Below are positions 1 through 64,000 of a stretch of DNA of 64,000 bases, piece by piece. The stretch spans positions 1 to 64,000 of the forward strand of contig JAIXUS010000005.1 of the NCBI GenBank assembly GCA_027483445.1, written 5' to 3'. The notes beneath the pieces were generated by a model. The model had not been told where the DNA came from. It saw only the letters and a list, made by a program, of their open reading frames with translations, and did no database searches. The first letter of the stretch is position 1; each line of letters opens with the position of its first letter. Origin of the DNA: Bacteroidota bacterium (GTDB lineage: Bacteria; Bacteroidota; Bacteroidia; M30B66). Made by a program: the position numbers and the translations under genes.

Positions 1-134
1 AAGGCAAGATTGAAGGCAAGTCAGAGGTGGCCATAAACGCCAGAAAGCAAGGTTTACCGATGGATGTGATTATGGCCATTACCCAATTGTCGGAAGAGGA
101 GTTGACGAGAATTTTTGCGGAGGCAGGGATTTGA
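1..134 (+). CDS. C-terminal end of an Rpn-family nuclease/putative transposase (partial)
   Basis: The reading frame is open from the window edge (third frame) to a TGA at 132-134. The visible 43 residues include a KIEGKSE stretch and end in MAITQLSEEELTRIFAEAGI. A glycine/lysine/glutamate linker followed by a short helical module with 'GLP(M/I)..I...T.LS.EE(L/I)' is the usual tail of Rpn/PD-(D/E)XK nuclease family transposase-like proteins (recombination-promoting nucleases). The catalytic part lies outside the window. Assignment rests on this tail only, so it is moderate. Confidence 0.5.
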   Translation, partial: GKIEGKSEVAINARKQGLPMDVIMAITQLSEEELTRIFAEAGI

Positions 135-431
135 ACGTTCGGGAATTTGGTGAATTTGAGCCCAAGTTCTTGTGAATGCTGATGATTCAGGTGAAGAACT
201 GTGCCTTTTGATGAAGGTCTGCGATGAAAAATGTTTGGACCGCATCTCAACAATATTCGTAGCTATTTATTCGTGCAGAAACCTGGGTTTGCATCAATAA
301 AACACGCCTGCGTTGCAATGTAGATAGGGTATCTAGATAATTTCTGATTTTATGTCTAAGACATGTTTGCAATCCTAAAGCCGTAGACAATTTTTGAATG
401 TTATTACTTCTCCATAAGAATGACAATTTAT

Positions 432-605
432 GCGCCAGCGGGTGTAGCGGATACCCCGCAAGACAGTGTGAGCATGAGCGTGAGAGTGGGGATTAGAGCG
501 GGAGGAAGAGTGAGGGAGCGACTGGCTGAGGAGTAGCAGCGAAACACGCGGTGCCCGGCGAGGCAGCCTCAATAAACCGAAATGCTGAGCGAGGCAGGCG
601 CCCAA
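432..605 (-). repeat. TTGGGCG-bounded dispersed repeat, copy 1
   Basis: Read on the minus strand it begins TTGGGCGCCTGCCTCGCTC and contains the blocks GCCGGGCACCGCGTGTTTCGC and GGGGTATCCGCTACACCCGC. The same blocks in the same order are found at 26792-26943 (plus) and, more diverged, at 58317-58457 (minus). The middle is variable and rich in CTC/CTCAC runs. It shows no conserved reading frame, so it is a structured non-coding intergenic repeat. The rest of 135-705 holds no gene I can support. Confidence 0.75.
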
Positions 606-705
606 GTGTCTATAAACGAATGGTTTACCTGGTTTTATGATTTCAATTTAGTGGCGAACTGTAAGCTTTTTTTCGTTTGACCAACATATAGGTTAAAACG
701 ATTGT

Positions 706-948
706 ATGGGACGGACTATCAATATTTCGGGATTGGTTTTTTATGTGGGCTTCTGGCTATTAAGCCTTTATTTCGCCCTGTTGGTTAAAGACTACACTCA
801 GGCTTTGGCAACGATGGGTATTGGTCTTGTATTCGATCCTTTTCCGCATGAGTTAAGTTGGGCAGAGCGGACGCGCCTTCAAAAGGCGGTGCCCATTGTT
901 CACCTATCTATCATGGCGGCTCTGCTGGGCTGGATTATCAGCGCTTAG
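706..948 (+). CDS. Small two-helix membrane protein of unknown function
   Basis: This 80-residue ORF starts with ATG. It has a hydrophobic segment at about residues 8-27 (VFYVGFWLLSLYFALLV) and a second one at the C-terminus (about 62-79), joined by a loop containing FDPFPHELSW. I do not recognise the family. Its stop overlaps the end of the convergent adenine deaminase gene by 4 bases, a tight arrangement that supports a real gene. It would be an inner-membrane protein; no function can be assigned. Confidence 0.6.
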   Translation: MGRTINISGLVFYVGFWLLSLYFALLVKDYTQALATMGIGLVFDPFPHELSWAERTRLQKAVPIVHLSIMAALLGWIISA

Positions 949-2576
949 TCGTATACAGGTCTGAAACGAAACTGGTCGCCGTTGAACAGGCCTAAGTCAC
1001 TCAATTTGAGGTGTGGTATTACCAGCAATGCCATAAACGAGAGCGTCATGAAAGGCGCCCGAAGATGGCTACCAAGGCTCGATTTTGCGAATTGATCAAG
1101 TTGTATGTATTCTGCTGCCACGTGCCAGGCCTCGGCATCGCTCATTAACCCGGCAACAGGCAAAGGCAGTACAAGGGTTTGCTGCCCATCTGAAGCCGCC
1201 AATCCGCCTTTGTTCTCCATTAGTGCATTGATGCACAGCAACATCGATTCATCGTCGCAGCCAGAAACAATAAGGTTATGACTGTCGTGGGCAACCGTAG
1301 AAGCCAATGCGCCTCGCTTGAGACCTAAGCCTTTGAGAATGGCCAAAGCCGGTTCAGCTTTATGATACCTGTTTATTACCGCAAGTTTAAGTAAGTCGTC
1401 TGTGGTATTGGCTTCAAAGTACATGGTTTGAGGCGACTGAATGCTTTGGTGTTCGGTAATTAACTGTCCGTCGTGAGCTACAATCACATGTTGTGTAGAA
1501 CCTGTCACAGGCAATTGAAGATGTTCGGCGCGGATAGGGTTTGCTTCGAATCGATTTACCGGCTCAATGCGAATGCGCTGAATGAGGCTTTTGCCGTGCT
1601 CGGACACTATTTGGCCTCGAACAATGGTGCGTAAAACATTGAATTTTTCAGGATGGTCGATTTCAATCATATCGGCCCAGTCGCCAATATTTAAAAGACC
1701 CACAGGCAATTGATAATGTTGCACTATGTTGGTAGAGGCCGCATTAAGCACATCAAAGAGGTTATAACCCCAATTCAGGGCTCTCTTCACAAGAAGGTTG
1801 ATATGCCCTTCAAGCAACGAATCAGGGTGCTTGTCGTCGGAGCAAAACATAACCTTTTCAGGATGTATCCCGAGCAAGGGGTGCAAAGCCTCAAAGTTGC
1901 GAGCGGCACTGCCTTCTCGAATTTGGATGTGCATTCCTGCAGCAACCTTGTCTAACGCCTCTTCCAGTGTAAAACACTCATGGTCGGTGCTGAGTCCGGC
2001 CGCGGCATACCTTTTTGCTTCATCGCCCCGCAGCCCGGGAGCATGACCGTCGGCAGGTTTTCCATGTTGTTTGGCGGCGGCAATTTTGGCCATTACTTCC
2101 GGGTCTTTGCTCAATACGCCCGGGTAGTTCATCATTTCGGCCAAGTACCAAATATCGTCTCTGCGGAGAAGCTGGTCAACATCGCTGGCATGAAGCGCGG
2201 CACCTGCGGTTTCAAACGTAGTAGCCGGTACGCAGGAGGGCGCTCCGAAGAAGAAGTGAAAGGGCACCTGCGCCGCATTATTCAACATAAACTCAACGCC
2301 CTGTAAGCCACACACGTTGGCAATTTCATGTGGGTCGGAAATTGTTCCTACTGTTCCATGCAATACGGCCATTCGGGCAAATTCCGAAGGCACGAGCAGG
2401 CTACTTTCAATATGAACGTGGGCATCTACAAATCCAGGAAGGAGGTAAGTATGGCAGGTTTCCGGCGGAACGACCCTTCTGGCGGCAATTCGCCCCTCAA
2501 CAATATCTATTTCAAGCGGCTCAATACGTCGCTCATTGAGTAATATGCAGAATCCTCGAATGCTGTAGGTTTCCAT
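945..2576 (-). CDS. ade: Adenine deaminase
   Basis: Converts adenine to hypoxanthine plus ammonia in purine salvage (cytosolic amidohydrolase superfamily). The family landmarks are present: PGFVDAHVHIESS with metal-binding HxH near residue 53, SDPHEIANV, FGAPSCVPAT, DGHAPGL, CSDDKHPDSLLEGH, and the C-terminal domain with HDSHNLIVSGCDD and ENKGGLAASDG. I place the start at the ATG at 2576 (METYSIRG), which aligns with the usual family N-terminus and gives 543 residues. The frame is open to an upstream ATG at 2669, but those 31 extra residues look non-homologous. It is transcribed alone, convergent with the small membrane protein and divergent from the gene at 2700. Confidence 0.93.
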   Translation of the reverse strand: METYSIRGFCILLNERRIEPLEIDIVEGRIAARRVVPPETCHTYLLPGFVDAHVHIESSLLVPSEFARMAVLHGTVGTISDPHEIANVCGLQGVEFMLNNAAQVPFHFFFGAPSCVPATTFETAGAALHASDVDQLLRRDDIWYLAEMMNYPGVLSKDPEVMAKIAAAKQHGKPADGHAPGLRGDEAKRYAAAGLSTDHECFTLEEALDKVAAGMHIQIREGSAARNFEALHPLLGIHPEKVMFCSDDKHPDSLLEGHINLLVKRALNWGYNLFDVLNAASTNIVQHYQLPVGLLNIGDWADMIEIDHPEKFNVLRTIVRGQIVSEHGKSLIQRIRIEPVNRFEANPIRAEHLQLPVTGSTQHVIVAHDGQLITEHQSIQSPQTMYFEANTTDDLLKLAVINRYHKAEPALAILKGLGLKRGALASTVAHDSHNLIVSGCDDESMLLCINALMENKGGLAASDGQQTLVLPLPVAGLMSDAEAWHVAAEYIQLDQFAKSSLGSHLRAPFMTLSFMALLVIPHLKLSDLGLFNGDQFRFRPVYD

Positions 2577-2699
2577 GAGTCTGCAAGATGTCCATTTTTT
2601 TCGGCCCCCAATATCATCGTTCTCTTTTTTCACTGTCATTTTGCCCTGAATTGTCATGTTGTAAAACAATGTGCTGATTTTTGTTGTCCTTTATCACGT

Positions 2700-3920
2700 A
2701 TGGCATTTTTCACTTCCTCGTTGCGTTTGTGCCGCGAGCGCAATGCTGGCTCTCTGTCGTCGGCAATGCAATTGTTGATTCACGATTCTCCGGAATCGCC
2801 TGTTTTTGAGGCGGATTGGCTCCCAATTTATGGCCGCAGCAATTATCTCAATGCGCTGCAATTGGGGAGTGGGGGAGATTCATACTTTTTGTTTCCCGAA
2901 ATACGTGTAGATGGCGAGGTGATTGCACTTGGCTGTTTTCAGGAGCTACACCTGAGCCGTGAGGCTTTCTTTGAATTAGGTCAGTGGTTCCCAAACGAGC
3001 GAGGGCTCATTCAGCGCATGGAAAATACTTTCAAGAGCTTAATTAGTAAACGGGAGGGGCTGATAAAGATTTTGGTGGCCGGCAACTGCCAGATTTCAGG
3101 GCCTTATGGTTTATTTTTTCATCCCAATTTTCCACTTTCGCTTAGGGCGGAAGTTTGGGCTTCATTATTGGGGCGCCTTTCGGCGGATGCCGGCACGTAT
3201 TCAATTACTTTAATCAAAGACATACCTGAGCTTGGCGCCGATTACCGGGTTTTTAGCAATTTGAGCGACTTTAATGAAACCCGGGCATTGCCAGTCATGA
3301 AAATGGAAATTAAGCATGATTGGCAACAGTTTGATGATTATCTCAAGGCGCTGTCGGCAAAGTACCGCATTCAGGCAAAAGCGGCTTTAAAGAAAGGACT
3401 TCAGTTAGAGCATCAACTTTGGGGCAAAGCAGAAGTTGCCCAGCACGGCGAGCGGATCATGGAATTGTACGAACAAGTCTTTGCACGTGCGCAATTCCGC
3501 CTTCGAAAAGTTGACTTGTCGTACTTTCTTTCGCTATTCGATTTGGGACCTGACTACCGCTTCCATGTTTGGCTTCATCAAGGCCAACCTGTGGGTTTTA
3601 GCACCTTGTTGCTCAATGGTAAACAGGCCGATGCTCACTTGGTAGGAATTGATTATGAGGCCAACAAGTCGTTTTCCCTCTATCTAAACATTTTGTATCA
3701 ATACATTAACGACGCAATCGTTCTGCGCACGCGCACACTTGATTTGGGACGTACAGCGATGGAAATTAAAAGTTCTGTTGGTGCAGTGCCCGTAAATTAC
3801 CCTGTTTTTGTGAAGCTAAAAAACCCATTGCTAAACAGTCTTGCTTGCCTATTGGCGGGGAAATCAGAAACCGAGCCTTGGGTCCAGCGCCACCCGTTTA
3901 GGCAAGAGGAGCCGACCTAG
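2700..3920 (+). CDS. GNAT-like (FemAB/BioF2-type) acyltransferase-like protein
   Basis: A 406-residue protein; a later ATG at 2766 (MQLLIHDSPESP) may be the true start. The C-terminal half resembles the GNAT fold of the BioF2-like/FemX group: a basic helix around 'KYRIQAKAALKKG', a stretch 'FHVWLHQGQPVGFSTLLLNG' that looks like the beta4-beta5 acetyl-CoA platform, and a late 'LDLGRTAMEIKSSVGA' segment typical of this group. The substrate cannot be told from sequence. The stop overlaps the convergent gene at 3917 by 4 bases. The superfamily call is fairly likely; the specific activity is unknown. Confidence 0.65.
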   Translation: MAFFTSSLRLCRERNAGSLSSAMQLLIHDSPESPVFEADWLPIYGRSNYLNALQLGSGGDSYFLFPEIRVDGEVIALGCFQELHLSREAFFELGQWFPNERGLIQRMENTFKSLISKREGLIKILVAGNCQISGPYGLFFHPNFPLSLRAEVWASLLGRLSADAGTYSITLIKDIPELGADYRVFSNLSDFNETRALPVMKMEIKHDWQQFDDYLKALSAKYRIQAKAALKKGLQLEHQLWGKAEVAQHGERIMELYEQVFARAQFRLRKVDLSYFLSLFDLGPDYRFHVWLHQGQPVGFSTLLLNGKQADAHLVGIDYEANKSFSLYLNILYQYINDAIVLRTRTLDLGRTAMEIKSSVGAVPVNYPVFVKLKNPLLNSLACLLAGKSETEPWVQRHPFRQEEPT

Positions 3921-4576
3921 TCGACATCTACCGAGGCAAACGTAAGTGCGAAGGCCAAAATGAGCCCCACAATCACCGCGGCAAAAGTGATGGAGTAGGC
4001 TGTAATCTTTTGAATGCGGGCAATCTCAAGACTTTCCACATACAGCTGCTCGCCCACAATTTTTTGGTCAAGCTCAAGTTTTTGCAATGGCCTGATGGCA
4101 TTATGGAAAAGTACATCTCCGCCATGCGTGAGCTCGATAAGGGCCTCCTGGGTTTGTCCGTTTCGGCTTTTAAAAATCATTTTTTCTTCGAGTTCGCGAA
4201 ACACCAACAACGCTGAAGTGAATTGCTGCAAGTCTTGTTTTTCCTCGGGTACTAGGTAGGTGAGTGATAGCTTGTTGATGAGCGAGTCGAGTTTTTTGTG
4301 ATTCAGATAAACCGCCCTTTCATACTTGATCATCTCGAGTGAATCGCGTGTGGTGATGTGATTTTCAACACTTACGCGGTTTTCGTAAAGCAAAGCGAGC
4401 ATCTCGCTGATATCCATGCTTGGAATAAGCCGGTCTTCGTACATCGAGCGAAAAGAGCGTGTAATGCGTTCAATACCCGAGGTGGAAAACAAGCCCAAGG
4501 CCACAAAGAAAACAAAGAGCAAAGCAAAGCTACCGGCAATACGTCCGCGCTGTTTAAGTCTCAGTATTTTTTTCAT
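3917..4576 (-). CDS. Four-helix-bundle (4HB_MCP-like) membrane sensor without output domain
   Basis: 219 residues. One transmembrane helix lies near the N-terminus (IAGSFALLFVFFVALGLF), then about 160 residues of mainly helical periplasmic sequence with the 'MYEDRLIPSMDISEMLALLY' pattern of the 4HB chemoreceptor ligand-binding domain, then a second transmembrane helix at the C-terminus (ITAYSITFAAVIVGLILAFAL). A chemoreceptor would continue into HAMP and methyl-accepting domains, but this protein ends seven residues after the second helix. It starts 1 base after the stop of the WG-repeat gene, so the two are probably cotranscribed. Role unknown; possibly a free-standing membrane sensor that signals through a partner. 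Confidence 0.75.
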   Translation of the reverse strand: MKKILRLKQRGRIAGSFALLFVFFVALGLFSTSGIERITRSFRSMYEDRLIPSMDISEMLALLYENRVSVENHITTRDSLEMIKYERAVYLNHKKLDSLINKLSLTYLVPEEKQDLQQFTSALLVFRELEEKMIFKSRNGQTQEALIELTHGGDVLFHNAIRPLQKLELDQKIVGEQLYVESLEIARIQKITAYSITFAAVIVGLILAFALTFASVDVD

Positions 4577-4577
4577 G

Positions 4578-6599
4578 TTACTCGATTATCCTTCCTGCGG
4601 TGTCGATTGTTACCCATAGCCCCGGAATTCTCAGAATGAGATAGGATGGGTTTATTTCCGACTCCGGCGCAAAGATATCGGCATTTCGTTGCAGTGGCTC
4701 AGCCACAAGATTATCGCCCGAAATTAATTTTCCAACTTTATTCATGAGTAAAGGACGACCGCCATCGTTTTCGCGGGTCAGATCTTCTACAAAAGCCAAC
4801 GATCCATTAAAGTCGCCCACAACTTCCATAAGATATAGCGGAAAAATTTCTCGAATTCGTTGCAGGCTGTCGGCCGCATTTACCGGCGTTTTGCCTTCCT
4901 CGTCTTTAAGGTCTGGCATTCGGGTGAAAAGAGGAATTTCTTCCACCCCTGTTGAGGACACGAAGCTCCATGAGTTATTCTTTCTTACAGCAGCCCGGCC
5001 TGAGGAGAAGTTTCGCACCTCGTCGAATTGCGGGCGAATTACTTCTATCCCATTTGCATCGATAAAGCCCCAGCCCGCCGAGGTTTTTACAGCCGAATAC
5101 CCTTCAGAGAAACGCACTACATCGGAATATTTGGCTTCTGTTATTTCTTTACCGCGGTTGTTCACCAAGGCAAAACGCACTGATCCGTCAATCTGTGGAA
5201 CACGCCCGAAAACCAAACCACCTTTGCTAAATATCAGCTCATCATAACGGGGTTCTATCGACTCTTCACCTTGAATATTGAGAAATCCCCATAAACTTCC
5301 TTTTCGGAAGGCGGCCGAATAACCATAAAATGGAAGCACCTCGTCGTAGGCTGGCAACTCAAGAGTGTCGGCCTTGTGGGCAATTTGCCATCGGTTAGGC
5401 AAACGAACAGTGGTGGTGCCATTTTCGAAGCCCGGACCCACTTCGGCAAACTGGCATGGGATGATTTCTACACCTTTTGAATCTACAAAGCCCCAATTTC
5501 CGGCGCGCATAACAGGTGCAAGGCCTTCTTTAAACAGGCCAATTTCGCTGTAGTTGGGTGGAATCACCGTCTCGCCATCAAGCGTTATTAGTCCTTTGAG
5601 CCCGTTTTGTTGAATGAGGTAATGCCTTTCGTCGAAGCGGTAAATTTCTTCGTACCGTGGCTGAATTCGTATTTTCCCGGTATTGTCGATCACACCGGCT
5701 TCGTTGTTTTTGAGAAATACCGCGATACCATTTTGGAAGTTGTCGAGGAAATCAAACTGCGGAGCCACAATCTCTTTGCCGTTGCTATTGATAAAGCCGA
5801 ATCCTTTGTCGGAATTCACGATTGAAAAGCCTTCGCGAAGGTCGAACACCTGCTGGTAATTGCCTTCAATGGCTTGAATGCTGCCATTTGTATTAACATA
5901 GGCCCATCGAGCCAAGCCTCTCACAACAGCCTTGCCCTGTGAAAAGCTGTAGGCCTCTTCGAAGCGCGGTTCGATAACCCATTTCCCTTTTTTATCGATA
6001 AAGCCCCAAAGTTGCGATTTGCCATCCTGCACCGCAGCCAAACCTTCGGAAAAATCTCGGGCTTGAGTGTAGCGATAACGGATACAAGGCTCTCCTAACA
6101 AACTGTGGTAACCAAAACGCTGGGTTCGCGTATCGAACACTCTAATCATCTCCTCGCTTGGAGGTTCCGGTATGAGGTGAAAGGGAAAGTCGAGCAGTAA
6201 ATAACCACCTTTGGTAACAAGCTGATATCGTATGGCGAATATTCGCGCAGCATCAATCCACTCTCTTTTTCTGGCCAGGGTAATGGTGTCGGTGTTAAAG
6301 TCCCAGATATACAAGTAATCTGCGGGTATCACCACTTCGCCGCTGAGTTTGCGAAAACCTTCTAAAACGATAGTCTCGCCGTTAGGATCACTAACCTCAC
6401 GCTGAAATTTGATCAGCGCATTCGGATCCTGGGCGAACGTAAGCTTAGCAGACAGCAAAAATAAAACGGTCAATACTCCAATTATGGAATATCGACCGTT
6501 ATGGTTTATTGTGAATGAAATAGGCTTATGAACAATACGTTGACCGGCCATAGGCGAGGTGTGTCTATTTGTGGAACGGGCCGTCTTCGCGAAATTCAT
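4578..6599 (-). CDS. Exported WG-repeat protein
   Basis: 673 residues. A hydrophobic segment ending in an AKLTFAQ cleavage-like site suggests Sec export (a downstream ATG at 6551 is an alternative start). The body is an array of WG repeats, recognisable as 'WGFIDKKGKWVIEPRFEEA', 'GFINSNGKEIVAPQFD', 'GVIDNTGKIRIQPRYEE', 'WGFVDSKGVEIIPCQF', 'WGFLNIQGEESIEPRYDE' and 'WGFIDANGVE/IEVIRPQFDE'-type units. WG repeats build extended beta structures of largely unknown function in Bacteroidota. It is followed immediately by the 4HB membrane sensor gene, so the two may form a functional pair. Confidence 0.85.
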   Translation of the reverse strand: MNFAKTARSTNRHTSPMAGQRIVHKPISFTINHNGRYSIIGVLTVLFLLSAKLTFAQDPNALIKFQREVSDPNGETIVLEGFRKLSGEVVIPADYLYIWDFNTDTITLARKREWIDAARIFAIRYQLVTKGGYLLLDFPFHLIPEPPSEEMIRVFDTRTQRFGYHSLLGEPCIRYRYTQARDFSEGLAAVQDGKSQLWGFIDKKGKWVIEPRFEEAYSFSQGKAVVRGLARWAYVNTNGSIQAIEGNYQQVFDLREGFSIVNSDKGFGFINSNGKEIVAPQFDFLDNFQNGIAVFLKNNEAGVIDNTGKIRIQPRYEEIYRFDERHYLIQQNGLKGLITLDGETVIPPNYSEIGLFKEGLAPVMRAGNWGFVDSKGVEIIPCQFAEVGPGFENGTTTVRLPNRWQIAHKADTLELPAYDEVLPFYGYSAAFRKGSLWGFLNIQGEESIEPRYDELIFSKGGLVFGRVPQIDGSVRFALVNNRGKEITEAKYSDVVRFSEGYSAVKTSAGWGFIDANGIEVIRPQFDEVRNFSSGRAAVRKNNSWSFVSSTGVEEIPLFTRMPDLKDEEGKTPVNAADSLQRIREIFPLYLMEVVGDFNGSLAFVEDLTRENDGGRPLLMNKVGKLISGDNLVAEPLQRNADIFAPESEINPSYLILRIPGLWVTIDTAGRIIE

Positions 6600-6608
6600 A
6601 CCAAAAAA

Positions 6609-7058
6609 TCAATAAAAATCTTCTTCATCAATTTTTTGAGGTGCTTTGCCTTGGTTTTCACCACTCATCTTTTGTTGCTTCTTATTTTTCTGCTCTTCTT
6701 TGAATTGCTGCCAGGTTTTCCACTGCTCGTCAGTCAACACTTCTTTAAGCTTTGCTTCTGCTTTGGCGCGCGAACCGCGGATGTCTTTACGGGCTTTTTC
6801 TTTGTCGCCGTTATAAGCTTTTAGCGCCGACTCTTTAGCGTTTTCGCGCTCGAGAAGAATCTGGTTTACTTGCTTTAACTGCTCGTCGTTGAGTTTTACT
6901 TTCGAGCTCATCAGGCGAGTAAGACGCATTGCCCGCTCCTCAGGGGTTGATTTACGTTGCGCTTTCGTTTGGGTTGTTGTTGCAGCCGGTGCAGCTTCCT
7001 GTTGTGCCTGCGCTCCGATGCCGAAACTTAAACAGGCTGCTAAAATGAAGTACTTCAT
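6609..7058 (-). CDS. Small Spy/LTXXQ-like periplasmic helical protein
   Basis: 149 residues, starting at the ATG at 7058 (MKYFILAACLSFGIGAQAQ), which gives a clean signal peptide. The mature part has an Ala/Thr/Gln-rich linker, then a highly charged helical region with 'VKLNDEQLKQVNQIL' and 'LTDEQWKTWQQFKEE', resembling the LTXXQ motifs of Spy/CpxP-type proteins, and ends in a Lys/Gln-rich tail. Proteins of this shape are periplasmic chaperone or stress-related in Proteobacteria; the role here is inferred only. It lies 9 bases upstream of the WG-repeat gene and may lead that operon. Confidence 0.7.
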   Translation of the reverse strand: MKYFILAACLSFGIGAQAQQEAAPAATTTQTKAQRKSTPEERAMRLTRLMSSKVKLNDEQLKQVNQILLERENAKESALKAYNGDKEKARKDIRGSRAKAEAKLKEVLTDEQWKTWQQFKEEQKNKKQQKMSGENQGKAPQKIDEEDFY

Positions 7059-7089
7059 AAGTTTTGTTTTTGAAGGGGAGGGTTTTGCT

Positions 7090-7566
7090 TTATGATGGTT
7101 TAATGATGCTACGAATTTGAAGTATGGGCTTTTCCATGAGGTAATGCTGAATAGTATCAAACAGCAAAAAGGTTTTTTCTTTAATCGTGTAGCCTTGAGC
7201 AATGTAAAATGGAACTGCAGAGTCGCGGGCCTGAAGACAGATGGTGGTGAGTTCGGGATATTTACGTTGAGCCATTGCTTCGAGATACTGAAGAATGGCC
7301 TTGCCTAACCCAAGCCGACGGTGACGGGAATTTACCGCCATGAATCTGATTTGCGCTTCGCTATTGCTTAAGGCATGAATTCGCCCTACAGCCAACGCTT
7401 CGCCTTGCTCGTTAAGCAGTAAACCGTGTATAGATTGTAGGTCATCAGAAGCGCGCTCGCTTCCCAAAGGCTGATTCCATGGAGCCCTCAGCACACTGTA
7501 GCGCAGAGTGTAGTAGGCCGACCATTCTGCTTCGCTCGAGGGTTGTATTATTCTCCACTGTGGCAT
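7090..7566 (-). CDS. GNAT family N-acetyltransferase
   Basis: 158 residues from the ATG at 7566 (MPQWRII); the five upstream codons would need a TTG start. The acetyl-CoA binding motif A is visible as 'RFMAVNSRHRRLGLGKAIL', followed by a 'ARDSAVPFYIAQGY' motif B-like end, typical of small GNAT enzymes with ElaA/YjcF-like layout. It starts 2 bases after the TolC-like gene's stop, so it is the last gene of the exporter operon. The acceptor is unknown; the position suggests it could modify an exported substrate, but a housekeeping role is equally possible. Confidence 0.8.
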   Translation of the reverse strand: MPQWRIIQPSSEAEWSAYYTLRYSVLRAPWNQPLGSERASDDLQSIHGLLLNEQGEALAVGRIHALSNSEAQIRFMAVNSRHRRLGLGKAILQYLEAMAQRKYPELTTICLQARDSAVPFYIAQGYTIKEKTFLLFDTIQHYLMEKPILQIRSIIKPS

Positions 7567-7568
7567 AC

Positions 7569-8990
7569 CTAATAATTCCAATTTACTAATCCGGCACTTT
7601 GGTAAAAGTAAGCGATTGCCTTGGCATATTTCATTTCCAATTCCGCAAGTTTTACACCGGCACTTACAAGGGTGTTTTCACGGGTATTGATCAGGAATAC
7701 CGAACTTTCACCGTTGGTAAAGCGCTGCTGTTCACCGGTAACCATTGTATTGTAAGCCTCTACAAGTTTGTACTGGTCTTGTAAAATGGTAAATGTGTTT
7801 AGCAAGGTATTGTAATTCATTTGAAGCTCTGTAAGCACCACTCGACGCGTGTCGTCGCGCTCCCAACCGGTCATTCGAATCAGTGTTCGGGTTCCCTGAA
7901 GCTTGCCTCTCTCTTTTCGATAGAGCAAAGGCATGCCCGCTGTAATACCGAACTTATAGTTATTCATCAGTAAGGCCTGGTTGATAGGACCACTAACCCC
8001 CGGTTCACGTAGAAAATTATAATTGAGCGTGAATTCCGGTTTGAGCATTTCAACTCTGAATCTTCGTTCGAAGTCGAGTTGCGACAGGCGAGCCTCTAAC
8101 TTTCTGATTTCGGGGTGCGCTGCCTTAGCAAATTGCTGCAAAGTATCGAGCGTAGCTAAGGTGGGCAGGTATTGTTCAGCCTCAATAAACGCCGGCCGAA
8201 CTACACTGTCGAGTTCTAAAGGTTGCAACTCGTTTGACCAAAGGTGACGCGATACCACCAATCGGGCATTGCGGTAATCGAGCCGGGCTTGCCGGCGTTG
8301 AATCTCTCTTTGGAGGAAGTTAGTGTAGGCTTCGACGGTGTCGAGGGCCGACATGTTCCCATTTAATAACAGTTCGCGAATGGCCGTGAAACGCACTTCA
8401 GCGAGTCTGTAGCCCTCTTCAACAAACTCGAGTTGTTTGTAGGCAAAGTACCATTGCCAGTAATCGGAGGCCGCCTCTGTAAGGAACTTGTTAACCAGCT
8501 TTAGTTGCTCTGCTTCAGAGGCAATCACGTATTGCTGTGCCTGGCGTAAGGTGTTTCGACGCTCATCCATGAGCAATCCTGCGCCCAGTGGTAAGGAGTA
8601 GCCTGCATACCAAAGTCCGGCCTCTGGAATGCGATTCATGGGGTTTAAAAAGTCGCCCCGTGCTCTTTCGTAGCCGGCCTTAAACTCGCCAATCCATGCC
8701 GGAATTTTCAGGTGAGCATCAAGGGCATTCCAGTATTCCTTACTGTCGAAGCGTTTTTCAGTAAGATCGGCACGCAGCTTCGGATCGAAATTTCCCCGTT
8801 CCGCTCTCAGGTCGAAACGCGCTTTAACGGGTACAAGTTCGGCCTGCTTCACCACTGGGTGATAAGCTCTCACAAGATTGAGAAACTGCTTCACCTCGAG
8901 GAGGGTATCCGCGCTTTGCGCATCTGCCCGTAGGGCGAAAGCCAACAAAACGGGCAAAACAAGAAAACGGGCTACAACATTAGGCTTCAT
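7569..8990 (-). CDS. TolC-family outer-membrane efflux protein
   Basis: 473 residues with a signal peptide (MKPNVVARFLVLPVLLAFAL, then RADAQ). Long helical repeats with alternating 'LRQAQQYVIASEAEQLKL', 'VEEGYRLAEVRFTAIREL' and 'NTLVSAGVKLAELEMKYAKA' segments fit the OEP/TolC channel fold, and 'PLLYRKERGKLQ' is a hallmark of the Bacteroidota branch. It forms the outer-membrane channel of a tripartite exporter. The start overlaps the HlyD gene stop by 4 bases (8987-8990), indicating translational coupling. Confidence 0.88.
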   Translation of the reverse strand: MKPNVVARFLVLPVLLAFALRADAQSADTLLEVKQFLNLVRAYHPVVKQAELVPVKARFDLRAERGNFDPKLRADLTEKRFDSKEYWNALDAHLKIPAWIGEFKAGYERARGDFLNPMNRIPEAGLWYAGYSLPLGAGLLMDERRNTLRQAQQYVIASEAEQLKLVNKFLTEAASDYWQWYFAYKQLEFVEEGYRLAEVRFTAIRELLLNGNMSALDTVEAYTNFLQREIQRRQARLDYRNARLVVSRHLWSNELQPLELDSVVRPAFIEAEQYLPTLATLDTLQQFAKAAHPEIRKLEARLSQLDFERRFRVEMLKPEFTLNYNFLREPGVSGPINQALLMNNYKFGITAGMPLLYRKERGKLQGTRTLIRMTGWERDDTRRVVLTELQMNYNTLLNTFTILQDQYKLVEAYNTMVTGEQQRFTNGESSVFLINTRENTLVSAGVKLAELEMKYAKAIAYFYQSAGLVNWNY

Positions 8991-10363
8991 TTCTCTTCTT
9001 TATCACTCTTTTTGGCTCCTGCGTCTTTCTCACGAATGTTTTCGTCTTTCATCATGTTCGGCGGAAAGCCGTTTAGCTGTCGCCAGATTTCGAACCAGAT
9101 TGGCACATTGTCGAGCATCGTCCATCCATAAACGCTACTGCCCATGCGCAATTGCGCCGGCCAGGGCTCGTCGCTCGGGTCGGGTACTACCAGCACGCGA
9201 AAACGTCCGTTTACACTTTCAACTGCATCAATGTTGTTTACAATTCCTCCGAAGGTTCCTACGCTTACGTTAGGCCATCCGCTGAAAACTATGGCAGGCC
9301 ACCCATCGAACTGAATGCGCACTTTGCTGCCGATGCGAAGGAGCGGCACGTCCATGGCGCGCACGAAAATTTCCACAGCCATTTTAGGGTTAGCCGGCAT
9401 GATGGTAATAATTGGCTCGCCTTCCTTGATGTTCTCTCCAATACCCACACGCACGGCCTTCACAATATAGCCATCCTGCGGGGCGCGAATCGTGTAGAAG
9501 GTGTTTCTGACCAGCATGCTGGAGTACTCATTTTCCAGCTTGGCTAAATCGCCCTCCGCCTCTGCCACGTAGGCCAGTGTAGCACTGCGATCGCTCTCTG
9601 CTTTTGAGGTTTTTTCCATGTACTCTGCACGGATGGCATTGAGTTCAATTTGGGCGTTAAGCAGGCTGTTTTTTGAATCGAGGAGTTTATTCTCTTGCGA
9701 AATTAGTTTCGCACTCATGTTTTGGAATTTCTCCTGGCGGCGTTGAAACTCGACCATCGAAATAAGTCCTTTGTTGTACATATTTCGCCCCAGGGTGAGC
9801 TGGGTATCGGCAATGGCGTAATTCTGAATTTCGGCTACGAGATCGGTGGAGTCGGAGCGGACCTTTAGCCTGGCTTGAATTACCTTGTTTTGGGCTTGTT
9901 GGAGTTTCAAACGAAGGCCGCTATTCAAGGCATCAATTTGGCTGCCGAGGGCGTTGGCTTTGTCGATGCTGCTCTGAATTACACCGCCTTTTGCGGCCAC
10001 CTGCTCTTGCAAACGGGGCAAAAGATCCGGGTCGAGGAACTTTTCTTTAATTTCCGAAAGCAACACGATGGTATCACCTTTCTTCACATACTGTCCTTCC
10101 TGTACAAACCACCGATCAATTCGTCCGGCGATAGGCGATTGGATGGTTTGTGGTCTTTCTTCGGGCGACAATGCGGTAAGCTGGCCGGCGCCGTCAACGT
10201 TCTGTTGCCAGGGTACAAACATCAAGAGCACAAGCAAAAGCAAGATTCCGAGCAACCACCAGGTTACAATTCGGCCAGTTCGCGGTGTACTCACCAGCCT
10301 GATGGAGTAGAGCTTCTCTTTTTTCAGGTGCTCTTCAACCGAATGTGGAGAGATATTCAGCAT
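8987..10363 (-). CDS. HlyD-family membrane fusion protein
   Basis: 458 residues. A single inner-membrane helix lies near residues 33-50 (WWLLGILLLLVLLMFV). It is followed by a split biotinyl-lipoyl domain ('IQSPIAGRIDRWFVQEGQYV' before, 'TIRAPQDGYIVKAVRVGIGE' after) separated by a long coiled-coil hairpin, then a beta-barrel region. This is the periplasmic adaptor linking an ABC or MFS pump to TolC. It lies 2 bases downstream of the ABC gene and overlaps the TolC gene by 4 bases. The C-terminal tail is very basic and acidic (KDENIREKDAGAKKSDKEEK). Confidence 0.9.
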   Translation of the reverse strand: MLNISPHSVEEHLKKEKLYSIRLVSTPRTGRIVTWWLLGILLLLVLLMFVPWQQNVDGAGQLTALSPEERPQTIQSPIAGRIDRWFVQEGQYVKKGDTIVLLSEIKEKFLDPDLLPRLQEQVAAKGGVIQSSIDKANALGSQIDALNSGLRLKLQQAQNKVIQARLKVRSDSTDLVAEIQNYAIADTQLTLGRNMYNKGLISMVEFQRRQEKFQNMSAKLISQENKLLDSKNSLLNAQIELNAIRAEYMEKTSKAESDRSATLAYVAEAEGDLAKLENEYSSMLVRNTFYTIRAPQDGYIVKAVRVGIGENIKEGEPIITIMPANPKMAVEIFVRAMDVPLLRIGSKVRIQFDGWPAIVFSGWPNVSVGTFGGIVNNIDAVESVNGRFRVLVVPDPSDEPWPAQLRMGSSVYGWTMLDNVPIWFEIWRQLNGFPPNMMKDENIREKDAGAKKSDKEEK

Positions 10364-10365
10364 AA

Positions 10366-12612
10366 TTAGGCCTTTGGAAGAATAAATTCGTGAAACACAT
10401 TGTCAGACAGAAGCTTGTCGAAAGTGCCGCTAGCCATCACGGTACCTTCTTTCAACACCACCACCCTGTCGCACGATTTCATCACGATTGGGTCTGATGA
10501 CACGGCGATAATCGTTGCAGCATTCGACTCTTCGAAGAGATTATTGATGAGATGATTTTTTTCGGCTTTTCCAATACTGTCGAAAAGATCATGGAATAGC
10601 ACAAGCGAAGGTTTCTTGACCAGACTTCTGGCGAGTAGCAACTTTCTGACTGCCGAACCGGGCCAGCCCTTACCGCCAGGAAGCATCTCGGTGAAAATAC
10701 CTTGGGGAAGACGGTTTACAAAATCGAGAATTCCGGCTTTTCGCAGAGAGTCTAAAACGTCTTGCTGACGAATTTCGGGTTTCCCGAGACGGACATTTTC
10801 CTCTACAGTACCCGTAAATACCTCATCGGCCGAAAGATTGACGGAAACCATATCGTGCAGGTCTGTCATATGAATATTACGCATCGAAATACCGTTGATG
10901 GTAATCAGTCCGCTATATTGAGTGAGCAAGCCGGCCAACAGTTTCGACAGGGTAGTTTTACCCGAGCCATTCAAACCTGTAATGCACACTCGTTCACCTG
11001 CATTGATGTCGAGATTAATGTTTTTAAGGACCTGCCCGCTTACGCCGGGATAGCTGTAAGTTAAACCTTGAATGGAGATGGCCAGCCCACGACTATGCTC
11101 CATTTTTCCGGCCTTAATTCCACGGGGCGACTCCAGTGGAAGGTCGCTCACGTGACCAACTTTTTCTACGGCCGTAAGGACATCATACACCGTTTCAACG
11201 TTGAGAATGATTTTCTCCACTGCACTGATGACGGTAATAATCACAATTTCGGAAGCGACGAATTGCCCGAGTGTGATTTCGCGCTCTACCACTAGCAAAC
11301 AGCCCAGAATGAGGGTTCCGGAGGTAACAATCAGTTTGAAGATAGTGATATTAATGAACTGGTTGATCAGTACCTTGAAGTGGGCTTTACGCGCATAGAG
11401 ATAATCATCTACATGATCATCAGTGCGGTCGATGGGCATGTTGGTGTAGCCCGCCTGTTTGAAGGTGTTCATATTGCGGGCAAGTTCTTCGAACCAGGCA
11501 ACAAGCTTATACTTGTAACTCGATTCCTTAATGCTTGTTTTCAGGGCTTTAGGGCCCGTGAGTCGAAACATCAGAATGAGCACCGCAAAAAGTATGATTC
11601 CAAAGAAGATGAAGGAAGAATGGTAGAACGACAACAACAGCAATCCGAAAAGAATTTGAAGGAAGGCTGTTGTGAGGTCGAGAAGAATTTTCGAAAAGCC
11701 TTTTTGAAGGGTGATAACATCAAAAAAGCGGTTCATCAGTTCGGGCGGATAGCTGTCGAGCAGAGCCTCCGATTTGATGCGGGGTATGCGAAACGCAAAC
11801 TCAAATGCAGCCTTTGTAAATATTCGCCGTTGGAGAATTTCTACCAGATAAATCTGCATGATTTGTAAACCTCCTGAAATGATGATGCCTAGAATAACAA
11901 ATACAATCAATACGATTACCCCATCGAAGAGCATTCCACCGGAAATTCGACCGATAATGGCCTGAATACCCAAGGGAAGCGAAAGGTTGATTAACCCAAT
12001 GATGATCGCGTATACGTAGATATACGTGATGTTTTTCTTCTCTGAGGTAACAAACTTAAGGAAGCGCTTGATGGGAGTGAAGATTTCCTTCTTTCCCTTA
12101 AGGTCATCCACTAAATTCTGCCCAACCATACTTTGCATTTCAATGGGGCATAACGAGAAGATGTACCGTTCTTTTTCTTGCGTTTCGCGTTGCGGAATGC
12201 CGCGATACTGGCAGCGAATTTCTTCGTAAGTTAAGATAGAAGGAAGGAGCGCTTCCAACTGGTTAATGTTGAGTTTCTGCTCGCCCTCATTGCCTGAGTA
12301 AAGCCAGGCGGTCAGGCTTCGCTCATCACCAAAAAGAAGCAAGGGCTTGAGTTCGCCGTCGTTTACAAAAACCAATGTCGGAAAGCTGAGGTTTCGGAGC
12401 ACCTTTCGGAATTCTTCCTCAGTAAACTCCTGCCTAACAAACGACAGATTCGCGGCAACAGCAACTTCACTAAACGCTTCAATAAAGCTTTCAAAACTGG
12501 GCTCTTTCGGATCAAACCGCTCAACAACGCGCCGAACGGCTAAACCCGATTCCGGCGTTTTGAGAATGCTCCCGATGCGGGAAAGCAAATGTGTAATAAG
12601 TTGATTCTCCAT
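10366..12612 (-). CDS. ABC exporter subunit with degenerate C39-like N-domain and degenerate ATPase motifs
   Basis: 748 residues. The first ~170 residues look like a peptidase-C39-like domain without visible catalysis ('LSFPTLVFVNDGELKPLLLF'), then 5-6 membrane helices, then a nucleotide-binding domain. The Walker A motif is intact (GLNGSGKTT). The other motifs deviate: the Q-loop Gln is replaced ('VSVNLSADEVFTGTVEENV'), the LSGGQ signature reads 'GGKGWPGSAVRKLLLARSL', Walker B reads 'LVLFHDLFDS' where ILLDE is usual, and the H-loop reads 'IIAVSSDP' in place of a His. Related Bacteroidota proteins are, as I recall, also unusual at the signature. With HlyD and TolC it should form a type I-like export system; substrate unknown. 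No paired canonical ATPase is encoded in the operon. Confidence 0.85.
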   Translation of the reverse strand: MENQLITHLLSRIGSILKTPESGLAVRRVVERFDPKEPSFESFIEAFSEVAVAANLSFVRQEFTEEEFRKVLRNLSFPTLVFVNDGELKPLLLFGDERSLTAWLYSGNEGEQKLNINQLEALLPSILTYEEIRCQYRGIPQRETQEKERYIFSLCPIEMQSMVGQNLVDDLKGKKEIFTPIKRFLKFVTSEKKNITYIYVYAIIIGLINLSLPLGIQAIIGRISGGMLFDGVIVLIVFVILGIIISGGLQIMQIYLVEILQRRIFTKAAFEFAFRIPRIKSEALLDSYPPELMNRFFDVITLQKGFSKILLDLTTAFLQILFGLLLLSFYHSSFIFFGIILFAVLILMFRLTGPKALKTSIKESSYKYKLVAWFEELARNMNTFKQAGYTNMPIDRTDDHVDDYLYARKAHFKVLINQFINITIFKLIVTSGTLILGCLLVVEREITLGQFVASEIVIITVISAVEKIILNVETVYDVLTAVEKVGHVSDLPLESPRGIKAGKMEHSRGLAISIQGLTYSYPGVSGQVLKNINLDINAGERVCITGLNGSGKTTLSKLLAGLLTQYSGLITINGISMRNIHMTDLHDMVSVNLSADEVFTGTVEENVRLGKPEIRQQDVLDSLRKAGILDFVNRLPQGIFTEMLPGGKGWPGSAVRKLLLARSLVKKPSLVLFHDLFDSIGKAEKNHLINNLFEESNAATIIAVSSDPIVMKSCDRVVVLKEGTVMASGTFDKLLSDNVFHEFILPKA

Positions 12613-12753
12613 CCTTAATTATTCACCACAAAAAGAAACCTTTGTTCGAACATCGCCAAAAGCAATTCTTCAAAAACGGGCTGCCGCTTCGCAAAAATTC
12701 GACCAAATCGTGTAGCTACATTGATTTTTCTCACGATTGGGATTTTTTCCTGA

Positions 12754-14574
12754 TTAAAGCGATTTTAATGCGCTGGTGTCGAACTCTTCGTTTTGAAACT
12801 GCAATCGCGAAAGGCCGGCGTAAATGCCTCCGTTGATGCGCATTAGTTCTTCGTGCGTTCCCGATTCGCGGATTTCGCCGCCCTCAAGCACCAAAATGCG
12901 GTCGGCATTGCGAATCGTAGCCAAACGGTGTGCAACAATAAAGCTTGTACGCCCAATCATCAGCTTGTCTAAGGCCTCTTGTACAAGCCTTTCCGACTCA
13001 GAGTCGAGCGACGAAGTGGCCTCATCGAGAATCAGAATCGATGGGTTTTTAAGCACAGCCCTGGCAATGGCAATCCGCTGGCGCTGGCCTCCACTCAGCG
13101 TGATTCCGCGCTCGCCAACAATGGTTTCGTAGCCTTCCGGAAATTGCTCAATAAAGGTGCGCGCATTCGCTTTTTCAGCCGCAGCAACAATTTCAGCTTC
13201 GCTGGCCTCCGGTTTCCCATAAAGAATATTTTCGCGAATGCTGCCCCCAAACAACAGCACATCTTGCGGAACAATAGCCATGTGGTTACGCAGCTCGGTG
13301 AGTGTATATTGACTGGCTGCTTTCTCGTCGATGTGGATTTTCCCCTCGTTGGGCTCGTAAAAGCGCAGCAAAAGCTGGGTAATGGTCGATTTACCTGCAC
13401 CGCTTGGGCCTACAATCGCAATGCGTTCGCCCGGTTTCGCTTCAAAACTCAGATTTTTCAGCACGGTAATGTCGGCCCGGCCCGGGTAGGCAAAGCGCAC
13501 ATTCTCAAATGTTACATGTCCGCGCAGGCGCGAGGATGGCCTAACGCTCCCCGAAAGCTCTATCTCCTCCGGTTGCTCATCGAGTATCTCGAAGAGCCGT
13601 TCTGTGGCTCCTACGGCTTTTTGAATCTGGGCATAAATCTCAGCCAAACCGCCAATGGACGCCCCAATAAATGAGGTGTATAGCACGAACGAGATGATTT
13701 CACCAAAAGCAATTTCGTTCGATTTCATCAACAGTGTGGCATACCATACAATACCCACAATGGCTCCAAACAAGGCCAGAATGATAAATGAGGCAAACAA
13801 ACCCCTCGAAAACGCGCTTTTTAACGATAGTCGGGCAATCTCCTTTACCGAAGTGCCATAACGCAGAGCCTCTATGGTTTCGTTCGCAAACGATTTCACA
13901 TTGACAATGCCCAACATCGTTTCCTGAACAATGGTATTCGACTCTGCCACTTTGTCTTGCGCTTCGCGACTAATTTTACGAATGTACCGTCCGAACACAA
14001 TGGCCACAACCGTTATGGCCGGTATCAGTGCCAGCATGAACAGCGTGAGCTGTATGGAGATGATTGAAATGAGAACAAGCCCGCCAACCACCAGGGAAAT
14101 TTGTCGGAGAAATTCCGCCAACGCCGTATTAAATGTGTCTTGGATTTGGGTAATGTCGGCCGAAATACGGCTGTTGATTTCGCCAACCCGTGTTTTGGAA
14201 AACCAGGCCATAGGTAGGCGTATCAGATGTCCGTAAAGATCGGCCCTCAGTCGGTAAAGCGCTTTCTCAGTAGTCTGGGCGAAGAGGTAAATCCGCATAA
14301 ACGAGAAAAACGACTGCGCTGCCAGTATACCCAACAAAATCAGGGCTTGTTGATTAATGGAATCCACTGTCCCGTCTTTGGTCGAATTTACCAGGTTACC
14401 GATCAACATGGGAAAGGCAAGAGCTGTGGCGGAGGTCAATGCCAGGAATACCAAGCCTGCCAGGTATTTGCCAATATCGGGTTTCAGGTAGCTAAACAGC
14501 CTGAATGCTTTTTTTAGGTTACTGCGCGTCAGTTTCGCTTTGGGACTGGAATCGTCGCGGGTTGCTTCTGCCAT
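12754..14574 (-). CDS. MsbA-like ABC exporter (fused permease/ATPase)
   Basis: 606 residues from the ATG at 14574 (MAEATRDDSS); the 14586 position is a TTG. It has a six-helix ABC_membrane domain followed by a canonical ATPase: Walker A GPSGAGKST, Q-loop 'MAIVPQDVLLFGGSIREN', signature LSGGQRQR, Walker B ILILDEATSSLDSES, H-loop VAHRL. It is a homodimeric lipid, drug or peptide exporter of the ABCB/MsbA group; the substrate cannot be specified. It lies upstream of the degenerate ABC gene, separated by ~140 bp with no gene. Confidence 0.9.
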   Translation of the reverse strand: MAEATRDDSSPKAKLTRSNLKKAFRLFSYLKPDIGKYLAGLVFLALTSATALAFPMLIGNLVNSTKDGTVDSINQQALILLGILAAQSFFSFMRIYLFAQTTEKALYRLRADLYGHLIRLPMAWFSKTRVGEINSRISADITQIQDTFNTALAEFLRQISLVVGGLVLISIISIQLTLFMLALIPAITVVAIVFGRYIRKISREAQDKVAESNTIVQETMLGIVNVKSFANETIEALRYGTSVKEIARLSLKSAFSRGLFASFIILALFGAIVGIVWYATLLMKSNEIAFGEIISFVLYTSFIGASIGGLAEIYAQIQKAVGATERLFEILDEQPEEIELSGSVRPSSRLRGHVTFENVRFAYPGRADITVLKNLSFEAKPGERIAIVGPSGAGKSTITQLLLRFYEPNEGKIHIDEKAASQYTLTELRNHMAIVPQDVLLFGGSIRENILYGKPEASEAEIVAAAEKANARTFIEQFPEGYETIVGERGITLSGGQRQRIAIARAVLKNPSILILDEATSSLDSESERLVQEALDKLMIGRTSFIVAHRLATIRNADRILVLEGGEIRESGTHEELMRINGGIYAGLSRLQFQNEEFDTSALKSL

Positions 14575-14645
14575 ACTTTGGTGCAAACCTACATTATCTG
14601 TGTGAAGTGTGGGTGAAGAAATGGGATAAATGACACTTTGTTGAC

Positions 14646-15881
14646 CTATTGGTGGAGGTGGTTTTTCAATTCGAGCTTTCGCAGTTTGGGGCTAAATGTG
14701 CCCATCAGGGCGGTGATACCAATGGTCATGCAGCCTCCGAAAACCACCGAAGGAACCAATCCCAACAGTTTGGCCGCCAGTCCCGATTCAAAGGCGCCAA
14801 TTTCGTTCGACGACCCAATGAATATGCTGTTCACCGCCGAAACCCGTCCACGCATCTCATCGGGTGTAAACAGCTGAACGATGCTTCCTCTGATGAGCAC
14901 CGAAACGCCATCGAACGCGCCGCTGAGGAAAAGCAATGCAAACGAAAGCCAGAAGAACTCCGAAAGTGCGAAGCCGATAATACATCCGCCGAAGGCGGCC
15001 ACACAACCCAACAAAAGCTTGCCCGAATGCCTGATAGGAGGGTTTCGTGCCAGAATTAACGCGCTTAGCACTGCACCTAGGGCTGGCGCCGAACGAAGAA
15101 CGCCGAGTCCGTCGGGACCACTTTTCAAAATTTCGGCGTTGAACAAAGGCAGCAGTGCTACCGCTCCGCCGAAGAGCACGGCCAGCATGTCGAGACTCAG
15201 GGCTGAGAGAATAACTTTCTTTTTCCACACAAAGCGGAGGCCTTCGCCGAGCCGGCTTCGCATGCTGCTTCCCTCGGGTGCTTTTCCTGCGGGATGCTTC
15301 GGAATTCCCCAGAAACACAGCCAGGCCACAGTGCTTAAAAAGGCCGCCAGTGCAAAGGTGCTGGTGCCTCCCAGCCATCCGAACAAAATACCGCCTGCTG
15401 CTGGTCCGGCCACCGCAGCCACTTGCCAAACGGAAGTATTCCAGGCGATGCCTTCCGGAAGCTCTTCGCGTGGGAGAATGTTCGACACGGTAGCCTGAAC
15501 CGAAGGCCCAAGAATTCCACGGGCCAGGCCGGTTAGAGCAATTACGCCATACATCCACCCAAGCCTAACCTGTAGGTTTTCGATGGGCGAAAAAGCCTGA
15601 AACGCCAGCAGTAGTCCGCTCAGCACGAAAAGCAAACCGCCCAAAAGAATGATGCGTTTCCGCACGAAGATGTCGGCCCAATGCCCGGCCGGCAATACAA
15701 TCAACATAAACGGTAAGGCTTCGGCGAGCCCCGAAAGCCCCAGCGCGAGGGCATCGCCTGTGAGGGCATACACTTCGAGGGCGATACACACCGCTTGAAT
15801 TTGGATGGCCAGAGTGAGGAAAAAGCGCCCGCCAAGGAAAAAGCGAAACCGGGGATTTTTAAGAACGCGTGTGCCTTTCAT
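14646..15881 (-). CDS. MFS transporter (MFS_3/EntS-like)
   Basis: 411 residues, about 12 hydrophobic segments. The 'PAGHWADIFVRKRIILLGG' loop between helices 2 and 3 is the MFS signature, and 'LARGILGPSVQATVSNILPREELPEG...AWNTSVWQVAAVAGPAAGG' (helices 4-5) is typical of the enterobactin-exporter-like MFS_3 group. The C-half carries 'IVQLFTPDEMRGRVSAVNSIF'. It is probably a small-molecule or siderophore exporter; the substrate is not predictable. It is read towards the MsbA-like gene but separated by ~70 bp. Confidence 0.85.
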   Translation of the reverse strand: MKGTRVLKNPRFRFFLGGRFFLTLAIQIQAVCIALEVYALTGDALALGLSGLAEALPFMLIVLPAGHWADIFVRKRIILLGGLLFVLSGLLLAFQAFSPIENLQVRLGWMYGVIALTGLARGILGPSVQATVSNILPREELPEGIAWNTSVWQVAAVAGPAAGGILFGWLGGTSTFALAAFLSTVAWLCFWGIPKHPAGKAPEGSSMRSRLGEGLRFVWKKKVILSALSLDMLAVLFGGAVALLPLFNAEILKSGPDGLGVLRSAPALGAVLSALILARNPPIRHSGKLLLGCVAAFGGCIIGFALSEFFWLSFALLFLSGAFDGVSVLIRGSIVQLFTPDEMRGRVSAVNSIFIGSSNEIGAFESGLAAKLLGLVPSVVFGGCMTIGITALMGTFSPKLRKLELKNHLHQ

Positions 15882-16186
15882 GCAGTGCTGGTGGGACTTG
15901 TAGTAACAAAATGCCGCGAATTAAGGACAAATGCATTCAGCAATCCAACAATAACTCTACTATGTATGAACAAGTGTGCTTGCAAACCGCGTAACCAAAG
16001 AACCCGAAATGAAATAGAAAGTTTAGCAGTGCACTTGCGTTTTGAAGTTTAACGTTCAGGGTTTGGAACGTCATTGAGCGCCAATTGAAGGTTTAAGGAG
16101 TTTTGAATAGTCATCCACAACATTGTTAAAAGGCAATTTTTGACAAATATCTTCTAGCGCAGAAGCCTTATTTTGCGACTTTATTG
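15882..16186. other. Intergenic stretch, no gene
   Basis: Divergent intergenic region between the MFS gene and the propeller gene. It is AT-rich with no credible ORF, repeat or hairpin. A TTATTTTGC sequence at 16169-16177, about 10 bases before the downstream ATG, partly resembles the Bacteroidota -7 box but lies very close to the start. Confidence 0.5.
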
Positions 16187-17383
16187 ATGGTGATGATAAG
16201 ACTTACAGCCACATTTCTTTTGGTTTTACAGTGTGCTTTTGTGGATGGCTCTAGCGATTTATCAAGGCTGGAACGGTTGATTCCCAAGGCTGTTGAAAAA
16301 CCGCTTCTCACAGACCAATCGGATAGTTTGGTAAAACAGAAGGCAGCTTCGGTAGCCCAAAATCCCGACAGGGTGGCTATGGGCGAATGGAAAAAACTGA
16401 ATACTGAGCCTTACCCCGGAAAGCAAGACGATATTGTATTTCTTGACAACAAACGTGGCTGGTATGTGAATGGCTACGGTCGCATTTTTCATACCCGCGA
16501 CGGAGGTTTAACCTGGGAAAAACAGATTGAACAGGCAGGAACGTTTTTTCGGTGTATCGCCTTTGTCGACAGCCTCACCGGTTTTGCCGGCACGGTGGGC
16601 ACCGACTATTTTCCGAATGTAACCGATACCATTCCTTTGTATGGCACGCGCGACGGCGGAAAAACCTGGAAGCCGGTGTCCTACAGCGGTCCGGCGGTAA
16701 AAGGCTTGTGCGCCATCGATGTGGTAAAAGAGCCCTTTATCAACCACGGTCAGCTTGATTATAAAGTGCACCTGTTTGCGGTAGGTCGCGTAGGTTCGCC
16801 GGCCATGCTGATGGTTTCGCATGATGGAGGCAAAACCTGGACTTCCAAAAGCATGAATTCCGAATGCAAAATGCTGTTCGACATTAAAATGCTCGATAAG
16901 CATGTTGGATTTGCCTGCGCTGCCACCGACGAGGCCATCGAAAAATCGAATGCTTTGATTTTAAAAACCACCGATGGCGGCAATTCCTGGAAACCGGTGT
17001 ATCGCTCTTCGCGGCCCTTCGAGACCACCTGGAAAATTTCGATGCCCACTGCTGAGGTGGCTTACGTAAGCATTCAGTCGTACAACCCCGATACAACAGT
17101 TCGCCAGCAGCGTTTAGCCAAATCGACCGATGGTGGTAACTCGTGGACCGAAATTAACCTTGTGAACGACCATTCGGCAAGGGAGTTCGGGCTTGGGTTT
17201 GTAGACACCATGCATGGTTATGTGGGAACTTTACACTCGGGCTACGAAACCCGCGATGGCGGTAATTCGTGGAGTCCGGTGAATTTGGGAAAAGCCTGCA
17301 ATAAAATTCGTTTTTACGCGGCGCCAAATCAAAAAATCTGGGGTGTTTCGATTGGTGTTGAGGTTCGTAAAATTGAATTTTAA
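16187..17383 (+). CDS. Exported Ycf48/Asp-box beta-propeller protein
   Basis: 398 residues from the ATG at 16187 (an ATG at 16193 is equally possible). A signal peptide (LTATFLLVLQCAFVDG) is followed by at least six Asp-box/BNR repeats: TRDGGLTWEK, TRDGGKTWKP, SHDGGKTWTS, TTDGGNSWKP, STDGGNSWTE and TRDGGNSWSP. The order and spacing match the Ycf48/HCF136-like seven-bladed propellers that are common secreted proteins in Bacteroidota. There is no sorting domain at the C-terminus, so it probably stays periplasmic. Function unknown. Confidence 0.82.
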   Translation: MVMIRLTATFLLVLQCAFVDGSSDLSRLERLIPKAVEKPLLTDQSDSLVKQKAASVAQNPDRVAMGEWKKLNTEPYPGKQDDIVFLDNKRGWYVNGYGRIFHTRDGGLTWEKQIEQAGTFFRCIAFVDSLTGFAGTVGTDYFPNVTDTIPLYGTRDGGKTWKPVSYSGPAVKGLCAIDVVKEPFINHGQLDYKVHLFAVGRVGSPAMLMVSHDGGKTWTSKSMNSECKMLFDIKMLDKHVGFACAATDEAIEKSNALILKTTDGGNSWKPVYRSSRPFETTWKISMPTAEVAYVSIQSYNPDTTVRQQRLAKSTDGGNSWTEINLVNDHSAREFGLGFVDTMHGYVGTLHSGYETRDGGNSWSPVNLGKACNKIRFYAAPNQKIWGVSIGVEVRKIEF

Positions 17384-17458
17384 CAAGGCCCAGAATTGCT
17401 TTGAATCCTAAACAAAACGTGCATTTCAGGTTTTATTTCTGCGATTAAATACTCTGAA

Positions 17459-18037
17459 ATGATTCAAACTGAGCGCTTCGAAAAAATTGAGGTGGAAAGC
17501 GTTACAGCGCTGAGAAATTGGTTGGAGCTTAACCACCGGCAAGCAGAAAGCGTTTGGCTGGTTACCTTCAAGAAATCGGCTCCCGAAAAGTACATTTCGG
17601 TAGAGGAGGTGCTCGATGAATTGTTGTGTTTTGGTTGGATTGATGGCATCCGCCGAAAGCTCGATGAAACGCGAACCATGCAGCTTATTTCACCGCGTAA
17701 AGTGCAGCATTGGACGCAAACCTATAAACTGCGGGCCGAAAGGCTAATTGCCGAACAACGGATGCATGCGTCCGGACTGGCATCAATTCAGGCCTCCATT
17801 GAAGCCGGGCAATGGAATACAATGGATGGCATTGACCGCTTAGAAATTCCAGCCGATTTAATGGATGCCTTACAAGCCAACGCTGCAGCCCTGGCCTTTT
17901 TCCAGAGAATAAATCCATCGAGCAAGCGATTTGTGTTGCGATGGCTTCATTTGGCAAAAACAGAGAAAACCCGAAAAAAGAGAATTGCCCATATAGTGGA
18001 AATTTCAGCGAGAGGCGAAAAACTGAAAGGAAGTTAG
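17459..18037 (+). CDS. YdeI/OmpD-associated family protein
   Basis: 192 residues. It shows the family pattern 'ELNHRQAESVWLVTFKK', 'VEEVLDELLCFGWIDGIRRK', 'ISPRKVQHWTQTYKLRAERL' and a C-terminal basic 'TEKTRKKRIAHIVEISARG'. The family is cytosolic and of uncertain biochemical role, linked to bacteriocin or polymyxin protection by name only. It follows the propeller gene by 75 bp on the same strand. Confidence 0.88.
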   Translation: MIQTERFEKIEVESVTALRNWLELNHRQAESVWLVTFKKSAPEKYISVEEVLDELLCFGWIDGIRRKLDETRTMQLISPRKVQHWTQTYKLRAERLIAEQRMHASGLASIQASIEAGQWNTMDGIDRLEIPADLMDALQANAAALAFFQRINPSSKRFVLRWLHLAKTEKTRKKRIAHIVEISARGEKLKGS

Positions 18038-18126
18038 AACTTGGCTTGAATTAACCGAAACACCCATGTTTTACAGGGCATCTAAGTATTTGGTGATTAT
18101 TCGGTTTTCACCCCTTTCGTGTACGC

Positions 18127-19251
18127 TTAAATGATGAAAAAATCTGCGGCAATTCCATCAGCCTGAAACCAATGTTCGGCTTTAAGCACGAATGAATTGC
18201 TCTTTCGCGCAATAATTTCGCGGTGTGGAGAACGTTCCCAACTGCTAAGCCACATTTCAGAATATGGCTCTCCCAGCTCCCCAAAACTTTCCAGTGAAAG
18301 CCCGTCTGATGTCCGCAAACCTGTTAGAATAAGTTCATTGTATCTGTTTTCAGGACTCAGTTTTTCGGTCATTTGTTCTGGATGGCCTTCCTGTAAAGCC
18401 CTTATGTAACGCTGGTTGTTGGCTACATTCGAATACCTTTCCATGTCGGAGAATCCGTGTGCAGAAGCGCCCAAACCGAGGTAAGCGCTACCTTTCCAAT
18501 ACGACGAATTGTGGACGGCCCTCGCACCATGTCTGGCAAGATTCGAAATCTCGTAATGCTCAAATCCTTTTTCTGAAGCCCAGTTTTGCAATACAGCAAA
18601 TTGTTTTGCGGCTTGTTCCTCCGAAGGTGCTTCGTAGCGGCGCTCTCTGATTTGCTTGGCCAGCGGTGTTCCTTGTTCAACCGTTAAGGCATAACACGAA
18701 AGGTGATTAATTCCGGCGTCGGCAGCCCGGTTTAGATTGTCGAGCCAAGCTTGATCACTCAGGCCGGGAATTCCGTAAATCAAATCGGCGCTTAGACGTT
18801 GAAAACCTGCCGCAAAGGCGGTGTGCAGAGCGGCTTCAGCTTCGCGGGCATTGTGCGCACGGTTCATTTGTTGGAGGTCTTCATCGCGAAACGACTGAAT
18901 ACCGATGCTCAGTCTGTTTATTCCTAAGTTGCTCAGAAAATCAAGGTATTCGGGGGTGATGTCATCAGGATTAACCTCAAATGTAATCTCTTCCATTTGA
19001 GGTAAATCGATATGATGTTGCAGTTGCTTAAAAATGGAACTGAGATGTTTGGGCAGCAGTTGCGAAGGCGTTCCGCCGCCGAAATACAAGGTGTTAAATG
19101 ACTGTTGGCTCCAGTGTTGAAGCCGAATGTCGATTTCGCGGAGCAGCGCCTCTACATAGTCGTCGCGGTAACGCAACGAAGTGCTAAAGTGAAAGTCGCA
19201 GTAATTGCAGGCCTTTCGACAAAAAGGAATATGGATATAGATGCCGGCCAT
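18127..19251 (-). CDS. hemW: Radical SAM heme chaperone HemW
   Basis: 374 residues. The N-terminal radical-SAM cluster motif is CRKACNYCDFH (CxxxCxxC), preceded by 'GIYIHIPFC'. HemW-specific landmarks follow: 'TLYFGGGTPSQL', 'GINRLSIGIQSFRDEDLQ', 'LIYGIPGLSDQAW', and the heme-binding associated 'HNSSYWKGSAYLGLGASAHG'. It delivers heme to respiratory enzymes and was formerly annotated as coproporphyrinogen III oxidase-like. It is the last gene of the mutL operon, starting 2 bases after the kinase stop. Confidence 0.93.
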   Translation of the reverse strand: MAGIYIHIPFCRKACNYCDFHFSTSLRYRDDYVEALLREIDIRLQHWSQQSFNTLYFGGGTPSQLLPKHLSSIFKQLQHHIDLPQMEEITFEVNPDDITPEYLDFLSNLGINRLSIGIQSFRDEDLQQMNRAHNAREAEAALHTAFAAGFQRLSADLIYGIPGLSDQAWLDNLNRAADAGINHLSCYALTVEQGTPLAKQIRERRYEAPSEEQAAKQFAVLQNWASEKGFEHYEISNLARHGARAVHNSSYWKGSAYLGLGASAHGFSDMERYSNVANNQRYIRALQEGHPEQMTEKLSPENRYNELILTGLRTSDGLSLESFGELGEPYSEMWLSSWERSPHREIIARKSNSFVLKAEHWFQADGIAADFFII

Positions 19252-19253
19252 GG

Positions 19254-20777
19254 TTAGTATTCCACAATCGGCAGGAGAATGCGGAAAGTGGTGCCTTTTC
19301 CGAGTTCCGATTTACGCACGAAAATTCGTCCGCGGTGGTAGTTTTCTACTATGCGCTTGGTCAGGGAAAGCCCAAGGCCCCAGCCGCGTTTCTTGGAGGT
19401 ATAACCGGGCTGAAAAACGGTTTTTAACTTAGAACTATGGATTCCCTTGCCGGTGTCGCTGATGTCGACATAAAACCAACGGCCTTTTTCGCCGTAGCTG
19501 AGGCTAAGCTCACCCTGCCCTTCCATGGCATCAATGGCATTGCGGTAGAGGTTCTCAATTACCCAGTCGAACAACGGAATATTAAGGTTTACAAGGGCTT
19601 GTTTCCCTTCGGGAAGATGATTTTGCAGGCTCACCTGAATTTTCTTTGAAGTACGGGGCTGCATGTAGGCCAGGCTTTCGCGGAGCACGGTTCCCAGATC
19701 GGTGGGTTTCAGTTCTGGCACAGAGCCAATTTTTGAAAATCGTTCGGTAACCACCTCCAAACGGTGGAGGTCTTTGTTGATTTCGCCCAGTGTTTCTTCA
19801 TCGATTCCCTTCATGCGAAGGATTTCAACCCAAGCCATCAAGCTCGAAAGGGGCGTGCCCAATTGATGTGCAGTTTCTTTCGACATACCTACCCAAACCT
19901 GATTTTGTTCGGCACGGCGCGAGAAGCTGAAGAGAAAATAGGCCACAAGAATGAATAAGGCAATCACCCCAAATTGCACAAACGGGTAGTACTTGAGCTG
20001 TGTGAGTAGCCATGAACTCTGGTAAAAGATGAGGCACTTACCGTAGTCGGGCAGCTCAATTTCGAGCGGTACGTTCTCTTGCTCCATGTTGGAGGTAAGC
20101 TGCAACATAGCGGTGGTATCGTTGTCGATGACCTGCTCGAGATTTCCGGATGCAATAACCTTGCTTCGGGTAGAATCGGAAACAATCACCGGCACGCTGG
20201 CGGCATTCACCACAACCTCCGAAATAAACGATTGGATTATATTGTCGAGAACGTCGCGGAGCTCGGTAAAAACCTTAGAGTCTTGATAGTAGATGTAATA
20301 GTTGTTAGAAAACCCGTCGTTGATGACGATAGGGCGGTACTTGGTAAACTCCTTACGTATCCGCCCGGTGAATTCGGTTATTAGTCCATAACCGGTGGTG
20401 TCTACGTTGGTGATGTAGTTGATTCGGTTTTGTTCGTCGACGATGATGGCCGGAATGGTGTTGTTCTCGCTGGCCACCTTGAGATAAAAAGTTAGGGCGC
20501 CGTTGTCTTCGGTTGTTCCCAAATTTTGCGTCGCCTGGGCCCAGATTTCTGCGCGTTTGCGCTCTTCAACCTGCAAGCGCTGGAAGAGATTCTCGGTGTA
20601 TTTCACCAGCGTTGCGCGATTGCGAACCGCATCAGCCCAAAGCTCTACCTTCTGCCTTTCTTCATCGGCAACCTGTTGCACCAAACGGTTGGTGTACCAC
20701 AATGAAGCACCAATGATCACGACGGCAAAACCGGCCAGCCAAATTTTCCATCGTTGTTTACGGCTGTATATGCTCAC
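19254..20777 (-). CDS. Membrane sensor histidine kinase
   Basis: 507 residues, GTG start at 20777. There is a transmembrane helix at residues ~11-29, a ~210-residue extracytoplasmic sensor region, a second helix ('YYPFVQFGVIALFILVAYFL'), then a kinase core. The phosphoacceptor motif is 'KETAHQLGTPLSSLMAWVE', the H-box variant common in Bacteroidota, and the ATPase has 'NLYRNAIDAM', 'DISDTGKGI' and 'GWGLGLSLTKRIVENYH'. No response regulator gene is adjacent; its partner must lie elsewhere. Spacing of 2 and 4 bases to its neighbours places it inside the mutL-rhomboid-hemW operon. Confidence 0.9.
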   Translation of the reverse strand: MSIYSRKQRWKIWLAGFAVVIIGASLWYTNRLVQQVADEERQKVELWADAVRNRATLVKYTENLFQRLQVEERKRAEIWAQATQNLGTTEDNGALTFYLKVASENNTIPAIIVDEQNRINYITNVDTTGYGLITEFTGRIRKEFTKYRPIVINDGFSNNYYIYYQDSKVFTELRDVLDNIIQSFISEVVVNAASVPVIVSDSTRSKVIASGNLEQVIDNDTTAMLQLTSNMEQENVPLEIELPDYGKCLIFYQSSWLLTQLKYYPFVQFGVIALFILVAYFLFSFSRRAEQNQVWVGMSKETAHQLGTPLSSLMAWVEILRMKGIDEETLGEINKDLHRLEVVTERFSKIGSVPELKPTDLGTVLRESLAYMQPRTSKKIQVSLQNHLPEGKQALVNLNIPLFDWVIENLYRNAIDAMEGQGELSLSYGEKGRWFYVDISDTGKGIHSSKLKTVFQPGYTSKKRGWGLGLSLTKRIVENYHRGRIFVRKSELGKGTTFRILLPIVEY

Positions 20778-20781
20778 GCGA

Positions 20782-21651
20782 TTAGTTTTCTTTCGACAGC
20801 TCCAAAAGAAGCGCTTTTTCTTGTTTGCTCAAACTGTCGTAGCCCGAACGGGAAATTTTATCGAGTATTTCATCGAGCCGCCGTTGCTTTTCGGTTCTGC
20901 TCAAAGCATACTCTTCATCGCTTTTACCCCTTGCATGTACCACACGCAGCCGGGCTTTGCGGCGACCTGTGATGGCATCCTGAACAGTGTTCCACCACGA
21001 AGCCAAATCGCGCCCTCGAGCTAAGTTCCGCGCCCAAACAATGCCAAACAAAGCGCCTCCCAAATGAGCGATATGCCCACCTGCATTTCCGGCCCTGATT
21101 TGGAGGATGTCGAGAATAATGAAAAGTGCAGCCAGCCAGCGTAAGCGCATACGAACGACTCCAAATAGAAACACTTCGTCATCAGGCCGGTAGGCCGCGA
21201 TTGCAATAAGAACACTTAATGCCGCTGCCGAAGCCCCGGCCGCTTGGTAGTCGCCGCGCATGCTCGTAAACAAAGGGAAAATGTTCACGGCCAGCATGAA
21301 GAACAGAGCCCCGGCAAGTCCTCCGCTGAAGTACACGCCCAACAAGCGCCGATCGTCGAAGTACCGGCTAAATAGCTGTGCTGAGAAGTAGAGGGTAATC
21401 ATGTTAAACAGCAAATGGAAGATTCCATTGTGCATAAACATGTGCGTGAGGAGTGTCCATGGACGGGTGATGAAAAGCGCAGGGTCGCCCGGCAACCAAA
21501 GCCAGCGGTTTAACCACAGTTCTACCGGACCTGTATTGAACAAGTGCAACAGTGAAAGCGGAATGTTGATCGCCAAAAAAATGAAAACATTGATGATGAT
21601 CAGCCGCGTTGCTGCATTAGAAACAGCCCATTGAAACCGAAATCCTTGCAT
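20782..21651 (-). CDS. Rhomboid-family intramembrane serine protease (GASA variant)
   Basis: 289 residues with six hydrophobic helices and a charged C-terminal tail. The rhomboid landmarks are 'THMFMHNGIFHLLFNM' (oxyanion His/Asn), the serine motif AAGASAAALSVLIA, and 'GGHIAHLGGALFGIVWA' (catalytic His). The serine loop reads G-A-S-A where most active rhomboids have GxSG, though GxSA-type variants exist. It is preceded 2 bases upstream by a second rhomboid gene; tandem rhomboids after mutL are a recurring arrangement in Bacteroidota. Confidence 0.9.
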   Translation of the reverse strand: MQGFRFQWAVSNAATRLIIINVFIFLAINIPLSLLHLFNTGPVELWLNRWLWLPGDPALFITRPWTLLTHMFMHNGIFHLLFNMITLYFSAQLFSRYFDDRRLLGVYFSGGLAGALFFMLAVNIFPLFTSMRGDYQAAGASAAALSVLIAIAAYRPDDEVFLFGVVRMRLRWLAALFIILDILQIRAGNAGGHIAHLGGALFGIVWARNLARGRDLASWWNTVQDAITGRRKARLRVVHARGKSDEEYALSRTEKQRRLDEILDKISRSGYDSLSKQEKALLLELSKEN

Positions 21652-21653
21652 AC

Positions 21654-22484
21654 TCAGTTAACGTATCGGTTGCCGTCTTGTTTTCGGTAATAGAGAATGA
21701 GCAACACCCCAAAGAGCATCCCGCCCAGGTGGGCAAAGTGCGCAACATTGTCTTCGAGGTTGTTTCGTATTCCCATTGAAAGCTCAATTAATCCATAAAC
21801 GATGACCAAATACTTTGCTTTTAACGGAATAGGTGGTATGAGCAGTAAAATCATGGCATTGGGAAAAGTCATCCCGAAGGCCAACAACAAACCATACACA
21901 GCGCCCGAAGCACCCACGGTGGGCATGTTGGTTCTGAAATCGACAACCTCGTTTACCAGCGAAATCGACTCGTTGATGTAACCCGGATTGAGCCTGTCGT
22001 TATACCACGCCACCAAAAATTCATTGAGTTGGTTGTTGTTGTAAGAGCCCGGCAAGTGGTTCGAAATAAATGCCTCGAAGCTGGTGTAACCCGGTGCATT
22101 GAGGTAAACATTGGCCTCAACAAGCATGGGGTGCAACTGATAGGCAACTACAGTATTGTGCAGCACCGAAGCCCCAATGCCACAAATGAGGTAATACGCC
22201 AGAAAACGCTGAGGCCCCCAACGCATTTCCATGGCTGAACCAAACATCCACAATGCGAGCATGTTGAAAAACAAGTGGAACAAGCTCGAAGTGCTGTGCA
22301 GGAACATGCCGGTAATCAACTGCCAAGGCCTGAAGTAGGGCGAAAGCCAATTGTGCAGGGCCAAAATTTCGGTGGCACCCTGCTCATCGGCAAACAGATA
22401 GAGGAAATAGGCGAGAACGTTGATGAGAATGAGCGCTCTAACAACGGTGGGTGTCGATGGACGGGTGCTAAAGGGTGAATTCAT
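21654..22484 (-). CDS. Rhomboid-family intramembrane serine protease
   Basis: 276 residues from the ATG at 22484 (MNSPFSTRPS); the frame is open further upstream but that part is arginine-rich and implausible. Landmarks are 'TGMFLHSTSSLFHLFFNMLAL', the catalytic 'TVGASGAVYGLLLAFG' (GxSG) and 'NVAHFAHLGGMLFGVLL'. An ~60-residue insertion lies between the first helices. It is an inner-membrane protease of unknown substrate, 20 bases downstream of mutL and 2 bases upstream of the second rhomboid. Confidence 0.92.
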   Translation of the reverse strand: MNSPFSTRPSTPTVVRALILINVLAYFLYLFADEQGATEILALHNWLSPYFRPWQLITGMFLHSTSSLFHLFFNMLALWMFGSAMEMRWGPQRFLAYYLICGIGASVLHNTVVAYQLHPMLVEANVYLNAPGYTSFEAFISNHLPGSYNNNQLNEFLVAWYNDRLNPGYINESISLVNEVVDFRTNMPTVGASGAVYGLLLAFGMTFPNAMILLLIPPIPLKAKYLVIVYGLIELSMGIRNNLEDNVAHFAHLGGMLFGVLLILYYRKQDGNRYVN

Positions 22485-22504
22485 GCGCGAATATCGGGTT
22501 GAGA

Positions 22505-24313
22505 TCAAACAGAACGTCCGAAACGGCCTGCAAGTTCTTCTAAAGTGATCATACTGATGATTTGTCGGCCACCGGGCGCAAAGCCGGGCGTTTCGCACGC
22601 AAACAATTTCTCCACCACCTTGAGGAGCGCTTCGGGTTGCGACTGCGGCCGAAGCTTTCGGGCTGCCTGCCGGGCGAGCGTTGCGGCTAAGTTCTCTAAC
22701 CGGTTGAGCGTGAGTTGTTGCTGTGAGCGCTTAAACTGTTCTAAAAGTTCTTGCAGGATGGCCGCATTGTCGGCCTCGGTGGTTTCGGGCGGAACGCCGT
22801 TTACCTTCAAGGTGTGTTTTCCGAAAACCTCCAAATCAAAGCCAAGTGCCCGCAGTTCGGGGTCGAGCGCACGCATGAGCTCAAAATCGCCGGCCGGAAG
22901 CTCCAATACCGATGGGAAAAGCAGTTGTTGCGAAACGCCGTGCTGAAGCCCACGACGCAGATAGGTCTCATAGCCAATGCGCTCCTCTGCGCCCAGGTAG
23001 TCGATGAGCATAAGCCCACTTTTTACCTGCGAACAAATGTACTTGCCATGCAACAGCCAGGGAACACTGCGCTCTTCTTCCGGCTGCTCCTCTTTCGGCA
23101 ATAAGGTTTGCTGAGCGGTGGGCGGACCGGCCAACTCCTCCCAGCGAATTTTACTGAGGTGCTGAATTACATCAGGACGCCCAGCCGATTGCCCGCTGTT
23201 TGTTGGAGTGTTGAATGGATTGTAATTGGGGTTAACCTGAATTTGGGGTGCTTTTATTTCGGTGTTGCTCGTGGCAACCGAGGTAAATGGCATCTCATTC
23301 TCAAAATCGAGGCTGGGCGAAAGTACAAACGAGCCAATGGCCTTTTTTACGGCCGAGCGAAGCACGCCATAGACAAATCGCTCATCGGTAAACTTAATCT
23401 CCGTTTTGGTGGGGTGTATGTTCACATCAATGGTGGCCGGATCCACTTCAAAGCGGATAAAATACACCGGGTGCTCACCTTCGTGTATCAAATCCTGGTA
23501 AGCCGAGAGTACCGAATGGTGCAGGTACGAATTGCGGATGAAACGGTTGTTGATGAAAAAATACTGCTCACCGCGGTTTTTTCGGGCCGCGTCGGGCTTG
23601 CCCACAAAGCCGCTCACCTTTACAGCCGTTGTTTCTTCTCTTACCTGCAAAAGTTTTTCGTTCCAGTTGTTGCCCAGCAGGGCTACAATTCGCTGCTTAA
23701 AAGAGCCGGCCATGAGGCGAAAAACCTCATCGCCATTGTTGATGAGCGAAAAGGCGATCGACGGAAAAGCAAGCGCCACCCGGCTAAATTCGTCGAGGAT
23801 GTGTTTGGTTTCTACCGGATTCGATTTCAGGAAGTTTCGCCTCGCCGGAACATTGTAAAACAGATTTTTTATCGCGATACTCGTTCCTGGTGGTGTAGAA
23901 ACCGGCTCCTGTCGAACGATTTCTGAGCCCTCCACATCGATGAGCGTTCCTGTTTCATCTTCAGGTCGGCGTGTTTTCAGCTCTACCTGTGCCACCGCGG
24001 CAATGGAAGCAAGCGCCTCACCGCGAAACCCCATGGTTTGGAGCGCCCACAGGTCGTCGGCCTGGCGCAGTTTGGAGGTGGCATGGCGGGCAAAACACAA
24101 ACGGGCGTCGAACTCCGTCATGCCCCGACCGTTGTCGATCACCTGAATCAAGGTGCGGCCCCCATCTTTTACAATAAGCTGGATATTGCGCGCTCCGGCA
24201 TCTACCGCATTTTCAAGCAGCTCTTTCACCGCGCTGGCAGGGCGTTGAATCACCTCGCCGGCCGCAATCTGATTGGCCACATGATCGGGTAAAAGCTGAA
24301 TGATACCTTCCAT
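22505..24313 (-). CDS. mutL: DNA mismatch repair protein MutL
   Basis: 602 residues from the ATG at 24313 (MEGIIQLLPDHVANQIAAGE). The GHKL ATPase motifs are complete: ELLENAVDAGA, VIDNGRGM, and 'HATSKLRQADDLWALQTMGF' followed by RGEALASI; the transducer domain carries 'VDVNIHPTKTEIKF'. The C-terminal dimerisation domain ends 'LFACETPGFAPGGRQIISMI'. The usual DQ-H/R-A-x2-E motif of the endonuclease site reads DYLGAEERIGYE, so endonuclease activity is doubtful. It leads the five-gene operon with two rhomboids, a kinase and hemW. Confidence 0.95.
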   Translation of the reverse strand: MEGIIQLLPDHVANQIAAGEVIQRPASAVKELLENAVDAGARNIQLIVKDGGRTLIQVIDNGRGMTEFDARLCFARHATSKLRQADDLWALQTMGFRGEALASIAAVAQVELKTRRPEDETGTLIDVEGSEIVRQEPVSTPPGTSIAIKNLFYNVPARRNFLKSNPVETKHILDEFSRVALAFPSIAFSLINNGDEVFRLMAGSFKQRIVALLGNNWNEKLLQVREETTAVKVSGFVGKPDAARKNRGEQYFFINNRFIRNSYLHHSVLSAYQDLIHEGEHPVYFIRFEVDPATIDVNIHPTKTEIKFTDERFVYGVLRSAVKKAIGSFVLSPSLDFENEMPFTSVATSNTEIKAPQIQVNPNYNPFNTPTNSGQSAGRPDVIQHLSKIRWEELAGPPTAQQTLLPKEEQPEEERSVPWLLHGKYICSQVKSGLMLIDYLGAEERIGYETYLRRGLQHGVSQQLLFPSVLELPAGDFELMRALDPELRALGFDLEVFGKHTLKVNGVPPETTEADNAAILQELLEQFKRSQQQLTLNRLENLAATLARQAARKLRPQSQPEALLKVVEKLFACETPGFAPGGRQIISMITLEELAGRFGRSV

Positions 24314-24406
24314 AGAACCGGCAAAGGTAGCGATACGCCCCCTGTTTCTGCCGAATTTCTCACTTCCCTTTTTTCGAATACCCGAAACAACGTAAGTTTG
24401 AGGCGA

Positions 24407-25567
24407 ATGAATACCGATTGTCCCCATTTTTATATCACCGACTCTGAGGCCCTAATGGCCGCTTTACCACAAATGGCCCAGGCCCGGGAGTTGGCCATCG
24501 ACCTCGAATTCGACCGCGACCGCTACGCCTACGGCTTCACCCTCTGCCTCATTCAGGTAAGCGATGCCATCCACACCTGGATTATCGATCCGATGACGGA
24601 GCTCGACCTCCAACCATTCTACAGGCTGCTGGAAAACCCTTCCATCCGCAAAGTGATGCACGCCCCGGGCGAAGATTTAAGTTTGCTGCACCAACAAGGC
24701 TGCTTCCCCCGAAACATCTTCGACACCGAACGCGCTGCACGATTGCTCAACATCGAACTCTTCTCGCTGGGCAACCTCTTGCAGCAGTTTCTGGGCGTAG
24801 AGCTCGATAAGTCGCAACAGCGCACCGACTGGACGCGCCGGCCCCTCAAAGAGGCCCAGCGAAGCTATGCCGCCCTGGATGTCGTGTACCTGTCGGAGTT
24901 GCGAAAAGCCATCCTGGCGAAGCCACAACACCCTGATGTACCGGCATTTATTGAAGCCGAAAATAAGGCTTGGGACGATTACAGGGTGGAGGAGAAGCGC
25001 GCTGGATGGTTTGTGAACAAAGACGATGAACGCAAGCTGCCTCCTTTCCAGTTGCACCTTTACAATGCCTTGTTGGCTGTGCGCGACCGACATGCCCGGC
25101 GGCTCAACAAACCGGGGTACATGATTCTCGCCCGCGATACCGCTCTTGATTTGTGCTTTAACGACGCCCTGTTTCAGCGTTGGGAGAGTTTAGCCGGACT
25201 GCACCCTTCGATGAAACAGCGCCGCATGCAGGAGGAGTTTCACCAGGCGTTTAATAAGGCATACGCCGAAGCGCATCGGCTGAAGCTCTCCAAAAAAAGC
25301 GCGTCGGCCTCACTTTCGCAGCCCGAACGCGAACAGGCTGCCGCACAGCGCAAAGAAACCGCCGAAAAAGTGGAGCGCATCTACAGGCCAATTCAACACG
25401 TAATGGCCGAACGCTATGGAAACTTTACCGCCGCCTACCTTCTCAACGAGCGGGTAATGGGTGAACTGGCCTCCGGCCGGATGAAACTGCGCGATATGCC
25501 CTTTGCCTACAGAGCCGAACTGATCGCGGAAATTGCACAAGGTCTGGGGATTTCTCCCGAAGCCTAA
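24407..25567 (+). CDS. rnd: Ribonuclease D with HRDC domain
   Basis: 386 residues from the ATG at 24407. The DEDDy 3'-5' exonuclease motifs are visible: 'LAIDLEFDRDRYAYGFTL' (D, E), 'IRKVMHAPGEDLSLLH' (D) and 'AQRSYAALDVVYLSEL' (Y, D). Helical HRDC-type repeats follow ('LLAVRDRHARRLNKPGYMI', 'RMKLRDMPFAYRAELIAEI'). It trims the 3' ends of tRNA precursors and structured RNA. It is divergent from mutL with a ~93 bp shared promoter region. Confidence 0.9.
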   Translation: MNTDCPHFYITDSEALMAALPQMAQARELAIDLEFDRDRYAYGFTLCLIQVSDAIHTWIIDPMTELDLQPFYRLLENPSIRKVMHAPGEDLSLLHQQGCFPRNIFDTERAARLLNIELFSLGNLLQQFLGVELDKSQQRTDWTRRPLKEAQRSYAALDVVYLSELRKAILAKPQHPDVPAFIEAENKAWDDYRVEEKRAGWFVNKDDERKLPPFQLHLYNALLAVRDRHARRLNKPGYMILARDTALDLCFNDALFQRWESLAGLHPSMKQRRMQEEFHQAFNKAYAEAHRLKLSKKSASASLSQPEREQAAAQRKETAEKVERIYRPIQHVMAERYGNFTAAYLLNERVMGELASGRMKLRDMPFAYRAELIAEIAQGLGISPEA

Positions 25568-25600
25568 GCCGTAGAACAAACTCCAATACATTTGCGGATT

Positions 25601-25882
25601 ATGACAAACTCCGAAAAGCGTTTTAGAACCATCGCCATTGTAGAAGGCTGGTCGTTTGTGATTTTGCTGGCAGTAGCCATGCCCCTGAAATACGCAGCCG
25701 GAATTCCCGAGCCTGTAAAGTATGTGGGCTGGGTGCACGGTATTCTGTTCGTGGCCTATTGCGCACTTTTGCTGCAGGCCTGGCTCGAAAGCGGCTGGAA
25801 GTTCAGCAAAGCCCTCCTCGCCTTTGTGGTTTCGCTCATTCCGCTCGGCACCTTCTGGTTCGAACGAAAATACCTGAAATAG
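25601..25882 (+). CDS. DUF3817 small integral membrane protein
   Basis: 93 residues from the ATG at 25601. Three hydrophobic segments and the family pattern 'RTIAIVEGWSFVILLAVAMP', 'VGWVHGILFVAYC' and 'IPLGTFWFERKYLK' identify DUF3817. It has no known function. It follows the RNase D gene by 33 bases and is probably cotranscribed. Confidence 0.85.
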   Translation: MTNSEKRFRTIAIVEGWSFVILLAVAMPLKYAAGIPEPVKYVGWVHGILFVAYCALLLQAWLESGWKFSKALLAFVVSLIPLGTFWFERKYLK

Positions 25883-26038
25883 CCACGTCCCGCAGCCAAT
25901 CGCCCTTTCTGCGGTGCAGGAGCTTGCCCTTGGCTTTGGATAAAACCTATTTTGTATTTGTTAAATACTTTGGCCTTTTGTTGCGTTTTTGCTAATTATT
26001 GTTGATGTTTGCCCACCCAAAATCAACATAATCGTCGC

Positions 26039-26503
26039 ATGAGTAAAGCCACTGAAATTGACCTGCTCGACCGGAAAATCCTCACCATTTTGATGCAGGA
26101 TGCCGTTGTGCCCTATACCGAAATTGCCAAGCAGCTCGATGTTTCGGCCGGTACCATTCACGTGCGCATGAAAAAACTGAGCGACATGGGCGTAGTAACC
26201 GGCTCGCAGCTGGTAGTTAACCCTTCGGTAATCGGTTACGACATTTGCGCGTTTATCGGTATTTTCCTCGACAAAGGCTCGGCCTACCTCAATGTACGCG
26301 AACAAATGAAGGGCATTCCCGAAGTGGTCGAGCTGCATTACACCACCGGCGTTTACAGCATATTTGCCAAAATTTTGTGCCGCGACACCAACCACCTGCG
26401 CGAAGTACTCAACGAGAAAATACAACCCATCGGCGGCATTCAACGCACCGAAACCTTCATCACCCTCGAACAAGGCTTCTCACGGCAAATCAACATTCTC
26501 TAA
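26039..26503 (+). CDS. Lrp/AsnC-family transcriptional regulator
   Basis: 154 residues from the ATG at 26039 (MSKATEIDLLDRKIL). The N-terminal helix-turn-helix is 'VVPYTEIAKQLDVSAGTIHV', followed by the RAM/AsnC effector domain ('VVELHYTTGVYSIFAKILC', 'TETFITLEQGF'). It is of the single-gene feast/famine regulator type; the ligand is unknown. Its stop is 2 bases from the left end of a MITE-like element. Confidence 0.9.
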   Translation: MSKATEIDLLDRKILTILMQDAVVPYTEIAKQLDVSAGTIHVRMKKLSDMGVVTGSQLVVNPSVIGYDICAFIGIFLDKGSAYLNVREQMKGIPEVVELHYTTGVYSIFAKILCRDTNHLREVLNEKIQPIGGIQRTETFITLEQGFSRQINIL

Positions 26504-26505
26504 AT

Positions 26506-26750
26506 AGGGCTTACTGAAAAAGTCAGAAATGCATCAGATGCAAGGCGACAAGGCGAAGCTGTATATGAATACTGCGAGCCGCGGGCAACGTAGCAGATGA
26601 TGTATTTCTGGCTAACGAAGCAAATTAGATTTTGAAAGATTATTTGCACAAGAATTTAGAAAACAGGATTCAAAACCTTGCATTTAAATGGGTTCAAACA
26701 GTGGCTAAACTGCTAACAATAAATTCCTTGAGTGTTTTTCAGTAGGCCCT
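26506..26750 (+). mobile_element. MITE-like element, copy 1
   Basis: A 245 bp non-coding unit with terminal inverted repeats AGGGCTTACTGAAAAA (26506-26521) and TTTTTCAGTAGGCCCT (26735-26750), matching at 15 of 16 positions when inverted. Inside the left half is a stem formed by CAGAAATGCATCA and TGATGTATTTCTGGC. Related copies lie at 37050-37260 and 57465-57675, with a degenerate one at 56275-56376. It encodes nothing. The ends look like those of a transposon whose transposase is elsewhere; the parent family is not identified. Confidence 0.75.
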
Positions 26751-26791
26751 AAACAAGCACTGTATGGCGTTCGGCTACCCTATTTTTAGGG

Positions 26792-26943
26792 TTTTGGGCG
26801 CCTGCCTCGCTCAGCATTTCGGTTTACTGAGGCTGCCTCGCCGGGCACCGCGTGTTTCGCTCATACTCCGCAGCCAGCAGCGCCACCGCTCTCACCCTCG
26901 CTCTCGCGCTGTCTTGCGTGGTATCCGCTTCACCCGCTGGCGT
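26792..26943 (+). repeat. TTGGGCG-bounded dispersed repeat, copy 2
   Basis: It begins TTTTGGGCGCCTGCCTCGC and runs through GCCGGGCACCGCGTGTTTCGC to GTATCCGCTTCACCCGCTGG. Apart from a shorter variable centre it matches the copy at 432-605 almost base for base at both ends. A short open frame across it repeats the same residues as in copy 1 only because the DNA is repeated. Confidence 0.78.
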
Positions 26944-27317
26944 TGAGCCCGGGGCTAGGTGCTGCACAGTATAAGGCCTAAGCAACCGCAGCATTTGAGG
27001 CAATCAAAGCTGTGTTGCTTTACGCGTAGCTCCCCAAAATAGGGGTACTCATGCTGCGCGTTTTTGCGCAATGGCCCAGGCATGGGCACAGGCCTGTTAA
27101 CAGGCAGCTGAGGTAAGTATGCAACAAGGTTTAGGTTTGTAAAAAGCGCGGCAGTTGCGCATGCCCGCTGTTAGCGTTTCGTTGGTTTTTCAGATAATTT
27201 TCTCTGGTTTTATATTTGATTCGAGATACTTCGTTTTAAAAAACTACCGCTCTGAGGGTAGGTTTCAAATTGTCAAATAACCCAATTAATGCGATTAACC
27301 CTCCGACAATCTCAGGG
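26944..27317. other. Intergenic stretch, no gene
   Basis: No credible reading frame. It contains a perfect 14-base palindrome GCCTGTTAACAGGC at 27092-27105, a CCCCAAAATAGGGG inverted repeat near 27033-27046, and a CGCTGTTAGCG sequence near 27168 that resembles the CTAAC/GTTAG ends of the inverted-repeat elements at 28787 and 29741. The tract looks like accumulated intergenic repeat debris. Confidence 0.45.
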
Positions 27318-28160
27318 TTAATCGATGATGCAACGTACAGAAAAGCCATTGCGCCAGCTGTTGCCGGACCCGTTTGCAACCCCACCGATATAATTCAGGA
27401 ATTTGGTATAGGCATCTGCTGTATCTGACACCGTCGAGCTCCACCAGTAGCCATAGCGGGCAACATCGCTGAAGAAACCATTGTTGTAAACGCGGAATCC
27501 GCCCGGAAGACCCGAAAAACCACTTTCGTTGGTAGCTGCTTCATTCGGACTTAGCCAATATTGTGTTCCGGTGCTTTTCATTTTACCACCGGCAACCATT
27601 ATGCCGCCCAAGTAGTTTATTAAAACCTCCCATTCATCGTATGTTGGCACATGCCAACCTGTGGGGCACATATTCCCGCCTGCCACGGTGTACCAGTTAT
27701 ACAATTTACCATAGGTGGCATCATATGACGGATTATTCTCATAATGGCTCCAAGCAGGGGTGGTGGCATTTGACCAAGCCTGATCATCTGTTACATTTGG
27801 AATCAAAGAGCCATCGTTGTACTTAGTCGTACGGAGGTTTTCAGCTATCCAGCATTGGTTGCCAATTTGAACTACAGGATATGTATTGCCGTCAATGTCA
27901 GTAACCGATGTAATGTCGCCTGAACAGGGTGTTAAATTGGCACCATTACTAAATGTTACATTGGTTATACCTGTCAAAGCATGGCTCTCATTTCCGTTAG
28001 TAGTTACCACCACCATTTGATTGGTGCCGTTAAAGCGGATGCTGTCAATTTCGGTAATGGGATTGGAAACGGTTCCGGAAGGTTTATTGATGTTCTGCTG
28101 GGTTTGCGCTGAGAGGCTCAAACAGCATATAGAAAAGAAGATTGTAAAAATGTTTTTCAT
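27318..28160 (-). CDS. Exported FISUMP-domain protein
   Basis: 280 residues from the ATG at 28160. It has a signal peptide (MKNIFTIFFSICCLSLSAQ), a short N-terminal part with 'ITEIDSIRFNGTNQMVV', then a FISUMP domain (fibrobacter succinogenes major paralogous domain) recognised by 'DIDGNTYPVVQIGNQCWIAE' leading to 'NLRTTKYNDG', 'YGKLYNWYTVAG', 'CPTGWHVPTYDEWEVLINYL', 'WWSST' and the terminal 'GFSVRCI'. These are surface or periplasmic proteins of unknown role. It lies 8 bases downstream of the T9SS-sorted protein gene. Confidence 0.88.
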   Translation of the reverse strand: MKNIFTIFFSICCLSLSAQTQQNINKPSGTVSNPITEIDSIRFNGTNQMVVVTTNGNESHALTGITNVTFSNGANLTPCSGDITSVTDIDGNTYPVVQIGNQCWIAENLRTTKYNDGSLIPNVTDDQAWSNATTPAWSHYENNPSYDATYGKLYNWYTVAGGNMCPTGWHVPTYDEWEVLINYLGGIMVAGGKMKSTGTQYWLSPNEAATNESGFSGLPGGFRVYNNGFFSDVARYGYWWSSTVSDTADAYTKFLNYIGGVANGSGNSWRNGFSVRCIID

Positions 28161-28168
28161 GACCAATT

Positions 28169-28687
28169 TTATTGAATAAGAATAGATTGGGTTAGTTGAC
28201 CGTTATCGTTCATCAAGCGCAATAAATAAAGACCTTTGGGCACATCGGCTTGAAACGTGTAGGTTTGCTCGCCTTCATGCGGCCCGCTGTAAATTTCTCG
28301 AACCGATCTGCCCAAGATATCAAGCAGTTGTATGCGAATGTGCTGATGCGTCTGTGAGGCGAATACAATGCTACTTTGTTCTTGCATTGGGTTGGGAAAC
28401 ACCTGCAGTTTGCCAATGTTTTTTTCAGTTTCATTGATTCCCGAAACACCTTCGAAACGGTAGTTCGCGATTTCGCTGATATTCCAAGTAGAAATACTTC
28501 CGTTGTTACGCTGCAAATTCATTGTTTGTGCCCCAAATTTAATGCTCCGAATTTCGCTTACCGCAAAAGTTTCAGTATTGTTATTGGTAAGGGTAACGAT
28601 AAGTTGGGCTTGAGCCGAGAGCGTTTGGCAGTGTATAAGCACAAATGCAATGAAACAGAGAGGAATAATGTATTTGTTTTTCATCAT
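28169..28687 (-). CDS. Small exported protein with T9SS type A sorting domain
   Basis: 172 residues: a signal peptide (IIPLCFIAFVLIHCQTLSAQA), about 65 residues with 'VSEIRSIKFGAQTMNL', then a type IX sorting domain starting 'LQVFPNPMQEQSSIVF' and ending 'GLYLLRLMNDNGQLTQSILI'. The PNP motif and Gly-Leu-Tyr strand are the usual signature. The protein should be exported across the outer membrane by T9SS. The N-terminal 'EIRSIKF' segment resembles the N-terminal part of the adjacent FISUMP protein ('EIDSIRF'), suggesting the two share a module or assemble together. Confidence 0.85.
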   Translation of the reverse strand: MMKNKYIIPLCFIAFVLIHCQTLSAQAQLIVTLTNNNTETFAVSEIRSIKFGAQTMNLQRNNGSISTWNISEIANYRFEGVSGINETEKNIGKLQVFPNPMQEQSSIVFASQTHQHIRIQLLDILGRSVREIYSGPHEGEQTYTFQADVPKGLYLLRLMNDNGQLTQSILIQ

Positions 28688-28786
28688 ATTGATTTTGCTT
28701 TAAATATACAAATCCTTCCATTTGGCCAAATTATTTTTTGTTAAGAGTACGTTATTTTTTTCTGTGGGGGCAATTACCAATGAACG

Positions 28787-28913
28787 CTAACGGTTCGCGC
28801 ATAAACGCCGGTTGGGTTTGGTGACCGAAAGTTATCAGTTCACCACGAAATTTCCAAAGGATCGCGAGCTCAAATTTTACCCAAAAAACCAACTGGCGAT
28901 TATGCGCTGTTAG
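28787..28913 (-). repeat. Long imperfect inverted repeat, attC-like
   Basis: 127 bp whose ends pair over ~33 bases: CTAACGGTTCGCGCATAAAC... at 28787 pairs with the complement of ...GGCGATTATGCGCTGTTAG ending at 28913. The stem has unpaired bases, and the outer ends are CTAAC and GTTAG. The stop codon of the lipoprotein gene (28910-28912) lies inside the GTTAG end. An imperfect hairpin of this length at the 3' end of a lone gene is the layout of an integron attC site, but the canonical RYYYAAC/GTTRRRY boxes match only at their AAC/GTT cores. Confidence 0.55.
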
Positions 28914-29473
28914 TAGCCGTTTTTCTTTTTAAGTTGAGCTATTTTAGTTTTTAAAAATTCAGCAAAAATTTTAATGTCGCCCGTCAGTTCGGAAGTCTGG
29001 TAGTCTATATAGAATTTTTGCTTTTTACTGTCTTTCATTATTTCAAAATAAATTCCACAACCGTCAGTGCAGTCTGGACAACCAAACCGTTCAGCAGTTT
29101 TGTCATTGCTTAATAATTTGTCGGGAATATTTGAAATAATTTCATTACCAATGTCAAAATGAAATTTGTCATTGAAGTAAGTGTCAAAAGTGATTTCTGT
29201 TTTCTTAAAATAACTGTCCGTAAAGTCGACTGAAAAAGAATTTTGATTTCCGCCCAAGAAATAGCGATACATTGTCGCACAATGGTTGCCACATTCACCA
29301 CAATAAACACCAAAAATAATTTGATCAATATTAATATCAGGTTTGGTGTCTTCGTGGCCTTTATTTTCAGTGTCTACAATTTCTGTCTTAGTTGAAGGGT
29401 TAGCCGACTTGTTTTCGCAACTTGTCAAACAAGTTAGTCCGAAGAAAAGTAATAATATTTGTTTTAGTTTCAT
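28910..29473 (-). CDS. Putative lipoprotein of unknown function, AT-rich, cassette-like
   Basis: 187 residues with a lipoprotein signal peptide (MKLKQILLLFFGLTC) and lipobox LTSC. A Ser/Thr/Glu/Lys linker follows, then a domain with several cysteines ('GVYCGECGNHCATMYRYFLG', 'FGCPDCTDGCGIYFEI'). The two CxxC-like pairs could bind metal or form disulfides. I do not recognise the family. Base composition is clearly more AT-rich than the neighbours, and the gene sits between two long inverted repeats, which suggests recent acquisition. Confidence 0.78.
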   Translation of the reverse strand: MKLKQILLLFFGLTCLTSCENKSANPSTKTEIVDTENKGHEDTKPDINIDQIIFGVYCGECGNHCATMYRYFLGGNQNSFSVDFTDSYFKKTEITFDTYFNDKFHFDIGNEIISNIPDKLLSNDKTAERFGCPDCTDGCGIYFEIMKDSKKQKFYIDYQTSELTGDIKIFAEFLKTKIAQLKKKNGY

Positions 29474-29554
29474 TGTCTACTGTGTCGTTCTAAAATGGCT
29501 ACTGACTAGTTCATTCACGCATCTTTATTCGCTTATTCTTCTTTTTTGGATTGA

Positions 29555-29741
29555 TTAGCGCAAGTTATACTCATTTACCGAAAGACCAAATACACTTTGT
29601 TTAAACTGCTTAAACCTATGGGTTGGGTTCATAGCGCCAGTCCCGATTTTTAATTCGGCGCCCATGAGCGGTTGTGGTTTTTTTTTCGATAAAGCGCCTT
29701 TTATGCGCCCGTCAGCCTCAGGTGTGCACAACTTGCGTTAG
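29555..29741. repeat. Second long inverted-repeat element flanking the lipoprotein gene
   Basis: Ends TTAGCGCAAGTTAT (29555-29568) and ACAACTTGCGTTAG (29728-29741) are inverted repeats with about 12 of 14 matches. The interior has further GGCGC/GCGCC pairings (near 29655-29710). Together with 28787-28913 it brackets the AT-rich lipoprotein gene. The truncated sulP gene ends just beyond its right end. Confidence 0.45.
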
Positions 29742-29744
29742 AGG

Positions 29745-30239
29745 CTAATGTGGTATCCTAAACTGCTGCTCGAGCGGCTCTTTTCCTTTTAGTTCGGAAG
29801 GCATCACGCCGAGAGCCATGTGAATCTGTTTCGATATGATGATAATGCCCAGGGCGGCAAGCATGCCGTGTAAGGCCGAGAGCGGGAAAAAGTCGACCAG
29901 CGCTGCTACTTTAAGTTTGCCAATGCCCACCTGTATAACTCCGGCAACCACAATAACGCCCAAACTGAGCTGCCAGTCAAGGTTGAGGTCGCCGCAACCG
30001 AGCTCTTCTACCGCTCCGGCCAAAATAACGATATGCCCGGCGGCCGGAACTTTAATGCTGAGCTTAGAGCCCGAGGAAAACGAAACGAATAATCCGCCAA
30101 TAATGGCAGTCATCACGCCCATGATGGGCGGAAAATTAGAGGCTCCTGCGATGACTAAACAAAGCGGCAAGGCAATAAGCGATACAAGAAAGCCCGAAAG
30201 CAGGTCTTGTTTAATATAGGTTTTGAAGGAAGTCCACAT
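29745..30239 (-). pseudogene. Truncated SulP-family anion transporter (N-terminal third)
   Basis: 164 residues from the ATG at 30239. It matches the start of bacterial SulP transporters: 'LLSGFLVSLIALPLCLVIAG', 'FPPIMGVMTAIIGGLFVSF', 'KVPAAGHIVILAGAVEELG', 'DFFPLSALHGMLAALGIIII' and 'KGKEPLEQQFRIPH'. Full-length family members have ~500 or more residues and 12-14 helices. Here the frame stops right after IPH, about 4 bases from the inverted-repeat element ending at 29741. The remaining transporter and STAS domain are not found nearby, so the gene is almost certainly non-functional. Confidence 0.8.
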
Positions 30240-30336
30240 ACCGCGGCTTCTCACTTCTGAGGATAACCTATTGCATGAAGAATTTAGGTGAGTACTATGG
30301 GCTGAGTGGCCCTGTCCAAGGGTGCTGGAGCGATTC

Positions 30337-30683
30337 CTAAATCCTGTAGCGTTCGGTTACCAGTAATAAATCGTGGGGCTGCGCCTTATGCCTGAACGCA
30401 TCTTTGGGGTGATAGAGCCGGTCTTCGTTGGGATTGACGCGGTAAAATCCAAACAACAGATAAGCGGTAACAAAACCGGCAGCTGCTGAGCTTGCAGCGT
30501 TTCCTCTTCTTCGAGATCGATATCCTCTCCAAAAACGCTGAGACTCAGCATTGGCGATTGCCTATCGTATTGCTGGGCCTGGTACTGCGGTTTTTCTGCG
30601 GGGGCATCGAGCTAAAGCGCCAAAGCCTGTATAAGCTGGACCAGCATAAACATAAGGCAAAAAAACAGAAAGCGTACTTTCAT
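30337..30683 (-). pseudogene. Broken gene: signal peptide, in-frame stop and frameshift
   Basis: Read from the ATG at 30683: a clear signal peptide (MKVRFLFFCLMFMLVQLIQA), then an in-frame TAG at 30612-30614. In the same frame it continues 'LDAPAEKPQYQAQQYDRQSP' and 'MLSLSVFGEDIDLEEEETLQ'. After about 30490 the sensible protein moves to another frame: 'AAGFVTAYLLFGFYRVNPNE', then 'DRLYHPKDAFRHKAQPHDLL' and a stop at 30337. Protein-like sequence continuing across a stop and a frame change marks a decayed gene of an exported or membrane protein. Family not recognised. Confidence 0.6.
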
Positions 30684-30751
30684 AAATGCCGACGAGTGTG
30701 CTCGCCTTCGAATGAGGCTAAATATGTCGCACTTTTTGGAATACACACAAA

Positions 30752-30967
30752 TCAGACCCGCCGTAAAACCCTCAACCCAAAGTAACCCGAAGCCAGGGTA
30801 AGCAACATCACTCCGGCGAGTACAATGTACACGCCGGAGCCTGATGCTTCCCAACTCAGTGCATCACTAAGTAGACGAAGGCTCATCGGCACCATAAACA
30901 GTGCAAACAAGCAACTCAGTAATCCTAACAACCTTACCATGGAATACGAATTTAGGTTCGTCGACAT
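30752..30967 (-). CDS. Small two-helix membrane protein
   Basis: 71 residues, ATG at 30967. There are two hydrophobic helices ('MVRLLGLLSCLFALFMVPMS' and 'VYIVLAGVMLLTLASGYFGL') and a basic C-terminus. No family recognised. It is followed 68 bases later by the broken gene at 30683 and then the truncated sulP, so it may be a survivor of a decayed operon. Confidence 0.5.
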   Translation of the reverse strand: MSTNLNSYSMVRLLGLLSCLFALFMVPMSLRLLSDALSWEASGSGVYIVLAGVMLLTLASGYFGLRVLRRV

Positions 30968-31238
30968 ACATTTCTTAATTCATGAATAACAAGGTTTTAA
31001 CCGGATAGTGTTAATAACTACTAAGCTTAGTTTTCACGTTATCAGTGCTTTACGTATTTTGTCATGTATATTCTCGTGTAAGCAATTGTAATCGCCTCAC
31101 AACCAAAGCGCTCAAATTCATGTAAGCTAATGCGCTTTTTTAGGTTGATTTCTTCCCGTTTGCATATTCAGCCTTTCTCAGTTTTCAGAAACCCCCGGCT
31201 GTATCTCTAAAACAGGGGTCATTCACAAATCCAATAGG

Positions 31239-33568
<2,330 letters not shown>

Positions 33569-33588
33569 GGCTTCGTTTTCATTATTTC

Positions 33589-33629
33589 AACAAACGCTCT
33601 CCCAGTTTCGGAGGGCGTTTGTTGTTTTT
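33589..33629 (+). terminator. Rho-independent terminator of katG
   Basis: ACAAACGCTCTCC pairs with GGAGGGCGTTTGT around a short CAGTTTC loop, followed by a T-rich run (TGTTTTT). It begins 20 bases after the katG stop. Confidence 0.85.
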
Positions 33630-33667
33630 AGGCCTATCTTTCCGCTTGAAATTTTGCCCAGCTCAGC

Positions 33668-34234
33668 GTGGAAGTCATCCGAAATTATTTCAACCAATTT
33701 TTACCACTCAGCGACGAAGAATGGAAGGCCTTTGAACAGTGTCTTTCCAAGGAGAGGATTCACAAAAAGGAGTTTCTCCTCAAGGAAGGTCAGGTTGGCG
33801 ATTTTATTGCCTTTGTTGCAGAAGGCTCCATGCGCTTTTATGTGCTGCGGGAGGGCGAAGAGAAGGTGATTGCTTTTTTCTTTGCCGGCAGTTTCGTGAG
33901 CAATTACCGGAGCTTTCTCACCAATTTACCTTCCGACTACTATATAGAAGTATTGCAAGACGCCCTCATTTATCGCATTCGGAAGAATGAATTGGTGGCT
34001 TTATACGACCAGTTTCCAAAAATCGAACGGCTGGGGCGGCTTATTGCCGAGAATCTTTACCTCATGGTGGCGAAGCGCTTGGATTCATTCCTCTACAAAA
34101 CACCCAAGGAGCGTTACGAGGAACTCCTGGCCCAGAACTCAAGACTGCCCGAGGAAGTTCCACAATATATGATTGCTTCGTATTTAGGCGTAAAACCCGA
34201 AACACTCAGTCGAATTAGAGCAAGGCGCGATTGA
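33668..34234 (+). CDS. Crp/Fnr-family transcriptional regulator
   Basis: 188 residues with a GTG start at 33668 (MEVIRNYFNQFL); no ATG fits better. It has an N-terminal cyclic-nucleotide-binding-like beta-barrel ('KEFLLKEGQVGDFIAFVAEG') and a C-terminal recognition helix 'MIASYLGVKPETLSRIRARR', typical of the Bacteroidota Crp branch. No FNR cysteine cluster. It lies directly after katG but is separated by a terminator; it probably regulates a neighbour such as the gene at 34393. Confidence 0.88.
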   Translation: MEVIRNYFNQFLPLSDEEWKAFEQCLSKERIHKKEFLLKEGQVGDFIAFVAEGSMRFYVLREGEEKVIAFFFAGSFVSNYRSFLTNLPSDYYIEVLQDALIYRIRKNELVALYDQFPKIERLGRLIAENLYLMVAKRLDSFLYKTPKERYEELLAQNSRLPEEVPQYMIASYLGVKPETLSRIRARRD

Positions 34235-34392
34235 GTTTACATCAACATCCTTAACAATCGTCAGTATTCGCGCCCATCAGGGTTGTTTGCGATAGGCTTC
34301 AGTGCTTTTTCGGTAATTACTGATTTATTGACTTTCGTCAATGCACCCCGAATTTCCGGTGTTCACCTTTGCAGCACGCAAAAAAAAACACC

Positions 34393-34959
34393 ATGAAATT
34401 CATCACTGCCATTTTTACGCTTTCATTGCTCCTTTCTTCAACTTTAAAGTCACAAGACACCCTTCTTTCTCAGCGCAAATGGGCTGTTGAGGTTAATGCA
34501 CTCTGGCCGATTTTTCCCGGAAATATTTATTCAGCCCGCGTTTTGCGTCAGGTGTATTCCAACAATTCAACATCGGCCGATGTGTACCTCGGATTCGCGC
34601 ACCGACCTTTTGAGTTCCGCGAAACCGAGGGAGAATTCTCGAATTCGGCTGTAGTTTTTGGCTACCGTCAGTACATCTGGAAAGGCCTCAACGCTGAGTT
34701 TTACAATGCCATCGGGCCGGGAAGAGTGCGCAATTCAGTGGTAAACGGAAAAGATTACAACAGCGTTGATTATGAAATTGGCATGCTGGCCGGTTACCGC
34801 ATTCACTTCCTCAAGAAAAAGCGCACGCCATTGTATGTGAACTTAATGCCGGTTGGTTTCGCCTATGTGGCTTACCAGTCGAACCCTCACCCGATTGTAG
34901 GCCAAACCGAAGAACGCCCGATTTATTTCGGTAAAGTGCAGGTTGGAATTCGGTTTTAG
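34393..34959 (+). CDS. Exported protein, probable outer-membrane beta-barrel
   Basis: 188 residues from the ATG at 34393 with a signal peptide (MKFITAIFTLSLLLSSTLKS). Alternating hydrophobic strands with aromatic residues and a C-terminal 'YFGKVQVGIRF' ending in Phe suggest a small outer-membrane beta-barrel. I do not recognise a family. It lies 158 bases downstream of the Crp regulator, whose target it may be (inference). Confidence 0.65.
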   Translation: MKFITAIFTLSLLLSSTLKSQDTLLSQRKWAVEVNALWPIFPGNIYSARVLRQVYSNNSTSADVYLGFAHRPFEFRETEGEFSNSAVVFGYRQYIWKGLNAEFYNAIGPGRVRNSVVNGKDYNSVDYEIGMLAGYRIHFLKKKRTPLYVNLMPVGFAYVAYQSNPHPIVGQTEERPIYFGKVQVGIRF

Positions 34960-35012
34960 GGCAAATCCTTTTCACCAAAGCACTGAATTCTGTTAGAAGT
35001 GCCTAATTTTGG

Positions 35013-36389
35013 TTGTACACTTTTCCCAACATCTTGAACTACCGGATTCTAAGGCGTATTTATAGCCGCATCATTGCTCTGCTTCAATTGTGTTTACTTC
35101 AATTATCAGTTGATGCCCAAACCATTGATGCCGGAAACGGCCATGCCTTGGTCCTCGATACCTTAGGGCAGGTTTGGACGATTGGACGCAACAATTATGG
35201 TCAATTGGGCAATGGTTCATTGGAGAATTCTCCGAAGCCCATTCTTGTGCGGGGGTTACCAAGAATTCGTTCTATTTCAAGGGGTTACGACCATAGTTTA
35301 GCGATAGATGAGCAAGGTCGCCTGTATGCCTGGGGCAGAAACAATTACGGCCAACTTGGTATCAATTCGCCCGGCGACCAGCTAAAGCCTGTGTTGAGTA
35401 ATACCACGCTTCGGTTCAAGGCCATTGAGGGCGGCTATTGGCATTCGGTAGCGATTGATTTAGAAGGAAAGGTTTGGGCCTGGGGACACAATCTTTACGC
35501 GGAGTTGGGCAACGGTACACGCGAACATTCGCTTTTCCCGGCCGAGGTGAGGATGAAGGAAAATAATGTCATCAAACACCTCGATAACGTTATTGAGATT
35601 GCCTCCGTTGGTTACCATACCCTGGCATTGCGTTCTGATGGCAGTGTATGGTCGTGGGGAAGTAATTCGCTACTTGAGCTGGGCAGGGCAGGCGAGGAGT
35701 TTCAGCCGGTAGCACGTCGTGTCGTAGGTATTCCTCCCATGCAGTCGGTTGCGGTTGGATGGCATCATTCTGTGGCCTTGAGTGCGCTCGGGCAAATCTG
35801 GGTGTGGGGTTCAGATCCTGCCTTTCAATTTAAAGAGGCCACACTGAAGCACTATTTCAGGCCAACGGCCTTTACCGGTTTGCCCAAAATGGGTCGCATT
35901 GCTTGCGGAAGCTGGCATTCTCTGGCCATCGATGAGCATGGCGAGGTTTGGGGCTGGGGAAAAAACCATTTCGGCATGCTGGGATTGAATGACACCATTA
36001 GCCGGTCTAAGCCTATGAAAATTCCGGGCTTAACAAACATTGTAGATATAGGCGGTGGCTGTTTTCAGTCGCTCGCGCGGGATGACAATGGCAACCTTTT
36101 TACTTTTGGCGACAACCCTTCGGGGCAATTGGGTCGAGGCAATTTCGAACGTTGTTACACTCCTGAAAAAATGAATTTCGACCTTACCGAAACGAAATCA
36201 CAACCTTTACTCACTGTGCCTGAAGCCGCTAAAGCTCACGTTGAGCCGAATCTTGCAACGCGTGATTATCGCCGAGATTTTTGGGTTCGATTGGTTAAAT
36301 ATAGCATTTTCCTGCTCAGTTTGGGCTTAAATGGGTACTTGATTTGGCGTTTGAGGATGGCATTGCGAAAACAGCATACAATCCACTAA
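35013..36389 (+). CDS. RCC1-repeat beta-propeller protein with C-terminal membrane anchor
   Basis: 458 residues. No ATG fits; the frame begins with a TTG at 35013 (or 35034) before a hydrophobic signal sequence (IIALLQLCLLQLSVDAQ). About seven RCC1 repeats follow, e.g. 'GNGHALVLDTLGQVWTIGRN', 'NYGQLGNGS', 'WHSVAIDLEGKVWAWGHNLY' and 'SWHSLAIDEHGEVWGWGKNH'. A transmembrane helix near the end ('YSIFLLSLGLNGYLIWRLRM') leaves a short basic tail in the cytosol. The propeller should sit in the periplasm; function unknown. Confidence 0.82.
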   Translation: MYTFPNILNYRILRRIYSRIIALLQLCLLQLSVDAQTIDAGNGHALVLDTLGQVWTIGRNNYGQLGNGSLENSPKPILVRGLPRIRSISRGYDHSLAIDEQGRLYAWGRNNYGQLGINSPGDQLKPVLSNTTLRFKAIEGGYWHSVAIDLEGKVWAWGHNLYAELGNGTREHSLFPAEVRMKENNVIKHLDNVIEIASVGYHTLALRSDGSVWSWGSNSLLELGRAGEEFQPVARRVVGIPPMQSVAVGWHHSVALSALGQIWVWGSDPAFQFKEATLKHYFRPTAFTGLPKMGRIACGSWHSLAIDEHGEVWGWGKNHFGMLGLNDTISRSKPMKIPGLTNIVDIGGGCFQSLARDDNGNLFTFGDNPSGQLGRGNFERCYTPEKMNFDLTETKSQPLLTVPEAAKAHVEPNLATRDYRRDFWVRLVKYSIFLLSLGLNGYLIWRLRMALRKQHTIH

Positions 36390-36414
36390 ATTGCTCCAAG
36401 TATTGAAGGGCTTT

Positions 36415-36981
36415 ATGCGGAATTTGAGTGTAACTGAATATTACCGAAACCCCAGTGAGCAGGTCTGGCTGGAGCATGGATACAGGCTTTTTGCCGACGA
36501 AGGACCACAAGCGCTCAAGGTTGAGCGGATGGCCGAAGCGGTAGGCATCAGCAAATCGTCGTTTTACCATCATTTTGCCGATATGGAGGTCTTTGTAGAT
36601 GGTTTGCTGACACTCCATTTTCGTCAGGCGGTTCTGTTGGCAGAGGCCGAACGGCAAGCACAGAGCATAGACCCGGATATCATTGAAATCTTGTTGCAGC
36701 ATCGTGATGCACTCCTTTTCCAAAGGCAGCTGCTAATGCTGCGCTCTGATGCGCGTTTTGCCGCCGCTGCCCAAAAAGCCGATGCCATCGTGGGCGTCGA
36801 ATTTATTCAAGTATGGGTAAACGACCTGCAGCTCAAGCTCAACCAGGAGCAGCTACTGGCTTTCTTTTCGCTGGCACTGTCGAACTTCTACCTGCAGCTT
36901 AGCCGCGAGCGCTTAACCCGTGACTGGCTCAGCGAGTATTTTGGGGTGATCCGTTACACTTTGGCATTATTCAATGGTTAA
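36415..36981 (+). CDS. TetR/AcrR-family transcriptional regulator
   Basis: 188 residues from the ATG at 36415. The N-terminal helix-turn-helix is 'LKVERMAEAVGISKSSFYHH' followed by FADMEVFV, the standard TetR signature. The C-terminal ligand domain is helical and not assigned. It follows the RCC1 gene by 25 bases and may be cotranscribed. A MITE copy lies 69 bases downstream. Confidence 0.88.
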   Translation: MRNLSVTEYYRNPSEQVWLEHGYRLFADEGPQALKVERMAEAVGISKSSFYHHFADMEVFVDGLLTLHFRQAVLLAEAERQAQSIDPDIIEILLQHRDALLFQRQLLMLRSDARFAAAAQKADAIVGVEFIQVWVNDLQLKLNQEQLLAFFSLALSNFYLQLSRERLTRDWLSEYFGVIRYTLALFNG

Positions 36982-37049
36982 TCCAAAGGCTAAAAACCGG
37001 ATTAATCCTTCAACATTGAACCCTGAGCTGAAGCGAAAATTGATGAGTT

Positions 37050-37260
37050 AGGGCCTGCCGAAAAAGTCGGAAAAGCCCCAGATGCGAGCCGCGAGCAGCA
37101 AAGTAGATGCTGCATTTCTTGCGAACAAACAATTGAACTTCATGAATTCAGGAGTGCATGGATTTTCAAAAGCTAGACTAAAAACCCTTGCATTAAGCCT
37201 CATTCAAACAGGGGCTAAAGTGTTATAAATAAAACTATCGAGTGTTTTTCAGTGAGCCCT
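37050..37260 (+). mobile_element. MITE-like element, copy 2
   Basis: 211 bp with ends AGGGCCTGCCGAAAAA (37050-37065) and TTTTTCAGTGAGCCCT (37245-37260). The interior is nearly the same as in the copy at 57465-57675, including TTGAACTTCATGAATTCAGG and CCTTGCATTAAGCCTCATTC. The rest of 36982-37446 holds no gene. Confidence 0.75.
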
Positions 37261-37398
37261 GGTTAAACATCACTTGCTTGAGTTGCTTGCCATGTAGCTT
37301 TTGCCTAAGCGCTGTTGTCTAAGTTGAGCAGGGCGATTGTATAACCGGTTGACAACTAGTGTGAATGCTGTTCTCGAATAGATGAAGGTCTTAATTGC

Positions 37399-37406
37399 TA
37401 TTTTTG
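37399..37406 (+). promoter_or_regulatory. Promoter -7 box upstream of the methyltransferase
   Basis: TATTTTTG fits TAnnTTTG and lies 40 bases before the ATG at 37447. A -33 element is not obvious. Confidence 0.4.
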
Positions 37407-37446
37407 CTGGCATTGATTGCAATTGTTGAATAAAACACGATAGCCG

Positions 37447-38310
37447 ATGAATTTAAAGGAACAGGTAAAACAACTTTATCGCTTTTTAAATCCTAAATTT
37501 CAAAACCTATTTTTAGAGTATAAGGTCGATTTAAAACCTAGATACGGTTTTGGAAATCCACCACACGGTGAATTGTACACAATAATTGATAGTCATCGTG
37601 ATACCTACAGAAACTTACTCAACAAGGCGCTGTTACTGCGCGACCGAATTTGGGAGATACAAAGTTCGCAGCAGGAGAGCGATGCAACAAAACCTGCATG
37701 GAACAATGGTTTTTTACCAGGACTTGATATTATTGGCATTTATACACTGATAAGCGAATTTAAGCCGAAGAAATACATTGAGATTGGCTCAGGGAATTCT
37801 ACAAAAGTGGCCTATAAAGCCAAGACAGAACAGCAATTAAACACTGAGATTGTTTCAATTGATCCTATGCCGCGTGCTGAAATTGATCATTTGGCGAACA
37901 GGATTATCAGGGAGCCCTTTGAGAATATTGATTTTAATGTATTGAATGAGCTCGAGGAAAATGATATTCTCTTTGTGGATAATTCGCACAGGATTTTACC
38001 CAATTCCGACGCGATGGTTTTTTTTCTGGAGATTTTGCCCCGGTTGAAAAAAGGAGTTATTGTCCATATCCACGACATCTATCTGCCATACGATTATCCG
38101 CAGTTTATGTGCGATCGATTTTATTCAGAACAGTATGGATTAGCCATGTATTTATTGGCCAATCCAGAGAAGTATGAAACCATACTGCCCAATTATTTTA
38201 TTTTTGAGGACAAAGAACTTTCTGAATTAGTAGCGCCAATTTGGAACCACAAGAATCTTCTTGGAGTTGAGAAACATGGAGGCTCGTATTGGTTAAGAAT
38301 AAACAAATAA
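37447..38310 (+). CDS. Class I SAM-dependent methyltransferase-like protein
   Basis: 287 residues. 'KYIEIGSGNSTKVA' is a SAM-binding motif I; 'TEIVSIDPMPRAEIDH' fits motif II, and 'DILFVDNSHRI' with 'GVIVHIHDIYLPYDY' match the acidic loop of the Methyltransf_24-like group often found in surface-glycan and exopolysaccharide loci. The gene is more AT-rich than the flanking DNA, stands alone, and has a MITE on one side and 370 bp of empty sequence on the other, which suggests horizontal acquisition. The substrate is unknown. Confidence 0.78.
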   Translation: MNLKEQVKQLYRFLNPKFQNLFLEYKVDLKPRYGFGNPPHGELYTIIDSHRDTYRNLLNKALLLRDRIWEIQSSQQESDATKPAWNNGFLPGLDIIGIYTLISEFKPKKYIEIGSGNSTKVAYKAKTEQQLNTEIVSIDPMPRAEIDHLANRIIREPFENIDFNVLNELEENDILFVDNSHRILPNSDAMVFFLEILPRLKKGVIVHIHDIYLPYDYPQFMCDRFYSEQYGLAMYLLANPEKYETILPNYFIFEDKELSELVAPIWNHKNLLGVEKHGGSYWLRINK

Positions 38311-38682
38311 ATGCCGGGTTGACGGGCTTTTTGAACACGCTCAGATTTATTGGCCACACTCAAACGTACGTCTGAATTTTCCTCCTGAAAGTCTTGGTGA
38401 GCCTACATGTTGAAATCAGTGCTTGGATTCTAAGTGGAATTCAAGATTTCGATGGTTATAAATACAAGCGTCTATTCTAATATTCCAAGACGGTTACACG
38501 TGGCGTGTAGTTTCAACGTAAAGCGATGTATCTTCGATATTTCTTGCTTTTGGGCACCCATAATTGCGTGAGGCTTTAACTCAATATTTATTGAATAAAT
38601 GCTTGGCTTCGGTTGAGAATTGTACGTTCCCGTCTACGCTGTCGATTGGCGCTGCACTAAGATTGCCCCCAAAAAAACAGGT
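38311..38682. other. Intergenic stretch, no gene
   Basis: No credible reading frame or repeat seen. A short palindromic AT tract (CAATATTTATTGAATAAAT) lies near 38582-38600. Confidence 0.4.
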
Positions 38683-39024
38683 ATGCAAAACAGGATGTTT
38701 CCAGCTTTGGTAACGATATTTAGCGCTACGGTGGCGGTTTATACCGTAGTGGTTATTGGGCGTGAAGGACTTAATTTATTTGCTGTATTTCTGGGTAACA
38801 TGATGGCCTGGAACTGGAGCGGACAATTCAATTTGGATTTTTTAACCTATCTGCTTCTTTCCGGTTTGTGGGTGGCATGGCGCGAAGGATTTTCGATAAG
38901 GGGCTGGGCGTTAGGTGCATTGGCTTCGGTGTTGGGCATTGTTTTCTTTGGGCCTTTATTGTTGCTTTGGTGGTGGCAGGCTAATGGTCGAATGGACCGT
39001 GTGCTGCTTGGAACGCGGAGTTAG
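38683..39024 (+). CDS. Small multi-helix membrane protein
   Basis: 113 residues from the ATG at 38683 (MQNRMFPALVTIFSATVAVY). Three hydrophobic helices are visible, with 'NLFAVFLGNMMAWNWSGQFN' between the first two and a Trp-rich last helix ('FFGPLLLLWWWQ'). The arrangement resembles DUF2834-type proteins, but the match is weak. A TTGGGC-bounded repeat follows at 39045. Confidence 0.6.
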   Translation: MQNRMFPALVTIFSATVAVYTVVVIGREGLNLFAVFLGNMMAWNWSGQFNLDFLTYLLLSGLWVAWREGFSIRGWALGALASVLGIVFFGPLLLLWWWQANGRMDRVLLGTRS

Positions 39025-39044
39025 GCCAAAGTGGTATGCGATAG

Positions 39045-39145
39045 TTGGGCCACCGGGCGTAGCAAGGCACCGTGTGCCGCGGAGCACGGGATGCCTAAAC
39101 GAGCAGCTGCTTTAACCCGAAAGGCTCAATAAGGCAGGCCCCCAA
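39045..39145. repeat. TTGGGC-bounded dispersed repeat, diverged short copy
   Basis: Begins TTGGGCCACCGGGCGTAGC and ends GGCAGGCCCCCAA, so both ends are inverted and match the borders of the copies at 432 and 26792. It keeps the CACCGTG and CTCAATAAGGCAGG blocks but lacks the long variable centre. It contains a smaller stem, GGCACCGTGTGCC. Confidence 0.55.
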
Positions 39146-39186
39146 AATAATAACCCAAAGAGAAACGATATTTTGATTTTTTAGCT

Positions 39187-39224
39187 ACAAAAAAAGGTGC
39201 CCCCTTTAAGGCACCTTCTTTTAT
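39187..39224 (-). terminator. Terminator of the rhodopsin operon
   Basis: AAGGTGCC-(CCCTTTAA)-GGCACCTT forms an 8 bp perfect stem. In minus-strand orientation it is followed by a run of T (TTTTTTTTG). It lies ~25 bases after the NTF2-like gene's stop. Confidence 0.85.
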
Positions 39225-39246
39225 TGATGGTTGGTGGTTATGATAC

Positions 39247-39708
39247 TTATTCTTCCACCATTTTCAGCATGCTACTGTGGTAGCGGCTTTCTTTCCAGGT
39301 TTCGCCCATCTTTTTCCAGATGATGGTGGCGATTACATCGAAACGAAAACTTTTGCCACCAACGCGCAGAACTTGTTGAAAATCGACTACGCCGTAACCC
39401 ATATCGCTGCCCGAAATAGCCTCGTAGCGGGTGATTTCGCTCCAGGTTTCGGCCTGCATGGTGTCGAGTTGGGCAAACAGTCCTTGGAACCAGTTTTCCC
39501 AGCCGGCGCGGTCGCGGATGACTTCGCTGCCGCCGGTGGTGTTGATGTCGATGATGCCAAAATCGTCGTCGCAAATGCCCGACAACCTCTCGAAATTATG
39601 CTGTGCTACGCAATCGAGCATTTGCACGGTGAGGTCGAAGAAAGGCTTGTTGCGGCTTTCAGCATCAACGCGATCAACCTGCGTGTGGTGTTGAATGAGC
39701 GTATTCAT
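39247..39708 (-). CDS. NTF2-like (SnoaL-type) protein coupled to rhodopsin
   Basis: 153 residues, no signal peptide, so cytosolic. The fold signature is an N-terminal helix pair ('VQMLDCVAQHNFERLSGICD', then DDF), 'RAGWENWFQGLFAQLDTM', strands around 'MGYGVVDFQQVLRVGGKSFR', and the closing 'ETWKESRYHSSML', which is typical of SnoaL_3/NTF2-like domains. Its ATG overlaps the rhodopsin stop by 1 base (TAATG), implying translational coupling and equal regulation. The NTF2-like fold holds small hydrophobic ligands in several families, including the carotenoid-binding C-terminal domain of orange carotenoid protein; a role in carotenoid or retinal handling is only inferred. Confidence 0.85.
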   Translation of the reverse strand: MNTLIQHHTQVDRVDAESRNKPFFDLTVQMLDCVAQHNFERLSGICDDDFGIIDINTTGGSEVIRDRAGWENWFQGLFAQLDTMQAETWSEITRYEAISGSDMGYGVVDFQQVLRVGGKSFRFDVIATIIWKKMGETWKESRYHSSMLKMVEE

Positions 39709-40463
39709 TAGGCTACCGCTGGTTTTTCATCGGCATACCCTTCGCTTACAGCAATGTTGTATACCACCAGTCCGAATCCAATTTTATTGATGGCATCGGC
39801 AATGTTGTAGAACAGGTCGACATTGGTTGATTCCCAGCCTAAACCGGTGTTGAGCCAACCTCCCGGCATACACATGTATCCAATTGGGTAGATGGCCCAG
39901 CCTACGAGTACGAACCATGCAAGGGTACGAATACCGCGGGTTACAGTTGGATTGTTGGATTGCTCGGATAGGGTTTTTACTTCACCAAACCATGCTGTGT
40001 AAAGAATGTACACGTAACCAATGGTTGAGATTACACCCCAAGTTACTGAGTGTCCGGTAGATCCGTCGGTGAAAGCCTCGCCGTAGTAACCGGCTACCAG
40101 CATGAGCACTGATGCTGCGATGAGTTTCCACATCAACGCGGGTTTAGCGCCTGCAGGCTTGGTGAGTAGGTAAAACTCCACACACATCAACGGTACGGTG
40201 AGGGTCCAGTCGATGTACCGCAGAGCTGTTGGGTTTTCGCCGGTTGCCGTGTAGTAGTCGCGCATGTAGTAATAATGCACGGCCGCTATACCGGTGATGA
40301 GACCTGAAACCAGCAACGAAGTTTTCCATTTTCCCTTCACTCTGCTGCGTTCGAAAAAGAAAAACACGGCTGCAGCGAACATCGCCATATAGCCTGTGAA
40401 AAAGGTGAATGCTACCGGATCATCTACCGGTATGCTCACAATGTTGGATAAAAGGGTTTGCAT
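39708..40463 (-). CDS. Proteorhodopsin-type light-driven proton pump
   Basis: 251 residues from the ATG at 40463; the frame extends to a TTG further upstream. Seven helices. Helix C reads RYIDWTLTVPLMCVEFYLL: proton acceptor Asp, Thr and donor Glu at the proteorhodopsin 97/101/108 positions (DTE set of outward H+ pumps), and Met at the 105 tuning position, indicating green absorption. Helix B has the conserved His in 'AAVHYYYMRDYY'; helix G has the retinal Lys in 'NIADAINKIGFGLVVY'. In helix E ('SVTWGVISTIGYVYILY') Gly aligns with Phe152 of green proteorhodopsin, the gap that lets a carotenoid antenna contact retinal in xanthorhodopsin-type pumps. No retinal-forming blh gene is nearby. Confidence 0.95.
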   Translation of the reverse strand: MQTLLSNIVSIPVDDPVAFTFFTGYMAMFAAAVFFFFERSRVKGKWKTSLLVSGLITGIAAVHYYYMRDYYTATGENPTALRYIDWTLTVPLMCVEFYLLTKPAGAKPALMWKLIAASVLMLVAGYYGEAFTDGSTGHSVTWGVISTIGYVYILYTAWFGEVKTLSEQSNNPTVTRGIRTLAWFVLVGWAIYPIGYMCMPGGWLNTGLGWESTNVDLFYNIADAINKIGFGLVVYNIAVSEGYADEKPAVA

Positions 40464-40528
40464 AGAAAAAGTGTTTAAGGTTTGAGGTGAAACGTTAAAC
40501 AAAAGCTCTTGTTCAATGCACTGTTATT

Positions 40529-40542
40529 TTTATTTAAATAAA
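40529..40542. promoter_or_regulatory. AT palindrome upstream of rhodopsin
   Basis: TTTATTTAAATAAA is a perfect 14-base palindrome 66 bases before the rhodopsin start, within the 40464-40772 AT-rich intergenic region. It could be a regulator site or simply AT-rich promoter DNA. No exact TAnnTTTG box was found in this region. Confidence 0.25.
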
Positions 40543-40772
40543 TTGTTTATAAATTGAATCTTTTTAGTCATTTGTGAAAATGTTTAGCACTTGATGCTAG
40601 TTTGTAAAGATTCTAAATAGAATAAATATCGATAAGCTTTCTTTCGATTGCCTAAGCTTTGAGCGTATTGTCTCTGCCCCGATTAGATGAATTAGTTTAG
40701 GGTTATTTTCCCTAACCTTTCCCTAAAAAGTTTATGAATCAGTCACTTATAATTTTGGGGGCTGCTGGTGTT

Positions 40773-41399
40773 TTATAAAAGTCCGTGCTTAGCAGCCTGG
40801 CTAATCAAAGCAGCGGTGTTAAGCACCTGAAACTTGCTAAGGAGGTTTTTTCGATGGCTGTCGATGGTGCTGATGCTTACGAAGAGGCGGTCGGCAATTT
40901 CTTTGTTCGTAAGGCCATCTGCGATAAGCGAAAGCACTTCTTTCTCGCGACGGGTAACAATTGGAGCCTGCTCTGATAGGAAACGAAGCGGTTTCTCTTC
41001 CTTCAACATAGGATTCACTGCAATACCTCCTTCGCTTACGAGAGAAATCAGAGATTCAATTTCCTGGGTAGATGCGTTTTTAGTCATAAATCCACTACCA
41101 CCTGCCAGAATCATTTCACGCGCATAAGCCGGGTCATGAAAGGTGCTCATCCCAACAACGCGAACATCAGACAGCTCTTCCTTAATTTTCCGGCAAAATT
41201 CGATGCCATTTATTTCCGGCAGATTAATGTCGGTGATGACCATGTCGACCTTTGTTTTTCGCAAAAATGGCATGGCTTCGAGGGCTGAATTAAATTTTCC
41301 TGAAATTTCAATCCAGCTAAACTGAGCAAGCATATTGCTGAGTCCTTCCAAAACCACCGGGTGGTCGTCTACAATTACAAGTTTAATTGCCTTGTTCAT
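40773..41399 (-). CDS. NarL/LuxR-type response regulator
   Basis: 208 residues from the ATG at 41399 (MNKAIKLVIVDDHPVVLEG). Receiver domain with 'VIVDDH' acidic pair, the phosphoacceptor Asp in 'DMVITDINLPEING', and Lys in 'GFMTKNAS'. The C-terminal LuxR HTH is 'TRREKEVLSLIADGLTNKEI' followed by 'ADRLFVSISTIDSHRKN'. The start overlaps the kinase gene end by 17 bases, so this is the cognate pair. It lies 270-300 bp upstream of the rhodopsin gene on the same strand and is a candidate regulator of it. Confidence 0.93.
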   Translation of the reverse strand: MNKAIKLVIVDDHPVVLEGLSNMLAQFSWIEISGKFNSALEAMPFLRKTKVDMVITDINLPEINGIEFCRKIKEELSDVRVVGMSTFHDPAYAREMILAGGSGFMTKNASTQEIESLISLVSEGGIAVNPMLKEEKPLRFLSEQAPIVTRREKEVLSLIADGLTNKEIADRLFVSISTIDSHRKNLLSKFQVLNTAALISQAAKHGLL

Positions 41400-43353
41400 T
41401 GGGTAAGGTGAATTCAATTAAAAATGAGGTTCCGTTTTGCGGGCGACTTTCCAGATTTACTTTTCCACGCAAATACTCAATCCTGCTTTTCATGGTGTAA
41501 AAACCAATACCGGTCGATTTTTCCCACAGTTGCGGGTCGAAGCCCAATCCATCATCTTCATATTCCAAGGTAAGCAGATCGTCGTGCTGGCTTAATTGAA
41601 TTACAATCTGACGAGCCTGTGCATGTTTAAGCGTGTTATTGGCCAATTCCTGCACAAGGCGGTACACAATAATTTCATACGAAGAGGGCAGCCGACCCTC
41701 GATTCCATGATGTTCGAAATGAATTTTAGGCCCACCCGATTCCTCAATTCCGGCGCATAAACTCGCAATGGCCGAGAGCAGTCCATTCTGAATAAGGGCT
41801 TCGGGCATCATGTTGTGCGCTACACGCCGCATTTCGCGGATGGCATCATCGAGTTGCCTTAACGAACGGTCGAAAAGGCTCGCATGGTTTGGATTTACAA
41901 TGAGATTTCCTTGCATAGACGAAAGTGAAAGTTTAACACCCGAAAGCAGACTGCCAACACCATCATGAAGGTCTTTAGCCACACGGCTCCGCTCGTTTTC
42001 TTCGCCTTTGAGCATAGAGTCGAGAATGGTATTTTGTTTCTCTGTTTCAAGTCGTTTGATGTGTTCGGCTTGTAATTCGCTGTTTTTTTGAATGAGTTGA
42101 TTTTTACGTTTCTGGTTCCAATACAAGACAACAAAAAGAAATAATCCCAATAAAACAATTGCTGAAATGCTTACCAGAAGTGCTTTTTGCTTTTCGTAGA
42201 GCTCATTATTTAATTGAGTTTCTTTGCGTAATTTCTCCAGGGCAATGGCCTTTTTCTCACTTTCATATTGAGTGGCCAATTCTGCCGCTTTTTCATAGGC
42301 TTCAGCATTCAGAAGGCTGTCGTGAAACGCCGAATAAATGGTGTGATTTAAATAAGCATCCTTCCAATTTCCCTGTTCTGCAGCGGCCTCCGAAAAGCTT
42401 AAATGAATTTCCCGCAAAACCTGAAAGTCTTTTTCAATTCGGGCTTGCTTTATGGCCTCATCCAATAAGCTACGGGCTTCCTCAATTTTACCCAGTTTTA
42501 ATAAAGCCAAACCCTTCGACATTTGTATGGCTGTTTTTTGAGGATTACCGCTTTGATTTTTGAGATAACTCAGCGCAGAATCTGCGTATTGATTAGCCTT
42601 CTGGTAATTCTCAGAATCAAAATTCAAGGCACTGATATTTTGGAAAAAACTCAGCTTGTAATTTTTCTCTTCAATCCACGGAAATACGCTCAGCGCTTTG
42701 TCCATCGACTGCTGCATGGCCGATAAACTATCGAACTTCATGTAAATAATCGCAGCGTTGATACAGGCATTGGCATAAGCCCGGTGTTTACCTACGGCTT
42801 TAGAAAGTTCTTGCGATTGAAGGGCATATTTCAATGCTTCCGGCAAATTATTGGCGTCTTCGAACACAGAGGCCAGGGTAGAGTAGGTAATGGCCAGGTT
42901 GAGTGTATCAGAAACTTTTTCCTGAATGCGCGCTGCGTTGAGCAAAAATCGGGTTGATTTTTCCGGCTCATTTAACATATAATAGGCGTTGCCAATGGCT
43001 TGCATGGCCTTGGCTCTAGCCTTCTCATTATTGCTTAACCGTGCAACTTCATAGGCCTTACTGTAGAAACCAATCGCCTTTTGATAATGGCCAAAGTTGA
43101 ACTGCAACCTTCCAAAATCAACCCAAATCCGACTTTCCTGTGTTTTGTTCGACTCCGATTGGGCCAATTTGAGGGCCTGGCGGTAAAAGCCCATCGCCTT
43201 GGCCGAATCTGTATATTCATGCTGATAACCCAGATCGCGCAGGCGTTCCACACGTAAACCATTAGGCGTAGTAGCTGTTTGTCCAAACAATTCGTGCAAA
43301 TTGTTTCCTACAGCCATAACAAGAAAACTGATGATGACGAGCCTGCTGATCAT
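41383..43353 (-). CDS. TPR-containing sensor histidine kinase (HisKA_3)
   Basis: 656 residues. It has an N-terminal signal or anchor (LVIISFLVMAVGNNLHELFG), about seven TPR-like helical repeats (e.g. 'AKAMGFYRQALKLAQSESNK', 'AIGNAYYMLNEPEKSTRFLL'), a transmembrane helix ('ALLVSISAIVLLGLFLFVVLYW'-type, near residue 395), a coiled coil, then a HisKA_3 kinase with phospho-His in 'RVAKDLHDGVGSLLSGVKLS', and ATPase motifs 'ELANNTLKHAQA' and 'YEDDGLGFD'. The TPR part should be periplasmic. It pairs with the overlapping LuxR regulator. Confidence 0.92.
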   Translation of the reverse strand: MISRLVIISFLVMAVGNNLHELFGQTATTPNGLRVERLRDLGYQHEYTDSAKAMGFYRQALKLAQSESNKTQESRIWVDFGRLQFNFGHYQKAIGFYSKAYEVARLSNNEKARAKAMQAIGNAYYMLNEPEKSTRFLLNAARIQEKVSDTLNLAITYSTLASVFEDANNLPEALKYALQSQELSKAVGKHRAYANACINAAIIYMKFDSLSAMQQSMDKALSVFPWIEEKNYKLSFFQNISALNFDSENYQKANQYADSALSYLKNQSGNPQKTAIQMSKGLALLKLGKIEEARSLLDEAIKQARIEKDFQVLREIHLSFSEAAAEQGNWKDAYLNHTIYSAFHDSLLNAEAYEKAAELATQYESEKKAIALEKLRKETQLNNELYEKQKALLVSISAIVLLGLFLFVVLYWNQKRKNQLIQKNSELQAEHIKRLETEKQNTILDSMLKGEENERSRVAKDLHDGVGSLLSGVKLSLSSMQGNLIVNPNHASLFDRSLRQLDDAIREMRRVAHNMMPEALIQNGLLSAIASLCAGIEESGGPKIHFEHHGIEGRLPSSYEIIVYRLVQELANNTLKHAQARQIVIQLSQHDDLLTLEYEDDGLGFDPQLWEKSTGIGFYTMKSRIEYLRGKVNLESRPQNGTSFLIEFTLPNEQGN

Positions 43354-43603
43354 GGTTGTTTTGATGCTCGTTAAAAGTAGCCAAATCTGAAATGTTGGAT
43401 TGAGGATTGGATGAAAATCCCTGTTTTGGGGGAGAACAACCTCCTCTGAAGGTGGGATTTGTGAGTCATTTCTTTCGGTGTATTCTCGCCCTTGGCCTTG
43501 AGATGCAAACAGGCGATCTGTCGAAGCAATTTATCCTCTTAGCATCGTTGCTCAAAACCTTTCTTTTTAATGTGGGTTTAATTTGATTAGCAACCGCTGA
43601 AGC

Positions 43604-43611
43604 TACTTTTG
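43604..43611 (+). promoter_or_regulatory. -7 box directly before the OmpR-type regulator start
   Basis: TACTTTTG matches TAnnTTTG exactly and ends 4 bases before the ATG at 43616. If used, transcription would start at or inside the start codon, giving a leaderless mRNA. Confidence 0.4.
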
Positions 43612-43615
43612 CCCT

Positions 43616-44293
43616 ATGGATATTTTGATTGTCGAAGATGAACCCAAGTTAGCCGCCTTCATGAAAGAAGCGCTGGAAAACATGGAGTATTCGGTGGAAG
43701 TGGTATATGATGGATTCATGGGTAGAAAGAAGGCTCTCACCGAACAATATCAATTGATTGTGTTGGATATTGTAATTCCCTACATGAACGGCTTAGAATT
43801 GTGCAAGGAGATTCGTTCGCAGAATGCTTCAGTGCCTATATTAATGTTAACGGCATTGGGAACAACCGAAGATAAAGTAAATGGGCTAGAGGCTGGCGCT
43901 GATGACTATCTCGTGAAGCCATTTGAACTCAAAGAGTTTTTGGCCAGGGTTAAAGCGCTCACCCGCAGAGTTAAAGGGTTTACTGAAATACACCGTGAAT
44001 TAAAAGTAGCCAACCTAACACTGAATCTGGATCGTCGATTGGCCTTCAGAAACCAGCAATCTATCGAATTGACCAGCAAGGAATTCGCACTATTGGAGTT
44101 TTTGCTTAGAAATAAGGGACGTGTGATTTCGCGCACTGAAATTGCCGAGAAAGTTTGGGATATTGATTTTGATACCGGAACCAACGTCGTGGATGTCTAC
44201 ATTAATTTTCTGCGGAAGAAAATCGACCGAGACTTTGAACCTAAATTAATTCACACCCAAATTGGCAGTGGTTATTTTCTGGATATTCTATAG
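43616..44293 (+). CDS. OmpR/PhoB-type response regulator
   Basis: 225 residues. Receiver with 'MDILIVEDEPKLAAFMKEAL', phospho-Asp in 'YQLIVLDIVIPYMNGLELCK', Lys in 'ADDYLVKPFELKEFLARVKA'. The winged-helix output domain is 'ELTSKEFALLEFLLRNKGRV' to 'FDTGTNVVDVYINFLRKKID'. It is followed 42 bases later by its histidine kinase. CusR/QseB-like in layout; the signal is unknown. Confidence 0.93.
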   Translation: MDILIVEDEPKLAAFMKEALENMEYSVEVVYDGFMGRKKALTEQYQLIVLDIVIPYMNGLELCKEIRSQNASVPILMLTALGTTEDKVNGLEAGADDYLVKPFELKEFLARVKALTRRVKGFTEIHRELKVANLTLNLDRRLAFRNQQSIELTSKEFALLEFLLRNKGRVISRTEIAEKVWDIDFDTGTNVVDVYINFLRKKIDRDFEPKLIHTQIGSGYFLDIL

Positions 44294-44335
44294 ATGTTTC
44301 AATATATTTGTTTAGTATGAATCAATTAAAATAGT

Positions 44336-45709
44336 ATGCAATTAAGAACCCGGTTAACCATTATTTTTACGCTTATTGCCGGGCTTATTCTGTTTATTTG
44401 TTCAATTACAATTTACGTTTTTTCAGCCCGTTACAGAGCCGATGAATTTGAGGAGCGTCTTCACAAAAAACTCACAGCGACAGCCCGGCTTTATGCCGAT
44501 ATTGACGAAGTAGATGCTCGCTTGTTGCGCATCATTCAGCAACAAGAATTAGGAATTTTACCCAACGAACAAATTACCGTACACAGCCTGCGGGGAAAAG
44601 AGCTTTACCGTTCAGATGAAATTCATTATTTCGACGTTCAGCCGCAATTTTTACTTCAGGTGAAGCAGAACGGTGAACATTTTGAGCAAGTGGGTATGTT
44701 TGAAGTGTATGGCCGGATCTACAGCGGGAAAAGTGGCACATTCATCTTTGTGGCCGGCGGTTACGATAAGTTTGGTTTCAGTAAACAGCGAAACCTTCGG
44801 CATATTCTGGTAGTGGTAACCCTCGGTGGCATTCTCATCTTAGCCCTTGGCGGTTGGATTTATGCCGGCCGGGCCCTGAAACCCATTGATTCCCTGATTA
44901 GTCAAGCTAGCGCTATGACGCCAGAGAAACTCAACGTTCGCCTTGAAGTGGGCGAAACGCAAGATGAGCTTTCACGCCTGGCCCGCGTGTTTAATCAACT
45001 TTTCGATCGAATTGAGGTTGCCTTCAAGGCACAGAAAACATTTGTTGCCAATGCCAGCCACGAACTCAGAACCCCCTTAACCATTATCAGCGGGCAGCTG
45101 GAAGTGCTCTTAATGAAAGAACGCACAAACGCCGAATACAAGGTTTCCGCTGAGAGTATTTTAGAGGATATCCGACGCCTGAATACCATATCAAACCGCT
45201 TGTTATTGCTCGCTCAAACCGAGAAATCGCCCGAAGAGCTGCCGGCTTCAGAGGTTCGCCTCGATGAATTGCTGTGGTCGGTGAAATCTGAGCTCCGGAA
45301 AAGCAAGCCCAATTATCGCATTAACATCCGATTCTTAGGCGTGGATGACCTTAACGAAACCATGAGTGTTTGGGGCAATGCACAATTGTTGGAAACCGCG
45401 TTTTTAAATTTGGCCGATAATGCCTGCAAATTCTCAAAAGACAACTCGTGTGATGTGGAACTTGAATTTGCTGAGCATCAAGTGTTTTTGCGCTTTCGTG
45501 ATAATGGCATTGGAATTCTGCCTCAGGAAATGGAATTCCTTTTTCAACCCTTTTTCAGGTCATCAAAAGCGGTACAGTTTCCAGGCCACGGTCTCGGTTT
45601 AGCTATGGTGAAGAAGATTATTGACGTCCACCGCGGCGAACTTAGCGTTGAGTCTCGTGCCAATGAGGGAACAACCTTTCTAGTAAACCTGAAAAGGAAA
45701 TTCCGTTAG
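44336..45709 (+). CDS. Sensor histidine kinase with HAMP domain
   Basis: 457 residues. Two transmembrane helices (residues ~10-30 and ~160-178, 'LVVVTLGGILILALGGWIYA') flank a ~130-residue periplasmic sensor. A HAMP linker ('GRALKPIDSLISQASAMTPE') follows, then HisKA with 'TFVANASHELRTPLTIISGQ' and an ATPase with 'NLADNACKFSKD', 'FRDNGIGILPQE' and 'GHGLGLAMVKKIIDVH'. It is the cognate kinase of the upstream OmpR-type regulator and resembles CusS/ArlS-type kinases. Confidence 0.93.
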   Translation: MQLRTRLTIIFTLIAGLILFICSITIYVFSARYRADEFEERLHKKLTATARLYADIDEVDARLLRIIQQQELGILPNEQITVHSLRGKELYRSDEIHYFDVQPQFLLQVKQNGEHFEQVGMFEVYGRIYSGKSGTFIFVAGGYDKFGFSKQRNLRHILVVVTLGGILILALGGWIYAGRALKPIDSLISQASAMTPEKLNVRLEVGETQDELSRLARVFNQLFDRIEVAFKAQKTFVANASHELRTPLTIISGQLEVLLMKERTNAEYKVSAESILEDIRRLNTISNRLLLLAQTEKSPEELPASEVRLDELLWSVKSELRKSKPNYRINIRFLGVDDLNETMSVWGNAQLLETAFLNLADNACKFSKDNSCDVELEFAEHQVFLRFRDNGIGILPQEMEFLFQPFFRSSKAVQFPGHGLGLAMVKKIIDVHRGELSVESRANEGTTFLVNLKRKFR

Positions 45710-45820
45710 AATAATGCCTGGGATTGATATTGAGAGACTTTATACTTTAAAGGCATTTTAATCTCATTTCAATGTGATTTTAATCTGACGACAGAATTTT
45801 GTACGCTGAATTTTGTCGCC

Positions 45821-46696
45821 ATGTCTAGGCTTGCATCGATACTTAGTTCCCGTGCTCTACTTGTAACATCAACAGTGTTTTCAGCATTGATTGTGTTCTA
45901 TCTCAACAATGAGCGCATCGAGCTTTCTGAAGATCTTGTTGCAGAGCGAGCACAAATGCAAAATACACTCGAGGCCAAAGACATTCTCAACAAGAAGTTA
46001 ATTGGTGCAATTGCTGATGCAGAGGAGTTACGAGTGCACAACAAGCAGTTGGCTCAGGCGAATGAAACGAAAGATTTGAGCATTAAAAGTTTGAGCAATG
46101 AAGCTGTGCAAACTTCAAGATGGACGATAGAGTCATCCAAACTGCAGAAACAAATTCCTGCGCTGAAAGAGGAGTTGAGTCGTTTAAAGGAAAAAAAGTC
46201 TGGTATTGAAAGCAGGATGGGCTCCGAACGCGCAGTATGGCAAAAGCGGATTTCTGAGTTGGAATTGCAGGTGGCTCAGCTTGAAACACGACTTGCCGGC
46301 AACACCATCATTGCGGCGAATAACTTCCGCATCGAAGCTATCCGTGGTAGGAACAATCGATTGACCAGCAAAGCACAACGCGCACAACGAATACTGGTTT
46401 CTTTTCATGCCAATGAAGAATTGATGAAAGCCTCTCAATCGGGCAATTTGTACCTCAGTGTTTCCGGGCCAGGTACTCAAAAGTTAACCTTAGCGAATGC
46501 CGAAACGGTAGCCATCCAGCTTGGCGATAAAAGAGTAGAAATACCCGTTGTTGCCAAGGCTAAGCTTCAGAAGATGAAAGAAGGCTGGCAAGAAATTGTG
46601 ATGACAATTGTGACTCGTTTAAAACCAGGAATCTATCAAGCCGACGTCTACAGCGATACACATCACCTCGGCGGCGCTCAAATCCGACTCGATTAA
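45821..46696 (+). CDS. Single-pass membrane protein with long coiled coil
   Basis: 291 residues. One N-terminal helix (residues ~12-28, 'ALLVTSTVFSALIVFYL'), about 140 residues of coiled coil with heptads ('SKLQKQIPALKEELSRLKEK', 'ISELELQVAQLETRLAG'), and a C-terminal beta-rich domain ('NLYLSVSGPGTQKLTLANAE', 'GIYQADVYSDTHHLGGAQIR'). Similar proteins are common in Bacteroidota without an assigned role. It follows the two-component pair and precedes a 91-residue gene by 19 bases. Confidence 0.72.
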   Translation: MSRLASILSSRALLVTSTVFSALIVFYLNNERIELSEDLVAERAQMQNTLEAKDILNKKLIGAIADAEELRVHNKQLAQANETKDLSIKSLSNEAVQTSRWTIESSKLQKQIPALKEELSRLKEKKSGIESRMGSERAVWQKRISELELQVAQLETRLAGNTIIAANNFRIEAIRGRNNRLTSKAQRAQRILVSFHANEELMKASQSGNLYLSVSGPGTQKLTLANAETVAIQLGDKRVEIPVVAKAKLQKMKEGWQEIVMTIVTRLKPGIYQADVYSDTHHLGGAQIRLD

Positions 46697-46715
46697 ACCC
46701 AAATATCATATAGCC

Positions 46716-46991
46716 ATGAATGCACTTACCGTTGAAAAGGAAATGCTACCGCTGCTACCACTGAAGCGCGTAGAAAGACAAACAGCCACCGACAAAGGAC
46801 TCTTGCTGGCCCGTTTGTATGAGGCAGTGCTACGCGGCAATACTTACAAAAGCAAATGCACCCTCTTCGTGCAAACAACCGAAGGTGTTCGAAAGGTATA
46901 CACCACAGTTTGGTATGCCTCCGAAAGTCATATTTGCCTGAAAGGTGGCATTACCATTCCGATTCGATGCATTGCAGATGTAGAGCTCTAA
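46716..46991 (+). CDS. Small cytosolic protein of unknown function
   Basis: 91 residues with 'DKGLLLARLYEAVLRGNTYK' and a beta-rich second half ('SKCTLFVQTTEGVRKVYTTV', 'WYASESHICLKGGITIPIRC'). No signal peptide or membrane helix. I do not recognise a named domain. It is probably cotranscribed with the coiled-coil protein gene and followed by a terminator. Confidence 0.7.
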   Translation: MNALTVEKEMLPLLPLKRVERQTATDKGLLLARLYEAVLRGNTYKSKCTLFVQTTEGVRKVYTTVWYASESHICLKGGITIPIRCIADVEL

Positions 46992-47038
46992 TAAAGAAAG
47001 TGTAGGAGAACGTGGTTCGTTGGTTTGTCCACGTTGAA

Positions 47039-47066
47039 GGCCGGAAGTGTATGCTTCCGGTCTTCT
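47039..47066 (+). terminator. Terminator hairpin
   Basis: GGCCGGAAG-TGTATG-CTTCCGGTC forms a stem of about 9 bp followed by TTCTCATT. It lies about 48 bases after the stop of the 91-residue gene. The U-run is weak. Confidence 0.6.
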
Positions 47067-47149
47067 CATTATTTAACCAGCAAATTTGTTCGCGTGCAGC
47101 ATCTGCGCATTGAATTCATCTATTGACTATTTTTCCGCGGTCAATAAAG

Positions 47150-49180
47150 ATGATCAAACTTTACCAATTAATTAGCAATTCGCTATCGCCAAAATGCTGC
47201 ACAATCTCGCGTAAATCGCAAGTTATAGGATTGATTTGTGGTTTGTTTATTGGGCTTAATTCCTCGAACGTATGGGCGCAGCAGCCTTGTTCGACCCTTT
47301 ATCCTGAATTCCCGTTGATTATCGACGAATCTAATTTCACAGCAGACCGTGATGAGGACACACTGTATATTCCAACCTTATTTCATGTGTATTATGGAGG
47401 CTTATCGTGGCCGGCGAATCCAATCGATGTTTACGAAGAACTAAAGCAATGCAACGAACGATTGCTTGCGCTCAATGCCGATTTATCGGATGTAGCTCCG
47501 GCATTTCAGAACGCCTACCGAAGTGCAAAAATTCAATTGAAATTGGCCAGGCAACTTCCCGGTGGCGAATGTACAAGCGGTATAATTTACCACCAATATG
47601 ATCCTGAACTTGGGCCCACAGGCGCTTTTGGAAACTCCATTAATTCAGTACAATACTTGAATATTCATGTGGCTCCATCGAATACCTCTTTTGCCATTCT
47701 GCCGGGTACCTTAACCAATCAGCATAATCCAGAAGACTGCATTGTTTTGGTACCGCCAGATTTATTGTATGGCGAGAATGTGCTTGTTCATGAAGTAGGC
47801 CACTGGCTTGGTTTGTATCACACTTTTGGACCGACCAATTCAACCGGAACGCCTTGTGGCGATGATTTCATTGCCGATACGCCGCCAACCGCCGGTTCTG
47901 GTATTGACCCCTGCAATTTGTTTTTACAGGATTGCCAGCTCGGTGTGATTGAAAACGTAAATAATTTTATGGATTATTCCAATTGCCGCAGCATGTTCAC
48001 CCAAGGTCAGGTTGATCGTATGCGATCGGTGTTGCTCAATCCGTCGATGAACCGGTATTCCTTGCAGGTGGCTGAAAATCTTGTGCAAACCGGAGTTGTA
48101 AATCCGCCCGACTGTGCGCGTTCTGCTTCGGTGTATCCTGTGCAGTACGTGAATTGCGACAGCACACAAGTAAGGTTTTCATTTATCTCAAATACGGCCA
48201 TTCCCGATTCTGTGCATTGGCTTTTGGAAGGAAGCAGTTCACAATTTAGCAATTCACCTTCACCCTCAGTGGCCTATTATTCTACCGGAAATTACCCGGT
48301 TAAATTGATTCAATTTTTTAATTCAGAAATCGATACGCTCATTACTCAAGTTTTTGTGTACTTAAACTCACCCACATCAAGCCTTCCGGTGATCAATACC
48401 TTTCCATTTTTCGAAGGTTTTGAGTCTGGTTTTACGCTACCCAATACGCACATGTATACCACTGGTTTTCCTGACTTTACCTGGCAATTGTGTAGCTTTA
48501 CCGGCTATAACAGCGAACACTGTTTGTATGTACCGGAAAAAAACAATGCGACCACCGACACTGTAGATTTCGTGCTCGGCACATTCGATATGCGCAATTT
48601 GGAGAATCCTACAATATCGTTTAAGCTGGCTTCTGCTTTGCCACCCTTATCTGCTTTTCACCGGTTTGAACTGCGGTTTCAGGATGATTGCAATGCTTTA
48701 ATTATTGGGAATTTGTGGGCAGTATTGATGTTGAATGAAATTTTTAATGGAAATACTGAAAACAATTTTATTCCAAACAATTCGGCACAATGGTACTCGG
48801 CTGTGTATAATTTTCCGGGTTGGACTTTATCAGGAAATGCCACACTAACCTTGAGGTTAATTACTTCAGGTTCAGGAAATGGTATCGTTCCTGTTCCATT
48901 TTATCTGGATGATTTCAGGTTGGGTGATCCAGAAATTATTACTGCCGATGCTCAGCTGGAACCCTCATATTTACTGGTTTTCCCAAACCCTTCAATGCAA
49001 AGTATTTTTGTAAGAAATACAGGTTCTTATCAGCAAGAGTTTGAAATCTACAATGCACAAGGAGCAACGGTTTTGTCGGGTATTGTGGATGATTCTGGTG
49101 AAATTTTAATTGACCGTTTAGCCACAGGGTTTTATACCATCCGTATCGGAACTCAAGTGCAGAGGATTGTAAAGATGTGA
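47150..49180 (+). CDS. Pappalysin-like M43 zinc metalloprotease with T9SS sorting domain
   Basis: 676 residues from the ATG at 47150; the upstream in-frame TTG at 47123 is less likely. It has an N-terminal signal ('VIGLICGLFIGLNSSNVWA', then Q), a catalytic domain with zinc motif HEVGHWLGLYHTF (HExxHxxGxxH) and a Met-turn near 'NVNNFMDYSNCRSMFTQGQV'. A PKD-like segment ('GNYPVKLIQFFNSEIDTLIT') and a jelly-roll-like module follow, then a type A sorting domain ('SYLLVFPNPSMQSIFVRNTG' to 'ATGFYTIRIGTQVQRIVKM'). The enzyme is predicted to be secreted to the surface or medium by T9SS and to degrade proteins. Confidence 0.93.
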   Translation: MIKLYQLISNSLSPKCCTISRKSQVIGLICGLFIGLNSSNVWAQQPCSTLYPEFPLIIDESNFTADRDEDTLYIPTLFHVYYGGLSWPANPIDVYEELKQCNERLLALNADLSDVAPAFQNAYRSAKIQLKLARQLPGGECTSGIIYHQYDPELGPTGAFGNSINSVQYLNIHVAPSNTSFAILPGTLTNQHNPEDCIVLVPPDLLYGENVLVHEVGHWLGLYHTFGPTNSTGTPCGDDFIADTPPTAGSGIDPCNLFLQDCQLGVIENVNNFMDYSNCRSMFTQGQVDRMRSVLLNPSMNRYSLQVAENLVQTGVVNPPDCARSASVYPVQYVNCDSTQVRFSFISNTAIPDSVHWLLEGSSSQFSNSPSPSVAYYSTGNYPVKLIQFFNSEIDTLITQVFVYLNSPTSSLPVINTFPFFEGFESGFTLPNTHMYTTGFPDFTWQLCSFTGYNSEHCLYVPEKNNATTDTVDFVLGTFDMRNLENPTISFKLASALPPLSAFHRFELRFQDDCNALIIGNLWAVLMLNEIFNGNTENNFIPNNSAQWYSAVYNFPGWTLSGNATLTLRLITSGSGNGIVPVPFYLDDFRLGDPEIITADAQLEPSYLLVFPNPSMQSIFVRNTGSYQQEFEIYNAQGATVLSGIVDDSGEILIDRLATGFYTIRIGTQVQRIVKM

Positions 49181-49217
49181 GGCCGTTTACGGTTGTGCTA
49201 AGTTAAAACATCACTGT

Positions 49218-49439
49218 TTATTTGACCACCAAAGAATCCTCATTCCAAATTAACTCATTATAAATTGCGGTAATGTGATGTTTGATTCTTCCATCGGCCA
49301 AAGTATCCGTGGTCGAAAAGGAAGAAACTTCCAATTGAACACTTTTGGCAAGAAACTCTTTATCATCAACAATTACGCGCCAATACAGATTACTGAGGCC
49401 ATGTTCTGTGTTAAAGCGTATCTGAATTTTATTCCCCAC
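49218..49439 (-). CDS. Conserved small hypothetical protein
   Basis: 73 residues with a GTG start at 49439 (MGNKIQIRFNTEHGLSNLYW). The body is 'WRVIVDDKEFLAKSVQLEVS' and 'DGRIKHHITAIYNELIWNED'. This pattern, with His-Gly near the start and 'K/H-H-I' in the middle, matches short proteins I associate with Bacteroidota of unknown function. Cytosolic and basic. It is convergent with the protease gene. Confidence 0.65.
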   Translation of the reverse strand: MGNKIQIRFNTEHGLSNLYWRVIVDDKEFLAKSVQLEVSSFSTTDTLADGRIKHHITAIYNELIWNEDSLVVK

Positions 49440-49515
49440 AACGTATTTTTTCTATAAAAGTAAGTGAATCATTTATCAATTAAAAGTTCAAATGGCAAAT
49501 CCTTCGGTTTCGATT

Positions 49516-49632
49516 TTTTGGGCGGCTTTTCCGGCTGTCGCTACTCGCTTTGCGCCTCCGCTTCGCTCCGACGCAAGAGCTTAAACAGGCCGCTCCATCC
49601 GGGCCGCTGGTCTCGTGAAACCTATTGCTCCG
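49516..49632. repeat. TTGGGCGG-type dispersed repeat, diverged
   Basis: Starts TTTTTTGGGCGGCTTTTCC, followed by GC-rich inverted pieces (GCGCCTCCGCTTCGCTCC, CCGCTCCATCCGGGCCGC). It shares the TTGGGCG border of the other copies, but the rest has diverged. It lies in the 49440-49911 stretch that otherwise holds only a possible 55-residue remnant. Confidence 0.4.
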
Positions 49633-49657
49633 AAAAAACACCAATGAGAATTGCCTG

Positions 49658-49825
49658 TTATTTAGCCCTCACTGAAATCCCCATACCCTTCAAAGTATTC
49701 AAAGCCTTATACAGATTCGATTCGCCTTTACGTGTAAAATTCATTTGAGGTAAAAAACGCATACCCTTTTGCACCTTCTGTAGTTTTGCGCAATCTTCGA
49801 CTTCTGCTCGGCCTTTTAATAACAT
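49658..49825 (-). CDS. Possible 55-residue ORF or gene remnant
   Basis: ATG at 49825, stop at 49658. The product begins MLLKGRAEVEDCAKLQKVQK and ends 'NLYKALNTLKGMGISVRAK', a basic helical sequence with 'RKGESNLYKALNTLKGMGI' that vaguely recalls the end of HTH antitoxin-like proteins. No clear upstream domain is visible, so this may be the 3' end of a lost gene. Low certainty. Confidence 0.25.
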   Translation of the reverse strand: MLLKGRAEVEDCAKLQKVQKGMRFLPQMNFTRKGESNLYKALNTLKGMGISVRAK

Positions 49826-49911
49826 CCACAACCAACCGAGAGGAGTATTCTACTGTGCACACAATTTGGGGTGAGAAGCCGCCGACATTGATTAAGCGCT
49901 ACACTTTCGCT

Positions 49912-50634
49912 TTAATTCGCTCTAATACAGCGAACCGAAAATCCCACCTTCTTCGAGTTACTCGCTTGTGCCAAATTCGGATTTGCATAGGTAATTTGTC
50001 TGTTCACTAATACTTCCGATCCATTTTCCTTTGAACTCCACCAATGTCCCATGTTTCCTATCGAGCTGAAAGCGCCATTTCCTTGAATTATTCTCGCACC
50101 CCCGGGTTTCGCCGTAAAACCTATTTCATCGGTGGCCGGGGTGCCAGGACCAAACCACAAATCCAGTGATTTTAGTTTATCGCCCGCAACACTTTCTCCC
50201 CCAAGATAATTGGCCATATCAACCCAATCGCTGTCATGAGGCACTTTCCAGCCCGTTGGGCAGAGTCCTCTGTTGTCCATTACCGAATAACCATTGTACA
50301 GCTTACCATAAATATCCAAATTAACAGAGTCATTGTCGTAATTGCATTGTGCTCCGTTATTTAATTGTACCCACGAACCTCCATTCGTTTCCAGAGGAAT
50401 GCTATCGCCATTGTTATATCTAGATACCCTTAAATTACTTGCCATCCAACACGTGCCATCAACAATTATCACCTGATATAAATTTCCATCAACATCTACT
50501 ATGCTATCTGGGCATGGCAAAACAACAGGTGGCTCATCATCCGGATGAGGAAGCCCGGTTAAAATTGTTTCATGCTTGCACGAAGCAAAGCCCATGATAA
50601 TTAATCCCCAAACAAGTAGTTTTTTCATCATCAT
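49912..50634 (-). CDS. FISUMP-domain lipoprotein
   Basis: 240 residues. Lipoprotein signal (MMMKKLLVWGLIIMGFASC) with lipobox GFASC, a Pro-rich linker, then a FISUMP domain: 'SIVDVDGNLYQVIIVDGTCW', 'MASNLRVSRYNNGD', 'DIYGKLYNGYSVMD', 'GLCPTGWKVPHDSDWVDMAN', 'GHWWSSKENGS' and the ending 'KKVGFSVRCIRAN'. It is a membrane-anchored paralogue of the protein at 27318-28160. Function unknown. Confidence 0.9.
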   Translation of the reverse strand: MMMKKLLVWGLIIMGFASCKHETILTGLPHPDDEPPVVLPCPDSIVDVDGNLYQVIIVDGTCWMASNLRVSRYNNGDSIPLETNGGSWVQLNNGAQCNYDNDSVNLDIYGKLYNGYSVMDNRGLCPTGWKVPHDSDWVDMANYLGGESVAGDKLKSLDLWFGPGTPATDEIGFTAKPGGARIIQGNGAFSSIGNMGHWWSSKENGSEVLVNRQITYANPNLAQASNSKKVGFSVRCIRAN

Positions 50635-50786
50635 ACTTTGTTATTTGTACATGATTGTTTGTAAATGTAAGTTTAGAATGTTTGTGTTAATCGAATACCC
50701 CTATTAACTGAGATTCCTCGCCACCCCAAAAGCAACCATGAACGCTACAAGTATCTCTTTCAGCTTTCACTTTTTTTCCCTTCCCT

Positions 50787-53700
50787 TTACATATTCCTTC
50801 GATACTGCCCGCCCACCTCAAACAAGGCATTGGTGATTTGACCCAGAGAACAATATTTTACGGCTTCCATCAATTGCTCAAAAATATTTCGGTTTTGCAC
50901 GGCTGCATCCTGAATTTGGGCTAACAAACTGGCCGACTTCTCCGCATGAGCCTGATGAAGCGCTTCAAGCATGGCAATCTGATATTGTTTTTCCTCCTCC
51001 GTGGCGCGAATTACCTCCTTCGGCAAAATCGTAGGCGACCCTTTAGAACTTAAAAAGGTGTTTACCCCAATAATTGGGTATTCGCCGGTATGCTTAAGCA
51101 TTTCGTAGTGCATTGATTCTTCCTGAATCTTACTGCGCTGGTACATGGTTTCCATCGCGCCTAACACACCGCCGCGCTCGGTAATTCTATCGAACTCAGC
51201 GTACACAGCCTCTTCCACCAACTCGGTAAGCTCTTCGATGATAAATGAGCCCTGCAAAGGATTTTCATTTTTCGCCAAGCCCAACTCACGGTTGATGATC
51301 AACTGAATGGCCATGGCGCGGCGCACCGATTCCTCCGTAGGCGTGGTAATGGCCTCGTCGTACGCATTGGTATGCAGCGAATTGCAATTGTCGTAAATCG
51401 CATACAATGCCTGAAGGGTGGTCCGGATATCGTTAAAATCAATTTCCTGCGCATGCAGCGATCTTCCTGAGGTTTGAATGTGATATTTCAACATTTGGCT
51501 ACGCTCATTCGCTCCATATTTCTGCTTCATGGCCTTCGCCCAAATTCGGCGGGCTACACGACCTATCACCGCATATTCGGGATCGATACCATTGCTGAAG
51601 AAGAAACTTAAATTGGGCGCGAAATCATCAATGTGCATACCCCGGCTGAGGTAATATTCGACATACGTAAAGCCATTCGACAAGGTAAGCGCCAACTGGG
51701 TAATCGGATTGGCCCCGGCTTCCGAAATGTGGTAACCCGAAATACTCACCGAATAAAAATTCCGCACTTTTTTGTCGATAAAATACTGCTGAATATCACC
51801 CATCATCCGAAGGGCAAATTCGGTGGAGAATATGCAGGTATTCTGCGCCTGGTCTTCTTTTAAGATATCAGCCTGCACCGTGCCGCGCACTACTTTAAGC
51901 GTGTCGGCTTTTATTTTTTCATACACTTCGGCGGGCAACACCTGATCGCCGGTTACGCCCAAAAGCATCAATCCCAGTCCATCGTTTCCTTCGGGCAATT
52001 CGCCCTGATAACGGGGACGTTCAACACCTTTGGCTTTGTAAATCGCTTCAATTTTAGCTTCCACCTCGGCTTCTAAGCCTTGCGCCTTAATGTACAATTC
52101 GCACTGCTGATCGATGGCCGCATTCATGAAAAAGCCCAGCAGCATTGGTGCCGGACCATTAATCGTCATCGATACCGAAGTGCTTGGTGCACATAAATTA
52201 AATCCGGAATACAGTTTCTTGGCGTCGTCTAAACAACAGATGCTGACCCCTGAATTCCCAATTTTTCCGTAAATGTCTGGACGAATATTTGGGTCGTTTC
52301 CGTACAACGTAACGGAGTCGAAGGCCGTACTCAAACGCGCGGCAGGCATGCCCAAACTTACGTAATGAAAACGGCGGTTGGTGCGCTCCGGGCCACCTTC
52401 TCCGGCAAACATTCGCGTGGGATCTTCACCCTCGCGTTTGAAAGGATAAATGCCCGCAGCATAAGGAAATTCACCGGGAACATTTTCTGTGAGCAGCCAA
52501 CGCAATAAGGCACCCCAGTTTTTGTAGGGTGGCGTTACCACTTTCGGAATTTGGCTGTGCGAAAGGCTTTCAGTATGTGTTTTTACCTTGATTTCCTTAT
52601 CACGTACTTTGAAAATATAAAATTCATTTTTGTATGCCTCCCGTTTTTGAGGCCATTCTTCAATTAATTTCCAGTTTTTAGGATCTAAATCCAGTTTTAT
52701 ACGGTCAAACTCTGCTTCCAGGGCTTTTACTAAATCGCCGAGTGTATTGCGATTTAAGCTTTGTATGGTAGTATGAATGGCATACAGCTTCTCTGCTACT
52801 TCGGCCTGTTTTTCAACCCAGGCATTGTAATTCCTATTGTTTTCGGTAATTTCACTCAGGTAACGTGTGCGGTTGGGCGGGATTACATAAATCTTTTCGC
52901 TCATTTCGCGGGTCACCTTGTAATTTGATTGCAGCGGAGCGCCCGTCTTATCCACCAATTTATCCATAATGGCCCGGTATAAATTGTTCATTCCGGGGTC
53001 ATTGAATTGGGAGGCTATCGTTCCGAAAACCGGCATGGTATCGGGATTTTTATCCCATAAATTGTGGTTTCTTTGATATTGTTTTTTTACATCACGAAGG
53101 GCATCCAGTGCTCCTCGCTTGTCGAATTTATTTAAGGCTATAATATCGGCAAAATCGAGCATGTCGATTTTCTCAAGTTGAGTCGCAGCGCCGTATTCAG
53201 GGGTCATTACATACAAGCTCACATTGCTGTGGTCGAGAATTTCTGTATCACTTTGCCCAATGCCTGATGTTTCAAGAATAATTAAATCGTATTTCGCGGC
53301 TTTTAAAATATCTACCGCTTCTTTCACATGTTTGCTTAAAGCCAGATTGCTTTGTCGTGTAGCCAGAGAGCGCATGTAAACCCGCGGATTTCTAATGGCA
53401 TTCATCCGAATTCTATCGCCCAACAATGCTCCGCCGGTTTTTCGTTTGGATGGATCTACAGACACTACACCGATGTGTTTATCGGGGAAATCAATAATAA
53501 AACGCCGCACCAACTCATCAACCAGCGACGATTTTCCGGCGCCACCTGTTCCTGTAATGCCTAAAATTGGAGAATTGCTTTGGGCCGCCAATTGATGCAC
53601 CCTATCCATTTCTATCGACGAGCCTTCCGGATTATTTTCAGCAGCAGAAATTAATCGTGCAATGGATTTCCAATCTTTTTCAATTAAATGCCCTACTTCA

Positions 53701-54155
53701 CCATTTAAATTCACTCCGGTGGGGAAATCACATTTCTGTAAAAGGTCGTTAATCATGCCTTGCAAGCCCATGGAACGGCCATCATCAGGGTGATAAATTC
53801 TCGCAATTCCATACTGATGCAATTCTTCAATTTCGGACGGTAAAATGGTTCCTCCACCACCTCCAAAAATGCGAATATGCCCGGCCCCGCGCTCCTTGAG
53901 TAAATCGTACATGTATTTAAAATATTCCATGTGTCCGCCTTGGTACGACGTCATGGCAATGGCCTGTGCATCTTCCTGAATGGCGCAATTCACCACTTCT
54001 TCCACAGCGCGGTCGTGCCCAAGGTGAATCACCTCGGCACCGGTACTTTGAATGATGCGGCGCATGATATTTATAGCTGCATCGTGTCCGTCGAAAAGCG
54101 ATGCCGCTGTAACAATACGAATCTTATTTTGAGGCTGGTACACCGAAGTCTCCAT
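50787..54155 (-). CDS. icmF: Fused isobutyryl-CoA mutase IcmF
   Basis: 1122 residues in the fused order: B12-binding domain (residues ~10-140; '[20 protein letters not shown]' with the cobalt-ligand His, '[20 protein letters not shown]'), G-protein chaperone domain (Walker A '[20 protein letters not shown]', then '[20 protein letters not shown]'), a helical linker, and the C-terminal mutase barrel (~540-1122; '[20 protein letters not shown]', '[20 protein letters not shown]', '[20 protein letters not shown]'). It interconverts isobutyryl-CoA and n-butyryl-CoA (sometimes pivalyl-CoA) using adenosylcobalamin. Length and order fit IcmF, not methylmalonyl-CoA mutase. No B12 riboswitch was recognised upstream. 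Confidence 0.95.
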
Positions 54156-54251
54156 GCGATTTCAATTTTGGGAGCCGTAAAAATACAAAAGCTCCCTCAT
54201 TTTTATCCAGTTTTCGAGCAAATCTAAATCAGTCCGTAACTAATGCATTTC

Positions 54252-54537
54252 TGGGCGCCTGCCTGTTTGAGTTGCTTCGATATTTTCAAGCGCTCGTTTC
54301 GGCACCCGGCTTTTCGCCTTTAGCCGCTCGCTCCGCTCCGCGGGCTGTTGGCTTCAATCCGTGGCGCAATATTCCACGGAAGCCCTAATAAATTCGACCT
54401 TTTAGGAAGCTGCCGCAAAGCATTCTGTATCTTTCATTTGACCCCGTTTCTTGTTGTGTATTGTGCAGCCCGCGCGAAGGATGGGAGCAGGCTGCCGTGC
54501 AGCGCGTACAGCCTGACCCAAAGGGGCGCGCCCAAAT
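54252..54537. repeat. TTGGGCG-type dispersed repeat, long diverged copy
   Basis: Bounded by CTGGGCGCCTGCC (54251) and GGGGCGCGCCCA (ending 54537), inverted at the ends. Inside are GC-rich palindromic segments (GCCGCTCGCTCCGCTCCGCGG; GTGGCGCAATATTCCACGG) and no credible reading frame. It fills most of the 54156-54586 gap between icmF and the next gene. Confidence 0.55.
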
Positions 54538-54586
54538 ACTGCTTTAAAATTTTAGTTTAGCCCTCGTTTCTGGACCTACATCGCGA

Positions 54587-55198
54587 ATGAGTGTATTGAT
54601 TTTTAAATACCTTTCGAGCATGAGAAAAGCATGGTCTTCTCCATTTTTTGGTTGGATATTGGTTTTGATTTTTGTCATGTTCAGCTTAGCTTTCAGCGGC
54701 GATGCCAAAGAAGAAATAACCATTCGTTATTTTTCTTTCCTGAACAATTTAAAATTTAACCAAGCCAAGACTCTTACTGATTCTGCTTTTGTTTTTGAGT
54801 CTTTTGAGGGAAGGATAAAATCGCGTGATGTTTATTTTGAGGAATTTAGTCGCAAACGCTTGCTGCATCCATTCACGGAAATTGTTCAAATACTAAATTA
54901 TGAAGACCATATAAAGGTATTCGCAAATAATAGCACCGATTACAGTAAGTATTTGGGTTTTGATGCGCTTCCAATTCAGTATCATATTTACTTTAATGAT
55001 TTAAAGATTAATCGTATTTATTATGATTCTTTGCCCGGTTACAATCGAAAACTCCTGCTCATGAAATTGAAATTAGAACAATTCAAGGAATGGATTGCAC
55101 ACAAACACCCGAATTATTTGGAGGAATACTCTCGGAATGGATACATGAAAAAGGTTCCTGAATTATTACAACAATTTTCAAGACAAAAAACTGATTGA
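54587..55198 (+). CDS. Membrane-anchored protein of unknown function
   Basis: 203 residues (a second ATG at 54620 is possible). One hydrophobic helix near the N-terminus ('FFGWILVLIFVMFSLAF') and a soluble domain starting 'KEEITIRYFSFLNNLKFNQA' and rich in Tyr, Phe and Lys. 'EITIRYFSFLNNLKFNQAKT' with later strands could be an NTF2-like domain, but this is not certain. Its TGA overlaps the next gene's ATG (TGATG), so the two are translationally coupled. Confidence 0.7.
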   Translation: MSVLIFKYLSSMRKAWSSPFFGWILVLIFVMFSLAFSGDAKEEITIRYFSFLNNLKFNQAKTLTDSAFVFESFEGRIKSRDVYFEEFSRKRLLHPFTEIVQILNYEDHIKVFANNSTDYSKYLGFDALPIQYHIYFNDLKINRIYYDSLPGYNRKLLLMKLKLEQFKEWIAHKHPNYLEEYSRNGYMKKVPELLQQFSRQKTD

Positions 55199-56139
55199 TG
55201 AAACTTATTTCTTGCGTAATTCTGCTTTTAATGGGTTTTTCCCATTTATCTTCTCAGTCGGTACCCAATTATCCAAATGTATTTTGGCTATGGTCCACTC
55301 AAGGGCCTAAAGGTAATATGTTGGCCAATGTTTCGTTGTCGGAAATCTTTAATTATGATGCGGAGCAAGACAGTTTATACTTGCCCGATCTAAGCGCTTA
55401 TTCAACTGATACAGCTGCGGAAGTACAATTTATTCCTCTTGAAGAACCTTATCGGACGCGTTTCTTAAAGGGCTGTGGCTTGTCAAATTGGGATTCGCTT
55501 TTTGCCTATTCATATCGAAATCACCGGTTGCAGTCTTTCTCCATTCGACAATGTAATGTTGCGGCTGTGCTCAATCCTTATGGTGGATTTATGCCGCTAA
55601 ATGCAGAGGATTATATGTTTTGTTTGTCGCTGGATGCTAAGGATTTTGAAGGTTTTGAGCCCGATTTTACACACACCTTTGTGTCGGTTGGTTCTGTGAA
55701 TCCATTTCATTCTGGATCGTTAAAAAATGTTGTTTGGACTCCTTCATCGCAGGCGGAAATCCCGATTAAGTTAAATTATACCATCGATTATTCATTTTCC
55801 GGACCAGTGAAGCCATTTACGGTGTTTCGGTATGAACAGGATGGTTATCAGTTTTTTATTCAGAATTACGAGGAAACCGGGAAGAACGACACTGAGATTC
55901 GTGTAAAAGTGCTTTCGGTTCATGGGAAAAAGTCGGGAGAATTAATCTGTCAACAAATTTTGTATACCGGCGAAAGTGCTTCATTTGCCGGTATGGAAGA
56001 ACAGTATGCCGGTAAATTGTTCAAACATTTACCGCCCGTTATATTCGGCCTACAATACGAGTCGTTTGGTTGCCCGGCAATTTATTTTCTCGATAAGCAA
56101 CTCGAACCTTTGCGTTTGAAATGCGATAACCGACACTGA
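55198..56139 (+). CDS. Exported protein of unknown function
   Basis: 313 residues with a signal peptide (MKLISCVILLLMGFSHLSSQ). The mature part is acidic and aromatic with 'NVFWLWSTQGPKGNMLANVS', 'LNPYGGFMPLNAEDYMFCLS' and a late beta-rich part. No family recognised and no sorting domain. Its start overlaps the stop of the preceding gene by one base, suggesting the two proteins act together in the periplasm. Confidence 0.72.
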   Translation: MKLISCVILLLMGFSHLSSQSVPNYPNVFWLWSTQGPKGNMLANVSLSEIFNYDAEQDSLYLPDLSAYSTDTAAEVQFIPLEEPYRTRFLKGCGLSNWDSLFAYSYRNHRLQSFSIRQCNVAAVLNPYGGFMPLNAEDYMFCLSLDAKDFEGFEPDFTHTFVSVGSVNPFHSGSLKNVVWTPSSQAEIPIKLNYTIDYSFSGPVKPFTVFRYEQDGYQFFIQNYEETGKNDTEIRVKVLSVHGKKSGELICQQILYTGESASFAGMEEQYAGKLFKHLPPVIFGLQYESFGCPAIYFLDKQLEPLRLKCDNRH

Positions 56140-56274
56140 TTTGGGCTTACAGCTAAATTCCTCATACATTCAATTACAATGTTTTAACACTAATTGTTGG
56201 GTAGTTTTCTCCGGTTATTTGAGCTCCACAGCTAACTCCATTTACTCCTTGAATTTTAAATCTCGTAGGTGGAT

Positions 56275-56376
56275 AAGTCAGAAATACAGCATTGCTTTTC
56301 CCGCATGTAGATCAAGGTATTTGATCTGCTAGTTCGGTTTGTTTTACTGTATTTCTGACTTTCCCAGCAAGTCCTA
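56275..56376 (-). mobile_element. MITE-like element, degenerate partial copy
   Basis: On the minus strand it begins TAGGACTTGCTGGGAAAGTC (a decayed terminal repeat) and keeps the internal stem AAAGTCAGAAATACAGTA / GCTGTATTTCTGACTT found in copies 1-3. The right half is missing. The TAG at its outer end is the stop codon of the neighbouring membrane protein gene. The rest of the 56140-56373 gap shows nothing. Confidence 0.5.
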
Positions 56377-56778
56377 TTTATTCACTCGCCAGTAGCTGAA
56401 AAATGGTGTAAAAGCCAAAAAACCTAACGCCGGGAAAAAGTGCATGGGAATTGCCAAGCCGGGAAATAATTCAGGCGATTCGATGTCCAGTGGTAAATGG
56501 AAATTAAAAATGCCCAAAATACTTATGAAGCTTATTGCAACGAATCCGATATTCATGAAACCAGCTGCTTTAATTCCCCATTTTCGTGTGAAAATTATAT
56601 ACGATACTGCCATTAACAGGCAACCGAGCGTGGAGGAAAACAAAATTCCACTAACATTCAGTACAGCAGAAAAATTCACAATAAATGCCTTTGAATAAAT
56701 TCCGTTGTAGATAATTGCTGCTAACGATGATGTTACTGCACTCAGCAGTCCATGCATCAAACCTTGTTTCCAGTTCAT
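56374..56778 (-). CDS. Four-helix membrane protein of unknown function
   Basis: 134 residues with four hydrophobic helices ('GLLSAVTSSLAAIIYNGIYS', 'ILFSSTLGCLLMAVSYIIFT', 'AGFMNIGFVAISFISILGIF', 'IPMHFFPALGFLAFTPFFSY'). It resembles DUF6069/DUF998-like small membrane proteins, but I cannot name it. The start overlaps the YceI stop by 4 bases, so the two are coupled. Confidence 0.7.
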   Translation of the reverse strand: MNWKQGLMHGLLSAVTSSLAAIIYNGIYSKAFIVNFSAVLNVSGILFSSTLGCLLMAVSYIIFTRKWGIKAAGFMNIGFVAISFISILGIFNFHLPLDIESPELFPGLAIPMHFFPALGFLAFTPFFSYWRVNK

Positions 56779-57299
56779 TGTTTTACAGGTATGTTTAATT
56801 GAATGGTGAATTCTTCAGGTGTTCCGCTTTTCTTCACATTGTAATCTGCGGGCTTGATTGAGAATTTCCCAGTGAACAAGCCTTCTGTTGTTCTTTTTCG
56901 TACAAATTGAAAAGGAAATCGAATCTCTTTTGTTACCTCTTTAATGGTAAGTTTTCCTGTGGTTTCGAATTGACCGGCACGTCCACTTACCGATGTGGAA
57001 ACAAATCGAATTTGTGGATACTTGCTCGTCTCGAGACCCTGTCGGGCGTGTTTGTTTCTTAAACCGTTGCCCGTATTGATACTTTCAGCGTCAATGCTGG
57101 CTTCGATGCGTGCTGTGGATGGGTTGTTTTCGTCGAATACAATGTTTGTTTTTAGCCCTTTAAAAATTCCGTCGAATTTAGCAGTACTAAATTTTACAGA
57201 ATAATTGGTTTCATCGACCTTCCACTGTGTGTTGAATGTGTTGAATGCCAATGCTGAAAAAGCGACAACTCCAAGAGCGGCAATTCTAAATTTTCTCAT
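56775..57299 (-). CDS. YceI-family periplasmic lipid-binding protein
   Basis: 174 residues from the ATG at 57299 (MRKFRIAALGVVAFSALAF signal). The lipocalin-like YceI pattern is clear: 'WKVDETNYSVKFSTAKFDGI', 'ARIEASIDAESINTGNGLRN', 'GLETSKYPQIRFVSTSVSGR', 'FETTGKLTIKEVTKEIRFPF'. Family members bind isoprenoid-like lipids in the periplasm. It is coupled to a small membrane protein downstream; a Crp-type regulator gene lies ~375 bp upstream on the same strand, separated by a MITE. Confidence 0.9.
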   Translation of the reverse strand: MRKFRIAALGVVAFSALAFNTFNTQWKVDETNYSVKFSTAKFDGIFKGLKTNIVFDENNPSTARIEASIDAESINTGNGLRNKHARQGLETSKYPQIRFVSTSVSGRAGQFETTGKLTIKEVTKEIRFPFQFVRKRTTEGLFTGKFSIKPADYNVKKSGTPEEFTIQLNIPVKQ

Positions 57300-57464
57300 A
57301 GCTTTTTGTTTTGTTGAAGGCAAAATTCCGCCTTTCAATTCGCATAGAGATTAATCCAGATTAAGAAATAAGTTGGCGCTGTTTCGGCCAATTGAAAAAT
57401 GCTCAAAGGTTTTATCTATAGAACTTTAAATTTCGTTTGATTAAGAATTTATGCATGCGTATTT

Positions 57465-57675
57465 AGGGCTTACTGAAAAAGTTAGAAATGCGGCAGATGC
57501 GAGCCGCGGGCAAAGAAGCAGATGCTGCATTTCTGGCTAACCAAAAATTGAACTTCATGAATTCAGGAGTGCATGGGTTTTCAAAAGCTCGACTAAAAGC
57601 CCTTGCATTAAGCCTCATTCAAACAGGGGCTAAAGTCTTATCAATAAAACTGTTGAGTGTTTTTCAGCAAGCCTT
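57465..57675 (+). mobile_element. MITE-like element, copy 3
   Basis: 211 bp with ends AGGGCTTACTGAAAAA (57465-57480) and TTTTTCAGCAAGCCTT (57660-57675). It is nearly the same as the copy at 37050-37260 across the centre. The right end overlaps the stop codon of the Crp-type regulator (57674-57676). Confidence 0.78.
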
Positions 57676-58240
57676 ATTTGGGCATTCTCGATTTCTTACC
57701 CCGAATCGTGCTTAAGGCCTCTGGCGTGATGCCCAAGTAAGAGGCAATCCATTTTTGAGGTACTCGGTTTACCAAGTCGGGATAAGTTTCAAGGAAATGC
57801 GTGTACCGCTCTGCTGCTGAGGCGCTCATCAAAAGAATTACGCGTTGCTGAAGAATAGAAATTCTGCGCAACAACTTTTCGATGGCCTGTGATGCATCGT
57901 TCTGATAAACACTCTCATGGCTCAGATAAGCCTGGCTTAACTCTACTATTACCGATGGCTCCATGGTGTCGATGAAAAGGCCTGAGGGCTCAGAAAAGGT
58001 GAATGACTGAACATCGGAAATAATCCAGCCTTCGGGGGCAAACATAAAAATGTGAATTTTACCCTGTTGATCGAGCGAATAGCTGCGGAGCAACCCTTTG
58101 ATAACCCAAAATGAACGGGTAGCAATTTCGCCTTGCCGAAGCAGTATTTCGCCCTTGCTGAGCTGACGAATTCGCGCTTGTCCTTTCTCAACGGCAATTC
58201 GAATGAAATTCGGAAAGGCAGAAACATCGAGCGCATCCAT
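57674..58240 (-). CDS. Crp/Fnr-family transcriptional regulator
   Basis: 188 residues from the ATG at 58240 (MDALDVSAF); 58249 would be a TTG. It has a cyclic-nucleotide-binding-like domain ('LSKGEILLRQGEIATRSFWV') and a C-terminal HTH 'KWIASYLGITPEALSTIRGK'. No cysteine cluster. It is divergent from a dispersed repeat and convergent with none. It could control the YceI unit that follows on the same strand, but the MITE in between may interrupt readthrough. Confidence 0.88.
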   Translation of the reverse strand: MDALDVSAFPNFIRIAVEKGQARIRQLSKGEILLRQGEIATRSFWVIKGLLRSYSLDQQGKIHIFMFAPEGWIISDVQSFTFSEPSGLFIDTMEPSVIVELSQAYLSHESVYQNDASQAIEKLLRRISILQQRVILLMSASAAERYTHFLETYPDLVNRVPQKWIASYLGITPEALSTIRGKKSRMPK

Positions 58241-58316
58241 AGGCTTCAAACATAAGCAATTCGTTCGCCTCTTCGAATCTGGCTTTCAGTTTTGCCACAA
58301 TGTTACCGATGGCAAA

Positions 58317-58457
58317 GCGCAAGCGGTTGAAGCGGATACCCCGAAAAACAGTGCGAGAGCGAGTGGGAGAGCGCTTTGAGGAGTATGAGCGAAAAACGCG
58401 GTGCCCGGCGATACAGCTATAGTTTACCGCAATGCTCAGCGAGGCATGCGCCCAAAA
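58317..58457 (-). repeat. TTGGGCG-bounded dispersed repeat, copy 3
   Basis: On the minus strand it reads TTTTGGGCGCATGCCTCGC, then GCCGGGCACCGCGTTTTTCGC and GGGGTATCCGCTTCAACCGC, the same block order as the copies at 432 and 26792 with more substitutions and a shorter centre. Confidence 0.72.
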
Positions 58458-58490
58458 CTTCAATTCCTGAAATTTTGGACGCCTGTTGGA

Positions 58491-58703
58491 TTAACTTTTG
58501 GGTTTTACGCCGCAGGTATTTATGCCCAAAAGGGTGTAAAGCGGGCAGAAACTTACCAGGCTGGTGAGGACGAAAATGCCCGCTGCGACTAGCAATACGA
58601 GGCCAAGGGTGCCTGTTACGGTTCCGGTGAAGTAAAGTGCGGCAATTACAGCGGCAATGAGCACGCGGATGAGGCGGTCGGTTGATCCCATGTTCTTTTT
58701 CAT
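58491..58703 (-). CDS. DUF2892 (YgaP-like) small membrane protein
   Basis: 70 residues: 'MKKNMGSTDRLIRVLIAAVI' leading into two membrane helices and the terminal 'CPLYTLLGINTCGVK', the hallmark of DUF2892 proteins (membrane part of YgaP-type rhodanese). It is short and alone; no rhodanese domain is present. Function unknown. Confidence 0.88.
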   Translation of the reverse strand: MKKNMGSTDRLIRVLIAAVIAALYFTGTVTGTLGLVLLVAAGIFVLTSLVSFCPLYTLLGINTCGVKPKS

Positions 58704-58877
58704 AGCGTTTGATTGATGTGGCGCAAGTTTAAAGTAAGCAATTGTTTTTGGGTGTGACCCTTGTCACAAGTGCCTTTGATTGAATCTGTTTTCTGTAATT
58801 TCTCTAGCGCTTCGTGCAACTCTGTGTTGTAGCCATTGCGAGATGACCATGTGGAAAGCGATAATTATCGGGTTCTT

Positions 58878-59636
58878 TCAGAAGGCTGTCCAACCGCCAT
58901 CGGCCGTAACGATTGCTCCATTTACAAGCGAAGCCGCATCGGAGGCTAAGAATAAGGCAATTTGGGCAATTTCGTCAGCTTCGCCCATGCGTGGCATGTT
59001 GGCTGCTCCAGTCATAATGCGTTCGTAACCAATTGGATCGGGGTGCATTTTTAATCCTATTTCGGTATTCACGCCGCCGGGCGCAATGAGGTTGCAACGG
59101 ATGCCTTCTTTGGCATACATAAAGGCCGTGTTTTTGGTGAGGCCTGCCAAGGCATGCTTTGAGGCCGTGTAGGCTGCACCGGCGCGGGCTCCCTGGTGAC
59201 TGCCAATGGAGCCGATGTTGATGATGCTTCCGGATTTACGGCTAAGCATATCGGGAACTACGAGTCGCATGGTGTGATATGGACCGTTAAGGTTCACATC
59301 CATAATTTTTTGCCAACGTTCGGGAGGAATTCGGTCGACCGGGAAAAAGTCGTCCATGATGCCTGCATTGTTCACCAAAACATCAATACGGCCAAAGGTA
59401 TCGATGCAGAGTTTAATCATGTTGGCCACATCCTCGGGGTCCGACATATCGCAGCGAACGGCTAGGGCTTCGCCGCCCTCAGATTCGATGGTGTGTTGGA
59501 GATCACGTACGCGTTGCTCATCTATATCGCAGATAAGCATGCTTGCACCTTCGGCTGCAAAAAGTTTTGCAATTGATTTTCCCATTCCGGCCGCTGCGCC
59601 GGTTATAATGGCTACTTTGTTTTCAAGAGGCTTCAT
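58878..59636 (-). CDS. SDR-family oxidoreductase
   Basis: 252 residues. Rossmann cofactor motif 'KVAIITGAAAGMGKSIAKLF' (TGxxxGxG), 'VLVNNAGIMDDF' (NNAG), catalytic Ser in 'GSIINIGSIGSHQG' and Tyr/Lys in 'AAYTASKHALAG', and the C-terminal 'FLASDAASLVNGAIVTADGG'. Acidic 'LICDIDEQRV' after the second strand suggests NAD(H) preference. It is a classical 3-ketoacyl reductase/alcohol dehydrogenase-like SDR; the substrate is unknown. Confidence 0.92.
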   Translation of the reverse strand: MKPLENKVAIITGAAAGMGKSIAKLFAAEGASMLICDIDEQRVRDLQHTIESEGGEALAVRCDMSDPEDVANMIKLCIDTFGRIDVLVNNAGIMDDFFPVDRIPPERWQKIMDVNLNGPYHTMRLVVPDMLSRKSGSIINIGSIGSHQGARAGAAYTASKHALAGLTKNTAFMYAKEGIRCNLIAPGGVNTEIGLKMHPDPIGYERIMTGAANMPRMGEADEIAQIALFLASDAASLVNGAIVTADGGWTAF

Positions 59637-59776
59637 AGCTTACGAATATCTAAGTTGATTCAGGGGTTGAAACCAACCAACCCACGAAGTAAAAGTAATG
59701 GGCTGCCTCAGTTAGAAAAATGACTTTAGTTAGGCTGTTAACTAATATTTATCAGTAAAACACGCTTTCGAACTTT

Positions 59777-60733
59777 CTACTGCAGGCTGAGAAAGGTTTT
59801 TCCGTGGCCGGCAAGCCAGAGCAGTCCGTTCGACGAAAGTCCTTCATACAGCGATCCAGAGGAGCCGCTCCACAACAAGACGTTGTTGTCGGGTTTAAGC
59901 ACCCAGACCTGACCTTGCTGACTAAAGGCAATAAGTTGCTGGTCGTGCTCAATAATATTGCTGATAAATCCGGCCTGGCGGATGACTTTACGTGTTTGCG
60001 GACTGTCGGCATAGCCCCACATGCCTTTTCGTTTGTACCGAAGACCTACACAACCTCCGTAAACCAGCCGACCATCGAGCAAACTGAGGGAATGCACGAG
60101 GCCTTTAATTTTCCCGGCCTTTTGCAGCTTACCTGATGTGTTTGTTTTAAACAGGCGAGAGTTGAGTCCGTTAAACACGGAGAAAACTACTTGCTCTTGG
60201 TCGTCGCGTGTGAGGGTCCATGCAAACTGACGAAACGACGACCATACCGGACTTGGCTCGTGGTTAAGACTGGTGTCGAGCCGAACAACAAAACCTCGTG
60301 GAATGCGCATCTTTCCTTTGCCGATTCCACTGGAGCCACCGCAGAGCCAAAGTTTTCCATCGGCATCGGTCATCATATCGTAAAAGCACTGATTCCGGTA
60401 ATCTACGAACTGCTTTACTTTCCAAGTATTGCTGGGTTTATGCAGCCGATACACTGTACCATGATCTGCCGCCAAGAAAAGGTAGTCGCCCAACTCGGCA
60501 ATGCGCAGAATATTGGCTCCGGTGTTTGGGTAATCGACTTGAATTAGCGTTTCGCCTTCGAAGCGTTTCAGAATGCCATATTCACCAGCCAACCAGATAG
60601 ACCCGTTAGAGAGCTTCACCATATCATAAAAGCTGCTGTCGGCGGTGCCGGAGCGACTAATATGCCTTACTTCCTGAGTAATTCCCGTGAGGGAACTCAG
60701 CAATATGGCTAAACTGAAAAGGAAATTTTTCAT
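59777..60733 (-). CDS. Exported beta-propeller protein of unknown function
   Basis: 318 residues from the ATG at 60733 (MKNFLFSLAILLSSLTGITQ signal). The body has repeated 'W-x-x-G' strands such as 'GSIWLAGEYGILKRF', 'DYLFLAADHGTVYRLHKPSN' and 'DADGKLWLCGGSSGIGKG', consistent with a two-component-regulator-type propeller domain used alone. It lies 51 bases downstream of the alpha-toroid gene, at the end of the mrdA-rodA unit. Confidence 0.75.
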   Translation of the reverse strand: MKNFLFSLAILLSSLTGITQEVRHISRSGTADSSFYDMVKLSNGSIWLAGEYGILKRFEGETLIQVDYPNTGANILRIAELGDYLFLAADHGTVYRLHKPSNTWKVKQFVDYRNQCFYDMMTDADGKLWLCGGSSGIGKGKMRIPRGFVVRLDTSLNHEPSPVWSSFRQFAWTLTRDDQEQVVFSVFNGLNSRLFKTNTSGKLQKAGKIKGLVHSLSLLDGRLVYGGCVGLRYKRKGMWGYADSPQTRKVIRQAGFISNIIEHDQQLIAFSQQGQVWVLKPDNNVLLWSGSSGSLYEGLSSNGLLWLAGHGKTFLSLQ

Positions 60734-60784
60734 TCCATTGAAACGGGTGTCAAATCTACTCAAAAGGTGCAATTAAACGTGCAT

Positions 60785-62188
60785 TCAACGCTTCGGAGCC
60801 TTGTTTGGTTCGACTGTTTGTGCTCTAATGAGTGTGAGGCAATGCAGAAAGAGTGCGGTGCTGTAGGCATCGGAACTCCAGTAGAGCGTGTTTCGAATTA
60901 CAGTTCCGCCCGAAAAATACACTCCGCCATCGAGGCAGGCCGCGTTAGAACTTACAGAAAGGCGTGTAAGCAGAAAGTGCAAAGCTTTTTCTATCTGCGG
61001 CCTCAGTCCGGTTTCCTTTACCGGGCCGGCCAGAAGCATGGCGTGGAGGGCGTAAAGTGTGCTTTGTGTGATATCGCGACGGTTTACAAGCCAACGGCTG
61101 CGATAGCTTCCATTGCTTTTCTGACTCGTTTTCAGATGTTTGATTAATAAGTCGGCGCTTGGTTTGAGTTCATTACTGCCTGATTTACAAGCTTTTATTA
61201 CAGCATGGTGAAGGTGATACCGATTGGGGTAATACACTCCGGCTTTAGAGTACCTTTTTCGGCGCACCTGTCGGTGGATGAATTGAGTGGCGCCTGCGAT
61301 TCCGGGCTCATTGCGTTGGGCTTCTGCGAGAAAGTTAAGGATGTTTGCATTTACCACCGCGTCAATATCATTGGATCCATAGGGCATGTAAGGTGTGTAA
61401 GCTTTCGGGTATGCGGTGCTGAGTGGTGTGAGAAACAGGGCATTGTTGATGGCCAGAAGAACAAGGTCGTTTGTGGGGAAGAATCGCTCCTCGCCACGCC
61501 AGGTGAGAAATGCACCACTGTTATAAGGTTCAAAACCGAAATGGTTGTAGTAGTGCCGGTTGTCGCGGAGTGTATCGCGGAACGAGTGAAAACTGAGGTT
61601 TCGCAGGGAGTCTGGAAGAGGTATACCCAGCAGCCGCTCGTATCTCAACAAGGCCAACAGTGCTTGGGCAGTATCGTCGTTGTCGTTCATGATGTTGGCG
61701 GCCCTGCGGATATAGGTGTTTAAGATGGGAAATTGGATTGGACGCCGCACCCATCGGCTGTAGTTGGTTGCTTTGTACCAGCTTAATGAGCCGCCGGGGT
61801 GCAAAAGCGGCCAAAAGTTGAACCCATTTTTACCCGCATAACTCATCAGTTGGGGGTATGCGTTCGACATGAGTTTCGGTATCGATTTCAAGCTGGAATC
61901 AAGGGCGTAAACATCAGCGAGAATATTTAGGGTTGCTGCAAGTGAAAAGCAATTGGAATCGTAGGCCCGGTGTTTTCCCAGCAATGGATAGGGCGATTTC
62001 ATGTGCATTTCGGAAGGCCACTCTCCTGCAAATTCATAGCCCGGCACAGTCTCCTTTACCTGTTGACTTTCAATAAATTGAATGGTTTTGAAGATCAGGC
62101 TTGTTAAGGAGTCTGCGTTTGGAAGCGCTTGCGCCATCAGCCCGTAGGGCAAGCCAAAAAGCAGCACTAAAACAAACCGTTGAATCAT
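60785..62188 (-). CDS. Exported alpha/alpha-toroid (prenyltransferase/cyclase-fold) protein
   Basis: 467 residues from the ATG at 62188, with a signal peptide (MIQRFVLVLLFGLPYGLMA). Repeated helix pairs with 'NDNDDTAQALLALLRYERLL', 'NDIDAVVNANILNFLAEAQR', 'DITQSTLYALHAMLLAGPVK' and 'WSSDAYSTALFLHCLTLIRA' give the terpenoid cyclase/protein prenyltransferase alpha-barrel fold. The cyclase DxDD acid motif is not evident; 'NDNDDTAQ' is the nearest. The enzyme activity is uncertain. It follows rodA by 20 bases. Confidence 0.72.
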   Translation of the reverse strand: MIQRFVLVLLFGLPYGLMAQALPNADSLTSLIFKTIQFIESQQVKETVPGYEFAGEWPSEMHMKSPYPLLGKHRAYDSNCFSLAATLNILADVYALDSSLKSIPKLMSNAYPQLMSYAGKNGFNFWPLLHPGGSLSWYKATNYSRWVRRPIQFPILNTYIRRAANIMNDNDDTAQALLALLRYERLLGIPLPDSLRNLSFHSFRDTLRDNRHYYNHFGFEPYNSGAFLTWRGEERFFPTNDLVLLAINNALFLTPLSTAYPKAYTPYMPYGSNDIDAVVNANILNFLAEAQRNEPGIAGATQFIHRQVRRKRYSKAGVYYPNRYHLHHAVIKACKSGSNELKPSADLLIKHLKTSQKSNGSYRSRWLVNRRDITQSTLYALHAMLLAGPVKETGLRPQIEKALHFLLTRLSVSSNAACLDGGVYFSGGTVIRNTLYWSSDAYSTALFLHCLTLIRAQTVEPNKAPKR

Positions 62189-62208
62189 ACTCCACAAAAG
62201 TAGAGCAC

Positions 62209-63477
62209 TTAGCGCAAAATCTGGAATCTGTAGGCATCAAGCCGTACGAAGATGAACAACAGGATAGTAAACGACCAGAGCGACGAACCTCCGTAGCTGA
62301 AGAAGGGTAGGGGAATACCTACTACCGGGGCCAGGCCGATGGTCATTCCGATGTTGATGGCCAAATGAAAGAAAATGATGCTGGCCAAACCGTAGCCATA
62401 AATTCGTGAGAACGTAGAGCGTTGTCGTTCAGCGAGATAAATAATTCTCAGTAACATTACAACGAAAAGGCCGATGACCACAATGCTTCCGGCGAATCCC
62501 CATTCTTCGCCCACGGTGCAAAAGATAAAGTCGGTGCTTTGTTCGGGCACGTAGTTGTATTTGGTTTGCGTACCATTGAGGTAGCCTTTGCCGATGAGCC
62601 CGCCGGAGCCGATGGCGATAAGCGATTGGTTAACGTTATAGCCTGCGCCTTTGGGGTCGATTTCTTTGCGCAACAGAACGTTGATCCGCTTTTTCTGGTG
62701 AGCCTCCAGCACATTGTTAAAGGCATAGTCGACCGAATAAATGAAGGTGATAGCTGCCACAAGAACACCTCCAACAATGAGTAAGTTGCGGGCTTTGAAA
62801 CGAATAAATACAAAGCTCAGCGCTCCGATAGCCGCTAAGATGAGGGTTAGAACCAGTTCATCAACCAGTAGAGCCAAAACAAACAAAAGCGCCAATCCTA
62901 CGCCGGCCACCAAAATGCCTCCGCTTAATCCTTCTCGGTACATGACCAATACAAACGAAGCGTAAACAAGAGCCGAACCGGTTTCTTTTTGAGCAATGAT
63001 GATGAGTGCAGGTACTGCAAACAATGCAGCGGCAATCAGCTTGGTGCTGAGTTTCTCAATTTTAATGTTGATGTTGCTCAGGTATTTCGCCAAGGCTAGA
63101 TTGGTGGCAAACTTGGCAAATTCGGCGGGCTGAACCCTGAAACTCCCAACTCCAATCCACGATTTGGAGCCTTTCACTTCCAAACCGGCAAAAATCACCA
63201 CAATGAGCACCAGCAGGAAGATTCCATACATCGGCCAGGCGAAATTGGGAAAAAACTCACCGTCGATGACCAAGATTACGAAGGCAATAAAGAAGGCTGT
63301 AATAATCCAGATAAGCTGTTTCCCATAGTCTTGCGAAGAGTCCAGAATATTCTTATACTCTTCGTTATACACCGCAGCATAAATATTCATCCAACCCATA
63401 AAAACCATCAACAGGTACATCAGAACCAGCACCCAGTCGATGTTTTGCAATACAGCTTCGTTGTTACGGTTGGCCAT
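62209..63477 (-). CDS. rodA: Rod-shape SEDS glycosyltransferase RodA
   Basis: 422 residues, about ten membrane helices. SEDS landmarks: 'KGSKSWIGVGSFRVQPAEFA', 'LIIIAQKETGSALVYASFVL', 'AGYNVNQSLIAIGSGGLIGK', 'EQSTDFIFCTVGEEWGFAGS' and 'APVVGIPLPFFSYGGSSLWS'. It polymerises peptidoglycan glycan strands during elongation together with PBP2, whose gene lies 6 bases upstream. An insertion of ~45 residues between helices ('DYAFNNVLEAHQKKRINVLL') is usual in Bacteroidota RodA. Confidence 0.95.
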   Translation of the reverse strand: MANRNNEAVLQNIDWVLVLMYLLMVFMGWMNIYAAVYNEEYKNILDSSQDYGKQLIWIITAFFIAFVILVIDGEFFPNFAWPMYGIFLLVLIVVIFAGLEVKGSKSWIGVGSFRVQPAEFAKFATNLALAKYLSNINIKIEKLSTKLIAAALFAVPALIIIAQKETGSALVYASFVLVMYREGLSGGILVAGVGLALLFVLALLVDELVLTLILAAIGALSFVFIRFKARNLLIVGGVLVAAITFIYSVDYAFNNVLEAHQKKRINVLLRKEIDPKGAGYNVNQSLIAIGSGGLIGKGYLNGTQTKYNYVPEQSTDFIFCTVGEEWGFAGSIVVIGLFVVMLLRIIYLAERQRSTFSRIYGYGLASIIFFHLAINIGMTIGLAPVVGIPLPFFSYGGSSLWSFTILLFIFVRLDAYRFQILR

Positions 63478-63483
63478 GCGTGT

Positions 63484-64000
63484 TTATTTTTTAGCAACCC
63501 AATCTTCTTTTTTCGGAAGTAGGTTGGCTTCAAGGATACGTTTTTCCATTTCGGGCCTTTTCACTTCGCGACGGAGGTATTTCTCAATCATCAAACTGGC
63601 AATCGGTGCAGCCCATGTGGCTCCGAAGCCGGCGTTTTCAACATAAACCGAAATGGCAATTTTAGGATTGTCCATCGGGGCGAAGGCAATGAAAATCGAG
63701 TGGTCTTTTCCATGCGGGTTTTGCGCCGTACCGGTTTTACCGCAAATGGATAGTGAGTCGAGCTGAGCAATACGGCCGGTACCGTTGGTTACCACGTTGC
63801 GCATGCCTTCAACCACCAGGTCGAAATACTCTCTTTTTATTTTTGTAAATCGCTTCTTAAGATACGTAGTATCTATAGTTCCTCCCTCGATTTGCTTGAT
63901 GATATGAGGTGGAAAATACCATCCTCTGTTGGCAATAACACTGCAGAAGTTGGCCATCTGTAAAGGAGTTACACCCATTTCGCCCTGTCCGATTGCCAGA
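63484..64000 (-). CDS. mrdA: Penicillin-binding protein 2, C-terminal part (partial)
   Basis: The gene runs off the right edge of the window, so only the last ~172 residues are seen. The transpeptidase KTG motif is 'SICGKTGTAQNPHGKDHSIF', preceded by 'IGQGEMGVTPLQMANFCSVI' and followed by 'FIAFAPMDNPKIAISVYVEN'. The upstream serine SxxK and SxN motifs lie outside. It is the class B PBP partner of RodA in elongation; the spacing of 6 bases to rodA supports this over PBP3. Confidence 0.93.
   Translation of the reverse strand, partial: LAIGQGEMGVTPLQMANFCSVIANRGWYFPPHIIKQIEGGTIDTTYLKKRFTKIKREYFDLVVEGMRNVVTNGTGRIAQLDSLSICGKTGTAQNPHGKDHSIFIAFAPMDNPKIAISVYVENAGFGATWAAPIASLMIEKYLRREVKRPEMEKRILEANLLPKKEDWVAKK

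Follow-up and report, generated by a model that had tools for sequence, protein, structure and literature searches.

The question raised by this locus is what a small NTF2-like protein does for the rhodopsin behind which it is encoded. The window, i.e. the whole stretch of DNA that was analysed (64,000 nucleotides of contig JAIXUS010000005.1 from a Bacteroidota bacterium), contains the two genes on its reverse strand, with the following features.

39708–40463, reverse strand: proteorhodopsin-type proton-pump rhodopsin, 251 amino acids (PF01036, Bac_rhodopsin, 5.2e-44; residues assigned by alignment)
40035–40037, reverse strand: codon of Gly143, the fenestration position, equivalent to Trp138 of bacteriorhodopsin (aligned to bacteriorhodopsin and a further 92 rhodopsins)
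39706–39710, reverse strand: TAATG joint of the rhodopsin stop and the NTF2 start, with common base 39708 (direct reading)
39247–39708, reverse strand: NTF2-like (SnoaL_3) protein, 153 amino acids (open reading frame, PF13474, AlphaFold, homologue alignment)
39194–39217, no strand assigned: terminator-like hairpin 3' of the NTF2 gene, with T runs on either side (folding energy, shuffles)

The rhodopsin and its joint with the NTF2 gene

The window rhodopsin is identified by its DTE motif and retinal-binding lysine as a proton-pumping proteorhodopsin; the alignment also places a Met at the spectral-tuning position, and the nearest solved structures are 9jov/9jou (2.5e-78). At the fenestration position of xanthorhodopsin it carries Gly143. 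The sequence-only reading had suggested this glycine as a correlate of the NTF2 gene, for which it proved uninformative: Gly occupies the position in 91 of the 94 surveyed rhodopsins, nearly all of them without an NTF2 gene, and a residue so near to universal cannot correlate with it.

The shared-base joint described in the same reading can be read directly in the sequence, base 39708 belonging to both genes, and the strong terminator proposed behind the pair was likewise borne out: the hairpin has a folding energy of −22.4 kcal/mol (z −3.85 on the coding strand, none of the shuffles being equally stable), with a T run behind it. It was flagged on the forward strand; since it is almost symmetrical, it may serve both strands. 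The further proposal of a closed bicistron yielding both proteins in a fixed ratio holds at some loci, but not at others, where the genes are separated by gaps of 28–211 bp, reversed in order, divergent or unlinked. A one-base overlap of stop and start is by itself ordinary in bacterial operons, and the weight of the pairing therefore lies in its recurrence. A second TAATG joint is present in a genome from a different family (L035/L090), the rhodopsins of the two loci being 80% and the NTF2 proteins 65% identical. No match to the Bacteroidota-type promoter consensus was found around the window pair. Genes for a LuxR-type response regulator and a TPR sensor kinase (40773–43353, reverse strand) lie on the same strand about 300 bp upstream of the rhodopsin, and the genes flanking other rhodopsin–NTF2 loci are not the same as these neighbours.

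Fold and family of the NTF2-like protein

The window protein matches PF13474 (SnoaL_3) with an E-value of 1.3e-6 and 29.2 bits (cut-off 22), as do all 16 family members at E ≤ 1 (best 1.3e-9). AlphaFold predicts an NTF2 cone, with three helices packed on a curved sheet (pLDDT 88.5 and pTM 0.83 with 16 sequences; pLDDT 86.6 with seven), and both Foldseek and VIA retrieve NTF2-like structures, with Z up to 13.6, which confirms the fold assigned earlier. Bile-acid 7-alpha-dehydratase and the CaMKII hub are, with proteins like them, the nearest folds, among which enzymes predominate (bile-acid dehydratase, LinA, scytalone dehydratase and ketosteroid isomerase). By sequence profile, CaMKII hubs are the nearest solved structures (1.1e-7). 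No signal peptide is seen in the 153-residue sequence, for which reason the protein is taken to be cytosolic.

An alignment with 15 homologues revealed 29 invariant residues, including the signature motifs CDDDxGIxD and WExWF, the polar residues Asp47–Asp49, Asp54, Glu71, Arg142 and His144, and, in the late strands, Trp131 and Trp138 (in a family alignment containing no OCP sequence). By its signature and its linkage to rhodopsin, the family is a distinct subfamily of SnoaL_3, within the broad SnoaL/DUF4440 group. A weak homologue in G657 (L098, E about 1e-5), next to a response regulator gene, was set aside as a usual SnoaL-type gene outside the rhodopsin-linked family.

According to the register of the CaMKII alignment, the inward-facing positions should be mostly Phe, Trp, Tyr, Val, Ile and Ala, with a single acidic position, Asp109 (Asp/Asn/Glu). 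The ligand-binding arginines of the CaMKII pocket align with Asp109, Ile129 and Ser145, and are gone from the present protein. By the same register, the even-numbered invariant residues of the last strand (Glu140, Arg142, His144 and Ser146) would point off the pocket, perhaps being turned towards a dimer interface or a partner.

The C-terminal domain of the orange carotenoid protein (OCP) is assigned to PF02136, and OCP and its homologues share an absolutely conserved Tyr (Tyr201 in OCP, Tyr28 in CCP2), with a conserved Trp in OCP (Trp288) and CCP2 (Trp111) (PMC7512017). None of the 16 family members matches PF02136 at E ≤ 1, and no Tyr is conserved within the first 90 residues across the 16 sequences; OCP membership of the NTF2 protein was rejected on these two absences. 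OCP structures are also absent among the fold matches listed by Foldseek and VIA, which by itself excludes nothing.

Recurrence beside rhodopsins

Members of the family were found in 18 genomes, 17 of which contain a rhodopsin gene, and the two genes are adjacent in 13 of the 18. The pair is thus not confined to the window genome, and the proposal that the two genes belong together is upheld; the link between the family and rhodopsin is strong. The NTF2 gene lies downstream of the rhodopsin, upstream of it, or divergently beside a KR2-like sodium pump. A GTDB genome scan with both sequences retrieved seven loci, comprising five intact pairs, one pair with a frameshifted NTF2 gene (L095) and one unlinked NTF2 gene (L092), the rhodopsin of which lies elsewhere in the same genome. 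Three of the intact pairs have a proton-pump rhodopsin upstream, while in the other two (L089 and L091) the divergent neighbour is a KR2-like NDQ rhodopsin; the names of the latter two bins (CSSed) suggest an origin in soda-lake sediment.

In a sample from the class of the window genome, rhodopsin is present in 89 of 395 genomes and the NTF2 family in two (the window genome and G098), in both of which the NTF2 gene is joined to the rhodopsin stop by TAATG. The well-sampled order of G782 contains the family in 13 of 291 genomes and rhodopsin in 99; a rhodopsin accompanies the family in 12 of the 13 (Fisher p = 1.4e-5), the exception, G852, being the sole carrier without one. Nine genomes of this order have the genes adjacent, with the rhodopsin first in G782, G783, G784, G892, G917, G922 and G1027 and the NTF2 gene first in G810 and G837. 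The genes are unlinked in four rhodopsin-bearing genomes (G781, G787, G806 and G934). In G784 (L095:5936–6416) a strong terminator-like hairpin of −21.2 kcal/mol separates the rhodopsin from the NTF2 gene, which is frameshifted, and a second frameshifted copy occurs in G806 (L124).

The rhodopsins linked to the family include DTE proton pumps of several clades as well as KR2-like NDQ pumps; the copies linked to the latter group with that of the window in the NTF2 tree. The NTF2 protein therefore seems to have had both proton pumps and sodium-pump-type rhodopsins as partners, changing from one to the other, and this argues for a function common to all of them. Two congeners of the window genome bear another proteorhodopsin lineage, and for this reason the rhodopsin–NTF2 cassette of the window was probably acquired from elsewhere. 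In one genome of the same genus (G001, L032:1857–3884), a rhodopsin of this other lineage is followed by a fused lycopene cyclase–Blh of 675 amino acids (PF05834 and PF15461). No relative was found in viral contigs, and none on plasmids.

Relation to retinal-supply genes

Blh (PF15461) is the β-carotene dioxygenase that converts β-carotene to retinal. Among the rhodopsin genomes of the order of G782, blh is present in three of the 12 with the NTF2 gene (G782, G784 and G810) against 60 of the 65 without it (Fisher p = 2.2e-6), in a hand-picked set from which genomes below 2 Mb were excluded, in which many members are bins and related genomes are non-independent. Outside this order, blh is absent from G098 (99% complete), G779 and G780 and present in the window genome and in G781, so that five genomes have both genes. 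On the rhodopsin tree there are at least 13 changes in the presence of the NTF2 gene; across seven independent pairs with good support, blh differs in the opposite direction to NTF2 in 3.5 and in the same direction in 0.1 (averages), and the tree-corrected sign test points in the same direction as the uncorrected comparison without being significant (median p 0.25). Five rhodopsin genomes of this order lack both the NTF2 gene and blh, and the rhodopsins of two that lack both, G822 and G878, are near those of blh-lacking genomes with the NTF2 gene (by tree and by sequence, respectively).

The slot beside a rhodopsin is usually occupied by a retinal-supply gene, i.e. blh, a lycopene cyclase, a lycopene cyclase–Blh fusion or an oxygenase of the RPE65 type, and where the NTF2 gene sits the usual gene tends to be missing. 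In G932 (L157:3028–5448) and G1017 (L160:1433–3858), two more of the five genomes with neither blh nor the NTF2 gene, an RPE65-type carotenoid oxygenase (PF03055, 1.8e-120) directly follows an NDQ-type rhodopsin. The blh and lycopene cyclase genes of the window genome form an overlapping pair on contig C46 (L088:1465–3604), unlinked to its rhodopsin, and phmmer searches with CrtI, CrtY and Blh queries detected no carotenoid gene cluster in the sequence, up to 20 kb long, that surrounds the NTF2 and rhodopsin loci. Taken together, the link of the family to retinal supply is suggestive. The chromophore-handling role proposed in the sequence-only reading is plausible, and the inverse relation of the gene to blh strengthens it, but its specific carotenoid-antenna part found no support, given the near-universal fenestration Gly, the failure to match PF02136 and the missing early Tyr.

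A candidate retinal handler and its alternatives

The explanation that we favour, at a probability somewhat short of even, is that the NTF2 protein is a soluble cytosolic accessory of rhodopsin that handles its chromophore and passes retinal to new opsin. The pocket of the cone would take up retinal, or an apocarotenoid precursor, and the bound retinal would be handed to freshly made opsin. The need for such a protein would be greatest in bacteria without Blh, in which retinal would be scavenged or come from some other route; in the window genome, where blh lies on a different contig, the protein would be a loader produced alongside the opsin. What the analysis shows is the NTF2 fold, a neighbourhood that recurs with pumps of two kinds, an association with rhodopsin across genomes and an inverse relation to blh. 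This reading is preferred because retinal is what the varied partner pumps have in common, and because the relation to blh and the retinal-supply slot are combined with a fold that is able to hold carotenoids (PMC7512017; PMC6123778). From these we infer retinal as the ligand, delivery rather than catalysis as the task, and a contact of the NTF2 protein with opsin. Counted against it are the five genomes with both genes, the tree-corrected p-value, the four unlinked copies, the rhodopsin-less carrier and the two frameshifted copies; moreover, opsin expressed in Escherichia coli can take up retinal without a carrier.

Many bacteria have rhodopsin genes and no known gene for making retinal. Rhodopsins without blh or diox1 are known in bacteria, Bacteroidetes being listed among them, and one such actinobacterium contains retinal made by an unknown route (PMC7734400). 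The delivery of retinal to opsin in cells is poorly understood, and its uptake by proteorhodopsin has been modelled with no mention of a carrier (PMC11322631). In the literature accessible without subscription, no paper was found that ties proteins of the SnoaL or NTF2 (nuclear transport factor 2) type to microbial rhodopsins; the rhodopsin-linked family is real and recurrent, and apparently undescribed. A soluble gene beside the rhodopsin, concentrated in blh-lacking genomes, is a concrete and readily testable candidate for retinal supply. The broader proposition that the family is the missing retinal-supply component of rhodopsin-bearing, Blh-lacking Bacteroidota, either as a carrier of scavenged retinal or as a new enzyme, is more doubtful; if true, it would explain how these bacteria obtain functional rhodopsin, a point left open in the literature. 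We know of no dedicated soluble retinal carrier for a bacterial rhodopsin, and such a protein would be new.

Next after the retinal handler ranks an enzymatic role, in which the NTF2 protein would catalyse a step on the route to retinal (as an isomerase, dehydratase, hydrolase or new cleavage enzyme), replacing or complementing Blh in blh-lacking genomes. The negative correlation with blh, the predominance of enzymes among the nearest folds, the invariant polar residues and the existence of a bacterium that produces retinal without blh, its route being unknown (PMC7734400), are all compatible with catalysis, which we nevertheless consider unlikely, since a clear metal site is lacking, the CaMKII register puts the invariants of the last strand on the face opposite the pocket, and blh is also present in five carriers. 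In addition, no NTF2-fold enzyme that cleaves carotenoids is known to us.

A signalling or regulated partnership, with the NTF2 protein reading or controlled by the light state of the rhodopsin, is less probable again. It has precedents in the soluble partners encoded beside other microbial rhodopsins (PMC2739507; PMC9529153), and the invariants of the last strand may be a surface for binding a partner, but the rhodopsins concerned are ordinary pumps of unrelated clades with full motifs (DTE and NDQ), and neither the unlinked copies nor the relation to blh would be explained.

It is distinctly improbable that the gene is a passenger, linked to rhodopsin through joint transfer in a mobile cassette for light use, its protein having an unrelated stress or metabolic role: the patchy spread, the different rhodopsin lineage of the two congeners, which suggests that the cassette probably moves, and the carrier without rhodopsin fit this account, but three arrangements, several rhodopsin clades and co-occurrence in 12 of 13 carriers exceed what one co-transfer would be expected to leave. 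Equally improbable is the idea put forward in the sequence-only reading, that the protein loads a carotenoid antenna (zeaxanthin or similar) into the fenestration, as suggested by the fold class shared with the cyanobacterial homologues of the OCP C-terminal domain (CTDHs), which shuttle carotenoids between proteins (PMC6123778), and by Gly143; it is weakened by the near-universal glycine and the absent OCP marks, and leaves the relation to blh unexplained.

Comparison with known systems

The CaMKII hub (association domain, PF08332) has the same fold as the NTF2 protein (VIA Z 13.2), which differs in standing alone, with no kinase attached, and scores 15.8 bits against PF08332, below the cut-off of 22.1. 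Blh and the RPE65-type oxygenases (PF03055) occupy the same slot beside rhodopsin as the NTF2 gene, but are membrane and β-propeller oxygenases, respectively, that make retinal and have folds unrelated to that of the NTF2 protein. The Anabaena sensory rhodopsin transducer and the glutamine synthetase of heliorhodopsin are also soluble partners whose genes neighbour that of a microbial rhodopsin (PMC2739507; PMC9529153); their folds differ, that of the Anabaena transducer being a β-sandwich, and the partners of the NTF2 protein are ion pumps. The CTDH/CCP proteins of cyanobacteria (PF02136) are likewise stand-alone soluble proteins with the NTF2 fold, with which the present family would share the pigment-carrier role proposed here; whereas they are associated with phycobilisome photoprotection, the present family is found in Bacteroidota beside rhodopsins.
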